Below are positions 1 through 64,000 of a stretch of DNA of 64,000 bases, in pieces. A program made the position numbers and the translations under genes. Below the pieces are notes generated by a model, which had not been told where the DNA came from, made no database searches, and saw nothing but the letters and a program-made list of their open reading frames with translations. The stretch is from Hyaloperonospora brassicae (taxonomy: Eukaryota; Oomycota; Peronosporomycetes; Peronosporales; Peronosporaceae), in NCBI GenBank assembly GCA_947650285.1, contig CANTFL010001489.1:1-64000 (forward strand). Reading direction: 5' to 3'. The number at the start of each line of letters is the position of its first letter. Position 1 is the stretch's first letter.

Positions 1-762
1 TCCTTCACGGCTTCGTCATTGTCTTTGATCGACTCCAGCGGGTTGGATTTGACCCTGTCGGGTACAACAGTCTTGCAGAACGACGTCAGGTGCTCAAAGC
101 CGCCATAGTTCTGAATTGGCATGATCCCCGGCAGGATCGGTACGGTGATACCTTCAGCTCGACATTGCTCAACAAACGCGAGAAACACTGCAACGTCGTA
201 GAACAGCTGCGAAATCACAAAATCCGCACCGGCGTCGACCTTTTCCTTCAGGTGCTGCACACTACCTGCCAAGTCCGCGTGGCTCTCGGCATGGCCTGCC
301 GGGTAACCTGCAACAGCAATGCAAAAAGCAGTCGCCATAGTGGCGACGGATGAAGCGCACGAGGTCGACGCCGTGCGAGAACCCGCGATCGCACTCGTGG
401 AAGCTGCTGGCGCCCCGCACGGGATCGCCCCGCAGCGCTAAAATGTTCCGAATGCCCGCGTCTTTGGCCTCGTCCAGCGCCTTCTTCATGTCGCGCTCGT
501 CCATGTTGGTGCACGTCAGGTGCATGAGCATCTCGAGGCCGCTGAGCTGCTGCGCGTTCGCACTGAGCTCGAGCGTCAGCTGCGCGCCCGAGCCGCCGGC
601 GCCCCACGTCATGTCGCAGAACAGCGGCTCGAGCGCCGCCATGCGGTCCATGCGGGCGTAGAGATTGTCGACGCCGGCCGCTGTCTTTGGTGGGAAGAAC
701 TCGAACGAGTAGAACACCTCGTGGCGCTCGATGCTGTCGTTGATCTTGTCAATGATTGTCAT
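1..762 (-). CDS. MTHFR: Methylenetetrahydrofolate reductase, N-terminal catalytic part (3' end outside window, one frameshift)
   Basis: The enzyme reduces 5,10-methylene-THF to 5-methyl-THF with FAD, feeding the methionine cycle in the cytosol. ATG at 762-760 opens MTIIDKINDSIERHE, then the family hallmarks FSFEFFPPKT-like YSFEFFPPKT, CDMTWGAGGSG, HLTCTNM and LRGDP. The reading is uninterrupted to TAT-GGC-GAC-TGC near 330. There a run of five A on the plus strand (323-327) puts the frame out by one; one base fewer restores CIAVAGYPAGH, then KVDAGADFVISQLFYD, VPILPGIMPIQNY and PLESIKDNDEA up to the window edge. The gene continues off the left end, so the regulatory C-terminal domain cannot be judged. 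It is divergent from the zinc-finger gene at 1069, 306 bp away. The frameshift may be a homopolymer sequencing error or a real lesion; all other residues look constrained, which favours error. Identification is firm. Confidence 0.93.
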
Positions 763-822
763 CGTGTGGGGAGTGAGTGAGTGGGTACGCGTGGGGTACG
801 TACGCCCTCGACGGTGGATTGT

Positions 823-885
823 CGACTGACTGACAGATTGATTGACTAGTTGACTAATTGACCAATTGACTGACCAATTAACTGA
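823..885. repeat. Degenerate TTGACY-type short repeat array in a divergent promoter
   Basis: Between MTHFR (minus) and the gene at 1069 (plus), about 63 bp consists of imperfect repeats of a 7-10-mer such as TTGACTAA, TTGACCAA and CTGACCAA. CAATTG and ACTAGT palindromes occur at the junctions. It could be a simple-sequence tract or a cluster of factor sites serving both genes; the sequence alone does not distinguish these. Confidence 0.5.
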
Positions 886-1068
886 TCGAGGGCGTGGGTG
901 AGACGGCGGGGCGAACGGGAGTACCGGTAGATGCGTACCCCGTCGCGCGGTATTTTTGGTGGCGTGTGTATACACAAATTGGTCCAGCGGTACTTCTTTT
1001 TGTGTGTTTGCGCTGTCGGTGTCGGCGTTGGGTTCAATTGTTGCACCGCACCATTGAATTCGCGTCCG

Positions 1069-1258
1069 ATGATGACGCAGGTCGACGCGTGCGTCTGTGC
1101 GACATGTCATCGAGCACTGCCCGCCAAGAGCTTCTCCCGGCATCAGCAGCTCCGAACACAGCCGTACGTTGCACGAGCGCTGAACTCTGAGCTGAGCACA
1201 AGCAGATACATTGGCAAAGTCTGACTGACGGACGGACTGGTTGTGTGGATCGATTTGG

Positions 1259-1307
<49 letters not shown>

Positions 1308-1308
1308 G

Positions 1309-1342
<34 letters not shown>

Positions 1343-2540
1343 TTGTAGCAAGTGCAAAGCGTGTGTCGAAGCAGCAAACGATCACGACCACAAGTTGCAG
1401 CAGCGATGGAAACTCTGTGTGCAGTGCTTCCAGCACCTGTCGAAGCTGAGCTTTTCCAAGCGACAGGCCCAGTTGCTGGACGCCAAGTGCATGCGCTGCG
1501 TGCAGGAGCTCGAGCGAGTTGCGGCTGCTTCGCCAGCGGACACGGCAAGTAAGTGGCAGCACCCATTCTGCTGTTTCATTCGTTGTCGTTGTCACGAGTG
1601 GGTACAAACTGCTGCTGTGGCTGTGTGAACCTGAGGCATGTGGAGCTTTGACCGTTACTATCGCGTGTGCCATCGCGGCAAGAGTGGAGGGGTGTCGGTG
1701 CGAGTGAAGCACAATGTTGCGTCGCCGTTGGTTGGCTACATCCCATTCGGCCGCGTGTTCCGTGCTACAGCACCTATTTGCAACGAGCAGGGGGACCCTA
1801 TGGTCCGACTTGATGGACTCCATCTTTCGTGCATCGTTGTACAAGACGAGACAAAGGTCGTAGAGAAGGAGGAAAACGGCGGTGGACGACAGATGAAGGA
1901 AGCGTGGGTGCCCACTCGCTCCATTCGCAACGAGGTGCTGCTAGAATGCCACCAAGGACCCTTTGTCACTGACGAGAGCGCACTGGAAAGTGGACGAACG
2001 AGCAGCAAAAGCAGGTTCTTCAGGTGTGTAGTAGAAGGATGCAAAGCGCGCGAGCGAGCCGATCTATCCATTCCAGAGCTTGGGTACGTGCTCTATGGGG
2101 ACGTCGTTGAAGTGGTTGAAGCTGCTGTCACTCCAGATGGTGTTGTCTTCTTGAGACTCCATGGCCGGTATTTTGATGGCGCCGCATGGGTCGTCGAACG
2201 GTCGTTAGACAATGAGTCGGTACTGAACGAAGTTGAGGGTCCGTGGTCGTCATCGCCGACTGTGCCCAGACGCGAGACGTACCGATGTGTGCAAGTTTCT
2301 GGAGCTCCTGTCCGTGTAGATCCAGAGCTGACGGCGTTGCCGGTGGGCCGCCTTTCCTGTGGTGCCCTTGTCACTGTTGTAGAGCGTGCGATTACGGACC
2401 AACGACAGGTGTTTCTCCGGTTCGTCGACTTGAACGCCACACCTGCAGATGGAAGTGATGCTGTAGACAGCAAATGGGTTATCGAAACCAGCACGTGCTG
2501 CGGCAGCGTCATGATCAAGTCCGAGCTTCCGGGACTGTAG
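1069..2540 (+). CDS. Two tandem Stc1-like zinc fingers followed by three SH3-like repeats (hypothetical)
   Basis: Three exons are inferred: 1069-1163, 1349-1548 and 1636-2540, summing to 1200 nt (399 residues plus stop), with phases that fit. Donors are GTACGT and GTAAGT; acceptors are TTTGTAG and CCTGAG. Residues about 8-40 form C-x2-C, SFSRHQQLR, KC-x2-C. Residues about 50-82 repeat the pattern: LC-x2-C, SFSKRQ, KC-x2-C. That layout resembles the Stc1 domain, which in fission yeast links RNAi to the heterochromatin methyltransferase complex. The large exon holds three beta-rich repeats of about 70-80 residues (near 125, 215 and 315), with the pattern R-V-x-G-x-x-V-R then G-x-L-x-x-G-x-x-V-x-V-V-E, as in bacterial-type SH3 repeats. 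No name is assigned. ATG 1069 is followed at once by a second ATG. The domain calls are by eye. Confidence 0.75.
1260..1342. repeat. (TCTG)n then (CT)n compound microsatellite within intron 1
   Basis: About twelve uninterrupted TCTG units (1261-1308) are followed by a short CTGT stretch and then about eleven CT units, ending six bases before the TTTGTAG acceptor of the zinc-finger gene. The tract serves as the polypyrimidine run of that intron if the exon model is right. Confidence 0.9.
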
Positions 2541-4685
2541 CATTGCAAGCATCCACGGCGATTCTCGCGTGAAACGAGTACATTTGGATATGTCCAGACA
2601 TCTTCCATCTCAAGCACACAGTCGCGCTCGATGTCGTCGTGTGGCAACCAAAACACGCACCATATCCAGGATCTCCAGTCTTGGCAGAGACGTCCAGTGG
2701 GGTGTGCAGCCGTTTGGTCCCTAGAAGCACAGATTCGCCGACAAAGTGACACCAGGAAACTGGAAAAGTGAGAAGAGTGTGCAGCAATGTCAGAGTACAT
2801 CCAGGAGAACGTAATGATAGCACGTGAACGATGGAAGGTAACTTCACTGTCGGTCGCCGAAGCATGTCTGTGCTTTGTCTCTTTTTACCACATCTATTAA
2901 CGCTGTCATTGCATGGTATCTCATGAGCCTCATGCAGTATGTTGACACTGTTTGCCCTGTAGGATGTCACATGCGGTGCTGTGCAAGTTCGATCCAGCGC
3001 ATCGTGCAGACGAATCTGATAGAGCGCCTGTCCATCGACACGATAACAAACGAACGAGGAACGAGCCTACTGATTCTCACGAGCATGTCGTAGCAACAGT
3101 GTGAGTCACTCAAACAGAAGGATGCAGCAGGACTAGGTACGTCTTTGTCGCAAGTGCCCACGGACGGTTCAATGGCGACCGAACAGCACTAATGGACTGT
3201 GTAGACGTGTTTAGACACCATCGCGCTCATCGACAGCCAGATGTTTTGGCGAACAAAGACACCACGAAGACGAGTAAGACAGGGAAGTGCAAGATCAAAA
3301 TGAGGAAAGTCAGTGTGCAACCCGTCGCTGCTAATGTTGATGCCATTAAAGGGCTGTTGTTACCGCACAAGAAACCGCAGACGAAAGGGCTGTAGGAATG
3401 GCTAATGGCTCAGAACAAATGTGGCGCCAATACGTTTGGCAAAAGCAGAACGCGGTAGCCTCTTGACCAGCCAGTCTCGAGCAGCAGAGGAAGAGGCGAC
3501 ACGACAGAACATGAGGACCACAACACAATCGCTTTTTGTGCATCGAAGTTGTCGCAAACCGACGACTTCCTTCTGGACATCTCCCTCGTCCATGTCAGGG
3601 CCACCAAACTGCATCCCGTTCGGATACTTTCGGTTTCCCATCGACGCTACGTGGACCATCAGCTGTCGGTGCTTTCGCCATAGACAGAGCACGAAAGCAG
3701 CATATTTTGCAGGCTACAGCTCGTTGCGTACAATGTCTTCGAATCTCCCAGGCAGAACCATAGCAGCAACACAAGAAGCAAACATTGCGCCTAAGCTCGA
3801 TCGATACTGGCAGAATGTGCTCACGTGCGTTAGGAACGCGTTCGTATGGGTACAACACCACTTCGTGGGTTGCACTGTCAATTTCGGATACTAAAGACCA
3901 TCAGAGGATACGAGCGATGAGACGGATGCACACCAGTCCGAATGATCGCGTGCACTCCCACGCGTCTTTGCTTGGTCACTATGAAGCACATGCAGTATCC
4001 GCAGTGCATGACGGGTGCCCGGACGATGTGAATCTAGGTGGCGCAAGGGTTTATAACATGAGGTAGAAAGAAGGCTATGGACAGATATGTACCAGCGTAC
4101 TGCACTGAGCAATGCGAGGCAACATGTGGTTCAGACTGTGGGCTTACCCGCCACGATAAAGTGTCAAGTGCAGTTCAAGTTTGTGTCAGCTTCGCCCGCC
4201 ATGACCTCCTTACTCCTCTGGCAAACGCGGCGCTCTCAACAAGCGCATGCGTCGACCTCTACGTCTGGACACACATTACAAAACAGTGTCCGCCAGTTCA
4301 AATGACAAGTGCCTCGCAGTGCACCTACATACCTCACGCGTAGTGGACGGCACTCATCTTCCGTAGCTGTAAACGCTTGTGACTTGTCGTCCTGACAAGT
4401 AGTTCCGTCAAGTTATCGCTCGCGCGATCGACCCACGTCACCGAAGACGTCGCTGCTTTGGTTGTCCTTCAGACTGCCAAATGGCGTTAACGCCAGTTGG
4501 TAGCGCACCCCTTTGTGGCGCAGCAAAGGCACTGCCCGCCTGGTAAACCATCACGACCACAACCACCAGGAGCAGTAGTCGCTCGTCCGTGCCAGGAACG
4601 TTCGACCCCACTCGGCACAAGTCAATACGAGCCGTCGAGCAAACCTTCGCGCTCTCCGACTGCACGACCCGTTCTTCCATCCTCC
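2541..4685. other. Intergenic stretch without a supported gene
   Basis: About 2.1 kb between the SH3-repeat gene and the PP2C gene. Open frames up to about 157 codons exist on both strands, but none shows a recognisable domain, most lack an ATG, and no splice-joined reading gave a family match. The base composition is like that of the genes, so an unrecognised or decayed gene cannot be excluded. Confidence 0.5.
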
Positions 4686-5980
4686 ATGTTGCTGCGTCGA
4701 CAGCCCGTACCCCCTTCGCGTCGCCCTGGCACGGGCCCCGAAACCTTTACAAAAGTCCGACGCTGCAACTTCTTTCGACGTCAGCTTCGTCGGTTCCTCC
4801 GTTGGTCTTCGGCCGTGACAACTGAGCCGTCGAGTTGCGCACCTGGTGAGGCCACTCAGGGTACAGTCGCTGCGCGTTTGCTCGAGAAACGAGCAGAGAC
4901 TGCGGTCGTTCGTTGCGCTGTTGATCCCATAATGGTGTTGCATCGACCGACGTCGTCATTGCAGCTGCAGTGCTTTGGGTCTGCTGCAAGCACGCGGACC
5001 GGCGGTCGACGACAGAATGAAGACCGTCTTCGGGCGATTGACAACTTGGATCGCTACGGACGTGAGCTGCTGGAAGTGGCCCCTCCGAACTCGTCGCTGT
5101 GTTTCAGGGATTTGCTTCAGCATCGAGGGCTCGAGGACTTTGTCGAGGAAGCACATGCCCCACCTGCATTGGCAGTTAACCACTTGCTGCTGCCACGAGC
5201 AGAGACGCAGTTCTTCGGTGTCTACGACGGACACGGCGGGGCACAAGTCTCGTCGCTCTTGGCACTGCTGTTTCCAGTGTACGTCCTCGCGGCACCTGAG
5301 TATGCGAGTGACCTGGCAGCGGCCTGTCATTCGGCGACGATGGCGATGGATGAGGAGATTCGGAAGCGAGAGCTCAAAGGCGGAGCTACTGCCGTGACAC
5401 TGCTGCTTCGAGGAGAGACAGCCGTACTGAGCAATACGGGAGACTGTCGAGCGATCCTCGTGGCCAAGAGAGATCAGGCGGGGGTGCACGTGACGCAACT
5501 GACAACGGACCACAAGGCTTCAAATGAACAGGAGAAGCGACGGATTGAAGAGAGTGGTGGCATGGTGTTGTACGTGAGGGGCGTGGCTCGAGTGAATGGC
5601 CGTCTGGCAGTTGCAAGAGCTTTTGGAGACTCCGAGTTAGGCCGTCTTGTCATTGCCGACCCGGAGGTGACTGTGCACGCACTACACCAAGAAGACGAGT
5701 ACATTGTCTTGGGCTCGGACGGCTTGTGGGATGTGCTGACGAACGAGCAGGTGGCATCGTACATTGGGTGAGAGCGAAGCAACGCACTGTCGTGGATAGT
5801 TCTTAGGTGACTGACGTGTGTGTGAACTGCTGTTGTATGTGCTACTACGACGTGAGCAGGGAACACCCGTTGCTGGATGTGCAGGAGATGGCCCACATGC
5901 TGACACATCTCGCTGTTGAGCTCGGCACTTCGGACAACGTGACGGTAATTGTAGTGGACGTGCGAAGTCGAGCATCTTGA
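4686..5980 (+). CDS. PP2C-family (PPM) protein serine/threonine phosphatase
   Basis: A metal-dependent phosphatase of 400 residues. Exon 1 is 4686-5767; a 92-nt intron starts GTGAGA and ends GAGCAG; exon 2 is 5860-5980. The canonical PPM motifs run in order: GGRRQNEDR (first metal-binding Asp region), FFGVYDGHGG, GGATAV, NTGDCRAIL, TTDHKASN, VNGRLAVARAFGD, VLGSDGLWDV, and GTSDNVTVIVVD in exon 2. All metal-ligand aspartates are present, so it should be active. The first in-frame ATG is 4686; the frame is open further upstream but has no ATG there. The first 45 residues are arginine-rich with almost no acidic residues and could be a mitochondrial presequence or a disordered tail. It ends tail-to-tail with CIAO2. 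The function is firm; the substrate cannot be read. Confidence 0.93.
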
Positions 5981-6272
5981 GACGCTTCTTGTGTTTGCTG
6001 AAAGGAGAGGGGTATCCCGAGTCTGTCCTCAGATGCCAGTTCCATCTCGCTAGAGATACTCGATGTTTCCACAGTGACTTACTCGCTCGACTCATGGTAC
6101 GACCGGTTGCCCTGGAAGGGACGATGGACACACAAGTTACAATTGCAACGTGACGGTTGGGGTGCGAAAGCTGCAATCGATCAGTGTGATATGGTGATCG
6201 AGACGAGAAGAGCTGCCTGAGATCGATCCGTTTGGACCACGTCGGAGCGTCGAGCATCGGCAGAGCTGAAAA

Positions 6273-6833
6273 ATGTCTCGATGGGTTCGCAACGACACGT
6301 CAGAGTTTGGTGTCGTCAACTTGATCGTACCCACCCGCAGCATAGCGACAGCAGCAACGTCAAAAAGCTTTGTCTTGTCGCTGGGTGGAGAATCAGCTAT
6401 GACTGCCCAGAGACTTGCGAGCTCCAGTTCGCATTGTGTCGAAAGCAAGAAAAGCTGAACTGCTGCTTTCATCGTAATCAAACACGATGAACATGTGCCC
6501 CAAGCATTACGAAATGCGATGGATTCCAAGTTGCAAGAAACAACTCGAGCAGTGCGTTCGTTGGACCGTTCATGCTCTCTGTCAGTGTTATTGCAAGAAA
6601 GTAAGAAAGCAACGCGGCGTGACGAAAGAGCATTGCAAAGCGCAGCAGTTCGTGTTTCAGAAAACACTATGAACACACATGGGACAGTCAAAGCTTTGGC
6701 GAGTGAAGGCGGTTTCGACACCATGAGAGATTCGCGCGCTTTCGGAGGACAAGACCCAGGGCGAGACTTTCGTTTGCTTGTTCTGGGACATGGCCTGCAC
6801 GAAGAGTGTCAACTTTACGGTTCAAACACATGA
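6273..6833 (+). pseudogene. Possible small gene interrupted by one in-frame stop
   Basis: ATG at 6273 opens 61 codons ending in TGA (6456-6458). The same frame then stays open for another 124 codons to 6833. The second part has a helical, charged stretch (ALRNAMDSKLQ, then SLSVLLQESKKATRR) that looks protein-like. No domain is recognised. Either this is one gene broken by a single stop, or chance openness in a gene-composition region between two tail-to-tail genes. Confidence 0.3.
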
Positions 6834-7129
6834 GCGAAGCGAGCATCGTCGATGCGTTAGCAGCGTACGGAACGTCAGTGTACCAGTACGAGTATGCCAA
6901 GTAGTACCCACTGGCCGTCTTCGTGTACATTGTGCCGTACAAAGTGCAAACAGCGGCGAAAAATGAATGGTACAGTAGCTATCGGAACATTGCTGTCAAC
7001 GCCTTCACCGACCTGATCTTCTCAGCACGTAGAGTCGTACACCTTCAGCATTTGGCCTCCGTTTCAGCCTCCCCAATGTCCAGAGGGCTCTCCGAAAGAC
7101 CAGCATGTGCAGTTCAGAGCTCCCGCGAT

Positions 7130-7764
7130 TTACTTGTCCGTGTCAGCAATGCACTTGTTCACGACCGTGAGCAAGTGCGAGTTCTCCAGCGCAGCTGCAA
7201 CGCGCTCCTTGTCGTTCAGCTGCTTGTTCACCTCTGCTTCGGACGAGTGTGTGCCCGGCGTGATGAGAATGTCCACCTTGAAACGTGGCGGCATGGAGCG
7301 CAGAAGCTTCACGCGCAGACAAAGTCCAATCAGCGTCGCCATACTATGCCCACACGCAACGGGTTAAGTGCTCGTTCCACCAGCCAATGTCAACAGTAGA
7401 AGAGCGCCCTGGACGTACCTGCAGTGTGGGATAGTGGGCGTAAAGTACACTTTAACGCGCGAGTTGGCGTCATCGACGTGAATGTTCTCGAGGGTCATGA
7501 CCTTGAGCTGCTCCAGTGTGAGCGGGTGCTCGGGGTCATTGACATGTCGAAGGATTTCTGCACTCTTTCGTTTAGTTTGCAATCGCTGGAGCTCCTTCGA
7601 AATGGTAATAACAAGAAGTCGTCGTACGCACCAAAGACCTCATCGGCCTCGAACGGGTCGACGGCGTCTTCGTCGAGCGCTTCGTCCACGTCAAAGTGCT
7701 TGCGCGTCGGTGCAGCCACAGCGTACACAGTCGGATTGGCGTTGAGTTTCTCCTGCAAACCCAT
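7130..7764 (-). CDS. CIAO2: CIAO2/FAM96 (MIP18) cytosolic Fe-S cluster assembly targeting factor
   Basis: This family is part of the CIA targeting complex (with CIAO1 and MMS19) that hands 4Fe-4S clusters to cytosolic and nuclear apoproteins. Three exons are read: 7764-7632, 7557-7419 and 7343-7130, total 486 nt and 161 residues, the usual length of the family. Donors are GTGCGT and GTACGT; acceptors are GTGCAG and GCATAG; introns are 74 and 75 nt. Diagnostic segments are [38 protein letters not shown] (containing the reactive cysteine), [19 protein letters not shown] [32 protein letters not shown] and [11 protein letters not shown]. The SM pair is split by intron 2. Start ATG 7764 gives [11 protein letters not shown]. 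eL20 lies upstream on the same strand. Confidence 0.95.
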
Positions 7765-8118
7765 TATCGCTGTTGTCTGCGGATGCTTCTTGGATCAGCT
7801 ATGAGAGGTGGGGCCATGTGTGCAAAAAAACGCGTTACTTTGATTTTACAGCGTTTTGGCATAGCTGAGTAAAGTATCGATAAAATACCGCGAAGCCTCA
7901 CAACAAGAATACGATAAGACAGTCTGCGCATACTGAGCTTTTCGCCACCATAACCAGAGATTGTCATCAACAAACAGCTGCGTGCGGTTTCTGAAGCGTT
8001 CAAAGCTCGAAAACTCCCATCGTTCGATTTAGACTTATGCGTGTCAAGCCTATCTAGCGGATGCCTTGACCACTCGGTAGCAGCATAGCAGCGCTATTAC
8101 TGACTCACAAGTGACTGT
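7765..8118. other. Intergenic spacer, presumed CIAO2 promoter and eL20 3' region
   Basis: 354 bp between the CIAO2 start and the eL20 stop, both on the minus strand. It is AT-richer than the flanking exons. I see no recognisable RNA gene or coding frame. Confidence 0.5.
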
Positions 8119-9147
8119 TTATCCGCGGAACGTGCAAGGACGCGAAGCCTTGAAGACCGTCTTCTGGTGCTTCTCGGCAGCGCGTGGCAGACGGTGGGAC
8201 AGCGGGAACGAGATCTTCGAGTCGTGGAACTGCTGCACGTTCAGCTTCTTTGCGTCCTTAGCCGACACAATTGCCGTACGCATGATCTGGATCGAGCGAG
8301 GGCGCGCGCGGTGACGGCCAGCCAGTTCCGCGTACATCTGTTCGACAGCCCTGCACATGGTCACGTCACGGTACTCCTTGTACATGTTGTGCGTGCCGCT
8401 GCGTGAGTTGTACCGGATCCAGATGCCGTAGTTGTTGATCACGCGGCTGTTCTTCTCCGTGAGCTGTGACGATAAACACACAGCAACAAGAGAACAGTTA
8501 GTGACACAGCTCGCTCGAAACACTCCATGTCAGTGAAAGTGTAGCCTCGTCGTCGACAGTGGACAGTTGTTCAGAGTCGGGTCGCTTACAGATGATCCGT
8601 TCCACTACATCCAATAGCTAAACAACGGATCACACCGCGATCTCACTAGCGACAAAGCGGTTTGCAAGCTGGAGTAGAGAGAGAAAGGCCATGGAGCGTG
8701 GGCTGCTCAACATGACCAAAGCTTCTCTACTCTCGTGGCAAGCAAGCGCTTGTACAAGTCGCTAGGAGGAACAGACGAGGAGGCAGACTCCATTCTGTCT
8801 CTCGATAGTCGTGTAGCCATCACTACTGACAGGATTCCCCTCGCAATGCGGCAGACGCGACGCACCTCGCTAATGTCCAAGATCTCGCCCGTCGTCTTCT
8901 TCATCTTCTTCATCTGGTGCAGAAAGTACCAGAAACGGGACTGAGCCAGCACCGGGTTCGGCGCAAACAGCTTCATGCGGTACGCCGGCGGGTTCGGCTC
9001 CTTTTCCGTGGGCGCCTTACGGCCAACGACTTGGAATTGACGGATCTGAGCATCACAAGCAGTGCACGAAGCAATAGAACTTAGTAGCAAGTTCGACCAG
9101 GTGAACGAGCGGTGCAGCGTGTACAGGAGATGGCTACATACCGGCAT
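8119..9147 (-). CDS. RPL18A: 60S ribosomal protein eL20 (L18a)
   Basis: A structural protein of the large cytosolic ribosomal subunit. The exons are 9147-9142 (only Met-Pro), 9045-8866 and 8463-8119, total 531 nt and 176 residues, matching the family length. Donors are GTATGT and GTGCGT; acceptors are CTCAG and CACAG; introns are 96 and 402 nt. Family segments: RQFQVVGRKAPTE, YRMKLFAPNPVLAQSRFWYF, QMKKMKKTTGEIL, NNYGIWIRYNSRSGTHNMYK, EYRDVT, GRHRARPRSIQIM, VQQFHDSKISFPL. The two-codon first exon is supported because the next exon starts exactly at the conserved N-terminus. The second intron is unusually long for this window. Confidence 0.95.
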
Positions 9148-9177
9148 TGTTGGGCTTGGGGGAGTTTTCCGCGAAAT

Positions 9178-9196
9178 GGAGTGACGCTGAAAGTGA
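9178..9196 (-). promoter_or_regulatory. Candidate oomycete initiator elements of the eL20 promoter
   Basis: On the minus strand, TCACTCC (9184-9178) and TCACTTT (9196-9190) lie 31-49 nt upstream of the eL20 ATG. Both match the oomycete initiator consensus TCANTYY, and the first is followed by ATTT as in that element. The consensus is short, so this is only suggestive. Confidence 0.4.
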
Positions 9197-9239
9197 CTGG
9201 GCGACACACACTCTCACTTTCATTGGTGGAGAGACGTCG

Positions 9240-9872
9240 ACAGCTTTTAACGAATGAAATGTAATGTATTGGCGGCTCGGTATTATATCCGGATGGTAGC
9301 TAAAACCCGCGGGTTGCGTGTGCGGGTTTGGGCAAAAAAGCTTGTTTTAAACAGTAGACGAGAAACCCAAAGCATTTACGCGTAAAATGAGGCGGAAATG
9401 TTACTAAAACGTATCGTCTCGAGTGGAGTCGCAGGCAGATATGGAGGAACGAGCAACGACGTCGCCCTATTTTGATTACATTGTTCAAATTCGAATGCAG
9501 TCAAGTCCGTTGGAATTGAGTGTAGAGGCCTCGATCATTATGTGACGGTCATGTAGTGCCCGCTAACCAGAGAGTTCTAGTATCAGAATGAGTTCGTGTC
9601 TTACACATACCGTCGCCGTCCCTACTGTCGCATCACGACGATAGGACGAGGACGTGCATTTGTCAACGCCTGATGTTGTTCCTATAACGCTACAGCAAAG
9701 ATCTGCGGTAGTACGTGTGATGCCGACCCCCGCATGTTAGCGTCAGTTAGCTTCGTGTCGGCCTGGCCGCGAGAAGGCATCAACGCACATGTCGATTCGA
9801 GCTAGAAGCCCTTCACGCAAAATATGTTTCGGCTTATTTTAGTGACCACACATAACATCAGGACTTTGCAAG
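9240..9872. other. Intergenic stretch, nothing recognised
   Basis: About 630 bp between the eL20 5' region and the pogo-like element. There are no coding frames above 62 codons and no repeat I can identify. Confidence 0.5.
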
Positions 9873-11946
9873 TACATTAGAACCTGTCTAAAGTAATACT
9901 GCCTAATGTAATAACCCACCTAATGTAATATTCTTTTCTGGTCCCGACTTGGGACCCATATTAAATGTAATAAACCTTCCTAAACTGATACTTGGTAGCC
10001 AAAGGCTGGTCCCAAAATGTTTTTAAAGTAATACTCACTTTATTGAGGACTTTGAAATCAAGTGCAAAGCAGCAAATGGGCCTTGGGAAAGAATTCTAAA
10101 ATGGGCTTCTGCACCAGTTGTTTAGTCCTGATCTTCCCATTTATGTCCTTCATTTGATGGAGGCTTATGAGTAAGTCCTGGTTCAGGTCTGGCTGCTGCA
10201 ACCAAACGTATTCAAGCGTCTGCGTGGTATCGAGTGTCTGAGATGACATGACACGAGGAAGCCCTTCCGTGTCATCTTCCTATTCCTCCACTTGATCGGA
10301 TCGAAGGTGCTTAGCAATGATATCATCTTCATCTGGTGTGTAGGCGACCTCCTCCTCAGCAGGATAGTTAAAAAGGACTCTGCTGTCCATTGGATTCTGG
10401 CACCGCAACTGACGAATTCGCAATCGAAGATCTTTAATGACCTCATTGTCGATCGGCTGCTGTGCAGTAAATTCAGGGGTTCCCAAAGCTACCGAGCGAA
10501 TCGTGCAATGAAAGAAGCAATTCGAAATTGTTTCGGCCTTGACATCTAAGTTCCAAGCTGCAACCGCCATCCGAATGACCCGAAGAACATCAATCATCTC
10601 CGGATCTTCCCCATTTTGCTCGAGGCGCTGAAGGAACAAGCGATTGAAGCGCCTGCGATAATAGGCCTTCAAATTCCTGATTATGCCTGCGTCGCACGGC
10701 TGGAGTTTCGAAGTCGTATTTGGTGGAAGGTAAAAAAACTGTGGTATTGCGAACCGGATAACTGTAGGAAGTTGGGCAAGCGGTATATGCGCACTGAATT
10801 TATCCATGATTAGAAGAACTTGGCGTCCGGCCATGCGAGCATCAAATAATTTTAGTTAATCGTTGAAGATGGCTTGTGTCATCCATGCTTTATAGTTGTT
10901 TCGGTACTTGCAGCCGATGGTGTCAAGGTTGATGTTTTTGAAACAACGCGGACTTTTCGACTTTCCTATGACGAGGGGCGGCAGCCTGTCACTTCCATTT
11001 TCATTGCAGCACACTGCCAAGGTGATACGCTCTTTGTTTTGTTTGCGGCCTTCCAGATGCTTGGTTGCCAGCGAATAATCTGCCTGTGAATAAGTTTACG
11101 TAAGCACAAAGTTTCACAAAATATTTTAAACAAGACCACTTGCCAAAAAAACTTGTAGCCGGAAGAATAGCCCTGTTTCATCCATGTTGTGGATATCTTG
11201 TCACTCGTACTTGTCCAGCTTCTCCCGAATGGCAGAAGGCGATTACTAGATGAGTTTCATGTCATCAAAACCACTCTACCTAAAACGGCGAAAAGATTTG
11301 ATCCCATCCCGGTCTTTAAATGATTCCAGCCAGCCATTCGAGATCTCCGACACATCATGCTCAGGGTAGAGGTGGTCAAATATAAGGGTTGCTTTTTTGA
11401 TAAGATCCCGCTTACGTTGACGCGATCCTGATGGCTAAGGAGCCACTTAAAGAGAGCAGATTCCATCTGAGGATACTTAACAGTCCTTTGACGTTTTGCG
11501 TCAAGATTTCTGTTGTCGCCCTTCGCTAAGTTTGTCTCTTTCCTCTTGAGAAAGCCTGAGATTGTAGGCTGACTGACTTTCACCTTGTGCCTCTATTCTA
11601 GCCACTAGATGAGCTCCTTCTGGCTGAGCTGAGGATTCTTATCATGGTGCTCACACAAAGCAATGCGGATCTTGTCCGTCATTGTCGTGTACTGAGCGCC
11701 TTTTGGAGGCATATTGGAGGGAGAAAAGTTGGTGGGACGACGGGGGACTCCCTGTTTATATAGGTGAGGGGGTTGACTGGGGGTGGCGGCTGCAGCAAGA
11801 ATCAAAAATGTAAACAAAGCCGATCGCAATATTATTCCCACTTGAAAAATACTTAAAATTTCTGTCCCTGCCTAAAGTAAAAACCTACGTAAAGTAATAC
11901 CATGACATCGGTCTCAACGATATAACTTTAGACAGGTTCGACTTTA
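9873..11946 (-). mobile_element. Pogo/Tigger-type DNA transposon, decayed
   Basis: A roughly 2.07-kb element with terminal inverted repeats. The left end reads TA-CATTA-GAACCTGTCTAAAGT; the right end read on the minus strand is TA-AAGTC-GAACCTGTCTAAAGT. The shared 15-bp core sits at the same distance from a TA dinucleotide on both sides, as expected for Tc1/mariner/pogo elements that duplicate TA. Subterminal CCTAATGTAATA/CCTAAAGTAA motifs recur inside each end. It encodes a broken pogo transposase on the minus strand. Confidence 0.88.
10280..11712 (-). pseudogene. Pogo/Tigger transposase (CENP-B-like HTH plus DDE_1), broken
   Basis: ATG 11712 starts MPPKGAQYTTMTDKIRIAL, a CENP-B N-terminal helix-turn-helix, followed by SQPTISGFLKRK. 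Two stop codons interrupt the HTH region near 11605-11590. The DDE catalytic core follows: NMDETGLFF (first Asp, near 11190), VIGKSKSPRCFKNI, LLIMDKFSAH (second Asp, near 10800), PPNTTSKLQPCDAGII (third acidic residue, near 10720). A 69-nt intron (donor GTTTTT at 11152, acceptor CACAG ending 11084) would join FFRLQ to ADYSLATKHLEGRKQ, which matches the family order; without it the frame has stops. A further stop lies just before the second Asp segment. The C-terminal 184 codons are intact. It is probably inactive. Confidence 0.85.
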
Positions 11947-14900
11947 TACATGCAGAGTCGTTACATATAAGTAACAACTACGGTTTGGCATGAGCGCGCA
12001 TTATTACCAAAGCAAGCCTTGTTCGCGAAACGTCTCTCCTGTCATCAGTCGATCTACCTCTCCATCAGATGTGCTACGCCAGTACTTGCGTGGATACAAG
12101 CTGCCTGATTCATGTCACCCACATCTGTACCACCTCATTTGTCAGTCGCGGCACTCACAAATTACGCACACTACACTCTATGTCCTGCCGTCAAGTTACC
12201 GATTGCATTACCAAGCACATAGCCTGCAACAAGCAGTACAAAAGTCAGGCGCGTTCTGAATCGTCTGCAGCGCAATTACAACGACTGCGAGCGCTCGTTG
12301 CCCACGAATTGTCACATCGTCAACTAGTTTATGTAGCCCCCTGTGTCACATGATGGAGCGTCACCGGCGATCGAGCTTTCTTTTCTATCCGTATAGCACC
12401 TATCAGCTCCAGTACCTACTATGTAAACTCGTTGGGCTTGCAAGCTGGCAGAATGACGTTTCCGGCTTGGACGGTTCATCGGTCGTATCGCTACATCACC
12501 GCATATATTTACGGTATGTGGTCGTGTATCCGGAGCAATCGGGGGTGAAACTGCTGCATTAGGGTGTGCACTTGTCGTGTATACAAGGTCTAGATGTGAT
12601 GGTCTTAGCGCGAAGTGACAGCATTAAATAGCTTTCGCCATCTTTACATCGCGATTGGGTTACCCGAAAGATTGGCCAAGTGCGAACAAGAGAATGCTTC
12701 CTAACAAGCTTACCGAGATAAAATGACAAGGTACGATTGTAAACTTATGCATGAGTCACCGAACAGTGGACGTAATTTTGCTGTCTGACCTATCGGCAAG
12801 CTAAGCGCCTTTTGCCCCACATACATGCATTTAGTTGGGATCATTACATCGATCTCGATCTCGACCTCGGCGTGGTCTGTCTTTTAGACGCGGACGCTTT
12901 GCGTACACCATGGTGTTCCCGAATCAGAGCATCGAAGCAGATCCTAAGAAAGATGTTTATGCGAAGATCCCGCTATCTGATTATACCAAAGAGGTCGTGA
13001 TTTCGATAAATGTTGCTCCTCCTAAGAATTTGGATAGGACGTTTCAGGTACGCCATCCTAACGTGCATCTGCAACCTGCTGGACCATTGTACTGAGTCGA
13101 TCCCATCTAACAAATAGGCATCATTATAGATCACCTTTCGACTCAGCCTGATGGCGAGCAGGATGGTATGCCAGGGCCCGCCTAAACCTTCTTTTCGATA
13201 TGCTCATAATTTCATCGTTTTGCTTAGAAAATCTTGACTGCAAACGACAGCGTTGCAAATTTTACGATCGAGTAAACTACAGCGAATGGAGGACTGGAGT
13301 ACAAGAATTCTCACTTAAGAATTTAGGGACAGCGTGCTATAAGAAACGTGTTTGGACGTGTTTTGTGCTGCCTCGTGTAATTTAATGCAAAGGCTTAAGT
13401 TTGGATTTGTTTATTCAATCGTAATATCAAGATTAGTTTTACTTAACCAAGTAAGTCATATATGCTTTTGTTCGCCATCTTTCCCTTGCCTTGTTCGGAT
13501 CTTTCGAAAACCACTTCTGTAGAAAAAGAAAACTTCGTAAAGTCTAAATTTTTAGCACATTGATGAGCCACGACAATTGCCTGTAAAGCAAATGGTGGCT
13601 CACCATCCGTTGCACTTCACTCGATCTTACAGTATCTACATTTGTACTTGGATTATCTCTTATTTAAAGTAGAAACATTAAAACATGAATTTGTACTTAT
13701 TTTGTAAGAAACAGGGTGGTTCGATTAATGTGTGCCTAAACTCAGAAAAGACGCCTATTTTTGGCATTTACGAAGCAATTTAATCATGTTCCGTGATACC
13801 TGGGAAAGTTCCATCATAATGGGGACACTTCTAGACCGGGGTCTAATTTCATAGCGATGCACTCGACCACATGATATCTTTTACACCATTATCACCTCGG
13901 CAAAGCATCTTGGTATGATAGCGCGATCACCACAAACCTATTCACGATCGAAAAGCTTAGCCCTTGTAAATCCATTAACGTTTCGCATGCTCATGCAGCA
14001 CCCTTTTTGTAAAGCCTAGTCGGACCTAAATTTTATTTTATGCACACAGAAAATATGCGACACGTACGAGCAAGGAATATTTCTATAAACATAGGTATAA
14101 GATAATAAAGTTAACAGCGAACAGTCTGAATAGGGCATATAGAGCATTGGTGCTTAACAGTTCAGTCGGCATTTAAAACGACTAAGATGAGAAATAACAA
14201 AATCAACATATATTGAGGTTTGGAGGATAGTTCTCTTGTCACATTAACACCAGTAATGGCTTAAGCATCATACTGGCAGTGTCAAGCCTAGCATATAGAT
14301 TCAATGAGAACTAGTTATCCTCTTGATACCAAGCATCTCCTGATGTGATTACGCAAATCCATACGGACATAATTTGGATTAAAAAGTCGTGTCAAATCCT
14401 CCCTATATTAACCTGCAGTCCTGGTGCATACATACCCTAATGATCATTAACGACGATCAGTAATTGGATAATTGAGGTTCCATACACTTACTGATGTGTA
14501 ACTACCCATAGAAAAGCTTTTCAGTAAAGTGAAAACCTATACCTGAACAACATAATACCCTAGCACCCCCAAATCATCTCTTCGAATATATCGCTTCTCC
14601 AACATCAAACAGAAAACGCAGTGACTGCTCAAACAGGCCCCTTCCATATATTAGCGATTTCTCGATAATTTTGTGAAAAAGAAGCACGCGTATCGGTATA
14701 ATCGTCTGAGATATGACCAAAGAGAACTGGAGTGACCTGTGACTCCGGGTCGTATATGAACTTTTGGCTATCAATTGGTTGATTAATAATCAATGAGTTG
14801 GAATGAGTCATGATTTAATGAGAATTTTACGTGAACGCGTTCCTCTTCGCGATATAAGCACATTGCGTATATGTATAATCGATTGTAAATAAATGCGCTT

Positions 14901-16199
14901 TGCTTTTTGCTACTTCCTACACACTACATCCTTAAAATGTCCAAGTAGTGCTATTTAAGAGCACTGATGCGGTTATCATTTATTTTAAACGTAAGATGTG
15001 GTTGTGCCTTTAGGTCAGAGACACGTAGCCATCCTAGTCGTTTGCTGGGGTTGTTTTAGATCGTAGAAACAGGTGTGACAAATATTTGGTGCTTTTATGC
15101 ACTCCCACAACGATCACAAATCTTGCATATCCACCTTACCAATGCTGAACGATTTCTAAAGTTGCGAGCAAAGGTGACCACTCGCATCAGGAACCTGAAG
15201 TCTTTGGCGACCTTGGTCTATAAGGTGTTCAATATTACTTTTGGTGTGAACTCAACCCAGTAATAGCAACATCAGTAAGTATGTTTAAAAACGGATACAC
15301 TAGTCTCGATCCCCTCACTGCAAATAGTCATCGCGATGTACAGCAAATATCGATTAATGAGGCGGTGACCTTCTAAATTCTTCCGCACCATTATCGTAAA
15401 TATATCGTTACCAGGGATATGATATGCGCAAAAAATTATTCTTTGCCGAAGTTTTAAAATCCTGGATGACGACATATAGTCTTCGTACGTATGTCTCCTA
15501 CAATTCCAGCAACATCACAAATTCGTGCTGTTTAGATCCACGGTGAAATCAGATAAGTTTATGCGAGGGCTTTGACCTAAGATCTACCTGTAATAAAACG
15601 ATTTTTTTGCCGGGTATTATCCTTGTGATGTCTACAACATCAACGTGACGGTTATTTTTGTCTGTCTCAGAAATGACAACTTTGTCATTAGTTTTCATGA
15701 CATTAATCGCATTTTTGCAGCCTTAAGAGAAAAAGTGTGTAGTTTCGATACGACCCATGACCTCGGATTTATGACAATTTTTGTGGGTCATAGAGATATT
15801 CATACATCCGCGAAAATTATACATGAAGACAGGAGAGCGGTTATGATTCTGTTACAGTTGGAAAATATTGACATAAACGATCTGATATTCATATTAAAAC
15901 GCCTTTCACTGCTTGCAAAGCTTCATATGCATGTTTGCGACCTTGTGCCTAGGGATGTGACTATAAGTTTAGCAAAAATTGAAGCTCTATAAGTTTAATG
16001 ATTGGAATATTATCATCTTGATCTACAACACGCCATTCTTCATTGTAGATGGCCTATATATGACAACTTGCATCCTCTTACGCCCAACGCGACGTCATAA
16101 GTCAAACCAATAAAGTATCATTGGTGCCAAACCAAAGATATTACCGGCGCTGCCGTTTTCGGAACGCTCTAGGATACAACAAACGTGAAGATATTGGCA
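11947..16199. other. AT-rich gene-poor stretch
   Basis: About 4.2 kb with frequent stops on both strands and only short open frames, apart from the small frame at 12910. The composition resembles strongly decayed transposon sequence, but I could not assign a family. Confidence 0.4.
12910..13095 (+). CDS. Short unassigned open frame (61 residues)
   Basis: The ATG has a good context (ACCATGG). The frame starts MVFPNQSIEADPKKDVYAK and continues with a regular mixed-strand pattern (VVISINVAPPKNLDRTF). A GTACGC after residue 46 could be a donor, so it could be a first exon. No family is recognised and there is no supporting neighbour. Confidence 0.25.
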   Translation: MVFPNQSIEADPKKDVYAKIPLSDYTKEVVISINVAPPKNLDRTFQVRHPNVHLQPAGPLY

Positions 16200-16420
16200 A
16201 CTCTCGCAAGTTCGACTCGCTTATAGCCATGAGCTGTCAATTTATACCAGGACATATATTTAGGCCAGCGCGATCAAGAACTGCTTTTATCACATCTAAT
16301 GTTTGCAAATCCACCACGAAATTCATGCTAAGGGAGGAAGCATAGATTTGGAAGGAGAAAATAGCGAGCAGCAGGATAGATATTTGGAGCAGAAGGTGGT
16401 AATGAAATTTCATACAGATG
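16200..16420 (-). pseudogene. Decayed Gypsy integrase fragment
   Basis: On the minus strand a segment reads SLSMNFVVDLQT, the form of the first catalytic Asp block of Gypsy integrases (SMDFVVDLPT). A proline/leucine-rich stretch as in the preceding linker comes before it, in another frame. Stops and shifts surround it. Confidence 0.4.
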
Positions 16421-17512
16421 CTTCTCCTAAACCTAAATACGTCTTGGATGCCAGTAGCGATCTTATCATATAGATCTACGCTATTGATTTGTGCGAGGCG
16501 AGATTTGAGGTGAGTGCTCAAGATGCAGTATGTGTCAACGGCCAAACAACTTGCAAAATTCATGACAAAATCAGTTCCTACACCGAAGTTCAGTAGCTTA
16601 TCGAGCTAAGTAATGTTGTGAGGAATTAAAGTCATTTTTTTGGCTTATGTGTATTTCGCCATCCAGTGACAATTGCTTAGTCGCTGGGATGAATACCGGT
16701 GCTCTGGGTATGTATGCTTCACTTTTATTCCAAATTTATTCTCAGGAATGATTAGCGCCGGGACCACATGTTCAATTTGTTGTAATTCTCACTAGAGACC
16801 TTGGGTGGAGCCATTTATACCTCCGGGGAGAAAGAGAGAAGATTTGTGGTATTTTTCGTTACCCGGTAGACCCACTATAATCGGAATATTAAACACTCTT
16901 CGGCTATGTGCAATCGCATCACCCCTGCGTGGGTATAGATACACGCATCTCTATGGTCCTGGATCCAGGGCTTTCAACTCATCCACCGAGGTCGTTTATC
17001 TGCCTCCGGTTGAGTCTATTCAATCCCATATACGTTAGTCGGTCGTTGTCACGAGACTGTGAATCTGTCCCTTGGGACAATTTAGAGTGTATTGTAGCAA
17101 ATTTAAATCGACGTATTATCGAGCGGTAGTGAAGCATTCTTTTTAGTTCTATCTTATGTATAAACTATTATAAATTCTTCATGCCAACATCGGCGTCGAT
17201 TTTAATCTTTACATCGTCGGAAATATGTGGTTACTCTCCAACGCGATCTTAATATTCTTGGCCCAATAGCGGTGAATCAGGGACCCATGGTATCCTCTAT
17301 AATAGCCTTCGTATCCAAAAGCACTGCAAACGGCAGTAGATAACTGCCTTCAGTGTCCGAATACGAATCGGAGTCCCCGGCTTGTAGCTTGTAATGGCCA
17401 GGGTCGCTTTTTTACTTCTTTGCAGCGTGGGCAGTCTCAAGTATTGCCTCATTATGGCTCATTTTTTGTCTTTTTCTACGTTGAACCTTGGTCTATTTTT
17501 CATAAATTATCT

Positions 17513-18137
17513 TACCGTCTAATTGATTGCAGAGCCATTGACCTTATCGAATACGGTCGGAGTAGAGGGCGTGATAACTTTTCTTTATTCATTTGGGTGG
17601 GCCATTTAAGGCTCTTGTGACGTATAATCGTCATACCATCATCACATTGGACACGTTGCATTCCATGTAGCGTTTAGCCTTTCGCTAGTATATATATCTT
17701 GACGCACAATGATATATATAACTCATCTTCGCTCCACTCGCTATAGACGAGTTTCCTTTCACTTAGCACTTTTCCGGATGAGCGACTTAGTTTCTGCTTC
17801 GGTGGCAGCTTGCTTGCCAACCGCCGTTCACGGCATTGTCTCTTTCCGTGTTCTGGCATGTACTTAATTCCGTTCGTCTTGTCCCATTATCTTTGTCCCT
17901 TCGGCCTTGTCTCGGTTGCCTTGTCCCGTCTAGGTAACTTTGTCGTATATGACAACCACCTTCATATGCATTGAACGCTATATTTACCTTTATGAGTTAT
18001 GATACCGTCTGACTGATTGTAGATCCATCAACCTTATCAAATCCAGTCGGACTTGAGGGTGTGCTGACTACGCGTTTTCGATACGAATTGATCTTTCCAG
18101 TGCTATTGTGCCGTATATAATTGTCATACAACCACCA
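17513..18137. repeat. Pair of diverged direct repeats of about 130 bp
   Basis: 17513-17643 and 18004-18137 align through ACCGTCT, CTGATTG-like, CATYRACCTTATC, GTCGG and GAGGGYGTG segments, ending in a shared GT-TATAAT-GTCATAC-like tail. The spacing is about 491 bp. They could be remnants of a short LTR pair or a duplicated transposon fragment; nothing coding lies between. Confidence 0.5.
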
Positions 18138-19414
18138 TATTTTCAGTCTCATGCATGAATTAACCATACAGCGAAACAATACTATCATAATTTTCGGTCA
18201 TATTCGCGACAAATTCAGGATCCTTTTTTATTTTATTGATGTTGAAGCATCAGGTCGAGCATCGCTCCCAATTAAACGTTCAGTTTAATATATTCGTGCA
18301 TTCTGGAAGTATGTGAGTACGATCTACTCAAAAAGTCCTTATATAGCACGGTTCGCTATGCGCCCTCGCCATTTCAAATATACCAGGCATGACGGTGCAT
18401 TTCCTGAAAGATTAAAGTGGTCTTAAGCAATATAAGTTTGATGGGGCCTAACATTCTGTAAAAAAAGATGAAGAATACATTTTTGCGATCCTATATTGAT
18501 CAAGGTAGGTCTAAAAGTACAATAGAGCACTATGTACGATTTGACAGTGTCAAGTTGTCGTAATCGACCATAGCTAGTTCGTAATTTTTGCGGTGACGTA
18601 CATCGAGCACACCGGCATTTATCAAATATTTCTATGCTTGCATAAAAGGCTATGAGATCAATTGTTGAGGTTTTAATGAGCAAAATCACGTGTTATGTAC
18701 GTGTACGTGTTGTAGATGACATACTGAGGAGACACTTTATTTCAATATCACTATTTTCTTACCCTATGTAGTTACTTGAAGATTTCGGGAAGTATAAGAA
18801 AGCGTGCGTGGTTGGATGCTGATGCTGCGTGAATATCAATTGGTGAGCGTAAGTGAACGAGCTACATTGAATAACTCAACAGAACTATAATGGAAGGTTC
18901 GGGTTTACGCCGCCATACGAAAAGTAGGGGTCATTATCCTAAACTTCAGCCGGGACAACCGGGCTCGGTCTGCGAAGGGGAGCGTAAACTCAAGTCGCGT
19001 GAAGCTTTCGAGCACAGCCACTGCTGCACATCATTGTGCAGATTTCTGTCGAGGTCCGCTAGGAGCGGATGGTTATTATGCACACATGAATGCTGCGACG
19101 ACCACAGATCCATGGGGACATTTGCAGCTTGTCCACCATCTTGCTGTGAGCGCGGTAGCGATGCGTTCCGCTGCCTACACCCAATACATACTCAAACCGC
19201 CGCGCTAGATGGTAGAGCCTGCGAAGGCGAGAATGGTGCGGCCGTCGACGCCGCCGCATCTAAGTGAAACTCGTGGCTCTGTCTCCCACCACATGCTGTG
19301 ACGCTAAATGGTGTGTGACCGCTCGACGGAGCCCGTGGATGAGGCCCCAGTACTTTGGCGTGTTGTTGGTCGTGTCAGCCTGAGCAAAGGGCATGCTTGC
19401 TGCCCAGACTACCT
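18138..19414. other. No supported gene; composition change near 18.8 kb
   Basis: The first part is AT-rich decayed sequence. From about 18,890 the GC content rises and continues into the LINE remnant, so the last 500 bp may be its 3' end. Frames up to 125 codons on the plus strand show no domain. Confidence 0.4.
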
Positions 19415-21080
19415 CTACCACTCGCGTGTCCGTGTCAACGCGTACCAGATTCGAACTAGACCCAACTGGTCCTGGATTAATCTGTGAGCCTCCGTCGAAA
19501 ATATCAGATAAAGTCTCCGACTGCAGACTGGTCGCTGGTAATTAATAGGCCCAGGCTGCTCGATTAGGCTCTCATTCAGCGCGCCTGTCACGGCTCGCTT
19601 TGAAGCAGCTTGTACTCTTAATTGTACACGTATGCCAGAAACTAAAGTCGCGCAATGCATTGGCGACCGTAGCATTGGTTGTAGACTGCAGCGTGGACTG
19701 ATCCGCATCTGACTCGTGGCGAAGCCGTGGGAGCGCGCACCAAATGGCATGGATAATCGTCGCTGCCTTTAATCGCCATAGAGCTCTGGTCACCTTACAC
19801 AAGGCGCCGCGATGCTTATTATCATCCTCTTTTAGACGGTCGCATACCGCCTGCCACGCGCGGGACGGCGTGTCGACAACGACCAGCTAATGCACGATCC
19901 GATGAGTACCTCCGACACGTTCTTCCCTAGACGCCGCCGTCGGGCACCAAAGTCAGCCCACGCCACCGGCCACTCCCGGCAGACATGCTGGAGTGGATCG
20001 ATACGTCACGTACGCCCAAAGTGTGCGGCCAAACCGGTCACTGTGCACATAATTCCATAGATTAACCTTATTCGCGTTGATTCTGTAGAGCTTCTGTACC
20101 GTGTTAGCCCCCACTCCTGTCACTGCGCGGATGTCACTCCACTCGATCTGCGCGATCGATTTGTGCATGTCATCGGTTTATAGAGCCTACTCAGCAATTG
20201 CTCGGTCTCTGTAGTGCTTCCTTTCCTTCGCTCTATGCATTGACGCGACCGCCTTGTACGTCCTCCACCTGGGACGCCATCCCGCACCTATGTGCATCTG
20301 TACGAGTCGAGACAGTCCCGGTTGGTCGTGAAAACAAAGTTCGCGGCTGCTGACGTCGGCTCTGGCTTGTCTCTCGCAGTTATAGCGCGACTCAACTGGA
20401 CGTGCCGGCTGGCCTAATGTAGCGTTCTAGTAGATGAAACCGTCTGCGTTGTCAGTAAGGCCCACGATTGATGCTAAGACACACTTGCTCCTATCCGCAG
20501 CAGGTTCTTAGTCGCGTCAGGGTCGAAGCAGGAGATCCGGATAGATACACACCATAGCCTTGCATAAATCTGACACTGCCCTCCGCACCGCCTGAGTGCA
20601 GGGTTGCCGTAGCTCAAACCTGATCGTTCCATCTCCCATTCACGACCAGCTGAGGAGGTCGCAAAGCTTGAGCCATTTGTCTCCACGCCGCAGAAGGCTC
20701 ATATCCTTAGGATCCCCTCTTCCAGTAATTCGCCAAAGTTGCGTGTCTAGTCGCACGCAGTCAAGCCATTCTGAACAAATGATTCCACTCAGCCGTCTAC
20801 GCCGGTTACACATTTTTGTAAGAGGGCTCATCGTGTCGCTATCGACGACAACCTGCAAGCTATCGCCCTTCCATTGTGCAGCGTAGAGATGTCTCCGAAG
20901 GAGATACTCTGTTTCGACCACAAAGCTGGCACGTGATGAATCGATATTGGAGCAGTGCACGTGACGCACCATGTCCGCCTGTCTTGTCCATATGGCGTCC
21001 GCGACCCGGAAGTCTGCCACATGCGCACCCTTCCTTGCCAGAGCTAGGTAAACGGAAAATCCCTCTTGCCTTGCCAACAT
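19415..21080 (-). pseudogene. LINE C-terminal region, broken
   Basis: Downstream of the reverse transcriptase on the minus strand are several open pieces in shifting frames, including LWRLKAATIIHAIWCA near 19770. This resembles the tryptophan/histidine-rich tail typical of LINE ORF2 proteins. There is no intact frame. Confidence 0.5.
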
Positions 21081-21595
21081 GATGTCGCCTAAGATCCTAG
21101 CCGGACCGTTCTAACATGCTGTTTATTTATCCACAGCTGTGGCGGCCATCGCAAGAAAGTCCTTATCAAAGTGAGGCAATGCGGGGCCTCCATCACAAAC
21201 GGTAAGACCGGCATGCGCCTCGCTTATCCACCCTCGACCTGAAGCTCCAGCCTGCGACCCCCAACTGAAACTAATAACCAGATGTTGCAGCGAAGACACG
21301 ATACCCCGAGTTGGCCACGATTGTAGGGACAGGAACTTTACCTTAGAGATGACAATGGCTGCTGCCTGCTTCGCTCGGCTTCGAAAAGTGTTTGTCTTCC
21401 GTCGCGCTAGCTCAAGCCGAGAGTTTTGCGCGATTAGGCACGCATCGCAGTTGTCCTTGACCGTGCTTACCGCCCCAACGAGGACACCTGGATACCGACA
21501 CCGATCGCTAACGTGCAGCAGTCGAGCTCCGTGGGGCAGATCCTGGTCAATACATGTCCAGAAGCCCCGTCTTCCCGCTACAGTGCTTGCAAGAC

Positions 21596-22405
21596 TTATA
21601 CAAAGTCCTCCGGTAACTTGACGTAGACAGCAGTATCGTCGGCCCTACCACAAACCGTCACCGACAGCACCTCTGACTGATAAGATAATCGTATACCAGA
21701 CAAATTATCCTCAAGCATCTCGTAGAGTGGTTCCACCGCTAGTATGAAAAGTAAATGTGCCATCAGGAATCCCTGTAGGATTCTACATATGACGTGAAGC
21801 AGCTTGGACAGGTAATCGTTCACGATATATCGGCTCCTCGTACTAATGTGCAATGCCTTTACGACGTGCAAGTAAGCTAGCGGGAACCCGATTTTTTTGA
21901 AGCACGAAGAGAAATAATACCCGCGACAGCGAGTCATATGTCGTTGAGAAGTCCAGTAGCGAAACCTGCGCGCACTGGAGATTGTAATCTTCTTTGGCAT
22001 AGATCTTTGCAGCTGCGAGTATATGGACGATCGTCGACATCTAGCGGAGCGGTAAAAAACTGGTCTGTATAGGATGAACAATCAACGACAGCAGCGGCAT
22101 TAGTCGTAGTGCAAACACTCGCGTGAAAATCTTATAGTCGGAGTTTAAAAGGGCGCAATTGGGCGATAGTCGAGCGGGTGCTCCGCTCTCTTCGACTTCT
22201 TGATGCACGACACCACCGCCTCCCCAAATGGTTTCGGCAGAACGGTTCCGAGTACGCATACATTATAAAATCCGCACCGAACGAGGCACGAGGCTGTTCT
22301 CATTCTCACGATAACATTCGTTGCCCAGCTCGTCCGGGCTTCACGACTTTCCCCGCTTGCACCCTCTGAAAGACTTGCACGCCTCGTCTTCCGGAATCTC
22401 GACAC
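21596..22405 (-). pseudogene. LINE reverse transcriptase, broken
   Basis: Fragments in neighbouring frames read FGEAVVSCIKKSKRAEHPLD and YRPIA (22.25 kb), LLNSDYKIFTRVFALRLMP and IVHPIQTSFLP (22.1 kb), then ILQGFLMAHLLFILAVEPLY and GRADDTAVYVKLPEDF (21.7 kb). The last holds the catalytic ADD, in place of the usual (Y/F)ADD with tyrosine. At least two frameshifts separate the parts. Confidence 0.85.
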
Positions 22406-23228
22406 ACAATGTTGTCATGTCTCTACCAGGAGCTCGAGATAGAAACGAACCAATAAATGCACTGACAATTTCACCATCCGGCGGCGTCTGCTGCATGACT
22501 CATGTCCATCCTTCACGGCTGATCTCCATTGGACCCCGCTTCATTTGTCGACGGCCGTGTCCTGCATCGCTCTGTTGGTTGTACACAGCATTATCCACAA
22601 ATTTTGTCCAGACTCGACCATAGAAGAGCCTCTGTTACCGTGCTGTATAATGTAATTATGACAGAAAGAGAGCCCGCCTTTTCTTCCGCTGCCACTCGAC
22701 TTTGCATTCCACACCATCCAAACCCGCTGCGTATCCGCACCGGTGTTTGCGCGTATGGCGTTGTCCAGCTGTCTTGTTAGGCGCTTTAGGCGCTCGCGAT
22801 AACCTTCTTAGCACGCCCCGCGCATCTTGAGCTGTAATCTCGCATTGCTGGCGCAGCTCGTTCTTAGCAGTGTCCCAACATAACGCAGAAGCGCTTGCTT
22901 GTTGCACTGTTGTGTCTTTGGGATTATTGACGAATTCCAAGTTTGTCGCCGCGCTAGCAAAGACTCAGTCGACACCACCTCAGACACACTTTAGGGGTAC
23001 TTCGGCGGCGTATACACCTGCCGTCAAAATTTTAATTTGGATCGACCGTCTAGAGACAGCCATACGGATCGCGACTCCGTTGTGATCGGAAAAGGGGCCG
23101 GGATCGACGTGTTGATCGAACGAATCCAGTAGTCATGTTCGGAAGAGCAGTACCACCTGTCATCCCGAACGGGTTGCTTCTCTACCCCCAAGCAAAGTGT
23201 AAAAGCAAGTGTGATGATTCAGACCCCA

Positions 23229-23639
23229 TTAAATCTTTGTTTCGTCGTCTTCAAGGTCATCGGCTAACACATCACTCGGACCACCGCAAGGCAGAAGCTG
23301 ACGAAGCGCACTTGAGTCGTGCTTGTGCCAACGCGACTGGTATGAACGGTCACCACTTTTCACTAGCGTGCAGGAAAAATCGCCACAGAGGAAAGCAAGG
23401 CCGACGACACTGGCTACAACGCCGATCAGCGTGGTAAACAGTATCACACGCTCGGAGACCTGTACCGGTGCGTACACATTGATGACCGTAAACACAAGAT
23501 CGTCCATAATCGCAGTCGCCGCGATGTAGTGTGAGTCCCAGTCCGCCTCACGAAAAGCGCGTAGAGTCGAGATACGACTGTAGGGTTGCAGGAGGATGGC
23601 GACCCTGTCTGCCTGACCTATGCTCGGGCTCCATAGCAA
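23229..23639 (-). pseudogene. LINE AP-endonuclease-like domain, broken
   Basis: The frame reads GQADRVAILLQPYSRI, FREADWDSHYIAATA, FTVINVYAPVQ, LFTTLIGV, FLCGDFSCTL, then SYQSRWHKHDSSAL. NVYAP and GDF are endonuclease/exonuclease/phosphatase signatures; the usual N after GDF is S here, consistent with decay. The N-terminal half of the domain upstream is unreadable. Confidence 0.8.
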
Positions 23640-26075
23640 TTACTGGTGCGTACCGTCGTCGACGAACCCCACGACCGGAGATGCCTCTCACCTGTTGCTA
23701 TTGTCGCACCCTCCCGCACCCTCGTCTCCTAAAGGCAAGTAAATTCCAGCAGGCCCTCTCGGGTTTTCTGACAAAAGTGCGCGAAGCAGCCGCTCTGTCG
23801 TTCTTACTTGGCCCCCGACCCCATCACATTCTGAGTGAGAAACCCACACGTCACCTCATGTGCCGCACGTCTTCCAATTTGTGTGCGTCCTCTCTGCCAG
23901 CGCCGCGAGCGCACACGTAAAGTCTCCGAGGATCCCCTAGTAACGACGTGTGGCGCCTTCGCGTCCGTCCCCGCAAATGTCAAGCCATTTATAAAGCGCC
24001 TCTGTAAAAATCACGAAGACAGCTACACGCTTGATCTCTCTGTCGACGTCGTGAATCCACGCGCATGGTACAGGAAGGATAAGACTAAAGTTTGTTTGCT
24101 TCGGAAAACGACAGGAGCAGAGCAGAATAAGGAGGGAGAGGACCGCACCGAGCGTGTATTCGATAGCCGGCTCCGTGATACCGGTGATTAGGTCAGTGTC
24201 AAATGCCTCCAACTCTCGCCACTACTCTGCCGCGTTTGTCAAGCATTAGCGTCGCGCACTGTAGCTTAAAAGACCGAATCGTCGTGGCACGCCTACGACA
24301 CATCAAGTGCGGCCTTATGTCAAAGCTCTTGTATATGCCGTGATGATCAATCAGAGCGAGCTAAGTGCTGCTCCACAATGATCGACCAAAAGACGTCCAG
24401 TCGTACTCGACCCACGTTTGTAGCTCGCTTAGAGCATAATGTAGGGACTGGATAGTTTTAGCCAGGGTATCAGGGTGGTATTCTAATCAGCTCATAAAGG
24501 TTTCACCTTTCTTTGGTTGTGCTGGACCCTTCGGCGTCTGACGCCGCCATGTCGCCCTTTCGATTTAGTTTTCCATCTTGCGGCGGTTGCGTTAATGAAG
24601 TTCGGACGGTGTCAGCAAAGGGTGGGAAGCTCGTGGCCCAAGCAAACTAGCGACCTTCATGACCACACTGTCTGTATCAAGGGCCAGGCGTGCTAAAATT
24701 TGTAACGCCGTCGCGCGGTTTTTGTGTCTGCGTGGTGCCGCCAGTGTAGCCGCATGGTCTTCGGCCTCTCGTATAGCCTCTGCCGCCGCGAGTCACTTGC
24801 CGACAGCATCGTCTGACGATGTCAGTGTCCCTCGCGGAGGAGTGTTCTGAACGGGCGTTGCCGCTTCACGATACGTCATCAGTGCCTGGGCTTCAACGTC
24901 ATGCGCCGCAAGGATCGCGTCCAAACCTGAAGGAAGATGGGCGTCTAGATCGCCCGTGGAATCGCATACAGCCTAGTCTGTGCCGTCGCTCATGGTCTTC
25001 TCAGCGTCGGGTGGATGCAGGACACAGGGCAATTGGGACGCCTCGAGCTCATCGATGTCCATCGTAGCTGCAATTGACCCTGTCTCCCGACCGAAAGCCG
25101 TGAAAGCGGCAACGGTGGCCTCGGACCCCGCAGCCGACACCTGCGCCACAGCTGACGAAGATGAGGCCGGTATTTTCTGTCACACCCGAAGCAAGGTCTT
25201 CTTGTATCTGCATTGCTAGAGAAAACCGCCTCCATGTCACCAACTACAATCGTCGCCGATGTGTAATTAGGTGATGCCTCTATATTCTACTAACCCCTCG
25301 CTGATTCATATATGTCCTTTGCCGGATCCGCGGCAAGCTACGATGGCACTGTCGTCGAACGCACAGCCGCCCCCGTAGTCGCGGTCGGTACCACTGGCTT
25401 TGTAACCGTCTCTACGTCAACAGCATCTTAAACTATTTCGTCAGATGCTGTCGCAACTGAAGCCGCAGTATTTGTGGCCAAAGCCATCGTCTGTGCCGCC
25501 TTCGTTTTCGTGCGACAGATCACGTTGAACTCAGGAGTAATTGCTACCATGGATTTCACTCGTGCAGCCACCTCTTTTCTGCGATCAGCACTTTAAAGAC
25601 GCTCTATTGGCCCCCGCTATGTTGCCGGACGTATAAATTTGGCCTTGAGACCAGGCGCCGTTTGTTTGCGTAAAGTATCGGCCTAATTAATACAGCCGTC
25701 CGCATAAGGGTTTAGGTTCTGACGACATGTTGCCTAGCTTGTCACAGCGAGATGTTAGCCTTTTAAATCATCTCTGGATTTCTCGCCATTCAGTTCATTC
25801 TAAAGTGACTTTTACTAAGGCAGCGCTGACACGGTTCGCGATTGCTCTTTCGCGGGTGTATTAATACCTCATCGATCGTTGTAGCACCAGTCCTAATGAA
25901 TAGCATATGCTTGCTGTCCAGCTCTTCAGGGCACTCCATGGTGATAATCAATCGTTGTAAGCCGAAAACGTTCGAATTGTCAGCTTCGAGTGACTCGACG
26001 GAGAGCACAGTCGTTGGCGTCGCGGCTGCGACCCAGTCTCGGTTATTCCTAAATGATAATAGGTTTTGCTGAGCA

Positions 26076-26080
26076 CATGT
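26076..26080. repeat. Target-site duplication CATGT, left copy
   Basis: CATGT immediately precedes the left LTR and recurs directly after the right LTR at 34059-34063. Five bases is the usual Gypsy target duplication length. Confidence 0.93.
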
Positions 26081-26470
26081 TGTAACGGGGCACACCCTTG
26101 CGTAACTTAACGCAAGGGATTTGGGTGCCCCGACGGACGTACACGTGGCGAGCGAGGAAGCGTAGGTAGGGTAAAAGTAGAACTGTTATATTAATAAATT
26201 AAGTCTTTAAACTACTGTCTCTTCGTTTGACTTAATTCAATTATACTAATATAACTGCATGTATGGTGACGTCTCGTCACCACTCATTGCGCGCGTCTTG
26301 CGGCGATTGGTGGGTTGATATCATCACGATATCAACCAATGAACAGACCCTTCTGGTCGACCCTTCAATATCACCGCTTCGGTGATATTGTTTAAAGAAT
26401 ATCCATCTTTATATTCTTTATTGTCACTTTCCTTAAGTGACAATATTATGTAACGGGCTGCCCCGTTACA
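26081..26470 (-). repeat. Left LTR (3' LTR in sense orientation), 390 bp
   Basis: It begins TGTAACGGGGCA and ends TGCCCCGTTACA, a perfect 12-bp terminal inverted repeat. It contains perfect internal hairpins at 26095-26118 (9-bp arms), 26313-26337 (10-bp arms) and 26366-26390 (11-bp arms). By eye it is identical to 33669-34058. Confidence 0.95.
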
Positions 26471-26482
26471 TCACCCCCCCTT
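26471..26482 (-). other. Polypurine tract
   Basis: On the sense (minus) strand AAGGGGGGGTGA directly abuts the 3' LTR, the expected site and composition of the plus-strand primer for reverse transcription. Confidence 0.8.
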
Positions 26483-26600
26483 AACTGATAGTCACCGTGT
26501 GACTATCGAAATATGGAGGCCACCCGTTGGCCACCATTGGGACAGGGAGTACTTGTTTGGTCCGTTCCACTCACTTTCCGCTTGACCTCGCATAGCTAAC

Positions 26601-28204
26601 ATGTCTATGCGAGGTGACTCAAGACCCACACAGCCTGGTGCTGTGCAAGCCTCTGCGGCAGACGCTTCGTCGTCTGCCGCCCTTCTTCGCCTGCAGCAAC
26701 AGGTGCTGCAGGTGCACGCGGTATCACGCCGCGTGCGTACGATGACCCCGATGTGGAGGTCATCTACTCTGGCGAGTCAGACGTGTCTGACTCGGGCAAT
26801 GCTCCAGAGGCGTCTCGCTCACCGGCGACGCCTCGGTATTCGCCAAGGCCACTGCCGAACGAACGGACTCGTGAGTTGCAACACAGTCTGTTCGGCAGTG
26901 ATGACGAATCTGATGATGAGTATGTTTGCTCATCACCGCAATCAGCTCGTGCTCCTTCGCACGAGCGACTTGACGATGGTGCAACCCATCGTCATACCGA
27001 CAGCCGTGGTACCAACAAAGGTACCACTGTGAAGCGTGATGAGCTGAAGCCGTGGCGTTTGCCCGAACGGCTCATCAATAGCCTGTCTCACGAGACAGGC
27101 CAACACCATCGAATACCCTTATTCGATGCAACCGAGCTTCACGGCTTGAGTCCCAGCGCGAAGAACTTTCGCGCTGAAGAAGACTTTTATCTCGATGTCT
27201 TCCTTAGACATCGATGGTACAATAGCAACCAAAAGCGTGACAAAACATCGCTTTTGGCTGCGTGGAACGCGTTCGTCCAAAACGTCAAGAATTTTGGACG
27301 AGAGGGGTGGCTCAAGAAACTTGAGGCAACACGCCTCAGGTTCGAACGGCGAACGCCAACCGGTGCTAGGTACCGGTTGCATTGTTTATCGAGTGAGGCA
27401 GGCATTCCTTGCCTCACATGGGGAGACCCTTGTGCGAGTTGTGTTGACAACTCGCAGCGTGCACATAGGGATGTGTACTCCCTAAGTTCGCCCTGGGGAA
27501 GGGCACATCTCTCGGAGGAGATGCGTGACGCGATTGCAAACTTGCAATCCGTCTACAAGCGCCTAGGGCGCGTGTTTACCGATGGGCCACAGGACTCATC
27601 GGATGGGTCTCGTCATATTGGTGGACGAGACCTTCAACATCCATCAACAGCTGAGAGCGGGGCTCCCAGCTGTTCCAAGAGGGTGGATACCCCCGCCACT
27701 GGACGAGGTAGCTCGTCCTTGATCCTGAATCGTCACGGTGATTCAAGATACGCTCCACTAGAAAGCGTTGATCACCGTGAGCATCCACCAAAGGATGTGG
27801 TGGAGGAGGAAAGACCTCCTCCAGAACCCCAGGCCCACCATCTCGACCCTTACGAGATGGATCGCGCAATCGATGAATTGCGCGATGACTTGAAGCACGA
27901 GCGCGACCGACGCTATGCTTTGACCGACACCGTGCGGAAGAACCGCAAGGATCACGAGGCTGATCGGGCGAGGGATCGCGCCGATTATGCCACGGCGCAG
28001 CTTCAGGTCGAGCGGGATGTCCGCTCCCTTTTCGGCGAGCTGGCGACAGCTCGCGGAGAGATAACTCGGTTGAATACCGAGGTATCATATCTGCGCGACC
28101 AGACGGATCGTCTGGAGCGCGAACGCAAGAACTTGATGGATGTTCTTGAACGTGGGGGCTATCTTCATCGGAAGAAGAAGGCTCGTACTGACAGTACGAC
28201 CTAA
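26601..28204 (+). CDS. Antisense accessory open frame of the Gypsy element (frameshifted near its start)
   Basis: On the strand opposite gag-pol, a frame is open from 26618 to 28204, over 520 codons. An ATG-led frame ([18 protein letters not shown], 26601) runs in another phase and would join it by a small shift around 26690-26740. The main frame reads [19 protein letters not shown] (acidic, serine-rich), [40 protein letters not shown] and [14 protein letters not shown]. It then has a charged predicted coiled coil (27857-28160: [14 protein letters not shown] to [16 protein letters not shown]) and a basic end (HRKKKAR), possibly a nuclear signal. It overlaps the integrase linker and chromodomain antisense from 27576 to 28204. 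No family is recognised. Antisense accessory genes are known in plant Grande Gypsy elements (gene23). It could be expressed or chance; its length argues for the former. Confidence 0.5.
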
Positions 28205-28808
28205 GCCTCCCCACGTAAAACGTAGGATGCGTGCGCATCCTACGTGGCAATTCGAGTGTGTATGCATTGCCCTTGCGATGCAACACTCGAAATGGCCCAA
28301 TGTATTTCGGCAGTAGTTTACTACTGCCGACACTAGTGACTGCATGTCCAGGTAGGTTTACCGTTGACAGTAGTACTAGGTCATTAACCTTAAATGAAAG
28401 AACATTTGCTCTTCCATTCTTGTCTGCGTTCCGTTTCTGACGGTCCACCGCATTTGCGATGGAGTCCTGAACGAAACGGACTACCGCTTCTCGAGTCAGC
28501 AGGAAGTTCTCTGCTGACTCTTTGTTTTGTTTAGCAGTGCGCTGCGTGCGCACTGCTAAGAGATTGCTCTCTTCTTCAGCGAGGTTGTCTTCTTCCTCGC
28601 TGGCATAATCGTTGGCGATGCTGAATATACCAGCATCGTCATCATCATCCGAATCAATAATAGCGTCTTCGCTATTATTGAGATGATCTTCTTCATCGAT
28701 GTCGACTTGATCGACATCGGCATCATACGTGACGACGTTTGCGTCGACACGTGATGAGCAAGAGCCAAAACGGTTTTTGCTCGAGCGAGTCCCTCCCCCC
28801 TTATCCAA
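27576..28808 (-). CDS. Gypsy pol 3' part: integrase C-terminal domain and chromodomain
   Basis: This continues pol in the -1 frame after the G-run shift near 28800. An acidic linker ([15 protein letters not shown] and DSDDDDDAG) is followed by [20 protein letters not shown] and the GPY/F-type segment [30 protein letters not shown] (about 28330-28200). A proline/serine/arginine-rich linker of about 140 residues follows. It ends with a chromodomain (about 27770-27597): [45 protein letters not shown]. The aromatic cage positions look filled (F, W, W). Chromodomains target such elements to methylated histones. The stop is at 27576. The linker and chromodomain overlap the antisense frame. Confidence 0.9.
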
Positions 28809-31800
28809 GAGTCACACTCTAGAAGGGTGGGCACACGTGGATGGCGTAGGCCATTCACGTAAAACGGTGTGTGCTGTGTTGAAGCATGCACCGAATTATT
28901 GATGGCGAATTCCACCATGGGTAGGAATTCGCTCCAACTCGGAAACGAGTGGACATATCCTCGAAGAATCTCTTCGAGGACACGGTTCGCACGTTCCGTC
29001 TGACCATCTGTTTCTGGATGGTCAGAAGTGGACATCTTCAATCGTGTTCCGAGAGTACGGAACACGGTTTTCCAAAATTCCGCCGTGAACCGAGGGTCAC
29101 GGTCGGATACGAGTTCACGGGGTAACCCGTGGAGTCTAAAGACCGTGTCTAGAAAGACACGAGCACAACCTTGAGCCTTGATTGACTCAGGGACAGCAGC
29201 AAGATGGACCATCTTGCTGAATCGGTCCACAAACACAAGAATACCATTATTCTTGTGAGCGTCTTCGGGAAACCCGAAGACGAAGTCCATTGAAACGGAC
29301 TGCCAGCACTCTGTCGGAACAGGCAGAGGCTGCAATGGCGCACGGGATGAAGGACTAGGCTTCACCCGTTGACATACTTCGCAAGCACGGATGTACTTGC
29401 GAACAAACTGATACTGGCGGGGCCAGTAAAAGTCGCGACTTACCGTGAGGTAAGTCTTTTCTCTACCACGATGGCCGCTTGTTGGGGCATCGTGACACTC
29501 ATACATGATGCGCAATCGCAAATCATGATGAGCGGGTACGACGACACGAGGCGTGTCGTCGGCAACAGCTGTATAGTACAGCAATCCGTTGCGTGTACTA
29601 TACCGATCCGATGAGGATCGGTACAAAGCCGGTAAATCCCTCATGGATTTACTGGATGGATTCACCAGATGATCCATCAATCGCAGAAGATCCTTATCTT
29701 CCGCGTATGCCTTTCGTACGTCGTCAAGTAAACTTGACGACGGGACACTGACTGACAGTGTCGCAACAGTGGGCTTGTCCTCACTGTTGGATTGCGCGTC
29801 CGGCTCGAAATCGGGCCGGCGCGAAAGAGCATCCGCGACGACATTGAGTCGTCCCGGTTTATACTCCACGGAGAAGTTATACTCCGCGAAGAAAGACAGC
29901 CACCTCGCCATTCTTTGCGAGAGGTGTGGGCTGTTTACGGCCGTGCGTAATGACGCATGGTCCGTGTAGACAACAAACGGTCTATCTCCCAAGAGATAGA
30001 CGCGAAATTTAGCCAGTGCGTATTTCATGGCAAGGAGTTCCTTGTCATGCACTGGGTAATTACGCTCAGCTGCTTGCAGCTGACGCGATTGATAACAGAT
30101 GACGCGCTCCGCGCCATCTGCATCAAACTGCATTAACGCACAGCCGATTGCGAAATCGCTGGCGTCACAGACCACATGAAATGGTCTGTCCTGATCTGCA
30201 ATCGCCAAGATCGGCGATTGCATCAAGCTTTGCTTGATACCTTCAAAGGAACGCTGACACTCAGCGTTCCATGACCACTTGACATTTTTCTTGAGCAAGC
30301 AAGAAAGATGAACAGTCATCTCGGCGTAGTTGCGCGAGTACTTGTGCAAGTACGCCGCAAGACCAAGGAACTTCCTTAGTCCCTTGACATCGACTGGCAC
30401 TGGCCAGTCGGTGATCGCCTTGATCTTTTCGGGATCAGGGCGTACGCCGTGTTTTCCCACGATGCACCCAAGAAGTGGTATTTCGCTAGCCGCGAATATA
30501 CACTTCTTGAGGTTGGCGTACAACTTATGCTTGCGCATAAGTTGAAGAACCTGACGAACGTGAGTTCTGTGAACTTCAACGTCCGTCTTCCCGTCCATAG
30601 CCCGGCTATGGACGAACACATCGTCGAAGTAACTCGGTGCGAAGTCTCGCACCGGTCTCAACAGATTTGTTACACATCTGTTGAATGTTGCAGGGGCATT
30701 ACTCAGCCCCTGTGGCATTACTAGCCACTCCCACAGCATCCCGCTGGGGGTACTCACTGCTGTGAACGGGACGTCCCGTTCACGCATCAGGATCTGATAG
30801 AATCCATCCATCAGATCCATGGACGAAAAGATGGTACTCTTTGACATACCATCTATGATTACGTCCTTCCTCGGTATCGGCGTCTGAGCCGGTACCGTTG
30901 CAGCATTCAACTTGTTGAATGCGTGCACTATCCGCCACCCTCCTGTGGCCTTTCGCACACAGAAGGTCGGAGAGCTGTGAGGGGATGTTGATTCCCTCAC
31001 ATGGCCCGCTGCTAAGCGATCGGCAAAGAACTTGTCGATCGCTATCACTTGTTCACGAGGCAGTGGCCACTGCTTCATGACACAGTATTTCGAGCCCGGT
31101 TTGAGCTCGATCTCGTGTCGAGTGCCTTTGTCCTTAGGCAACTCGCAAGGTACGGATTCAGGGAACACATCCCTGAATTCGATCAAATCCTTATACAAAG
31201 GATTTGCCTGAAGTGACTCCCAGGATTGGGACGCGTATCGCTCAATCCGAGTCTTCTCATCGAGGACACTTTCGTCCATCGATGAGCTGCTGAGAACCCG
31301 TTCGTTCTCAGCAAATACTGTTGCCGACCGAATGTCGGTCACATACTCGTCCTCTGTGACGAGTACGCAGATCTGCTTGACTTTGCCACTACGCAGATCA
31401 CGCAAGAACCGTTTCGGTTCTAGCGTTGGCAACTGAGTTATCTCCGAAGTCAACTTCGGAGGCACAATCAGATCAAGCGTATAAGCGCCTACGCTTGATC
31501 CGTCATTAACCAAGACGTTCAACGTCTCGGTTTCTTCCTGGGATCTTGCTTCCACAGGTTGCTGAGGGCCTGATCCCTCAGCAAGCAACTCTTGAGGAAC
31601 TCCTTCCTCAAGTACGTGGGGACTTATTCCCTCGACGTCTTCCGACTGTGGCTGTGCAACCACAGTCAGGAACCGATCCTCTACGGTCGACTCTCCAGTC
31701 GACCTAGGATTTTCATGTTGCCCCTTGGGGGCAACAGATTTCTTTCTTCTAAGATGCTGCCCGCTAGGCATGCATCCATGTCCCGGTCCACTCGACTTAT

Positions 31801-32485
31801 TCGAGTGGTGGACCTTCGGCGCAGCCTGTACTTCTGTACAGCCGCCGGGAGCTTGCTCCACAGTGTAGTGATCAACTACACTGTGACCTTGTGCAGTCGT
31901 GCTAACGACCGTACCGCAAGTGAGGCCATCGCACTCACTCGCAGAACATCCACACGCTTGTGGACGCTCCAAGATGTTCATCAGATGGCCATCTGATGAA
32001 CAAGCAGCAGGCATCTTCACGGATCGATGCTGCCAGCTCACCCTTGGCTCGTATTTTCTGAGCCAAGGTAATCCCAGGATGACATCAAATTTGTCATCCA
32101 GATCTAGTACGATGAAATCATCATCGTACTGCTCGCCCTCTAACGTGTAGTGGATTCCTACTACACGTTTCTCAACGGTTATCGATGCGCCTGTTGCAAG
32201 GCGCACCGTCATCCTTGTGAGGGGAATGTCGCGCTCAACGAACTTGAGCCTACGACCCTCTAGTGACTGGCGACGAACAAAGTTGTTCGACGCCCCACAG
32301 TCTACTAGGGCACGAAGCGACAAGTCATTTGTCGCTTCCAACTTCAAGGTGATGAGCGAAACATCATCACCAGGTGCAGAGACACACAATGATTGTGTAT
32401 CTGGAGCAACTTTCGTCAAGAGGTTTGCAAATTCTCTTGAGGTTGCTGGATCAGTAGGGCGCTCCGCCCCTACTGACCCCGACCA
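28556..32485 (-). CDS. Gypsy pol: protease, reverse transcriptase, RNase H, integrase core
   Basis: The pol frame is entered by -1 shift from gag at 32485. Numbering from 32419: protease LVDCGASNNFV at 38-48, with Cys where Ser/Thr is usual after the catalytic Asp, and ILGLPWL at 114-120. Reverse transcriptase spans about 430-655: SSMDLMDGFYQI, MPQGLSNAPATF and the catalytic YFDD at 597-600. RNase H spans about 745-870: VVCDASDFAIGC, DKELLAM, YTDHASL. Integrase: the zinc motif H-x-H-x-C-x-x-C at 976-1016 (GHRGREKT to CEVCQRVK), then SMDFVFGFP, VSDRDPRF and DGQTERANR holding D, D and E. The frame runs out at 28556 after a one-base shift at a G run near 28800; the authentic continuation is the 27576-28808 frame. 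Confidence 0.95.
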   Translation of the reverse strand, partial: WSGSVGAERPTDPATSREFANLLTKVAPDTQSLCVSAPGDDVSLITLKLEATNDLSLRALVDCGASNNFVRRQSLEGRRLKFVERDIPLTRMTVRLATGASITVEKRVVGIHYTLEGEQYDDDFIVLDLDDKFDVILGLPWLRKYEPRVSWQHRSVKMPAACSSDGHLMNILERPQACGCSASECDGLTCGTVVSTTAQGHSVVDHYTVEQAPGGCTEVQAAPKVHHSNKSSGPGHGCMPSGQHLRRKKSVAPKGQHENPRSTGESTVEDRFLTVVAQPQSEDVEGISPHVLEEGVPQELLAEGSGPQQPVEARSQEETETLNVLVNDGSSVGAYTLDLIVPPKLTSEITQLPTLEPKRFLRDLRSGKVKQICVLVTEDEYVTDIRSATVFAENERVLSSSSMDESVLDEKTRIERYASQSWESLQANPLYKDLIEFRDVFPESVPCELPKDKGTRHEIELKPGSKYCVMKQWPLPREQVIAIDKFFADRLAAGHVRESTSPHSSPTFCVRKATGGWRIVHAFNKLNAATVPAQTPIPRKDVIIDGMSKSTIFSSMDLMDGFYQILMRERDVPFTAVSTPSGMLWEWLVMPQGLSNAPATFNRCVTNLLRPVRDFAPSYFDDVFVHSRAMDGKTDVEVHRTHVRQVLQLMRKHKLYANLKKCIFAASEIPLLGCIVGKHGVRPDPEKIKAITDWPVPVDVKGLRKFLGLAAYLHKYSRNYAEMTVHLSCLLKKNVKWSWNAECQRSFEGIKQSLMQSPILAIADQDRPFHVVCDASDFAIGCALMQFDADGAERVICYQSRQLQAAERNYPVHDKELLAMKYALAKFRVYLLGDRPFVVYTDHASLRTAVNSPHLSQRMARWLSFFAEYNFSVEYKPGRLNVVADALSRRPDFEPDAQSNSEDKPTVATLSVSVPSSSLLDDVRKAYAEDKDLLRLMDHLVNPSSKSMRDLPALYRSSSDRYSTRNGLLYYTAVADDTPRVVVPAHHDLRLRIMYECHDAPTSGHRGREKTYLTVSRDFYWPRQYQFVRKYIRACEVCQRVKPSPSSRAPLQPLPVPTECWQSVSMDFVFGFPEDAHKNNGILVFVDRFSKMVHLAAVPESIKAQGCARVFLDTVFRLHGLPRELVSDRDPRFTAEFWKTVFRTLGTRLKMSTSDHPETDGQTERANRVLEEILRGYVHSFPSWSEFLPMVEFAINNSVHASTQHTPFYVNGLRHPRVPTLLECDSWIRGEGLARAKTVLALAHHVSTQTSSRMMPMSIKSTSMKKIISIIAKTLLLIRMMMTMLVYSASPTIMPARKKTTSLKKRAIS

Positions 32486-32491
32486 TTTTTT
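32451..32491 (-). promoter_or_regulatory. Putative -1 programmed ribosomal frameshift signal between gag and pol
   Basis: On the sense strand the heptamer A-AAA-AAT (32491-32485) lies in the gag frame as TCA-AAA-AAT, matching X-XXY-YYZ. Eight bases later a stem forms: TCAGTAGGGGCG with CGCCCTACTGA around a GAG loop (32476-32451), 11 pairs with one bulged G. The gag stop (32472-32470) lies inside the stem. A -1 slip enters the pol frame, which is open across this site. Because hairpins are everywhere in the element, the stem is weaker evidence than usual; the slippery heptamer in the right frame is the stronger part. Confidence 0.75.
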
Positions 32492-33624
32492 GATGGCCCG
32501 TCTCGCTGTTGCGGCTTCGCAACAGCGCTGGACCCACGCCCATTGCCCTTTCTGGCGAATGGTCGTCCATTTCGCTCAGTACTGTTTGGTACTGGGCGCG
32601 GAGCACTACACTCGTATGCGTAGTGCCCTAACTTCTGACAGCGATTGCACCTCTGCAATCGCTTGTTGCTTGTAGAGCGAGGTCTCTCGCTCTCAACATA
32701 ACAGAGGTCCATTGGTTCTGGACCTCCGATCTCTTGTCGTCTCGGTGGACGGTAAGAGTTTGAGCTAGCATGAGCCTGTCTCATGCTAAAGTCTTCCTGT
32801 TCCGCGGCTGATATCGCTTCTTCAAGCGTATTCAGCTCAAGGCGGAACAGGTGGCTCCTGACGGGCCCTTCTGCGAGCCCTTGCATGAACACCGTAATCA
32901 ACGTGTGTTCATGAACTGGGTTTGCAGTTATACTACTCGCAAGGAGTCGTATATGTTGTGCGTAAGCGTGCACATCACGCTTACCCTGCTTGAGTTTCAG
33001 GAGCTCTGAACGAGCCCTGAACTCAGCACGTGGCGGCTCAAACGTTTGTCTGAGCCGGGACTTGAAGTCATCTAGCGACCTAAACACATTTGGGTCGCTA
33101 CTCTCGAGTCCCAGGGACCAAGTTTTGGCACGCCCTGCCAAGTGGGTCTGAGCAAATGTGAGTTTCATTTGCTCATCTTCGACGCGACGAGCCCTTAGGG
33201 CTCTGTCGAGTTCGACAAACCATAGTAACAGGGAGTCCTCCGGGACTCCACTGTACTTGGAGATGTCGACTTTCATCACTTCGGGACGACGCGCATGCGC
33301 CGTCCCGCCCACAGCAGCATGGAATTGCTGCTGTCTCAACAGCTCCGTCTGTTGAGCACCGAGTTCTCTCAACTGCTCGGCCTGTTGAGAGCCTTGCTGG
33401 TGAAGCAAGGCTACTTTCTCCCTCTCGAGAGCAAGTTCATTGTGAATGAACTTGGCGATAGCAGCATGTTGTTGGTCTCTGTCTAGAGACTCCAACATGG
33501 TGCTGACGACGAGTTCGCCTACGGTAGAACTCATTCGTTCTACCGCACCCCATTCGATGTCACTCAAATGGGTAAACCCTTCACGCGTGGCGTGAAAGGT
33601 GTCTTCTTCATCCAACATGTTCAT
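32470..33624 (-). CDS. Gypsy gag polyprotein with CCHC zinc knuckle
   Basis: ATG 33624 starts a 384-residue protein. The N-terminal third is helical and glutamine-rich (LHQQGSQQAEQLREL, then TELLRQQQFHAA). The capsid-like middle reads KVDISKYSGVPEDSLLLWF, FAQTHLAGRAKTW, LDDFKSRLRQTFEPP, SELLKLKQGKRDVHAYAQH and FMQGLAEGPVR. The nucleocapsid part has CNRCQKLGHYAYEC (C-x2-C-x4-H-x4-C) followed by a basic tail ending at TAG 32470. It forms the virus-like particle and binds element RNA. The leader between the 5' LTR and the ATG is only 44 nt, and the start codon sits in a perfect 8-bp hairpin (33612-33629). Confidence 0.95.
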   Translation of the reverse strand: MNMLDEEDTFHATREGFTHLSDIEWGAVERMSSTVGELVVSTMLESLDRDQQHAAIAKFIHNELALEREKVALLHQQGSQQAEQLRELGAQQTELLRQQQFHAAVGGTAHARRPEVMKVDISKYSGVPEDSLLLWFVELDRALRARRVEDEQMKLTFAQTHLAGRAKTWSLGLESSDPNVFRSLDDFKSRLRQTFEPPRAEFRARSELLKLKQGKRDVHAYAQHIRLLASSITANPVHEHTLITVFMQGLAEGPVRSHLFRLELNTLEEAISAAEQEDFSMRQAHASSNSYRPPRRQEIGGPEPMDLCYVESERPRSTSNKRLQRCNRCQKLGHYAYECSAPRPVPNSTERNGRPFARKGNGRGSSAVAKPQQRDGPSKNGRGQ

Positions 33625-33658
33625 GTTGGATGATGTGGTCCTTGGAAGGACTACAAAG

Positions 33659-33666
33659 TGCTACCA
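33659..33666 (-). other. Primer-binding site, 8 nt
   Basis: In sense orientation, two bases after the 5' LTR, TGGTAGCA could pair with a tRNA ending UGCUACCA, as eukaryotic initiator tRNA-Met does. The match does not obviously extend further; an 8-nt site is precedented in yeast Ty3. Confidence 0.55.
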
Positions 33667-33668
33667 GG

Positions 33669-34058
33669 TGTAACGGGGCACACCCTTGCGTAACTTAACG
33701 CAAGGGATTTGGGTGCCCCGACGGACGTACACGTGGCGAGCGAGGAAGCGTAGGTAGGGTAAAAGTAGAACTGTTATATTAATAAATTAAGTCTTTAAAC
33801 TACTGTCTCTTCGTTTGACTTAATTCAATTATACTAATATAACTGCATGTATGGTGACGTCTCGTCACCACTCATTGCGCGCGTCTTGCGGCGATTGGTG
33901 GGTTGATATCATCACGATATCAACCAATGAACAGACCCTTCTGGTCGACCCTTCAATATCACCGCTTCGGTGATATTGTTTAAAGAATATCCATCTTTAT
34001 ATTCTTTATTGTCACTTTCCTTAAGTGACAATATTATGTAACGGGCTGCCCCGTTACA
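33669..34058 (-). repeat. Right LTR (5' LTR in sense orientation), 390 bp
   Basis: By eye identical to the left LTR, including all internal hairpins, and ending TGCCCCGTTACA. CATGT follows directly at 34059-34063. Confidence 0.95.
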
Positions 34059-34083
34059 CATGTACCTTATAAAGTAGCGAGGC

Positions 34084-34138
34084 CGTGGCATCGGTGTAGC
34101 TAACCGACCCATCCTCCGTGTTTGGGTCGGATGCCACG
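34084..34138. repeat. Bulged 16-bp inverted repeat just outside the Gypsy element
   Basis: CGTGGCAT (34084-34091) and CCGACCCA (34104-34111) pair with TGGGTCGG (34123-34130) and ATGCCACG (34131-34138). This leaves a 12-nt bulge on the left arm and an 11-nt loop. It lies 26 bp beyond the LTR, outside the target duplication, so it belongs to the pre-insertion sequence. Confidence 0.6.
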
Positions 34139-37100
34139 ATTAGCTAAATAAGAAAACTGCCTGCACGAAGATTGGCCGACACCCATGAGTATCTCGTGGC
34201 GCGATCATTAAACAAATAAGATACAATCGGTGAGAGGCTTGAGAACTCGACGCGCGAAAGGGCCGTGATTAGCGCATGCACAAGCTATTAGGCGCGCAAC
34301 GAGATCAGGAAGAAAAACTTCAACCAGCAGGCGAGCGTAAACCTTGTGAACAAGGCTAGTACAATGGTAAATTGCGTAGGACTCCCGTTCGGCTATTTCT
34401 TGGAGAAACTGGGACGTTCATACGATCTATAGAATGCCTCCAAGCCAAGCTTTAAGAGTAGCAGCTTCGATCTTTGTCATTACTTGTTGATAGCCATCTT
34501 TTAAGACGACCTTTCCGCTGCGCAAATTCATACAATCGTCGGGTTCCTTTCGTCGATGACCGTCGGAATCTTAATTCCTTCGACTTCTTAAGCGCGTCAA
34601 TTGTGTTTCCCGTCCACGCATTCCGACGTTGTGGCAGCTTCGGCAAATGTTGCAATCTAACATGTGCCGGCACGAACTGTGGTGAAACCGCAAAACCTGC
34701 TCTTTTCTGTGCTTTAACGTCGCCCACGAGTCATGCTGCCACCCGAACAGAGGCCGCATCTTAAGAAGCTGCCTATGGCAAGTCACATGGAGCATGTTCC
34801 GTGTCAACGTCTCCCAGCTGGCAATGGTCGATGCCGTCCTGGTAGCCTCCGACACCGACGCTCTCACCTCCTTTTGTTGATCTAGACGAGGGTGGGGACT
34901 CTTTTTCACCTAGTCAAGAACACTACCCAGACCATACGTCTCACGTCTATCTCTCGCGCCACCTAACACACCACCTCCTTGTTCACGTGGGCGGTCGTCA
35001 TGCCCGCACCTGTCGCGCTCTTGCGCCATTCAATTTAGGCACAAACTTGATTGGTCAAAAGCCTACTTGGCCGCTGAACCGTGATCCAATCACGTTCTCA
35101 TCGGAAATGGTCGGTAGGCAAAGCAACTAAAGACTAAGATGCAGATTAACACGCTCAATAATTGTCAGTAGTCAAAGAAACACCTATTGGAAACTACGCA
35201 TCTGTCAATAGTATGTTCTTACCCTTGACATGTGTAGCTAAAAAATTGAATTTAGATCTAAGATGGACGACGCTTCAGACCTTTACCAATAGTTAGGATA
35301 CTTGAAAAAAGATTGTTTGTGCTATCTATCGAACGGTATACGTCGAGCAGGGCTTACAGGACCATAATGATAAAATATTGTCTTCTTCGCCATATGCGTT
35401 CTTGTTTAACTCTTGTAAATTACACTTTTGAGAAAACACACAAGAGAACTCAAGCAGAAAGTATGCAATTTTAGTTGATATCGCAAGGAACCTGTGTAAA
35501 TTTTGCGTCGCTATTCTTTCGTAAACTTCTGTCACTGTGCAGCCAAAAAGGTGGATGTAATCGATAATTTAATGTGACAGCTCACACAGGTTGCTATCGC
35601 CATAATATTCTACGTTTTCACAAAGCGTATAATTTATGATGTATACCTTTGTATGCGATAATACGCATATCAGTTGTTGAAGAGTGTGTTTGGTTGCACG
35701 GGAGACTGCAAGTGATACTGAAGGATTGCAGTAAAATCCCGGTCTGGAAAGGAGAGAAACCTCAATGGACTGTGGGGTCCTAATGTCAAGTTGCTGGAAT
35801 TCCGGTACGTGACGTCATAACGTACGGTATTAGTAAGAAGGTACATATTAAAATAAAATAAACGAAGATAAGTTTCAAAAACCACGTTGCGGACTGGTCC
35901 TAGTTCTCAAGACAACAAGTATGGCACCATCGGCACGAAGAGGGCAAGTAGAGGAGGACATTTTGCATAGCTTGTGGAAAATATCGTTTGATTGTGTTAT
36001 TCAGTTAATTTCTCTTTAATGCTCGTGCGCAAATGGCAGGGTATGATGCTACAGGCATTAAGGGTCCCCTAGGGAATTGGTGCTATTTTCACAAGTGCAT
36101 CAACGTAAGCTTGACCAGCATGCACACATAGCAAATTCATACGCTCCGCTTCCCGTCAGAAATGTTAGGGACATTTGGTGGTCGACCTATCGTGGTGGAC
36201 CCATAGCCTCGTATATCGGTAAATTCGTTGGTAAACTTGGTTTTGCGCTTGCAAAATATCTTGTCTGCTCTACTGAAAGTTACAAATGTGACTCAATGAA
36301 GAAAGAGGATGAATGAATACTTTTAGAATGCATCATTTAACGATGTTTGTATCGTCGGTAAAGAATTGTTCGTTAGATAAATTACTAATGGTTCGGATTT
36401 TAAATTTTTATTTTTGCATTTACTCACATGCTCATGCTCACATTGTCGAAACCGATGTTAGGTTTATTAAGATGAAGCGCAATTTTATTATAGCTAATCT
36501 ATATTTACCATCTGAGCATTACCGTAAGTGATATATGTATAAATAAGCACAACATATATCCTATGGAAACCCTTCATGCGTTCGACACAATTAGAGTCGT
36601 ATGTGGTTGTGTAAATTCACTCCTTCATACTTTTTTCTGATAATTCTCGTAGTACTCGATGAGCTTATTATTATAAGTCATTAAAATAAGCCCCGTGTAG
36701 TCTTGACATTATACGTCGTAGATAGATTTTTATTTCACCCATGCATCAAAATTTGACAAGTCACGACGAAAGAGTCCTGATATTCTGTGAAATTTTTTGT
36801 GCTATATTTTTGCACTCGTGATAATAAAAAAGTTTGCAATTTGTTATCACCGCGAATTAATTCATTAAATTTTCAATGTTGTTCATGAATATTGTGGCTA
36901 TCTCATCTGATTATTACCTTGATGATTAACTTCACAAGTGATAAATCTGAGATGAATAATGACATATAGATACTGCATGAACACCGACTTGTCTGAAGAA
37001 TCTATGAGGCTTTCAATGTATTGAGCTCTTACGCTAACCTTGTGTAACGTTCATAGGACCATATTTTTTTTATAAAATAGAACTAGGTGATGGACGGTCC

Positions 37101-37589
37101 TAGCATAAAATTATGGATACAAGTCATTATCTATGCACAATTATTTTTTGCACCATACTTTTGCTACCGTCATCATGTTAATAAAAGACCAAAAAGATTT
37201 GACGTAGTATACATCCACACAGTAAAGATGATTTGGCCTAAACATCGCTTAGTTACACCACATACATTGTCGTGCCACATATCGTGATAAGATTATTATG
37301 TATTAATTGTACAAATCGACATCAAAATTCATGTAATTGTGCCATTTTTGCACTTCGCGTGTCAGTTAAAGTCTTCTATGTATACCGATAGCCTGATTCA
37401 ACAAAGCTACAAGGACGCCTAATGTTGATTGAAAGTAAATTCGTAGCTTTCCTACATATAAATTACGCAAATAATCAAGTTTGTATCTGTCAAAATGATG
37501 AAATTTATACATCATCAGACCTGAGTCTAGTTTTTTATGTAAATAAAAAATAAGTGATATTACGTAGCTCAAACATAGGAATTAAGTAA
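34139..37589. other. AT-rich stretch without a supported gene
   Basis: The first kilobase is GC-richer and has minus-strand frames of 91 and 112 codons (34452-34727, 34571-34909) with many arginines, histidines and cysteines but no domain I recognise. From 35 kb on, stops are frequent and no frame exceeds about 80 codons. Confidence 0.4.
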
Positions 37590-37598
37590 TAATGTAAA

Positions 37599-38715
37599 GG
37601 CGACGACTAATGGCACACCCCACTTTTGCTAGGGGAACAGACCATTTTTGCTACGGGTACCCCCGCCCGCCTAAAATGATAAAAAATGATTTTAAATTTA
37701 ATATTGCAGGATAAAATGCGTGTACGGTACAGTACAATTGGATGTAGAAGAACCCAATTGTATTGCTGAAAGTGTTTGGACTAGGGATCTGGCGGTTGAG
37801 GACGTGAAATTTATCTACTGAAAAAGAAAAAAGATCATGTCTTTCATACCTTTTCTAGCCGCGCAATTGCGTCTATGTCCCTCATTCTTATACTTATACA
37901 ATACGACTAAAACACCGGATAATAACACACACACCAGCTAAACTCACGAAATGGCGTACGGAAGCCCGAGAGAGGGAAAATTACCGCTGGAATAGCTTCA
38001 ACCCCACCTGCCGCTCTCAATGGTACCAGCTTTCTTTTCAGAAACGAAATGGAAACAACCTTAAAGGTGTTGCGGCTACCGAAAGATATGCCATCGTCGT
38101 CGCCAGATCAAAGAGAATGAAGTGGGGTCTGCAGGTGGTCTACTACAAGTGTGATCGTGGCGGGAGCTAAAAAACAGTCATAACCTCAGTAACGTTATAA
38201 ATAGCGACAAAATACCATCATTGTGACGAAATACTTCGTGCGTAATTGTTTTTTTTGCATCTTCTTACCCAAAATGATCGACTTGAAGTGAGACGTTTAA
38301 CGGTATATACCAATACGTACCTCGTCACAGACCGTAGCCTCAAAGTCTACACATACTGCAAGCCATATGTGTTTGCCCGTGCATGTATCGCTAAAAAAAG
38401 TCGAAAAAAACGAGTCGTTGCCACTGCTGATGGTCAGGTCACTCGACATTGTGCAATCGGATTGATTACCGTGTTCGAGACAGTAGCGATATCAGCAGCT
38501 ATTGCTTGTTTGGATACCACCCTGGACACGATGGGTTGATGGAATCTTACGCAAGAGTGGATCTGCCGTATAGGGTTTGGAGATAGAAAGCAGTGGTTAG
38601 TGACTACGTGTTTTACAAATTATTCTGCACTGTAAACTGTGAGGTCCTTTTTTAATCATTTTTGGCAGGCGGATGTGCCCGTAGCAAAAAAACGGGTGTG
38701 CTCCTAGTCGTGACC
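37599..38715. mobile_element. Mutator-like element (MULE), copy 1, 1,117 bp
   Basis: The TIRs share their outer parts with the element at 48407: the left arm is GGCGACGACTAATGGCACAC and the right arm read inward is GGTCACGACTAGGAGCACAC, both followed by CTTTTGCT-like units and ending in an AATGAT-rich stretch. The flanks are TAATGTAAA (37590-37598) and TAAAGTAAA (38716-38724), a 9-bp duplication with one mismatch, the MULE signature. Inside, near 38040-38170, a plus-strand reading RYAIVVARSKR, VVYYKCDRGGS resembles the FAR1-like zinc domain of oomycete MULE transposases. The interior is otherwise decayed. Confidence 0.75.
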
Positions 38716-38724
38716 TAAAGTAAA

Positions 38725-41700
38725 TAATATAATCGAATAATAAGTCGAGTAGAAGGGCTTTCAATGAATGGTCTGATGACGTACGATCCAAATGATCGCA
38801 TTACGCCTTGACAAATGTTTAGCTTAAATTTTTGTGAAATATATAAAACGCTCCTTCTACTCCAATTATTGTAAATAGTACTACACACCAATCTTGATTC
38901 CACAGCTCGTTGACTCAACACTGAATATTTGAAGTTCATTTATAGTTTTGTGTGATCTGGAGAAATGCGATCGGAGCGACTTTATGTAGCTAATTGAATA
39001 TTACACCCGTAGCATTAATTTACGACCAAGAAAAATTTTATGTGAAAAAATCCGACTGCTTGTCACATCCAGGCAAGGGTCTTATATTTTAATCAATAAA
39101 GTAAGATTGATATAAACGGGATCCTCAGATTGGATCGAGCTGTAATTTGTGAACTATAGCTCCCGCTTTGTGCTTGGCAACATGAAAACCATACATCAAT
39201 TACCCACCGATGATGATCCAGTATGAGGAGGTCCATCTAAAATAGCCCCAAATATAATTGTCAATCAGTATGACGTATCAAATGAGTCATATCACATCGA
39301 GCTACAATGACATATTCCAGTAGAGCCAAACATAGCCGATATCATTCAAATTCACTTACACTCGAGAAATGGAGCATCAGCAGCATCGTAAGTAAATACA
39401 TCACATTCTGATCTACGTCACAATAAAAATATAATTTTGACTCCACAAATTCGAATTACGACAAGTCACGAGTCACGCGTCCAATTTTGCTATATTCTAT
39501 TGGCACCGTGCGTATGGTTATAGTTGGCGTGATGAACCTTATGAACCTTTTGAAATGAGTGAATTTCTGGCAAAAGCTAAATTAATAGGAACCTGCTCTG
39601 CAACCACCGATAATTTTGGTTGAAATAACTGCCACCTTGAACATTTTCCAATATGATCTGTCCATTTCTTATAGTTGCCACAATTGGGCTGTATATCTGG
39701 AGCAACAAAAAGTCCGGCGCGGCTAAAGATCTGAAACAAAGTCGAAGTCGGACACCAAACCACGCAACCTACAATCAAAGAGACTATTGCACGATTTGAG
39801 TGGAGGTGTAGCCAAGCTTCCTTGCGTACTCTTCGCATAAACGTCGGATAGGTCACCAGCTTTGTCTGGGATAAAGGCGTTTTAATCTTTCGTATATAAT
39901 CTGATTGTCAACCTTCCCCTTAACCGGCAAATTTGAACATGCCGCGAGCAATCCACTCAACACTAGCCATACACATATCATTACAAAGCCTGCTAGTTAC
40001 GTATTGCTTGTGCTACATGCTGAATCAAGTCCCGTTCAATATATGGCGTCGTAATTGATTCTTTTTGCACGCTGTATTCGTCATTTGGCAAGTCACTTCT
40101 TACGTCATTTTAGAATCTTATACAATGCATAATGCATTATACATATTATCATTGGATTAAACTGGGGGCCAGAAAGAGGACAAGTCGATGCTGATTGGTC
40201 GAAGTATAAGGCAACAGTCAGAGCAGGGATTGCAAAGACTGAACCATATATTCTTCGGTGTATCGTTACACTCGCAAATCAAGCATTAAACATTAATGAC
40301 CCTTGCATATTTTTTAAGGAGGTTTGCAGATACCCTACTTATGTAACTTAATGTCGTGATTAGATCCTGATAAATTGATCACGAGTTCAACCACGCATTT
40401 GACCGAAATATAGATTTTGTTGCAAAATCACAACAAAAATTGAACTTAAGCTAAAAAACATATAGGCTGCAAGGGTGTACTATATCATATTTGATCCTGT
40501 ACTAGGCATATATCTCGATAATGAGATAAGCGCCCGCTTTGCAGCAAGAGGTATAGGTAAAATGATAAGTTATGGAAAAAAGTGAGCTCGCGTAATACGT
40601 TTTGTATGTATTACGCTCTCATTAGAAGTATCCGACGGCTTTGTCAGTGCATGTACATGCAAGCGCTTGCTCATTTTCTTTTGGATGAGATTGAATTGGA
40701 GCGGCCGGTGTTTTGGTATCAGCGGCAGTATGTCCACAAGTTTGAAACTTGCACGAACAAGGCACTACGCAGGTAACGTGGTGGAGCGGAACGATTAGAA
40801 CTGCAGCTGAAGAATTAAGACTGCAGCTTTCGATCTTGTTGAGATCCATTTCTCGTCAGACAAATTCAACTAGCGTATAATATGGTCAGCTTGCAGACTA
40901 CCTGACTCACAGATTTAGCGTTTTTGACAAACGAATCGTCATGTAGCCATCGATATTATTCTTGTGTCCTAATGCTGAATCAAATGCAAAGCTGAATTAC
41001 CACAAATAATCTAAGGCAATGGTCCCATGTGAGCCTGGGTCAACTAATTACAATCTCTATAACATGCTTACGGTTCACTGCAGTCTTCTCTTTCGGATGG
41101 TAGGCCAACCTCATGTGCCTGTGCAAACCACGAACATTTTTCACGATCGATCTGCGTACAATGTGATGCCTCACAACGTATCATTCACAGCGTTCATCTT
41201 CAAATCATGGAATTAAACACTATCCTTCATATTTAGATTTAAACTGCCACGAGATCAATGTCATGTGAACAGCTCGCCATTACTGTTGCTATTGGGATCG
41301 CCCAATGCGAAATATGCGCAACGAACATATAGACTTGTAACACCGCTAGCTTATGGAAGACTCCGTCCTCTGACGCAACTTAATGGAGAATTCATGGACT
41401 GCTGTATAAAACGCAAAAATGCGTCATTGGAAACAATGTTCTTGCAATTAGTAATTAGATGCCGAGTTCAAAGCATGTGTGCGACTGTTGTTTACTAAGT
41501 GCGAGCGATTGAAGTTGTCGAGGCACAACAAGGTGATGTTTTGCCAATGAGTGTCAAGTCTTTATGGCTACAGTGAAGGCTGAGGCCGCGAGAGTGGCAT
41601 GTGCTATGAAGGCCGTCGTATCTTCTTTCATACAATAAGGATACTTGAGCGACGTATTCCAGACGACTGTCGGTCGTTTCGACCCAGATCATTCTTCCTA

Positions 41701-42132
41701 CATCAATTGTACCCTATTAAGATTTTGCTTCGTAGTCTGATTGAGTCTCGATTCGGAATACGGAGCGTCTCTTGTTTTAGGTGAGCATTGAGTTAGCTGA
41801 AGAAAGCATGGCTCGTCTTCAGCAAACAAGAAGAGCGAAGAGCGTTAAAGAAGGATTGGGAACGCGTCTACACTTGACAAACTACAGTTTGCTTCGTGCA
41901 CAACCAGGTAGCCAAATTAATAGTGGGCGCGCGTTGCGACACATGCTCTTCATCTGCGATCTCCAGGCTAGACAACCAGCACTTAAATTGCGAGTCGTGT
42001 CGTATCTGCAAGTTGAGCGTGTTGGCGCATTAGATGGCAAACAGCTCAGGTGAAACATTCGAAAGCATTGTGCATTCAACATGCTGTCAACGTTTCGGCA
42101 GGTTTGACAACATCGAGTTGGCAACAAGTTGT
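38725..42132. other. AT-rich stretch without a supported gene
   Basis: About 3.4 kb with short frames only (up to 105 codons) and frequent stops. A plus-strand frame at about 41781-42053 has a helical start (ELAEESMARLQQTRRAKS) but no ATG-led or spliced gene could be built. Confidence 0.4.
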
Positions 42133-42790
42133 CTATTCCAGGGGGCTGTAGATGATGCGTTGAAGTACTCCACGTTGCTCCGATACTTGAATGACCATCC
42201 TGAGATCCATAATGTCTTCGTTGTCGTCTTTCAACGACGCTATCAGCAGACCACAATTGGTTAACCGACTCGACTGAATCCCAGATACGTCGATCTGCGG
42301 GATCTGCAACGAGAGTATTAGTGTAGCAAATATCACCAACATTTCGCTGCTTAACAAACCGAAAACTGGAACTCGTTGGGGCCTCTTGCGTAGTCCGTTG
42401 CTTCCACTTGGCCCAGTTGTGCACACATATGAAATCAGCATCAGTTGAGGGTTAAGGAGACCTAAGCCGGAAGCTTTGATGCAATAAGGACGCAGTTGCA
42501 TGTTGGAAAGGATATCGATTGTGGGGTGTTTCGTCACGCAGTCTGCCAGATACTTTCGAAACGACGCAAAGAAATAAGTCAATGCAGTCAACTTGGTGGT
42601 ATCTTTCGTTCGCACTCACCTCGATATGCCAGACACCATTGGCGACGGGTGCTTCCAAGTGGAAGTCCACCTTCAGCCTCAGGCTGTCCGTAAGAGCTGC
42701 TGGGTTTGGCGATATTTCCACGGCCGAGACATCCACCTTCGGTCGGGTGTGCACGGCGTCTTCTGCTTCTTGCTGCTTGCTCTTGCTCAT
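42133..42790 (-). CDS. Small conserved-looking protein of unknown function, four exons with a U12-type intron
   Basis: The exons are 42790-42620, 42552-42516, 42418-42360 and 42303-42133; total 438 nt, 145 residues. Intron 1 is GTGAGT...AG (67 nt); intron 3 is GTTTGT...GCAG (56 nt). Intron 2 (42515-42419, 97 nt) starts ATATCCTTT and ends AC with TCCTTAAC inside, a U12-type AT-AC intron. The spliced protein reads KVDVSAVEISPNPAALTDSL, VDFHLEAPVANGVWHIEYLA, HPTIELGQVEATDYARG, EFQFSIPQIDVSGI, LTNCGLLIASLKDD and VLQRIIYSPLE. It looks like a single beta-sandwich domain. The pattern feels like a conserved eukaryotic family, but I cannot name it. There is no signal peptide or membrane segment. Confidence 0.75.
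42419..42515 (-). other. U12-type AT-AC intron
   Basis: The 5' splice site ATATCCTTT and branch site TCCTTAAC match the minor-spliceosome consensus exactly. Using the AC at 42420-42419 joins ACA-ATC-G to AA-CTG-GGC and keeps one open frame; no GT-AG choice does. The branch-to-acceptor distance, about 32 nt, is longer than typical, so the exact 3' end is less certain than the type. Confidence 0.75.
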
Positions 42791-44986
42791 GGTAGAAGGA
42801 ATGGACAACTGGTCTGCTGACTTGTGCTCGAGCGCTGATGTGCAGGTGCTAGAATTGGTATATCAATACAAACAGAAGACGAGGGCCATCCGATGTATTT
42901 AATTACATTTGTCTCACTTCATCGTTTTTATGCTGTGTAACCCGAGTGTACCCCATTCCGAAAAAGAGTAAAAATGCTGGAGCCAAAGCAACCCGTCGTT
43001 TACACCAGAGATAATGTTTGATCTTTTGTAATTTACAATCGCTGTAATTTGTATTCTAAACGGGTGGGTCGGATGATGAACCGTCGACATGCAGTTAATT
43101 GCAATCACGATTCTAAGCAGACGCGAGCGGCCCAGCGGCTTAATGCTTCCAGACAATACACACCAATCTTTGATCGCATGGACAAAGACTCCAAGTGCGA
43201 CACATAAACAACAGTCGGTGCTAAAATCGTTTACGTGCATGTCTGTCCAAGAACAGCACAGATAGAATTGGTATAAAAACAGCAAGGACGATTGTTTGTC
43301 GGGCCGTCTGCTCGAGCTGAAACATACACGCACGGTTAGCCAATGCATTCAATCACAGTAGACCACATTTGACGAGCAGAGCGAGCACAAAGGAGGACCT
43401 TGCACGCTGGTTCTACGACAACGCCCCTGTCATTTTTCATGCGTACGAGTGTCGTCTCAAGTATAAATCCGTGGATGTTTAGGCAGCAGAAGAGCAGCAG
43501 TCCGGCAGATAGACATCCTTCTTCGTGACAGTAATGCTCTACCTCGAGTGCAAACGGACCATATATAGAGAGGTAGGAGCATGATCGCGAATGGATGTTT
43601 GGTACACTTGTCGATAATTCAATCCAGCACCATGAACTTGTGCGTGTAAAATGGTGATGCTGATGGTGAATGAGACCGTTTGCGGTCCGCGTTGCACATT
43701 TACAGTAGATATATCTCAGTTGATCAGTAGGCATATCGTAGTGGCCCATTGTGGATGAAGCGGCACAGCAGACTCTGCCCTGGTTTGTGCAAACGCTGTA
43801 GCCCGTCATTTGCGTCTACACTACATGATGGCTGTCAGAAATCCTCCACAAGAAACTCGTTCTGGCAAGGCCCCATTTCGTAAGCAGGGCAGCGTCTACA
43901 GAGTCAACATGTTTCATATCGCTGGGCGGAGACTGAATGGCTGTGTGCAAAGTGTCATTTTTCGTGAGTACGACAGCGTTCCATGTGCGGTGCAGCAATG
44001 GGAACACAACTCCATCATTAGTCCCACCGGATGGCAAGTAATACATAGCCAGCAAACACGTTGGTGCTGTACGTGGCCTGTCAGGATCGCAGGACGGTAG
44101 ACCATGGCTACGCAATCGATGTCGTACAAGTGCTGGCAAACCGTGTGTGTAGAGTGCACGAGCCAGCTTTACTGATCTGATCCATCTGCGAGCCCTCATC
44201 TATGACACGAGGTACACATCAACGGCGGCTGGCACGCGTGAGGTATGCTTGCCGTCGGCTGGCCAAAACCATTTTTGCACGAAACGTACGTCAATCCCAT
44301 GTTGCTTCTTTGCTAATCTGCTGCGCTTACGTGCTTGTCCAATGTGCACGCACTCTCACTAAGCGCCCTCGTCTTGCAAATTGACCGCGGGGTATATATG
44401 ACACGAAAACGCTTGAGCTATACTTTCCCCGTGCCTGCTAGAGCCCCTTCACTAGCGTCAATCCTACACGTGGGGATGCTGTTGAATCTCTTACCCGCAT
44501 CGACTGTCAAAGAACTCGACCCGCTCGTTGCCAACACAATGCGACAGCAACTCAAGAGCACGATCGAAACACCATTCTTTCGTGTTACGTGCGCCTTTTC
44601 CTCCTCTAACGATAACCCGAAAGCGCTGTAGAGACACACGACACACGTCCAACAACTGAGTGTTCGCACAACTCTTGAGACACCAGTTCACCTGCCGTCT
44701 TTGACGCGAAATGCATACGCCTGTAAGCCCCTCACGACAAGTTCCATCACGCGCTACGTCGACTGGCCCCACGAGATTTATATGCTGCGAAAGAGCCCGT
44801 TGGAAAAACGCTTTGGCGCGTGCTGCGTCCCTCGTCTAAAGCCGCGTCCGTCTTTTCTCTTCCGTGGGAGACATGTCGCAATCAATGCATGTTCGGAACA
44901 GCAAGTAGAGTCCAGCCACATCGAGTGTCTCAGTCTCGCCACAAGTCGCGCACGACAGGACCAGCGTCAGTCCCCAAGTCTCTCTT
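42791..44986. other. Intergenic stretch, gene-like composition, nothing firm
   Basis: Frames of 127-157 codons on the minus strand (43336-43809, 43816-44199) have no domain and rare-codon-like content. The last 500 bp is probably promoter of the PH-phosphatase gene. Confidence 0.4.
44398..44631 (+). CDS. Small hypothetical frame, 77 residues
   Basis: The ATG follows TATAT and opens MTRKRLSYTFPVPARAPSLA, then a hydrophobic stretch (ILHVGMLLNLLPA) and KELDPLVANTMRQQLKSTIE to TAG at 44631. The regular amphipathic pattern is protein-like, but no family is recognised and there is no splice or neighbour support. Confidence 0.2.
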   Translation: MTRKRLSYTFPVPARAPSLASILHVGMLLNLLPASTVKELDPLVANTMRQQLKSTIETPFFRVTCAFSSSNDNPKAL

Positions 44987-46402
44987 ATGCCCCTTTCGAC
45001 CTCATCTTTGGCTTCGGCTGGCAGCCATAGCCGCCGCCACCGCCACCACCACCAGCAGCAGAAGCAGCAGCAGCCGCAACAACAACAACAACAGTCTTCA
45101 AAGAGCTCCAAGTGTGTCCACTTTGCCACGACACAGGACCTCGAGACATTCAGACCGCAGCTGGCGTCGCACTACGCGACGCCGTCCTTTGCCCGTCCTG
45201 TTCCTCAAAAGGGGTCCACGACTCGACGCTATACGATCGATGAAGTGGAGCTGTACTTTAGTGAAGATCGCCCGGCCTGCCCCGTGGTGCCGAGCGACTA
45301 TGCCGTGCGAAAAGCAGCAAACCGCGACAACTTTGTGCTCTGTGGCTACCTTGAGACTCGCCGCGTGACATTAGGCCGCACGAGTTGGACCCCGCACTGG
45401 GCTGAACTGTATCCAGGAATTCTCGAGCTGCGCAAATGTACCGACGCGAGCGTGCGCAAGAGGGCGCTGCTGCCCCTCAAGAGTTGCAAACTGACCTTCT
45501 TCGACCTGAAAGAACACGCGGTCATGCAGATGGAGTTTCTGTATCAAGGCAAAAGCGACGCGAGGGTGCTTCGGTTCCAGACGAAACAGGATCTGTTCTT
45601 GTGGTGGTGGTCGATCCAAGTGGCCGCTCAAGTGCACATTGAGCCCCAGTTGCTCCACAAGGGCCTGAGTCGGTCGACGGTGTCGGCACTTCAGCTCAAA
45701 GACGGAACGTATCAAGTGGATAACGTTTTGTTTCCGAAACTGATGCAGCCCGTGCTCCATCCGCTCAAAAAGAAGCTGCGGCTTCCTCGCGGGGTCACGC
45801 ACCTCATTTTCATTCGTCACGGAGAGACGGAGAACATTAACTTCCGCGTGAGCGACCGAGAGAAGAGACTGACGCAGCGAGGAAAGGAACAGGCGAAGAT
45901 CACTGCAAAGTATCTGAGTAGGATGCTGCAGGCACGAGGAAGTAGCACGCCCTGCGTGAGTCTAGTGCATGGAAGATTGCGACGGACTGTTGAGACGGCG
46001 GCCGCGTTTGTGGATGTGATGCCATGGATCGCCAACAAGAGCGAGTGCTGCTTCTTGGAGGACGGGGCGCCCAAATCTGTCGATATTTATCAGCGCTACG
46101 AGTTCCGTGAGTCGATGCACAAGATGGCGTTCCAGAGCATTTGCCGCTGGGACGGAGGCGACAATTTCGTGCGCAATCCAAGCGGTGAGCCCGAGAACTT
46201 CAAGATTGCCATTGCACACGCGAGTTTCATCCAGTACTGTATGGCTCAATGTTACAACGTTCCCAGGGAGATCGTCCAACTCGGTGGGCCCATTAGCCAC
46301 TGCAGCATCACGCGGATCGACGTGAGGTCGAGTGATGAATTTGTCGGCAAGTTTTCCAACCTCGTTTCGCACCTGCCACTCACCCACCAGACTAGTGAGT
46401 AA
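44987..46402 (+). CDS. PH domain plus histidine-phosphatase (phosphoglycerate-mutase fold) protein
   Basis: A single-exon gene of 471 residues, ATG at 44987. The N-terminal 40 residues are low-complexity (serine, then His/Gln runs such as HHHQQQKQQQ). Residues about 115-215 form a pleckstrin-homology domain: VLCGYLETRR, SWTPHWAELYPGILELRK, LRFQTKQDLFLWWWSIQVAA. Residues about 273-465 form a histidine phosphatase: HLIFIRHGETENINF with the phospho-acceptor His in RHGE, RLTQRGKEQAKITAKYL, SLVHGRLRRTVETA (catalytic Arg), and IAIAHASFIQYCMAQC with the second His. The pairing suggests a membrane-phosphoinositide-recruited phosphatase, perhaps like PGAM5 or STS proteins acting on proteins; the substrate is unknown. 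Confidence 0.88.
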   Translation: MPLSTSSLASAGSHSRRHRHHHQQQKQQQPQQQQQQSSKSSKCVHFATTQDLETFRPQLASHYATPSFARPVPQKGSTTRRYTIDEVELYFSEDRPACPVVPSDYAVRKAANRDNFVLCGYLETRRVTLGRTSWTPHWAELYPGILELRKCTDASVRKRALLPLKSCKLTFFDLKEHAVMQMEFLYQGKSDARVLRFQTKQDLFLWWWSIQVAAQVHIEPQLLHKGLSRSTVSALQLKDGTYQVDNVLFPKLMQPVLHPLKKKLRLPRGVTHLIFIRHGETENINFRVSDREKRLTQRGKEQAKITAKYLSRMLQARGSSTPCVSLVHGRLRRTVETAAAFVDVMPWIANKSECCFLEDGAPKSVDIYQRYEFRESMHKMAFQSICRWDGGDNFVRNPSGEPENFKIAIAHASFIQYCMAQCYNVPREIVQLGGPISHCSITRIDVRSSDEFVGKFSNLVSHLPLTHQTSE

Positions 46403-48397
46403 GGTAGATTGTAACTAAATTGACGACGCAAACCGCAGTACCAAAGACCGCTTATGGAGTGTATCGAATGTACAAGAATCGCTATAGCTGTCTGATGTAT
46501 CGCCGTAGCTGTCAGAGCTTGCAGGTCGCGGCCGTCAAATTTCGAGTGCTCACCACAACAATGCACGATGTGAGACCAGCGACCAAAGCCGCTCTACTGT
46601 GTGCCGTTGAAGTGCACAAGGACGTGAGCTTTGACAGCACGTCCAAATGATTGGTATTTCCACACCTTTTACAGCCTTGCGTACCATCGTCGTGATCCTC
46701 TGTTGCTGTCGTCTTTTGTCGTGCTATCACCTAAGTCAGCTTGTGCCATAGTTGCAAAGCAGCGTGTAGGTATCAGCATCAAATCCCGGCAACCGGCAGC
46801 GAGATATGCAACGACATAGCACTATCGATGCGTGGAGCTGAAATACTTGATCTGCGTGGATTCGGTGTGGATCGCGCCAATTGCACAAAGGAACCCATCA
46901 CATTCACGATTACAGATGTCGTTTAGAGAGGCCGCAGCATCATACATACACTTACCACGTTCTGTCGAACTTGTTGCGTCGTGTTGTGCAGTTTGTAGTG
47001 GTAGCAGATAGTTCAATCATGAAGTATGGTGACAGCAAATCGCTGACAATCAGCTTACCCGTGCTAATGGTGTAGTGATGGCCAGTAAGAGGTGGCCTCA
47101 CTGATAGAAGGCTGCTCGTGCAGGAAAGTCTGCCGTGCTCTTCCGTTGTCAATTTACCAGACAACTGCAACAACATCGACTGATACACATGCAGACCTAT
47201 CAGACCATATCACGAGTCTTTACTGCCATCCGTAGCCCTTGTTTCTTGCAAGAGAGAGAACCATCAGCTCGACCTGAATCCTTGTCATCTATTACAAGTA
47301 GGACAGTAGTTTGCACAATGTTAAGTAGTCCAGTGATCAGGCGGACGCAAAAGCTAGGAGGTGCTTGTCTGATAGTGCAAGCAATATATTGCCGATAAGA
47401 AATGAAGCATGCTTTGCATTCGCCCGCGTCACGTATCACGTTGAAAGAGGGACGCTGTTGTGAGGTGTGATAGCCATATGGTTGACGTGAGAGTTGAGTT
47501 GTGTGATGAAGCAACTCATGGCGAATCTGAACTGTTGTAGAGAAGGATGAGGGATGCGAGAGACGAAGTTTAATCTTGCCTGTGCAACAACAACGACTAC
47601 ACATAATGCGACATATGACATGGTAGTGATGAGTCCCCCTATCAATGTGTTGCTGATGTAGTAGTGCCAGAAGTGCGAGACCTTTGCAGTCCCACAGTGT
47701 CGACCGTTTGCTTATCGGCGCTGTTTGCCATTGATTGCTACTGCGCTTACAACATACGTGCGTGTGCGCGACTTGTAGAAATACACGCATTTAAAAAGAC
47801 ATCCACACTGAGAGACGGATAGTGGCTGCCATGAAGCTCGGCTGTCACTCGCGCTTTCCAACCACTACCGTCGCTCTTCCTTCGACAGGTTTATCATATG
47901 CTGAAGGTGCAAGCTGAAGCTTTGTCAAGCTGTACGTCAAAGTTTTATTCTCTACATCGTGACATCCATTGGATGTAGGGCAAGCCCTCGTTGTCTCCTG
48001 CGTGAGCAATGCTGATGGCAGCATGCTGACGCCTCCCTATATTTCCCTTCCAACGAATTGTACAAGTCACAAGGACAAGATGTCGATGGGCGGATGTAGC
48101 ATGTCAACAATCTGGCGTGCTTCTCGTTGACAACGTCCGGAAAGATGAGGAAATAGACCAGCGTACTTGCGTCGATAAGTTAAATGCCACAAGAAGATAC
48201 GTTGGTATTGACCAAGGAATACGCAGACGTCGGATCGCATGTAACGCCGCAACCTACCGCATACTTATGAGCAAAAGGTTACGGTGCGGCAATGAAAAGT
48301 CACGAGGGATCGGCTGAATCGCACTTGATGCCCCTTACGAGTACACGTTATCGTAGAAGAGCCCGCGTCGGATTTAGTTGGAATATCTCCAGCTCTT
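46403..48397. other. Intergenic stretch without a supported gene
   Basis: About 2 kb between the PH-phosphatase gene and the second MULE. The only long frame is minus 47790-47200 (196 codons, ATG-led, cysteine- and histidine-rich), which shows no domain or regular secondary-structure pattern and which I do not support as a gene. Confidence 0.4.
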
Positions 48398-48406
48398 TCA
48401 AGAATT

Positions 48407-49930
48407 GGCCACGACTAGGGGCACACCCCACTTTTGCTCCGGGCACACCCATCCTCTTATAATGATAATAAGGACTTCACATTTTCTAGTGCAGAACAAT
48501 ATGTAAAACACGTAGTCACTTACTACTGCTCGATATATCCCAATCTTAAACGGCAAATGCACTCATGCGCGAGATTTTACCAATCCATCTTGGCCATGGC
48601 GGGATCCAAACGAGCAATGCCTGCTGGGACTGTCTCGAAGACGGTATACAATCCAATGGTACGATGCCAAGATCTGACCATCGGCAGTGGCAACGACGTC
48701 CGAGTTTCTACGTGCTCGCAGTCACGAGTCGTTTGTAGCCGGACCCCCAACGATTTTCACGAGTCGAGAGCGTAAAGTCGTCGCGGACATTGCCAAAGAT
48801 TTCTACATGCCACACGCCGCAAACGTGGAGATACTTCTACAAGCGTGGAACAAACTTCGCGCGTGGCAGAAGGCACGCAAGTCGAGAAAGTTTCCAATTA
48901 GACGTTCGGGTATTGCGTGCAAATTGTGGAATGACTTGCACGAATAGCCGACGTTTCGGCTTGGCGCGTGGTAGAAAGAGGAAGACACAGCGGTTTGACG
49001 GTTGATCACGGGACAAGAAGACCCGAAAATGGTGAAGAAGTGGCACGAGATTGCAAAGCGCACGCCAGTGCCGGGAAAACTAGCAGCTCATTGTCTTACT
49101 CGGCACAAGACAGCGCTGAACGCGGGAAACACGCGGTCAACCTTTACGCCAGAAGAAGATTAGATCCTGCGTGAAGCTGTCCCGGTCTTTGGCGAAAAGT
49201 GGAAAGTGGTTGCAGATCTGATGGATGGCCGTGTGTCGGAGCAGATCCGCCTCCGATGGCAGCTCTCGCTTGCACCAGGTCTTCGGGGAGGCACGTTTTC
49301 GCGGAGTGAGGATAGACGGCTGCTGCTCGCACTTCGTGCATACGTGCCAAAAGGCAGTGAGTTCAATCAGGATCAAGTGTCGTGGAACGGCATTTGTCAT
49401 CGTGTGCCCGGGCGAACGCAGCCAGCGCTTCGGGACCGATACGTGAACTGCATCAACCCGGACTTGTCGTCCGTAAGTTCACCGAGCAGAAAGATGACTC
49501 ATTCTTACAAGATAGCGCGAGTGGGGCATCGAGTCGCCCAGACTCTGGCCGCAACTTGCTGTTGAGCTAAGTGGCCGCACGAACTCTCAACTGTGTCGAT
49601 GCTGGAGACAATTGGATCCAGACGCTTATGACAAACGTTGTCGCGCACTGAAAGATGCAAGCAACAGCCAGACAACAGCCGTCTTCTGTCGCCGGTCAAC
49701 ACATCAACATGACCCTTGCTTTAGGAAGAAACACACTAAGCGTAGTACGTACAATGGTACCACAGTGGAGCAAGTAGCCACCGAGTCGTTTCCGCGAGGT
49801 CGTGCATCTCTAGTGCTGCATCGTTTCGAAGAGTTGGAAGTCCTTCTTATCATGTTAGGAGGGCGGGTGTGCCCTTAGCATAAATGGGGTGTACCCCTAG
49901 CAAAAGTGGGGCGTGCCCCTAGTCGCGGCC
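48407..49930. mobile_element. Mutator-like element, copy 2, carrying a Myb gene (Pack-MULE type)
   Basis: A 1,524-bp element. The left TIR GGCCACGACTAGGGGCACAC and the right TIR read inward GGCCGCGACTAGGGGCACGC continue similarly for about 75-90 bp (CCCCACTTTTGCT, then GGGCACACCC, TGATAA). The flanks TCAAGAATT (48398-48406) and ATAAGAATT (49931-49939) match at 7 of 9 positions. It shares TIRs with the element at 37599. Instead of a transposase it holds a multi-repeat Myb-like gene on the plus strand. That fits a non-autonomous MULE that captured a host gene. Confidence 0.8.
48687..49700 (+). pseudogene. Multi-repeat Myb/SANT protein gene inside a MULE, four in-frame stops
   Basis: One frame runs from 48687 to 49565 with stops only at TAG 48945, TAG near 48969, TGA near 48990 and TAG near 49168. 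Repeat 1 reads FTSRERKVVADIAKDFYMP to IACKLWNDLHE. Repeat 2 reads KEEDTAV, WHEIAKRTPVPGKLAAHCLT, RHKTALN. Repeat 3 reads TRSTFTPEED, ILREAVPVFGEKWKVVADLM, VSEQIRLRWQ. Repeat 4 reads GTFSRSEDRRLLLAL, GICHRVPGRTQPALRDRY. After a frameshift near 49470 a fifth reads LWPQLAVELSGRTNSQL, CWRQLDPDAYDKR. The layout resembles SNAPC4-like multi-repeat Myb proteins. Each stop falls where CAG or CGA would suit. It is not functional as read, unless stops are spliced or read through. Confidence 0.8.
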
Positions 49931-49939
49931 ATAAGAATT

Positions 49940-50681
49940 TACAGGAATTCGCTTGCTTGGTTTGTTTGTATTGGACCATGTAATGCACTTAAAAGCCTCG
50001 CAACGTGTACGAATATGATAGCAAAGCATTTGCTTTGGGGGACGGAGGCGACAAGCGCTCACATCCAAAAGCGTCGACGTTGGGAGATAGAGCCCAGTGA
50101 TGGCTGGTCAAAAGTATCTGGATTTTTTTATTTGGCAAAAGTTGCTTCCAGTTTGTTACCGCACGTCCTTCTTGTTCCGTACGCGGGACGGTCATTTACA
50201 ACATAACAAGCGGAACAAGGACTAGTCAGGCGGCTATAGTCTTCCGCGTGGGTCGGTCACTCTTACCCCCAGCACATTGCTGGTCCCAGGCAACTTCCGT
50301 TGCTAAGAACAACGACAATCGCATGCTACCGACGCGGTTGTGTGCGTTCGGTCCAGTAGCAACAGCCGAACACTCGTCTCACTTACCGACCAGAGTGACG
50401 TCGACGACTCGAACTGCCTCGCACGGCAATTCGCCTCCTGGTTTGGTTGTCGGATCTCTTCCAGCAGTTTCTTTTCTATTGACGTCATAGCAGACTCGAC
50501 CCGCTGGTTTTGCAGTTATTTTCGCCCAGCGGATCGCTCCCTGCCTTGTCATTCGCGGAGCGGGGTCGCTCGCTCCTCTCATTGGCTCACTTTGCTTTCG
50601 CGGGAATCTCCCGGTATCCCAATCCGAAATTCCGCTTCACTGGCAGAAAAGAACTCGACGTCGACAGTTCCCACTTCCTCA

Positions 50682-50721
<40 letters not shown>

Positions 50722-50727
50722 GTCTCG
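49940..50727. promoter_or_regulatory. Upstream region of histone H1
   Basis: About 790 bp between the MULE and the H1 start. It ends in a CT dinucleotide tract (50685-50719) eight bases before the ATG. No TATA box is obvious. Nothing coding is supported. Confidence 0.4.
50685..50719. repeat. (CT)17 microsatellite in the H1 5' leader
   Basis: An uninterrupted CT run ending eight bases upstream of the histone H1 start codon. It is either a promoter GA/CT element or a 5'UTR polypyrimidine tract. Confidence 0.9.
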
Positions 50728-51483
50728 ATGGCCCCTACCGACGACCCCAAGTCTGCGGCCGTTGAAGCTGCTGCACCCGCTACAGCTTCGGCTTCGACCG
50801 AAGGCACATCAGCGTCCGCTGCTGCGACGACGCGCTCGTCGCCGTCTCGAAAAGCAAAGACGCTGAAAAAAGACGAAAGCGGTGCAAAGCCAGAGACGAC
50901 CACGAAACAGCCCAAGAAGCCGTCGCAGAAGTCGTCTTCGGCCAAGAGCGCGGGCGACAGCGGTCCGTCGTACTTTGAGCTCATTGTCGGCGCAATCAAA
51001 GAGCTCAAAGACCGCGGCGGGTCGTCGCGTCAAGCCATTGGGAAGCTCATTGAGTCGAAAAAAGCGCACTACGCGAGCCACCACTTGAACAAGGCCCTGC
51101 GCACGGCCGTGGACAGCGGCAAGTTGGTGCAGACCAAAGGGTCGTACAAGTTGTCGCCCGAGCTGCGGAAACCCGCGGCAGGGATGAAAAAGAGCCGCAA
51201 AGTCGCGGCTTCCGCGGCCAAAACGGTCTCGCGGGCGCCCAAGGGCACGAAAAAGCCGTCTGCGGCTGTCAAAAAAGCTACGGCGACAGCTGCAGCGGTA
51301 GCAAAGAAGAAGAAGAAGATGGAGAAGAAGAGTGTGGCGGCGAAAAAGGTGGCGGCCAAGAAGGCACCGGCGAAAAAGACGAGTGCAAAGAAAGTGGTGG
51401 CGAAGAAGGCACCTGTTGGTAGTAAAAAGACTGGTGCAAAGACGGCCACCAAGAAGACGGTCAAAAAGACGGCGAAGAAGTAG
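50728..51483 (+). CDS. Linker histone H1
   Basis: It binds linker DNA between nucleosomes in the nucleus. An intronless gene of 251 residues from ATG 50728. The first 75 residues are an alanine/serine/lysine-rich tail. A winged-helix globular domain lies at about 80-150: SGPSYFELIVGAIKELKDRG, SSRQAIGKLIESKKAHYASH, HLNKALRTAVDSGKLVQTKG, SYKLSPE. The C-terminal tail is lysine/alanine-rich with repeated AAKK and KKAPAKK motifs, as in H1 of other eukaryotes. The length is normal. The codons are GC-ending, unlike the surrounding transposon sequence. Confidence 0.95.
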   Translation: MAPTDDPKSAAVEAAAPATASASTEGTSASAAATTRSSPSRKAKTLKKDESGAKPETTTKQPKKPSQKSSSAKSAGDSGPSYFELIVGAIKELKDRGGSSRQAIGKLIESKKAHYASHHLNKALRTAVDSGKLVQTKGSYKLSPELRKPAAGMKKSRKVAASAAKTVSRAPKGTKKPSAAVKKATATAAAVAKKKKKMEKKSVAAKKVAAKKAPAKKTSAKKVVAKKAPVGSKKTGAKTATKKTVKKTAKK

Positions 51484-52697
51484 TCGCTGCATTGGTTCTG
51501 TGCTGTTGACGGGCGCACAGTCGCGACGAGCAGTTGTCAGCGATGCAATGGCGGGTGGGGTACGCGTGGCGACGTCTCGCGCTTCTTCTCCCCCCTCTCC
51601 CCTCTCCTCCCCCTCGGTGTTTCTAAACACCACCCACTGTCTATAGAAACTGCTTTCCTCGCAGATTGTGTCGTACCGTTGATGTCTTGTGGGGATATTC
51701 TATGAGCTGCTCGTTGGTTGGTGGTCGACGTGGTTGCCATGGAGAGCACAAGTGACAGGTGTGCCATCGTATGCGAACGCATGTTTTTATCCTTTGTGCC
51801 GGTTACGAGCCATAGGATTCCAGACATTTTCCAGCTGTGCGTTCGGAAATACCGAATGCACAGCTGTTGCATCGATGTGTCTCTTTGTGATGTTCGAATT
51901 GCAGATGCGGCCCCTCAAGTCGGATACAGCGATGAAACAACGTATTGCTCGGGGCGCTTGCATTTGCACTTATCGATGTCTCTCGTAGTTGTCCGTCTCG
52001 AAGCTTACACGCTTCGTCCATCCCTGACGAAAAGGACGTCTGTTGAAACAAGCGTCACCTATACTTGACCATCATAGCTGTCCGACTGACATCCGCTGAA
52101 TGAAATGCATTCATGGAGCCGTGTAAAGCAATTAGCACGTGCAGCCTCTCGTTCCTGTCGTAGTGCTGGATCAAAAGCATTGGATATCCGTCGACGCATA
52201 CCGTTGTGCGCTAATGATAGTCGTATGAGCCATAATGCGATGATAATTGTTCGCTCAAGTGACGTCGTTGGTCATGTGTCCAGCCAAGTCGCGCATCATG
52301 TGGGCGCCTGAGGTGAACGTTCTTCATCCAAACAGCATGTTGGCCGCTCTACATCTGTGAGGCCTCACGACATTAACATTAGACCGCGCTTTGCAGCAGA
52401 CAGTTCTATCGTGGTGCCAGACGTTTATGGCTTTACCTGACGACCTTTGATTGGCCAATAGGAAAGGCTCGACCGGGTCAGTACGAACCGATGATTAACC
52501 GATGTGACGCGGACAACCAAAAAAGGAGGGGTGGTAGTAGGTGACATCAAACTACGGCGTGTCCGACCCATCGGCTGTACAGAAGTATGGTAACTCGGAT
52601 GCCTCGAATGGAGATATTCAACTTGGAAGAACAATAAGAAATGCTTTCAGTTTCATTCAACGACTCAGCGTACAAAAGTTGGGATGGGGCATGTTTC
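51484..52697. other. Intergenic stretch, nothing recognised
   Basis: About 1.2 kb downstream of H1. Frames up to 116 codons on the plus strand have no domain. The first 150 bp is CT-rich and presumably the H1 3'UTR. Confidence 0.4.
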
Positions 52698-53145
52698 GTG
52701 TAACGGGGCGAATTTGTTACATAATGATGGAATTTTGTAAGGTGTGCTAATGAGGATTCTTCCATTGAATGTTCCGCTTTGAATGTCACAACACAACGTG
52801 ATATTCTCTCAGTGACCCAAGAGTCTACTCAGTTGTTCATACATAAAATGATACAAACACACTAATTGCTGCCTGACGCGCGCAATGGGTGGTGAGTAGA
52901 CGTCACTATACATGTTCGTACATTAATATTAGCAATTTAGGCTCAATGGACAGAAGAAGAGATACAAGGACCTACTTGTTATTCAATTCAGGTCTACTCT
53001 TACCGCTACTAACTTGCATCGTCATAGTAATTTAGCCTTTCTATGTAGTATACGTGAGGTGATAAGGCTATGATAAACTCTGCTGTCAAAAAGGGTTTAC
53101 TCCGTACTGTTTATCGGTACGTGACTGTCGGTGCCCTATTACATT
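52698..53145 (+). repeat. Decayed solo LTR of the Gypsy family, inverted relative to 26081-34058
   Basis: It starts TGTAACGGGGCG then GTTACATAAT, the reverse complement of the family LTR end. Near 52870-52915, CGCGCAATGGGTGGTGAG and AGACGTCAC-like segments match the reverse complement of the LTR middle (GTGACGTCT, CACTCATTGCGCGCG). It ends near GGTGCCCTATTACA, a worn form of the other terminus. No internal element sequence in the same orientation follows. Confidence 0.55.
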
Positions 53146-54789
53146 CCGCGGATAAGGATACAGCGCATGCTAGAAACACAGTAACAGTATAGGTACGTGC
53201 ACCGATGTATCAGCAATGTAACTAGTGTACGGAGCATACTAGAGAGTGTACGTGTTAGCACAAAGATCACTAAAACATGCTACTTTGATCAGTAAAACCT
53301 GTATAACGAAAACACGTTGCTTTAGTACCTAGTGGCAATATGTTGACATCATCTATATACACATACATGATTACCAATTAATTATGAAACGGGCCATCGA
53401 ACGTATGTACTGTCATAGTATAAGCTACCTACATTTATCACATGTGAGTAGGTATCCCGAAGCTTCGTGTACGCGTGCGTGCAGACAAAGAATGATCAAC
53501 TAACAAATTATACGGCTTTTAGATAGAGCCTATCGCGCCCACACGATTGCGACGTGAGCTGTCGACACGTTAAATCTGCACATTTTATGTCGATGCTGAC
53601 TTAGAAATGAGTCATTCGAATCGTAGCAATCGAATTGATCGCGGCGTTCGCGGTGGTCCTGATTTTTCTATGGACATCACACATGAGGATAGAGACTGTG
53701 ATGTTTTTAGAGCTTCTAGATTAAGCCGTAAATGCCCCCACAGCGGGGTTGGATGGACTGTCGATAGTAACCACGGAACTAATTCAAATGTGTCTGATCA
53801 ATTTGTATGGGCTATATCGTGTTTACGTCAATGAAAATTAGTGGAGTACAAACTAAAAATACTGTATAAATGTCCTTTTAGGCAACGATTATACAACAAG
53901 CACCGTAATCTTGAAGGTGCGCCTTACTTCGGCGTGAAATTAATTAGATCGCGATGCCGAATGCGTGGGCTAAGAATCCTGGATTCTCATAATGCCGCCC
54001 GCGATAGATTCAAGAGTTCTACTACAACCGTGTGCGGCGCAAATAAAGTTAGTTGTCCAGAAGACAGGCTTAACGTTTCTGTCATTAATAGAGACAAATG
54101 TGATCTGTTATCTGTATTTTACTCTCAATCCGTGCCCCGAGTGAGCACTCCCTTCCCAATCAGACCTTTCCGAGGGCGCGCAATAATTCAGACACAAACG
54201 AAGAGATTGTTGTGTTGCTGGCCCTTGCAAGCTACTGAAGAATTTGGTTTCCGATTTCACTACTGGTCTATTGTTCAGGACTCGATGTGTTGCTTGACGA
54301 GGTAAGGAAGTCAAATATTATCTAAAATCGAGATTACCGACTTACGCACGAATGTGGATACCCGCACAACCGGTCCTCATTATATATTCCAGCGCCCGTT
54401 CACGGCTCGTTGCGTCAAGATATGCTTCACTGGATGCCATAAATCACCGTGCGAGTCCTTAAACGTTGTAGTGATATTAAAAAGCCAAGTACAGATAATT
54501 AGTCGACCCCGATTAATAAAAAGGATCTGAACCGCGTAAGTATCAAACTAAGCGAGGATTTCAAACATTAGCGGGACATTAGCCTTTTGATTAACCGAAT
54601 TGTGCAGAAATAATTTTAAACGACTATGCAAAAAAGTGTTCTAGCGATTGTATCGAGATTACTTCTACACATATTCGTGGACCGACAAACTGTATTCTTT
54701 TAGTTACGAGCGGACATCATCTGTAGAGGCGATATAGCATGTATGCACAATAAAATGTTATCCCCATGATCAGGACGAAGAATTGGAGC
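53146..54789. other. Unassigned stretch, probably decayed transposon
   Basis: Plus-strand frames of 75 (53607) and 154 codons (53841-54305) have no domain. The longer one lacks an ATG start near its beginning. If the neighbouring Gypsy copy were complete, its 3' region would lie here, but I could not align it. Confidence 0.35.
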
Positions 54790-57700
54790 GTGCATGAAAG
54801 ACTCAAATGAACAAATTAGAGCGTGGAGGTTTTATTAACCGTCAAAAGAGGTTAGGTATTTACAGGAAGAGCGGATACCTACCTACGAAAAACGTAGGAC
54901 CCGTGTGCATCCTTTGTAGGATATCAATCGTGAACATATTGCCTAGACAACATAGCACACGAAATGGAACATATTATTTGGACAGTATTTATTCCTGTCT
55001 GGATTATTCACTTAAAAGCCAGGTATACATAACGCAGACATTGTGATTAATTATCTCTTAAAATTGATAGAAAGTTTTCTCTTTTGATATTTAGCACTTC
55101 CTTATGTCAATCCACCACTTCCGCAAATGCAAAACGCACGAAATGGTCCAACGCTTATTGTACTTACAGAATTTACCCCTGATGACTCGCTATTTTTTCA
55201 TCAATTCTTCTGATGCGCACTGCAGAGAAATTGGTTTCTTACACTTCGAGGGCATCATCATCCTCGCTGTTATAGTCTTGATGATACTGGATATAACAGT
55301 CCTGTTATAATCATTGGATTCAGCATCAGCTTCATCTTTATTGCCGGATTTGTCTCATTTATTGTTGATCTTGTCTAAATTATCGTACTTCGCGTCGGCC
55401 TTATCGTCGTCGCAAGTAAGTCAAGAGCCAAATTGTGTTTTGCATAAGCAAAACTCATTCTTTTTCGAGTATATTTACACTTAAAACTTAGATAGTGCGC
55501 GGATGGCGTTAGCTATTCACTAAGACCAATGTATGCGTGGCTGAAGCATGTATCGGGTTGTTGACAGTGAGCTTAATCACCCGCAAAGTTCTTTATATCT
55601 AGTAAATGAGAACAAAAAGTATCGAAGTAATACTCGTGAACAAGATTTGAAGGTTCAGTCTAACGTATGTTTCGACATTTAAAGGCGAAGATATCGCACA
55701 CCGTGTGTTTTAACAACATGTAACGTATACTTTTAAAACTCCTCCGCGAATCGAGGGACTTTGCCAGCGAAAGGTTCACGGAGTAACCAATGTAGATGAA
55801 ATGCCTTTTTCACAAAACCAAAGCCGAAGACCGCTAACATGGACTGCCAGCTGTTTGCCGGAAGGGGCAGATGCTGTAAAAACGCACGAGAAGAAGAAAT
55901 AGGCTTCAATAATGGACTCAGTTCGCGATAACGAACGAACTTTCTGACAAAAATATTCGAGGGGCCAAAAAGTTGCGACTTTTTTAATGTTCATCCAATT
56001 ATACAGGAATTTCCACATAATTGATTGTCGTAGCAATCATGCATGATGCGCGAAAACAAAACAAATTGGAGTGGAAACGACGACACGAGGTGTGTCGCCG
56101 ACCACTGCTGTATAGTACAGCAACCTCTTGCGTGCCATTGTCCTATCTGACGAGGATCGGTAGATCGCCGGTATATCTTGTAGCAGCTCCCAATATACAA
56201 CCACGGGGTGGTCTTACAGACGCGAAAGATACTATTGAATTGCATGGTACTTCCAAAATTCATCATATAGTGTTGGAGAGAGAACGATAGATACAGGCGT
56301 CGAAACAAGGGGATCATTATTAATGTTGCACGGCGTAGATGACTCGAAATCGGGTCGGTGCGGAGCGCACCATCGATGACGTTTAAGCTTCCCTGTTATA
56401 TACGATTGGAACTTATTCTACGCGATGAACGATGGGTATCTCGCTATTATTTGCGGGGTGTGTACTATTTACCCTTGCTCGTAAAGGCACATGACCCGTA
56501 TACAAAAACGAACGGGCTATGTTTGAGGAGATAGACGCGAACTTCAGTCAGTCTAATTTACTTTTTTGTATATAGCATTTTATAGCAAAGAGTTCCATTT
56601 CATGCACTATGTAATGAATCTCAGCTGTTTGCAGCTGACGCTTATGATAGCAGAAAGCGATCTCTGCACCGTTTGTATCTAATTGCATCATCGCACAGCC
56701 GATCTCTTGATCGATGGCGTCGCAGTCCACCTATAGTGGTTTAATTTGATCTGCAATAGCCGATACGAGACTTTGCGTCTATTTTTATATATTGCGAAGG
56801 AGCGCTCGAATTTGCCCACTTCAAGAGCACTGCTCGTTATCTGTAACAAGAGAGAAATATGGGCGGTGATATCGGCGTAATTGCGAAAGTAATTGGAAAA
56901 GCACACCAATAGCCCTAGAATCTTTCGAATTTCATCTCCACTAACTGGCACCATCCCGTCAGTGATAGCGTTTACCTATTCCAGATCAGTTCGTTACTAG
57001 TCTGTACCGAAGATACACCCAAGAATCTGTATTTCTCTAGCCCCAAACATACACTTCATGAGGGTAAATACATCATATGATTGCGCATGAGTGTAGAACA
57101 CTTTCGGAGATGGAGCCAGTAAATATAAACGTCCGAGACTTTATCTATACACCAAATATGGACGAAAAAATCGTTAACATGTTACTCGGTGCAAAACCAC
57201 GCTCTGATCGCAACAGATTTTCCTTTCAGCTGTTGAGTAGGGCAGGGGCATTATTTTATTCTGCGGCATCACCATCCACTTCCAGAGCATACAAATAGGG
57301 GTACTCACTGCTGCGTATAGGATGCCCTGCTCACGCATGAGTGATTTATTAGAAGCCATACATTAGACCAATGGATTGAAGATGGTATTTTTTGACATAC
57401 ATCAATGACGACGTCCTTTTTCAATATCAAATTCAGAGCTGATGCTGTAGCAGGCTTCAAAGTTGAATGGTGCAATATCCTCCCTACCGTTGTGACGTTT
57501 CGTACAATTAAGGCAGAAAACATATGTGTGTAAGTAAATTCAATCACATGGTTCGTGGCTATTCAATCGGCATTCAATCTTGTCTATCTTAGTATTTGTT
57601 CACAATTCAGTGACCACTGCTTCATAAAACAGTATTTCGATCCCGTTTTGAGCTTAATTTTTGGATCAATTACATATAAAGGCGAGTAGCCTGCACGGTA

Positions 57701-59020
57701 AAATTTAGGGATCACATTGATATATGCGCCAAAAATATTGATATGGATTTGCCTCGAGTAATCCCAGGCTTAAGACGTGTATCGTTCGATCCGTGTCTTC
57801 TTATCAAGGACAACATCGTCCATCGATGAGCAATTAATAACTCGTTCATTTTTAATAAATGAGGGTTGATCTTATATAAGTGACGTACTTGTCTTCTGCG
57901 ACCAGTACATAGATATCCTTGACTTTGCCACTACGCAAATCTATTAAGTATCTTATAGGTTCGAGCGTCGACTTGAGTTATCTCCAAAGCTAACTTCGGA
58001 GGCGCTACCTGGTCAAGTATTCAATCGCCGACAATTAAATGCGTCGATAAGTAAGACATGTATTGTCTCAATTTATTCATAAGAATGTATCAATTTTGTT
58101 TTATGTGGAACTGGTTCAGCCATTAGATCTTGCGTGGGTTGACCCATGAGTACGTAGGCACAAAATATCTCAACGTCATCCAAATGTGGCAGCGCTACTG
58201 TAAATGAGGCTATGACAATTGACTCATCGGTAGAACAAGGTTTACCATTTTGTCCCTTACAGCCAAAATTATTATATGTGCAGAGACGTTGTCTTTCGAA
58301 CAAACACCCATGTTCTCGTACAGACATAAACATCTGCTTTTCATCCAGGCAAACATCTATGTTCTCATTCACTCGACTTATTTCAGTTCTAAAACTTTGG
58401 CACTACCTATTTTTCGACACAGTTACCAGCAGATCAATTCACAGTGTAGAGGTTCACTACACTGAGGGATTCATGCAGTAGTACGAACTATTAGTCCATA
58501 CGTGAGACCGTCTCTGTCACTAGTAGAATTTTATACGCGATCGTGGATGCTTTAAGAAGGTTACCAGATGGCCATCTGGTGAATAGGTGGCAGGCATCCT
58601 CACCGATATATGCTTCCAGATGATTGATAGCTCGTATTTTTTGAGTCATGATAGACCAAGGATAATACTAAAATTGCATTCTAATATAGCATGGTGACTT
58701 TATCTTCGTACTGTTCTTCGTTGAATATGTAAATTCGCTATACAATTCATCAATCATACGGGGTCACCTTGCAACAGGCGCAACACCATCATCATTAGAA
58801 AATGCTGCTTTCACAGTACTTAAGTGTACGATACTCCACTTCCGTACGTCGAATAAAATTGTTTGATGTTCCACATTTACTGAAAGCTTGATGCGACATA
58901 TATTTCGTCACTTAGATATCCAGGGTGATGACGAATAATTCTTTATTAGGGGCAGAAACGCACAAGTACTGCGTATTGAGATCAAATTTCGTCAAGGGAC
59001 CTACGATATCGAATGAATAT
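54790..59020 (-). pseudogene. Old decayed copy of the same Gypsy chromovirus family
   Basis: The sequence follows the intact element colinearly: the end of the antisense frame (LERGGFINRQKR near 54815 versus [12 protein letters not shown]) and the CCTACG/CGTAGG hairpin region near 54880. RNase H follows (minus 56730-56548: CDAIDQEIGCAMMQLDTNGA, RQLQTAEIHYIVHEMELFA), then reverse transcriptase near 57.2-57.4 kb and the protease region near 58.86 kb. The frame is broken by many stops. gag is largely missing; matching stops near 59,000 at sequence resembling the pol start. Confidence 0.85.
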
Positions 59021-60884
59021 GATCATACAAAGGGTGATATCCCTCTACTGACGTCATTCTTTAGATGATTCATTTCACTTTCGTGGCTTTGCGAAAACTT
59101 TGGATATGTGTCTCGGTTCATTTTCATGTAATGCAACTCTTGGGTGTTGTTGAGCGTGAAAATTACACCGACGAACTTATTTATCACCATGATGTCATGT
59201 CGTTTGACATCAATCATATTACTTCTATCATTTGTAAACAGCATCGAAAAACATCAAGGCTATACGTAGAAATGTTATATTAATTTCAAAACTCTTAACT
59301 ACTGTCGTCTCGAGAGAAAATCAAAAACGACTTATCATAGGCCTGCTAGTGATAGATACTTATTATTTGCCACTGTGGTATCTAGCCTAGCGAATATATA
59401 ATAGAGATCTCAGTGGCGAATAATACGTACTTCTAATTTAGGCAGAACAGCCGAGTCTTGCTTAGCAGACCATTCGCAAGACAAATACTCACATAATATC
59501 ATGTATTTTTCACCAATAGATTGTGCAAGATACATATCATACGGTATCGTTTGTGTTAAGTTAACAGGTAGAAAGCACGCGTAACCTTACTTAAAATTTA
59601 GTAGCTGGTCTTGTATCTCTAGCAGGATACGTAGAGCAGCAAGTTTCTGTTAGATTGTTTTTTCAAATTACCACACGACTCATATCCATATCGATAATGA
59701 AAGTTGATTCCTGTTACCCAGGTTTTGACAATTCCGTCTGATTTGAAAATCCACTTTTCGCCTCGATACCGCCATTTATGATGAGACGAGCGTTTATGAT
59801 GCTATCAAGTTTGAGAACCATTACAGCAAATATTCTAATATGACGGCCTTGTCCCTGGTAGTTTACATCGATGTGAATTTTAAATACGTTTTTGCGTTCG
59901 CCTGCTATTAGCGCCATTATCTTTCTGTTGTCCTGACACCTCACGTTGTTTAGCATTCTGCTATCGCAACATCTTTAATTGGGGAAAAGCTAATTAGCTA
60001 ACCAGCGTTATGTCTTTCTGACCGTATTAAGTTTATGTTGCATAAACTTTTTTTAAACATGCTATTTGTTCCATTTATAGGCATACAACATTGCACTCAC
60101 CACCGGTAAAACAACGGTCGAAATTTGTTTTTCGATAGCAGTCGATAGATATCACTTAGCTCGTACAGCTTCTACGCTTTACGCTATGGATATTATCGTT
60201 CACCACTATATACTTGATCATCATTTGGTCATTCGGTGAACTATATGCGCTACAAAGTGTCTTAGACCACACGCTTTTGCTGCACACAGTATGACCTGAC
60301 CAACAATGACAATAGTGAAGGCATTCACAAAAAAATTTGCGAGCAAAAATGTGATATGAAGATAGTAGACAAGCAATAAAGCGTTAGTATAGCGTAAAAA
60401 GCTATATGTATCATGGTTTATTTCAGATTGTGCAATAAAGCAGTTGTACTCTTATACAGCTATATCTCGATACAAATGCAACTGTGACAATCTGTTCAAT
60501 CATCCATTGCGCGTGTCCTGCGTTGATTGAACGCATGTTAGTTGATAAAATGACACTAACAAGTGTCAATGTAATATCATACTTCAGAGAATGACAAAAT
60601 ACGTATCTGAACGAATAAACTTGTGCCCATAGAGTTAAAATGACGACTAGATAATTGAGGTGTCATTGACTTGTTTACTTTCCTATTCTACAAATGTTTA
60701 CCGTTTCCACATAACGACCTTACTAGTGCTAGCTGTAACAAAGTCCTGTTCCCTTTCAACAAACTATTTTGCCGACGTTTCACTTTCTTTAAAGTCCAAC
60801 AGATCTCTGTAACGTATATTAATTATGCCCTCTCAAAGCGAACTTTTCGATAAAACATGGTTACCAACATTGGACAAGTGAATC
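59021..60884. repeat. Decayed family LTR split by unrelated sequence
   Basis: 59255-59330 matches the first third of the family LTR (GTAGAAATGTTATATTAAT then AACTACTGTC). 60450-60600 matches the middle (ATGCAACTGTG, CATTGCGCGTGTC, GTTGATAAAATGAC). The two parts are colinear but about 1.1 kb apart, so something inserted between them; that insert shows no coding frame above 80 codons. This would be the 5' LTR of the decayed copy at 54790. Confidence 0.55.
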
Positions 60885-63800
60885 AACATTCTAGTGATTT
60901 TTGTCAAGAGGTTTGATAAACATATCGGCTGGTTTTCTATACTTTTGACCTAATGGTGATCAATAACGCTTTATTGGTTTTTCCCTGGCGCAGCGCCACC
61001 TTATATTGATATAATGTCCCCGTCAACTGTACGTCAGATTTTTTGTCGTTATATATAAGCTACTTCGTCGGCAATAACAATGCCTAATTTGATCCGGCAC
61101 TTTGGTGGTAGTGTGTCTTGTAGTAATTCATACGCGTTAATCGCTTCCATGATTGATTTACGGAATCGATATACGCAGCTTCTGCTGCAGACAGCGCAAT
61201 AGAAGGTTGACGTCGTGACGTCTGTGGTGAAGCGCTGTTTAGAAAATGGTGGACCTGGAAGCCGACGATGGGTGAGGCAAGGGGTCGCACACCAGGGAAA
61301 GGGAACGAAGTGAAAGTGGACTCCAGAGGCAAAAGGGTCAGTGGAGGACAATAATCGGCGGGATAAGTAGCGGGAGGACCGTGGAACGGTTCCAGTCAGA
61401 GGTACTGGAAGACATGAATATACGACCTTTCATGGTGGAACTCGAATCTATGGGTTGAATTTGGTCCCTGACAGTGGACGTCCGGGCCTCTAGGTCAAGA
61501 CGCTCCTAAAACGTCAATCAGGAATCAGAACACGAGGTAAGGATAGAGTAACAAAGTTATAAATAGTACAAAATTAATACTACTCAAATTGTGATCAAAC
61601 AAAACAATTCTCCATCGTGATTAAAGGATCTCAAAATTATTCTTCATACCTGGCCCGAGGTTGTGATATACTTTGACCCTCCGTTGAAGACAGTTGCACA
61701 GCAAGACCAAGTGTAGGTGAATCCCAGGAAGTGCTTGGCCTGTGGGTTCGTCAATTAATACCCCCAAGATCCGATAGTTCCGCACACATGTTTCGGAGAA
61801 GGTATATGCTTCAGCCCACAGTGAAGACGGTTGCGCATCAAGACTAAGTGAGTGTAGAGCCCTAGGAAGTACTTGGTCAGTGGTTTCGTCAAGTGGTATT
61901 CCTAGAGATCCACTAGTTCCGCACGCATGTTCCGGGGAAGGGATATGCTTGAGCCCCGGTGAAGACGGTTGAGCATCAAGACTAAGTGAAAGTAGAACCC
62001 TAGGAAGTATTTGGTCAGTGGTTTCGTCAAGTGGTATTCCTAGAGATCCACGAGTTCCGCACGCATGTTCCGAGGAAAGGATATACTTTGGCTCCCGTTG
62101 AAGACAGTTGTGCAGAAAGATTAAGTGCAAGTAGAAATAGAAAGTAGTTGGTATGTGGGTTCGTCGAGTAGCACCCCAGATCTGCTACTGGAAGCGGCCT
62201 CCGGACTCCGTTGTCAGGGAGACGAGCAGATGACAGGTGGTTTATTCCCTTGATCTAGCAAGTAAAAGCCCAGGAGAGACAAGAATCCTGAAGATTTTGG
62301 TCATAAGTCCACTCTCGACCAAGTCGATAGAGTGGGTATCTACTTTCCCACTGAGTAAAGCATATTCACTCGGATATCCCAAGTCTGTTTCGATCTAGAC
62401 CAACGTCTACATCTCCGCCAAGTCTATTGAAGAGTGCAAACCGCGAGCCGAAGGTTACCCAAGGAGAGTAAAAGTCAATATACGGCACCAGGATACCCCG
62501 TCCATAAGTCGGCATTCCGTCACAGTGAGTGATTTGTAGTCTATACAAATTTTTTGAGAGCCCAGTAAACTACAAAACCATACGACAACATCTTCAGCCA
62601 ATGTGACTACGTAGCATGTAGTGCTATTGCGTTGCTAAGGTTCATCAGCCCAGTCGCTATCGCAATGTTATTCAATACAATGCTCAGTTTGTGATCTTGC
62701 ATGAAGTCGTAATTATGTCGAGTGTACGTGGTGCCATCGCGAAATGTACCTGATAGATGCCGTTAAGATTTTTTAATGACATTTTAGGGTTAGTGTTTGG
62801 ATAGGCGACGGATCGACATAGCCGGCCTGCTACAAACGCTGACACAGACCTGAAACTGATAGTTAGATACATGAGGATTCGATAGATTTACAATAAGGTA
62901 GATTGGTATCTGTTTTTTTGTCGGTTTTTGTTTGTTGTTTTGTTGTCCACCAGTCGCATACTGACTTCCATAGGGTTTCCCGAATCATGTGCCTTATCGT
63001 AATCGACCTTGCGTAAAACTTTATTTACATTTTTTGTTGACATGTCGTGATCCATGAATCTGTCTGTTATACTTCAGTACCAAGATACAGGGACAGTGAT
63101 GCTTGATTTTGATTATATAATCGTCACTCTAGTCATTGAAGAGTTCATGCTTGGCATACGATGTGTTCGTTGCGATCATTATGTCATTAAGGTAGAACAT
63201 AAAATGTATGATCGTGTCTTTTTGGTAGCAATATTATCGACGTGGCTCGATTCGCAAACGCTGGTAGCCATGGTCGATGAAACACCGGTTAAGCTCTCTT
63301 TTTACTAATGTTCTGATCGACAAATTTTATACAAAGCCATATGGACGATGTATACATTTCCATTCAACTTTCACCGATATCCACATGTTGACAGTAAGTC
63401 TTGTTTGCTACTGAGGAAGGCATTAAGGTACGCCGTGTTTACATCCCCGCGATAGATCAAGTCCAGGGTTGAATTCGAGAGCAATTAGTAGCCGAGACGA
63501 AGCCATCCCTGCCACAGGACCAAAAGTTTCTTTACTATGATTTTTATAGTCGCTAATTATTCCCCAGGCCACAATTGTGCTTTAAGTCTGATCACATAGA
63601 CTTGTCAATCAGTCTTAACAGCATATAACCACATGTATGTATCAAGAACATCCTTCGAAACAGTCGTACCGTTAATATCTGCGATCACACCTTTCATTTT
63701 ACAGCGCAGCTCTTTACTCCAACTCTGCTGCTAGAAGGTTTCTTCATTCATTATGATGTCAGCATTCTATGACAATTCGATCGAGCTTGTATCGCTTTCA

Positions 63801-64000
63801 CGAATAATTTTGCCGGTTCTATTTAAAGTCGCGACAAATCAGGGCCACTTTAATTGCGTAATTATCGATGTATCCTGGCTGTTATCGATTTATCCTGGCT
63901 GCTCTCCCTCAAGCATTGCGCGAAGTCCATTTCGTGTCATCTTGGCATCTTTTTGTGTGCGTCTAGCTTGATACTTTGAATTATGACGGTGTATCACAGC
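60885..64000 (-). pseudogene. Decayed Ty1/Copia retrotransposon, pol fragments
   Basis: On the minus strand, reading from the right edge, an approximately 63.5-kb segment gives ETFGPVAGMASSRLLIALE, the start of a Copia reverse transcriptase (TFAPV-x-R-x-x-x-x-R-x-L-L-A-L). Near 63.2 kb FYLNDIMIATNTS sits where YVDDMLIA is usual, with the catalytic Asp pair reduced to ND. Near 60.9-60.95 kb KPADMFIKPLD is the C-terminal RNase H hallmark (PAD-x-x-TKPL). The order and strand agree; stops and shifts are many. It runs off the right edge of the window. Confidence 0.7.
61670..62170. repeat. Tandem repeat, unit about 138 bp, roughly 3.5 copies
   Basis: GAAGAC-GTTG-GCA-AAGA marks unit starts at 61686, 61823, 61961 and 62100, giving periods of 137, 138 and 139 bp. 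The inner units are very similar; the outer ones are diverged. On the minus strand the array is an open frame of about 169 codons (61621-62130) with 46-residue repeats containing HACGTRGSLGIPLDETTDQ and SLSLDAQPSS. It lies inside the Copia remnant. Confidence 0.85.

What the first reader, a model, noticed from the sequence alone, without database searches (positions are those of the whole stretch)
26081..34058. A retrotransposon built from back-to-back short perfect hairpins, in LTRs and coding sequence alike
Reading along the Gypsy element, a perfect inverted repeat with 6-12-bp arms and a 2-14-nt loop appears about every 30-40 bases. In 28900-30010 alone I find about 30. Examples: 28220-28245 (12-bp arms, loop TG), 28958-28980 (TCCTCGAAGA/TCTTCGAGGA), 29234-29257 (CACAAGAATA/TATTCTTGTG), 29261-29281, 29719-29742 (CGTCGTCAAG/CTTGACGACG), 29980-30001, 33612-33629 over the gag start, and 26366-26390 in the LTR. 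By chance an 8-bp arm pair with a loop under 10 nt is expected once in several kilobases. Host genes and other transposons in this window do not show it. Two explanations, both inference: copying by a reverse transcriptase that switches template at near-palindromes and perfects them, or selection for structured RNA (packaging, silencing escape or small-RNA production). I know of no description of such an element.
Basis: partly seen in the sequence, partly recalled or inferred. Interest (0 to 1): 0.9.

Follow-up and report, generated by a model that had tools for sequence, protein, structure and literature searches.

The report
Retrotransposon full of short perfect hairpins
A young, many-copy jumping gene of a downy mildew carries about 130 short perfect hairpins, fitted into its protein-coding parts mainly through the free letters of the genetic code; three related families sampled in the same genome carry them too, and hairpins tend to stop growing once they are stable enough.

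Summary
Family A (26081-34058, minus strand, chromodomain Ty3/Gypsy) holds 141 perfect inverted repeats (arm 7+, loop 12 or less) against 5.1 in shuffles; pol holds 67 against 3.7 when only synonymous codons are shuffled. Mirror repeats are not enriched; the rest of the window is near chance.

It is not unique to this element. Three related Gypsy families in the same genome (about 60% amino-acid identity to A) are also enriched, N with 4-6-bp stems only. A more distant Gypsy, another RT locus and three Gypsies in foreign records show little or nothing; four of 12 Copia loci are slightly enriched.

Where one more pair is attainable synonymously, A, B and C add it far above chance until about -12 to -14 kcal/mol, N until about -4; then extension falls to chance (small numbers). 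In A, longer arms are poorer in GC.

Multi-base differences between copies are not templated by local reverse complements. I favour selection on single-stranded element nucleic acid, probably genomic RNA, for local hairpins up to a family-specific stability. Perfection of quasi-palindromes by reverse transcriptase is the main rival. Strand tests cannot separate RNA from DNA. Nine library searches showed no description.

The parts
26076..26080 (.). target-site duplication CATGT (left)
   Evidence: CATGT on both sides of the element
34059..34063 (.). target-site duplication CATGT (right)
26081..26470 (-). 3' LTR (sense orientation), 390 nt, identical to the other LTR
   Evidence: run of 390 identical nt; repeat D1 (300 nt, 100%)
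33669..34058 (-). 5' LTR (sense orientation), 390 nt; seven hairpins with arms of 8-11 bp although non-coding
26474..26482 (-). polypurine tract AAGGGGGGG before the 3' LTR
   Evidence: read directly
33649..33666 (-). candidate primer-binding site (starts TGG two nt inside the 5' LTR); extent inferred, tRNA not tested; no hairpin of arm 7+ covers it
32470..33624 (-). gag ORF, 384 aa (Retrotrans_gag, Ty3_capsid; zinc knuckle below Pfam's cut-off); 21 hairpins against 1.6 in synonymous shuffles
28556..32419 (-). pol ORF, 1287 aa: protease, RT, RNase H, integrase; 67 hairpins against 3.7 in synonymous shuffles
27576..28808 (-). overlapping ORF with integrase-tail SH3_Tf2-1 and chromodomain
28220..28245 (.). 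example hairpin, 12-bp arms, loop 2
28958..28980 (.). example hairpin, 10-bp arms, loop 3
29234..29257 (.). example hairpin, 10-bp arms, loop 4
29719..29742 (.). example hairpin, 11-bp arms, loop 2
29980..30001 (.). example hairpin, 9-bp arms, loop 4
26366..26390 (.). LTR hairpin, 11-bp arms, loop 3 (second copy at 33954-33978)

Best explanation
Family A and its relatives B, C and N are oomycete chromodomain Ty3/Gypsy elements whose nucleic acid carries many short local hairpins. SHOWN: the hairpins are far beyond chance, occur in coding and (in A) non-coding parts, and fit the protein by synonymous codon choice. SHOWN on modest numbers: they are extended above chance only until a stability that is alike in A, B and C and much weaker in N. 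INFERRED: selection acts on a single-stranded form of the element, most likely the genomic RNA, and favours any local stem up to a stability at which the benefit saturates or turns into a cost. INFERRED and weakest: the benefit is compaction or Gag-bound packaging of the genome, or shielding the RNA from antisense or small-RNA pairing. Hairpin positions are mostly not shared between families, so density and strength seem to matter, not particular sites.
For: (1) 67 against 3.7 (pol) and 21 against 1.6 (gag) in synonymous shuffles; random synonymous recodings of the A protein give no more hairpins (0.91/kb) than those of 29 relatives' proteins (0.55-1.18/kb). (2) A pol realises 44-47% of the non-overlapping hairpins its protein permits for arms of 5+ to 9+, 36% (20 of 55) at 10+, 10% (4 of 41) at 11+; B 25-33% up to 8+, then 14% and 3%; C 10-21% up to 9+, then 0 of 66; N 41% at 5+, 8% at 6+, 0 of 88 at 7+. 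The seven LTR hairpins of A, free of coding, are also 8-11 bp. (3) Mean dG A -12.3, B -12.2, C -11.2, N -3.9; in A arm length and arm GC anticorrelate (Spearman -0.35, p=1e-4, n=117), unlike chance hairpins elsewhere in the window (0.00 and -0.07, n=171 each). (4) When one more pair is attainable synonymously, A adds it in 85-92% of cases down to -10 kcal/mol, 80% at -12 to -10, 67% at -14 to -12 and 38% (n=13) beyond; shuffled baseline 42%. N falls from 68% (n=72) to 17% (n=24) at -6 to -4 (shuffled N there 34%). Bootstrap interval of the logistic dG coefficient excludes zero in A, C and N, touches it in B. (5) In A, third-position variants shared by two or more copies are rare in arms (2 of 382 against 29 of 976, p=0.004), singletons are not (11 of 382 against 27 of 976). 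(6) Loops peak at 3-6 nt in A and 3-5 in N, as expected of physical hairpins.
Against: No strand signal: folding z is equal on both strands (A -5.06 / -4.79); single mismatches in A stems are G-U 18, A-C 16; in B 7/1 and C 6/3; among synonymously fixable ones A 6/1, B 2/6, C 3/2. MS2 and Qbeta are nearly as symmetric, so this neither supports nor excludes RNA. The third-position depletion in arms is absent in B (1 of 119 against 6 of 938) and N (16 of 257 against 46 of 771); pooled p=0.54. Between N copies other than L060, each appears to have gained 2-3 times more hairpins than random placement gives (for example 13 against 4.9, L055 to L058); I read this as separate losses from a hairpin-rich ancestor, but nothing polarises it. 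Perfection of arms exceeds that of RNA phages, as conversion would also give. Bins past the optimum hold 4-24 cases and none is clearly below chance. At fixed arm length the dG difference is significant alone only for N (4 bp, p=0.001, with a small same-direction effect in shuffles) and C (8 bp, p=0.011); the combined p=6e-4 leaves out six non-significant tests at 5-6 bp in A, B and C and reuses hairpins; in N arm length itself also predicts stopping. The arm-GC relation is not significant in B, C or N. No RNA data exist here.
Confidence: 0.52

Rival explanations
1. Reverse-transcriptase mutational drive: nascent cDNA folds back at quasi-palindromes and copies itself, so arms are perfected each cycle; over-stable hairpins are purged because they stop RT. 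Family differences reflect different RTs.
For: Stems are unusually perfect: excess perfect against one-mismatch stems 24:30 (A pol, 9-pair window), 24:15 (B) and 12:7 (C, 8 pairs), against about 1:8 (MS2) and 1:12 (Qbeta, 8 pairs). Both strands are equal. Apparent hairpin gains between N copies other than from L060 mostly exceed random placement. Quasi-palindrome mutation by template switching is reported in yeast (PMC3820800 and PMC8604942, abstracts read).
Against: Multi-base variant clusters are not templated locally: 0 of 17 (A), 0 of 13 (B), 1 of 44 (N) at p<=0.1, though the test has low power. From L060, the N copy richest in hairpins, gains are 2-5 against 2.4-3.7 at random. A pure copying process predicts no stability optimum and some amino-acid bending (not seen).
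Confidence: 0.27
2. Selection at the single-stranded cDNA (minus-strand) stage: hairpins condense or protect ssDNA, or pace reverse transcription.
For: Strand symmetry is as expected if DNA hairpins matter. In A shared variants avoid arms but singletons do not, so maintenance appears tied to passage through the replication cycle.
Against: No positive evidence specific to DNA; ssDNA hairpins of 4-6 bp (N) should be weak (general knowledge).
Confidence: 0.1
3. Escape from RNA silencing: local stems make the transcript a poor target for small RNAs; stems stay too short for Dicer.
For: The longest perfect arm in any of the four families is 14 bp, nearly all are 11 or less. Phytophthora small RNAs are reported (PMC3804510, start of abstract in a search listing only).
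Against: One host with one silencing machinery should give one set point, yet N differs from A, B and C. Not tested with small-RNA data.
Confidence: 0.08
4. Artefact of composition, codon bias or assembly.
For: None found.
Against: Dinucleotide and synonymous shuffles, mirror-repeat control, host sequence, 40 scored copies at 99-100% identity over 1.5 kb, and 30 fetched loci with 16.7-17.3 repeats/kb.
Confidence: 0.02

Closest known systems
Genome-scale ordered RNA structure (GORS) of RNA viruses; RNA phages MS2 and Qbeta tested here
   Same: Genome-wide local structure in coding sequence beyond shuffles, on both strands; MS2 and Qbeta sense z -2.7 and -2.8. What GORS means is recalled; the papers with the term were seen only in a search listing.
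   Different: Phage stems are mostly imperfect and few reach 8 bp; here stems are often perfect, 8-11 bp in A, with an apparent stability optimum.
Coding palindromes in mitochondrial genes of Nematomorpha (PMC6649704)
   Same: Perfect inverted repeats inside conserved protein genes by codon degeneracy; third-to-third codon pairing disfavoured in long ones (here 9 of 64 in A); positions change between relatives.
   Different: Theirs reach 284 bp; ours are short and dense, with a ceiling. Their discussion raises repeat conversion as a mechanism and calls it unestablished. Abstract, discussion section and passages read.
Ty3 genomic RNA of yeast, SHAPE-mapped (PMC11381356)
   Same: Ty3/Gypsy genomic RNA with structured regions.
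   Different: Described as a well-folded core of about 20% of the sequence; genome-wide perfect hairpins are not mentioned in the abstract or passages read. Its sequence was not tested here.
Chronos and Archon, oomycete Ty3/Gypsy groups (PMC5348765)
   Same: Oomycete Ty3/Gypsy; Chronos also has a chromodomain after the integrase.
   Different: Both carry an extra archaeal-type RNase H; no second RNase H family was found by Pfam in A, B, C or the N fragment. Abstract and passages read.
Quasi-palindrome template-switch mutation (yeast; PMC3820800, PMC8604942)
   Same: Produces perfect arms from imperfect ones, also in coding DNA (abstracts read).
   Different: Leaves templated multi-nucleotide changes, not found among copies here.

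Membership tests
Ty3/Gypsy LTR retrotransposon with chromodomain | LTRs, target-site duplication, polypurine tract | tested here: met
Ty3/Gypsy LTR retrotransposon with chromodomain | gag; domain order protease-RT-RNase H-integrase; chromodomain | tested here: met
   (SH3 and chromodomain lie in an overlapping second ORF in this copy)
Chronos (oomycete) | archaeal-type second RNase H | tested here: not met
   no such Pfam match in A, B, C or N (N only a 1028-aa fragment)
Chromoviruses sensu stricto | RT phylogeny within the Chromovirus clade | not tested
   no reference RT tree was built
GORS-type genome | folding energy well below shuffles along the genome | tested here: met
   A mean z -5.06 sense, -4.79 antisense over 131 windows
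GORS-type genome | structure forms in the RNA in cells | not testable with these tools
   no probing data
Nematomorpha-type coding palindromes | perfect repeats in coding sequence, third-to-third phase disfavoured | tested here: met
   phases 29, 9, 26 for arms 8+ in A; no bias in N (19, 19, 22)
Nematomorpha-type coding palindromes | long repeats (over 15, up to 284 bp) | tested here: not met
   longest arm 14 in the four families
Product of template-switch (quasi-palindrome) mutation | multi-nucleotide changes templated by the partner arm | tested here: not met
   1 of 74 clusters at p<=0.1; low power

The most novel reading that the evidence does not exclude
A clade of retrotransposons has a quantitative structural trait: a family-specific set point for the stability of dozens to over a hundred local hairpins per element, reached through synonymous codons and held by selection that saturates or turns negative beyond it. 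It would act as a physical identity or packaging code for the genomic RNA that differs between families in one host.
Probability: 0.27. Interest if true: 0.92.

Novelty: new variant of a known kind. Interest (0 to 1): 0.8.

Why it matters
If right, synonymous sites of a retrotransposon are under strong, measurable selection for hairpin strength, realising close to half of what the A protein permits. It gives a natural system, with four families in one host at two apparent set points, for asking why long RNA genomes are structured. It also warns that synonymous divergence in such elements is not neutral, so dating or dN/dS tests on them could be biased.

Tried and rejected
Strand test by G-U against A-C mismatches: looked at first like evidence against RNA selection in A; rejected as a test after MS2 and Qbeta gave nearly the same symmetry. 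Sense against antisense folding: no useful difference. Regular spacing or array: rejected, placement is random. Fixed total hairpin span as a ruler: spans are peaked (N 13-14, B 20-22, A 23-24), but in A arm length hardly falls as loops widen (my reading of the table, not a formal test), and in A, B and C stability explains stopping better than arm length, so a ruler is not claimed. Loop motif: none consistent; loops are A-rich in A, T-rich in N, neither in B or C. Positional homology between families: weak excess within 1 nt (A-B 3 of 38, expected 0.7; A-C 2, expected 0.5; A-N 5 of 38, expected 1.8; B-C 4 of 19, expected 0.3; B-N and C-N 0), none within 6 nt except B-C. Compensatory double changes in N: none in 315 pairs. 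DNA of relatives outside the genome: viral contigs, genome contigs and phages gave none at those tools' sensitivity; plasmids gave three records used as controls.
Full report
WHAT IT IS. The element at 26081-34058 is a very young Ty3/Gypsy LTR retrotransposon on the minus strand: two identical 390-nt LTRs and a CATGT target-site duplication, gag, a protease-RT-RNase H-integrase ORF, and an overlapping ORF with the integrase-tail SH3 and chromodomain. The genome (G000, 100.56 Mb, 898 contigs) is an oomycete: a host gene in the window is 85% identical over 91% to Hyaloperonospora arabidopsidis PGAM5, and the relative with a species name and the highest identity is from Peronospora effusa (92% over pol residues 400-900; 85% over 1229 aa). 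The assembly itself is unnamed. The first look found 2186 candidate places for a 1.5-kb pol query; the 40 scored are 99-100% identical, so 40 is a lower bound on copies.

IS IT REAL. Yes. 141 perfect inverted repeats against 5.1 +- 2.1 in 100 dinucleotide shuffles, the rest of the window near chance (50 against 40.5 +- 5.5 in 10 shuffles), mirror repeats not enriched. Synonymous-codon shuffles: pol 67 against 3.7, gag 21 against 1.6. Hairpins of arm 7+ with their loops cover about 42% of the element; 127 do not overlap. Folding of 120-nt windows has mean z -5.06 on the sense and -4.79 on the antisense strand in A, -1.8/-1.9 in B, -1.4/-1.3 in C, -1.0 to -1.3 in three N loci, -0.6 to 0.0 in two Copia loci and -0.5 to +0.3 in two host stretches.

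WHO ELSE HAS IT. I label the families A (window), B (L035-L053, L061), C (L031-L034, L056, L062) and N (L054, L055, L057-L060). Over 801 aligned RT-integrase columns A, B/C and N are about 60% identical in amino acids, B and C 80%. A has 16.7-17.3 repeats/kb at arm 7+, B 7.3-8.5, C 4.4-5.7, N 0-1.3. But N is rich in 4-6-bp stems: 13.2-16.1/kb 5-bp stems against 2.9-3.5 in shuffles in L054, L055, L057, L058 and L060, and 10.4 in L059. In L060 synonymous shuffles give 51 against 15.1 (5 bp), 93 against 51 (4 bp), 9 against 3.8 (6 bp) and 0 against 1.6 (7+ bp). Controls: a distant Gypsy (L078, 28% amino-acid identity) and an RT-bearing locus (L075) are near chance apart from a few 7-bp arms in L075; of 12 Copia loci, L064-L067 have 0.8-2.1/kb arms of 8-9 bp and the rest are near chance. 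Of three Gypsy stretches in plasmid records that look like contamination, L079 has none, L080 a slight excess of 6-bp arms (7 against 3.3 +- 1.4) and L081 a slight excess of 5-bp arms (19 against 12.7 +- 3.2). So, as far as sampled, the strong trait belongs to a group of oomycete chromodomain Gypsy elements, not to Gypsy in general.

HOW IT IS WRITTEN. The amino acids seem not to be bent: random synonymous recodings of A's protein give no more hairpins (0.91/kb) than those of 29 relatives (0.55-1.18). Pairing phases that let third codon positions do the work dominate in A (29 and 26 against 9); N shows no phase bias (19, 19, 22). A pol realises nearly half of the non-overlapping hairpins its protein permits up to 9 bp, then drops: 4 of 41 at 11+. 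B, C and N also drop, at their own ceilings; MS2 and Qbeta realise 19-24% at 5+ and decay without a plateau. The seven LTR hairpins have the same size as the coding ones.

THE SET POINT. Mean hairpin stability is -12.3 (A), -12.2 (B), -11.2 (C) and -3.9 kcal/mol (N), for arms of 7+ (N 5+) and loops 3-9. B reaches the common value with shorter, GC-richer arms (66% GC against 54% in A), and within A longer arms are GC-poorer (Spearman -0.35, p=1e-4, n=117; B +0.07, C -0.23, N -0.18, none significant); chance hairpins of the window show no such relation. Given that one more pair is attainable by synonymous change, A adds it in 85-92% of cases down to -10 kcal/mol, then 80%, 67% and 38% as stability rises past -10, -12 and -14 (n=40, 21, 13); the shuffled baseline is 42%. 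B gives 64% at -14 to -12 and 25% beyond (n=14, 12), C 25% at -14 to -12 (n=4), N 68%, 50% and 17% as stability rises (n=72, 54, 24). Four further N copies give 11-23% in the last bin (n=9-14 each, related copies); shuffled N gives 34% there, so N is at best weakly below chance. At fixed arm length, stopped hairpins are more stable than extended ones with p<0.05 only for N at 4 bp (p=0.001) and C at 8 bp (p=0.011); A at 9 bp, N at 5 bp and B at 8 bp have p=0.06-0.08. Combining 11 such tests gives p=6e-4, but six tests at 5-6 bp in A, B and C (p=0.54-0.88) were left out and levels share hairpins. I call this the most interesting new result and a provisional one.

MAINTENANCE. Among 30 partial A copies, variants shared by two or more copies number 5 in 1323 arm sites, 9 in 423 loop sites and 38 in 2762 outside; singletons 26, 19 and 66. 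At third positions: 2 of 382 against 29 of 976 (p=0.004); in B (1 of 119 against 6 of 938) and N (16 of 257 against 46 of 771) there is no such depletion, and pooled the effect vanishes (p=0.54). Counting all N sites, shared variants are 10 of 571 in arms against 91 of 2657 outside. In N, retention of hairpins exceeded random placement of the same differences (P<=0.05, 60 placements) in 18 of 30 ordered, non-independent pairs, for example 45 of 52 against 37.4 (L060 to L054), but not L060 to L059 (37 against 40.0). Gains from L060 were near chance (2-5 against 2.4-3.7); apparent gains in most other directions were about 2-5 times chance, which fits separate losses from a hairpin-rich ancestor but also real gains. 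Copies were chosen by similarity to the query (A) or by profile score (B, N), which biases towards young or intact ones.

MECHANISM. A copying process should leave templated multi-base changes and grow arms as far as it can; I found neither, with limited power for the first. Selection for local single-stranded structure with a saturating, perhaps two-sided, optimum fits best. Whether RNA or cDNA is the target is open: strand tests are symmetric, and RNA phages behave nearly alike. The role (packaging, shielding) is inference.

NOVELTY. Nine searches of the open-access library (listings read) showed no description of such an element; papers outside that library were not searched. The nearest kinds are ordered RNA genomes and the coding palindromes of Nematomorpha mitochondria. 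I rate it a new variant of a known kind.

Noticed in passing
33669-34058 / 26081-26470: The first LTR hairpin (TGTAACGGG / CCCGTTACA) repeats inside the LTR the inverted repeat that also forms the LTR's own two ends (TGTAACGGGG ... CCCCGTTACA).
   Followed up: no
28556-28808: pol and the SH3/chromodomain part lie in two overlapping ORFs in this copy, while many other copies show longer open frames (1515-1796 aa listed); not examined further.
   Followed up: no
26753-28204: A 483-aa open frame on the strand antisense to the element, without Pfam match; may be a side effect of the palindromic sequence.
   Followed up: no
29790-29979, 28720-28904, 28331-28492, 27887-28034, and 26119-26263 with its LTR twin 33707-33851: The longest stretches of the element without a 7-bp hairpin (145-190 nt); the LTR one may hold promoter or transcript ends.
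   Followed up: no
L064-L067: Four Copia loci have a small excess of 8-9-bp arms, in L064 and L065 mostly within one 500-nt stretch.
   Followed up: partly
L054-L060 alignment: Many differences between N copies are clusters spaced by three bases, as if adjacent codons changed synonymously together.
   Followed up: no
L001-L030 alignment: In A, loops carry about twice as many singleton variants per site (19 in 423) as the sequence outside hairpins (66 in 2762); B does not show this (1 in 114 against 105 in 2654).
   Followed up: no
L079, L080, L081: Plasmid records NZ_CP087956, NZ_CP065944 and NZ_CP065945 carry Gypsy-like genes and look like eukaryotic contamination of bacterial assemblies.
   Followed up: partly
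10280-10834: DDE_1 transposase fragment in the window, without hairpin enrichment around it.
   Followed up: no
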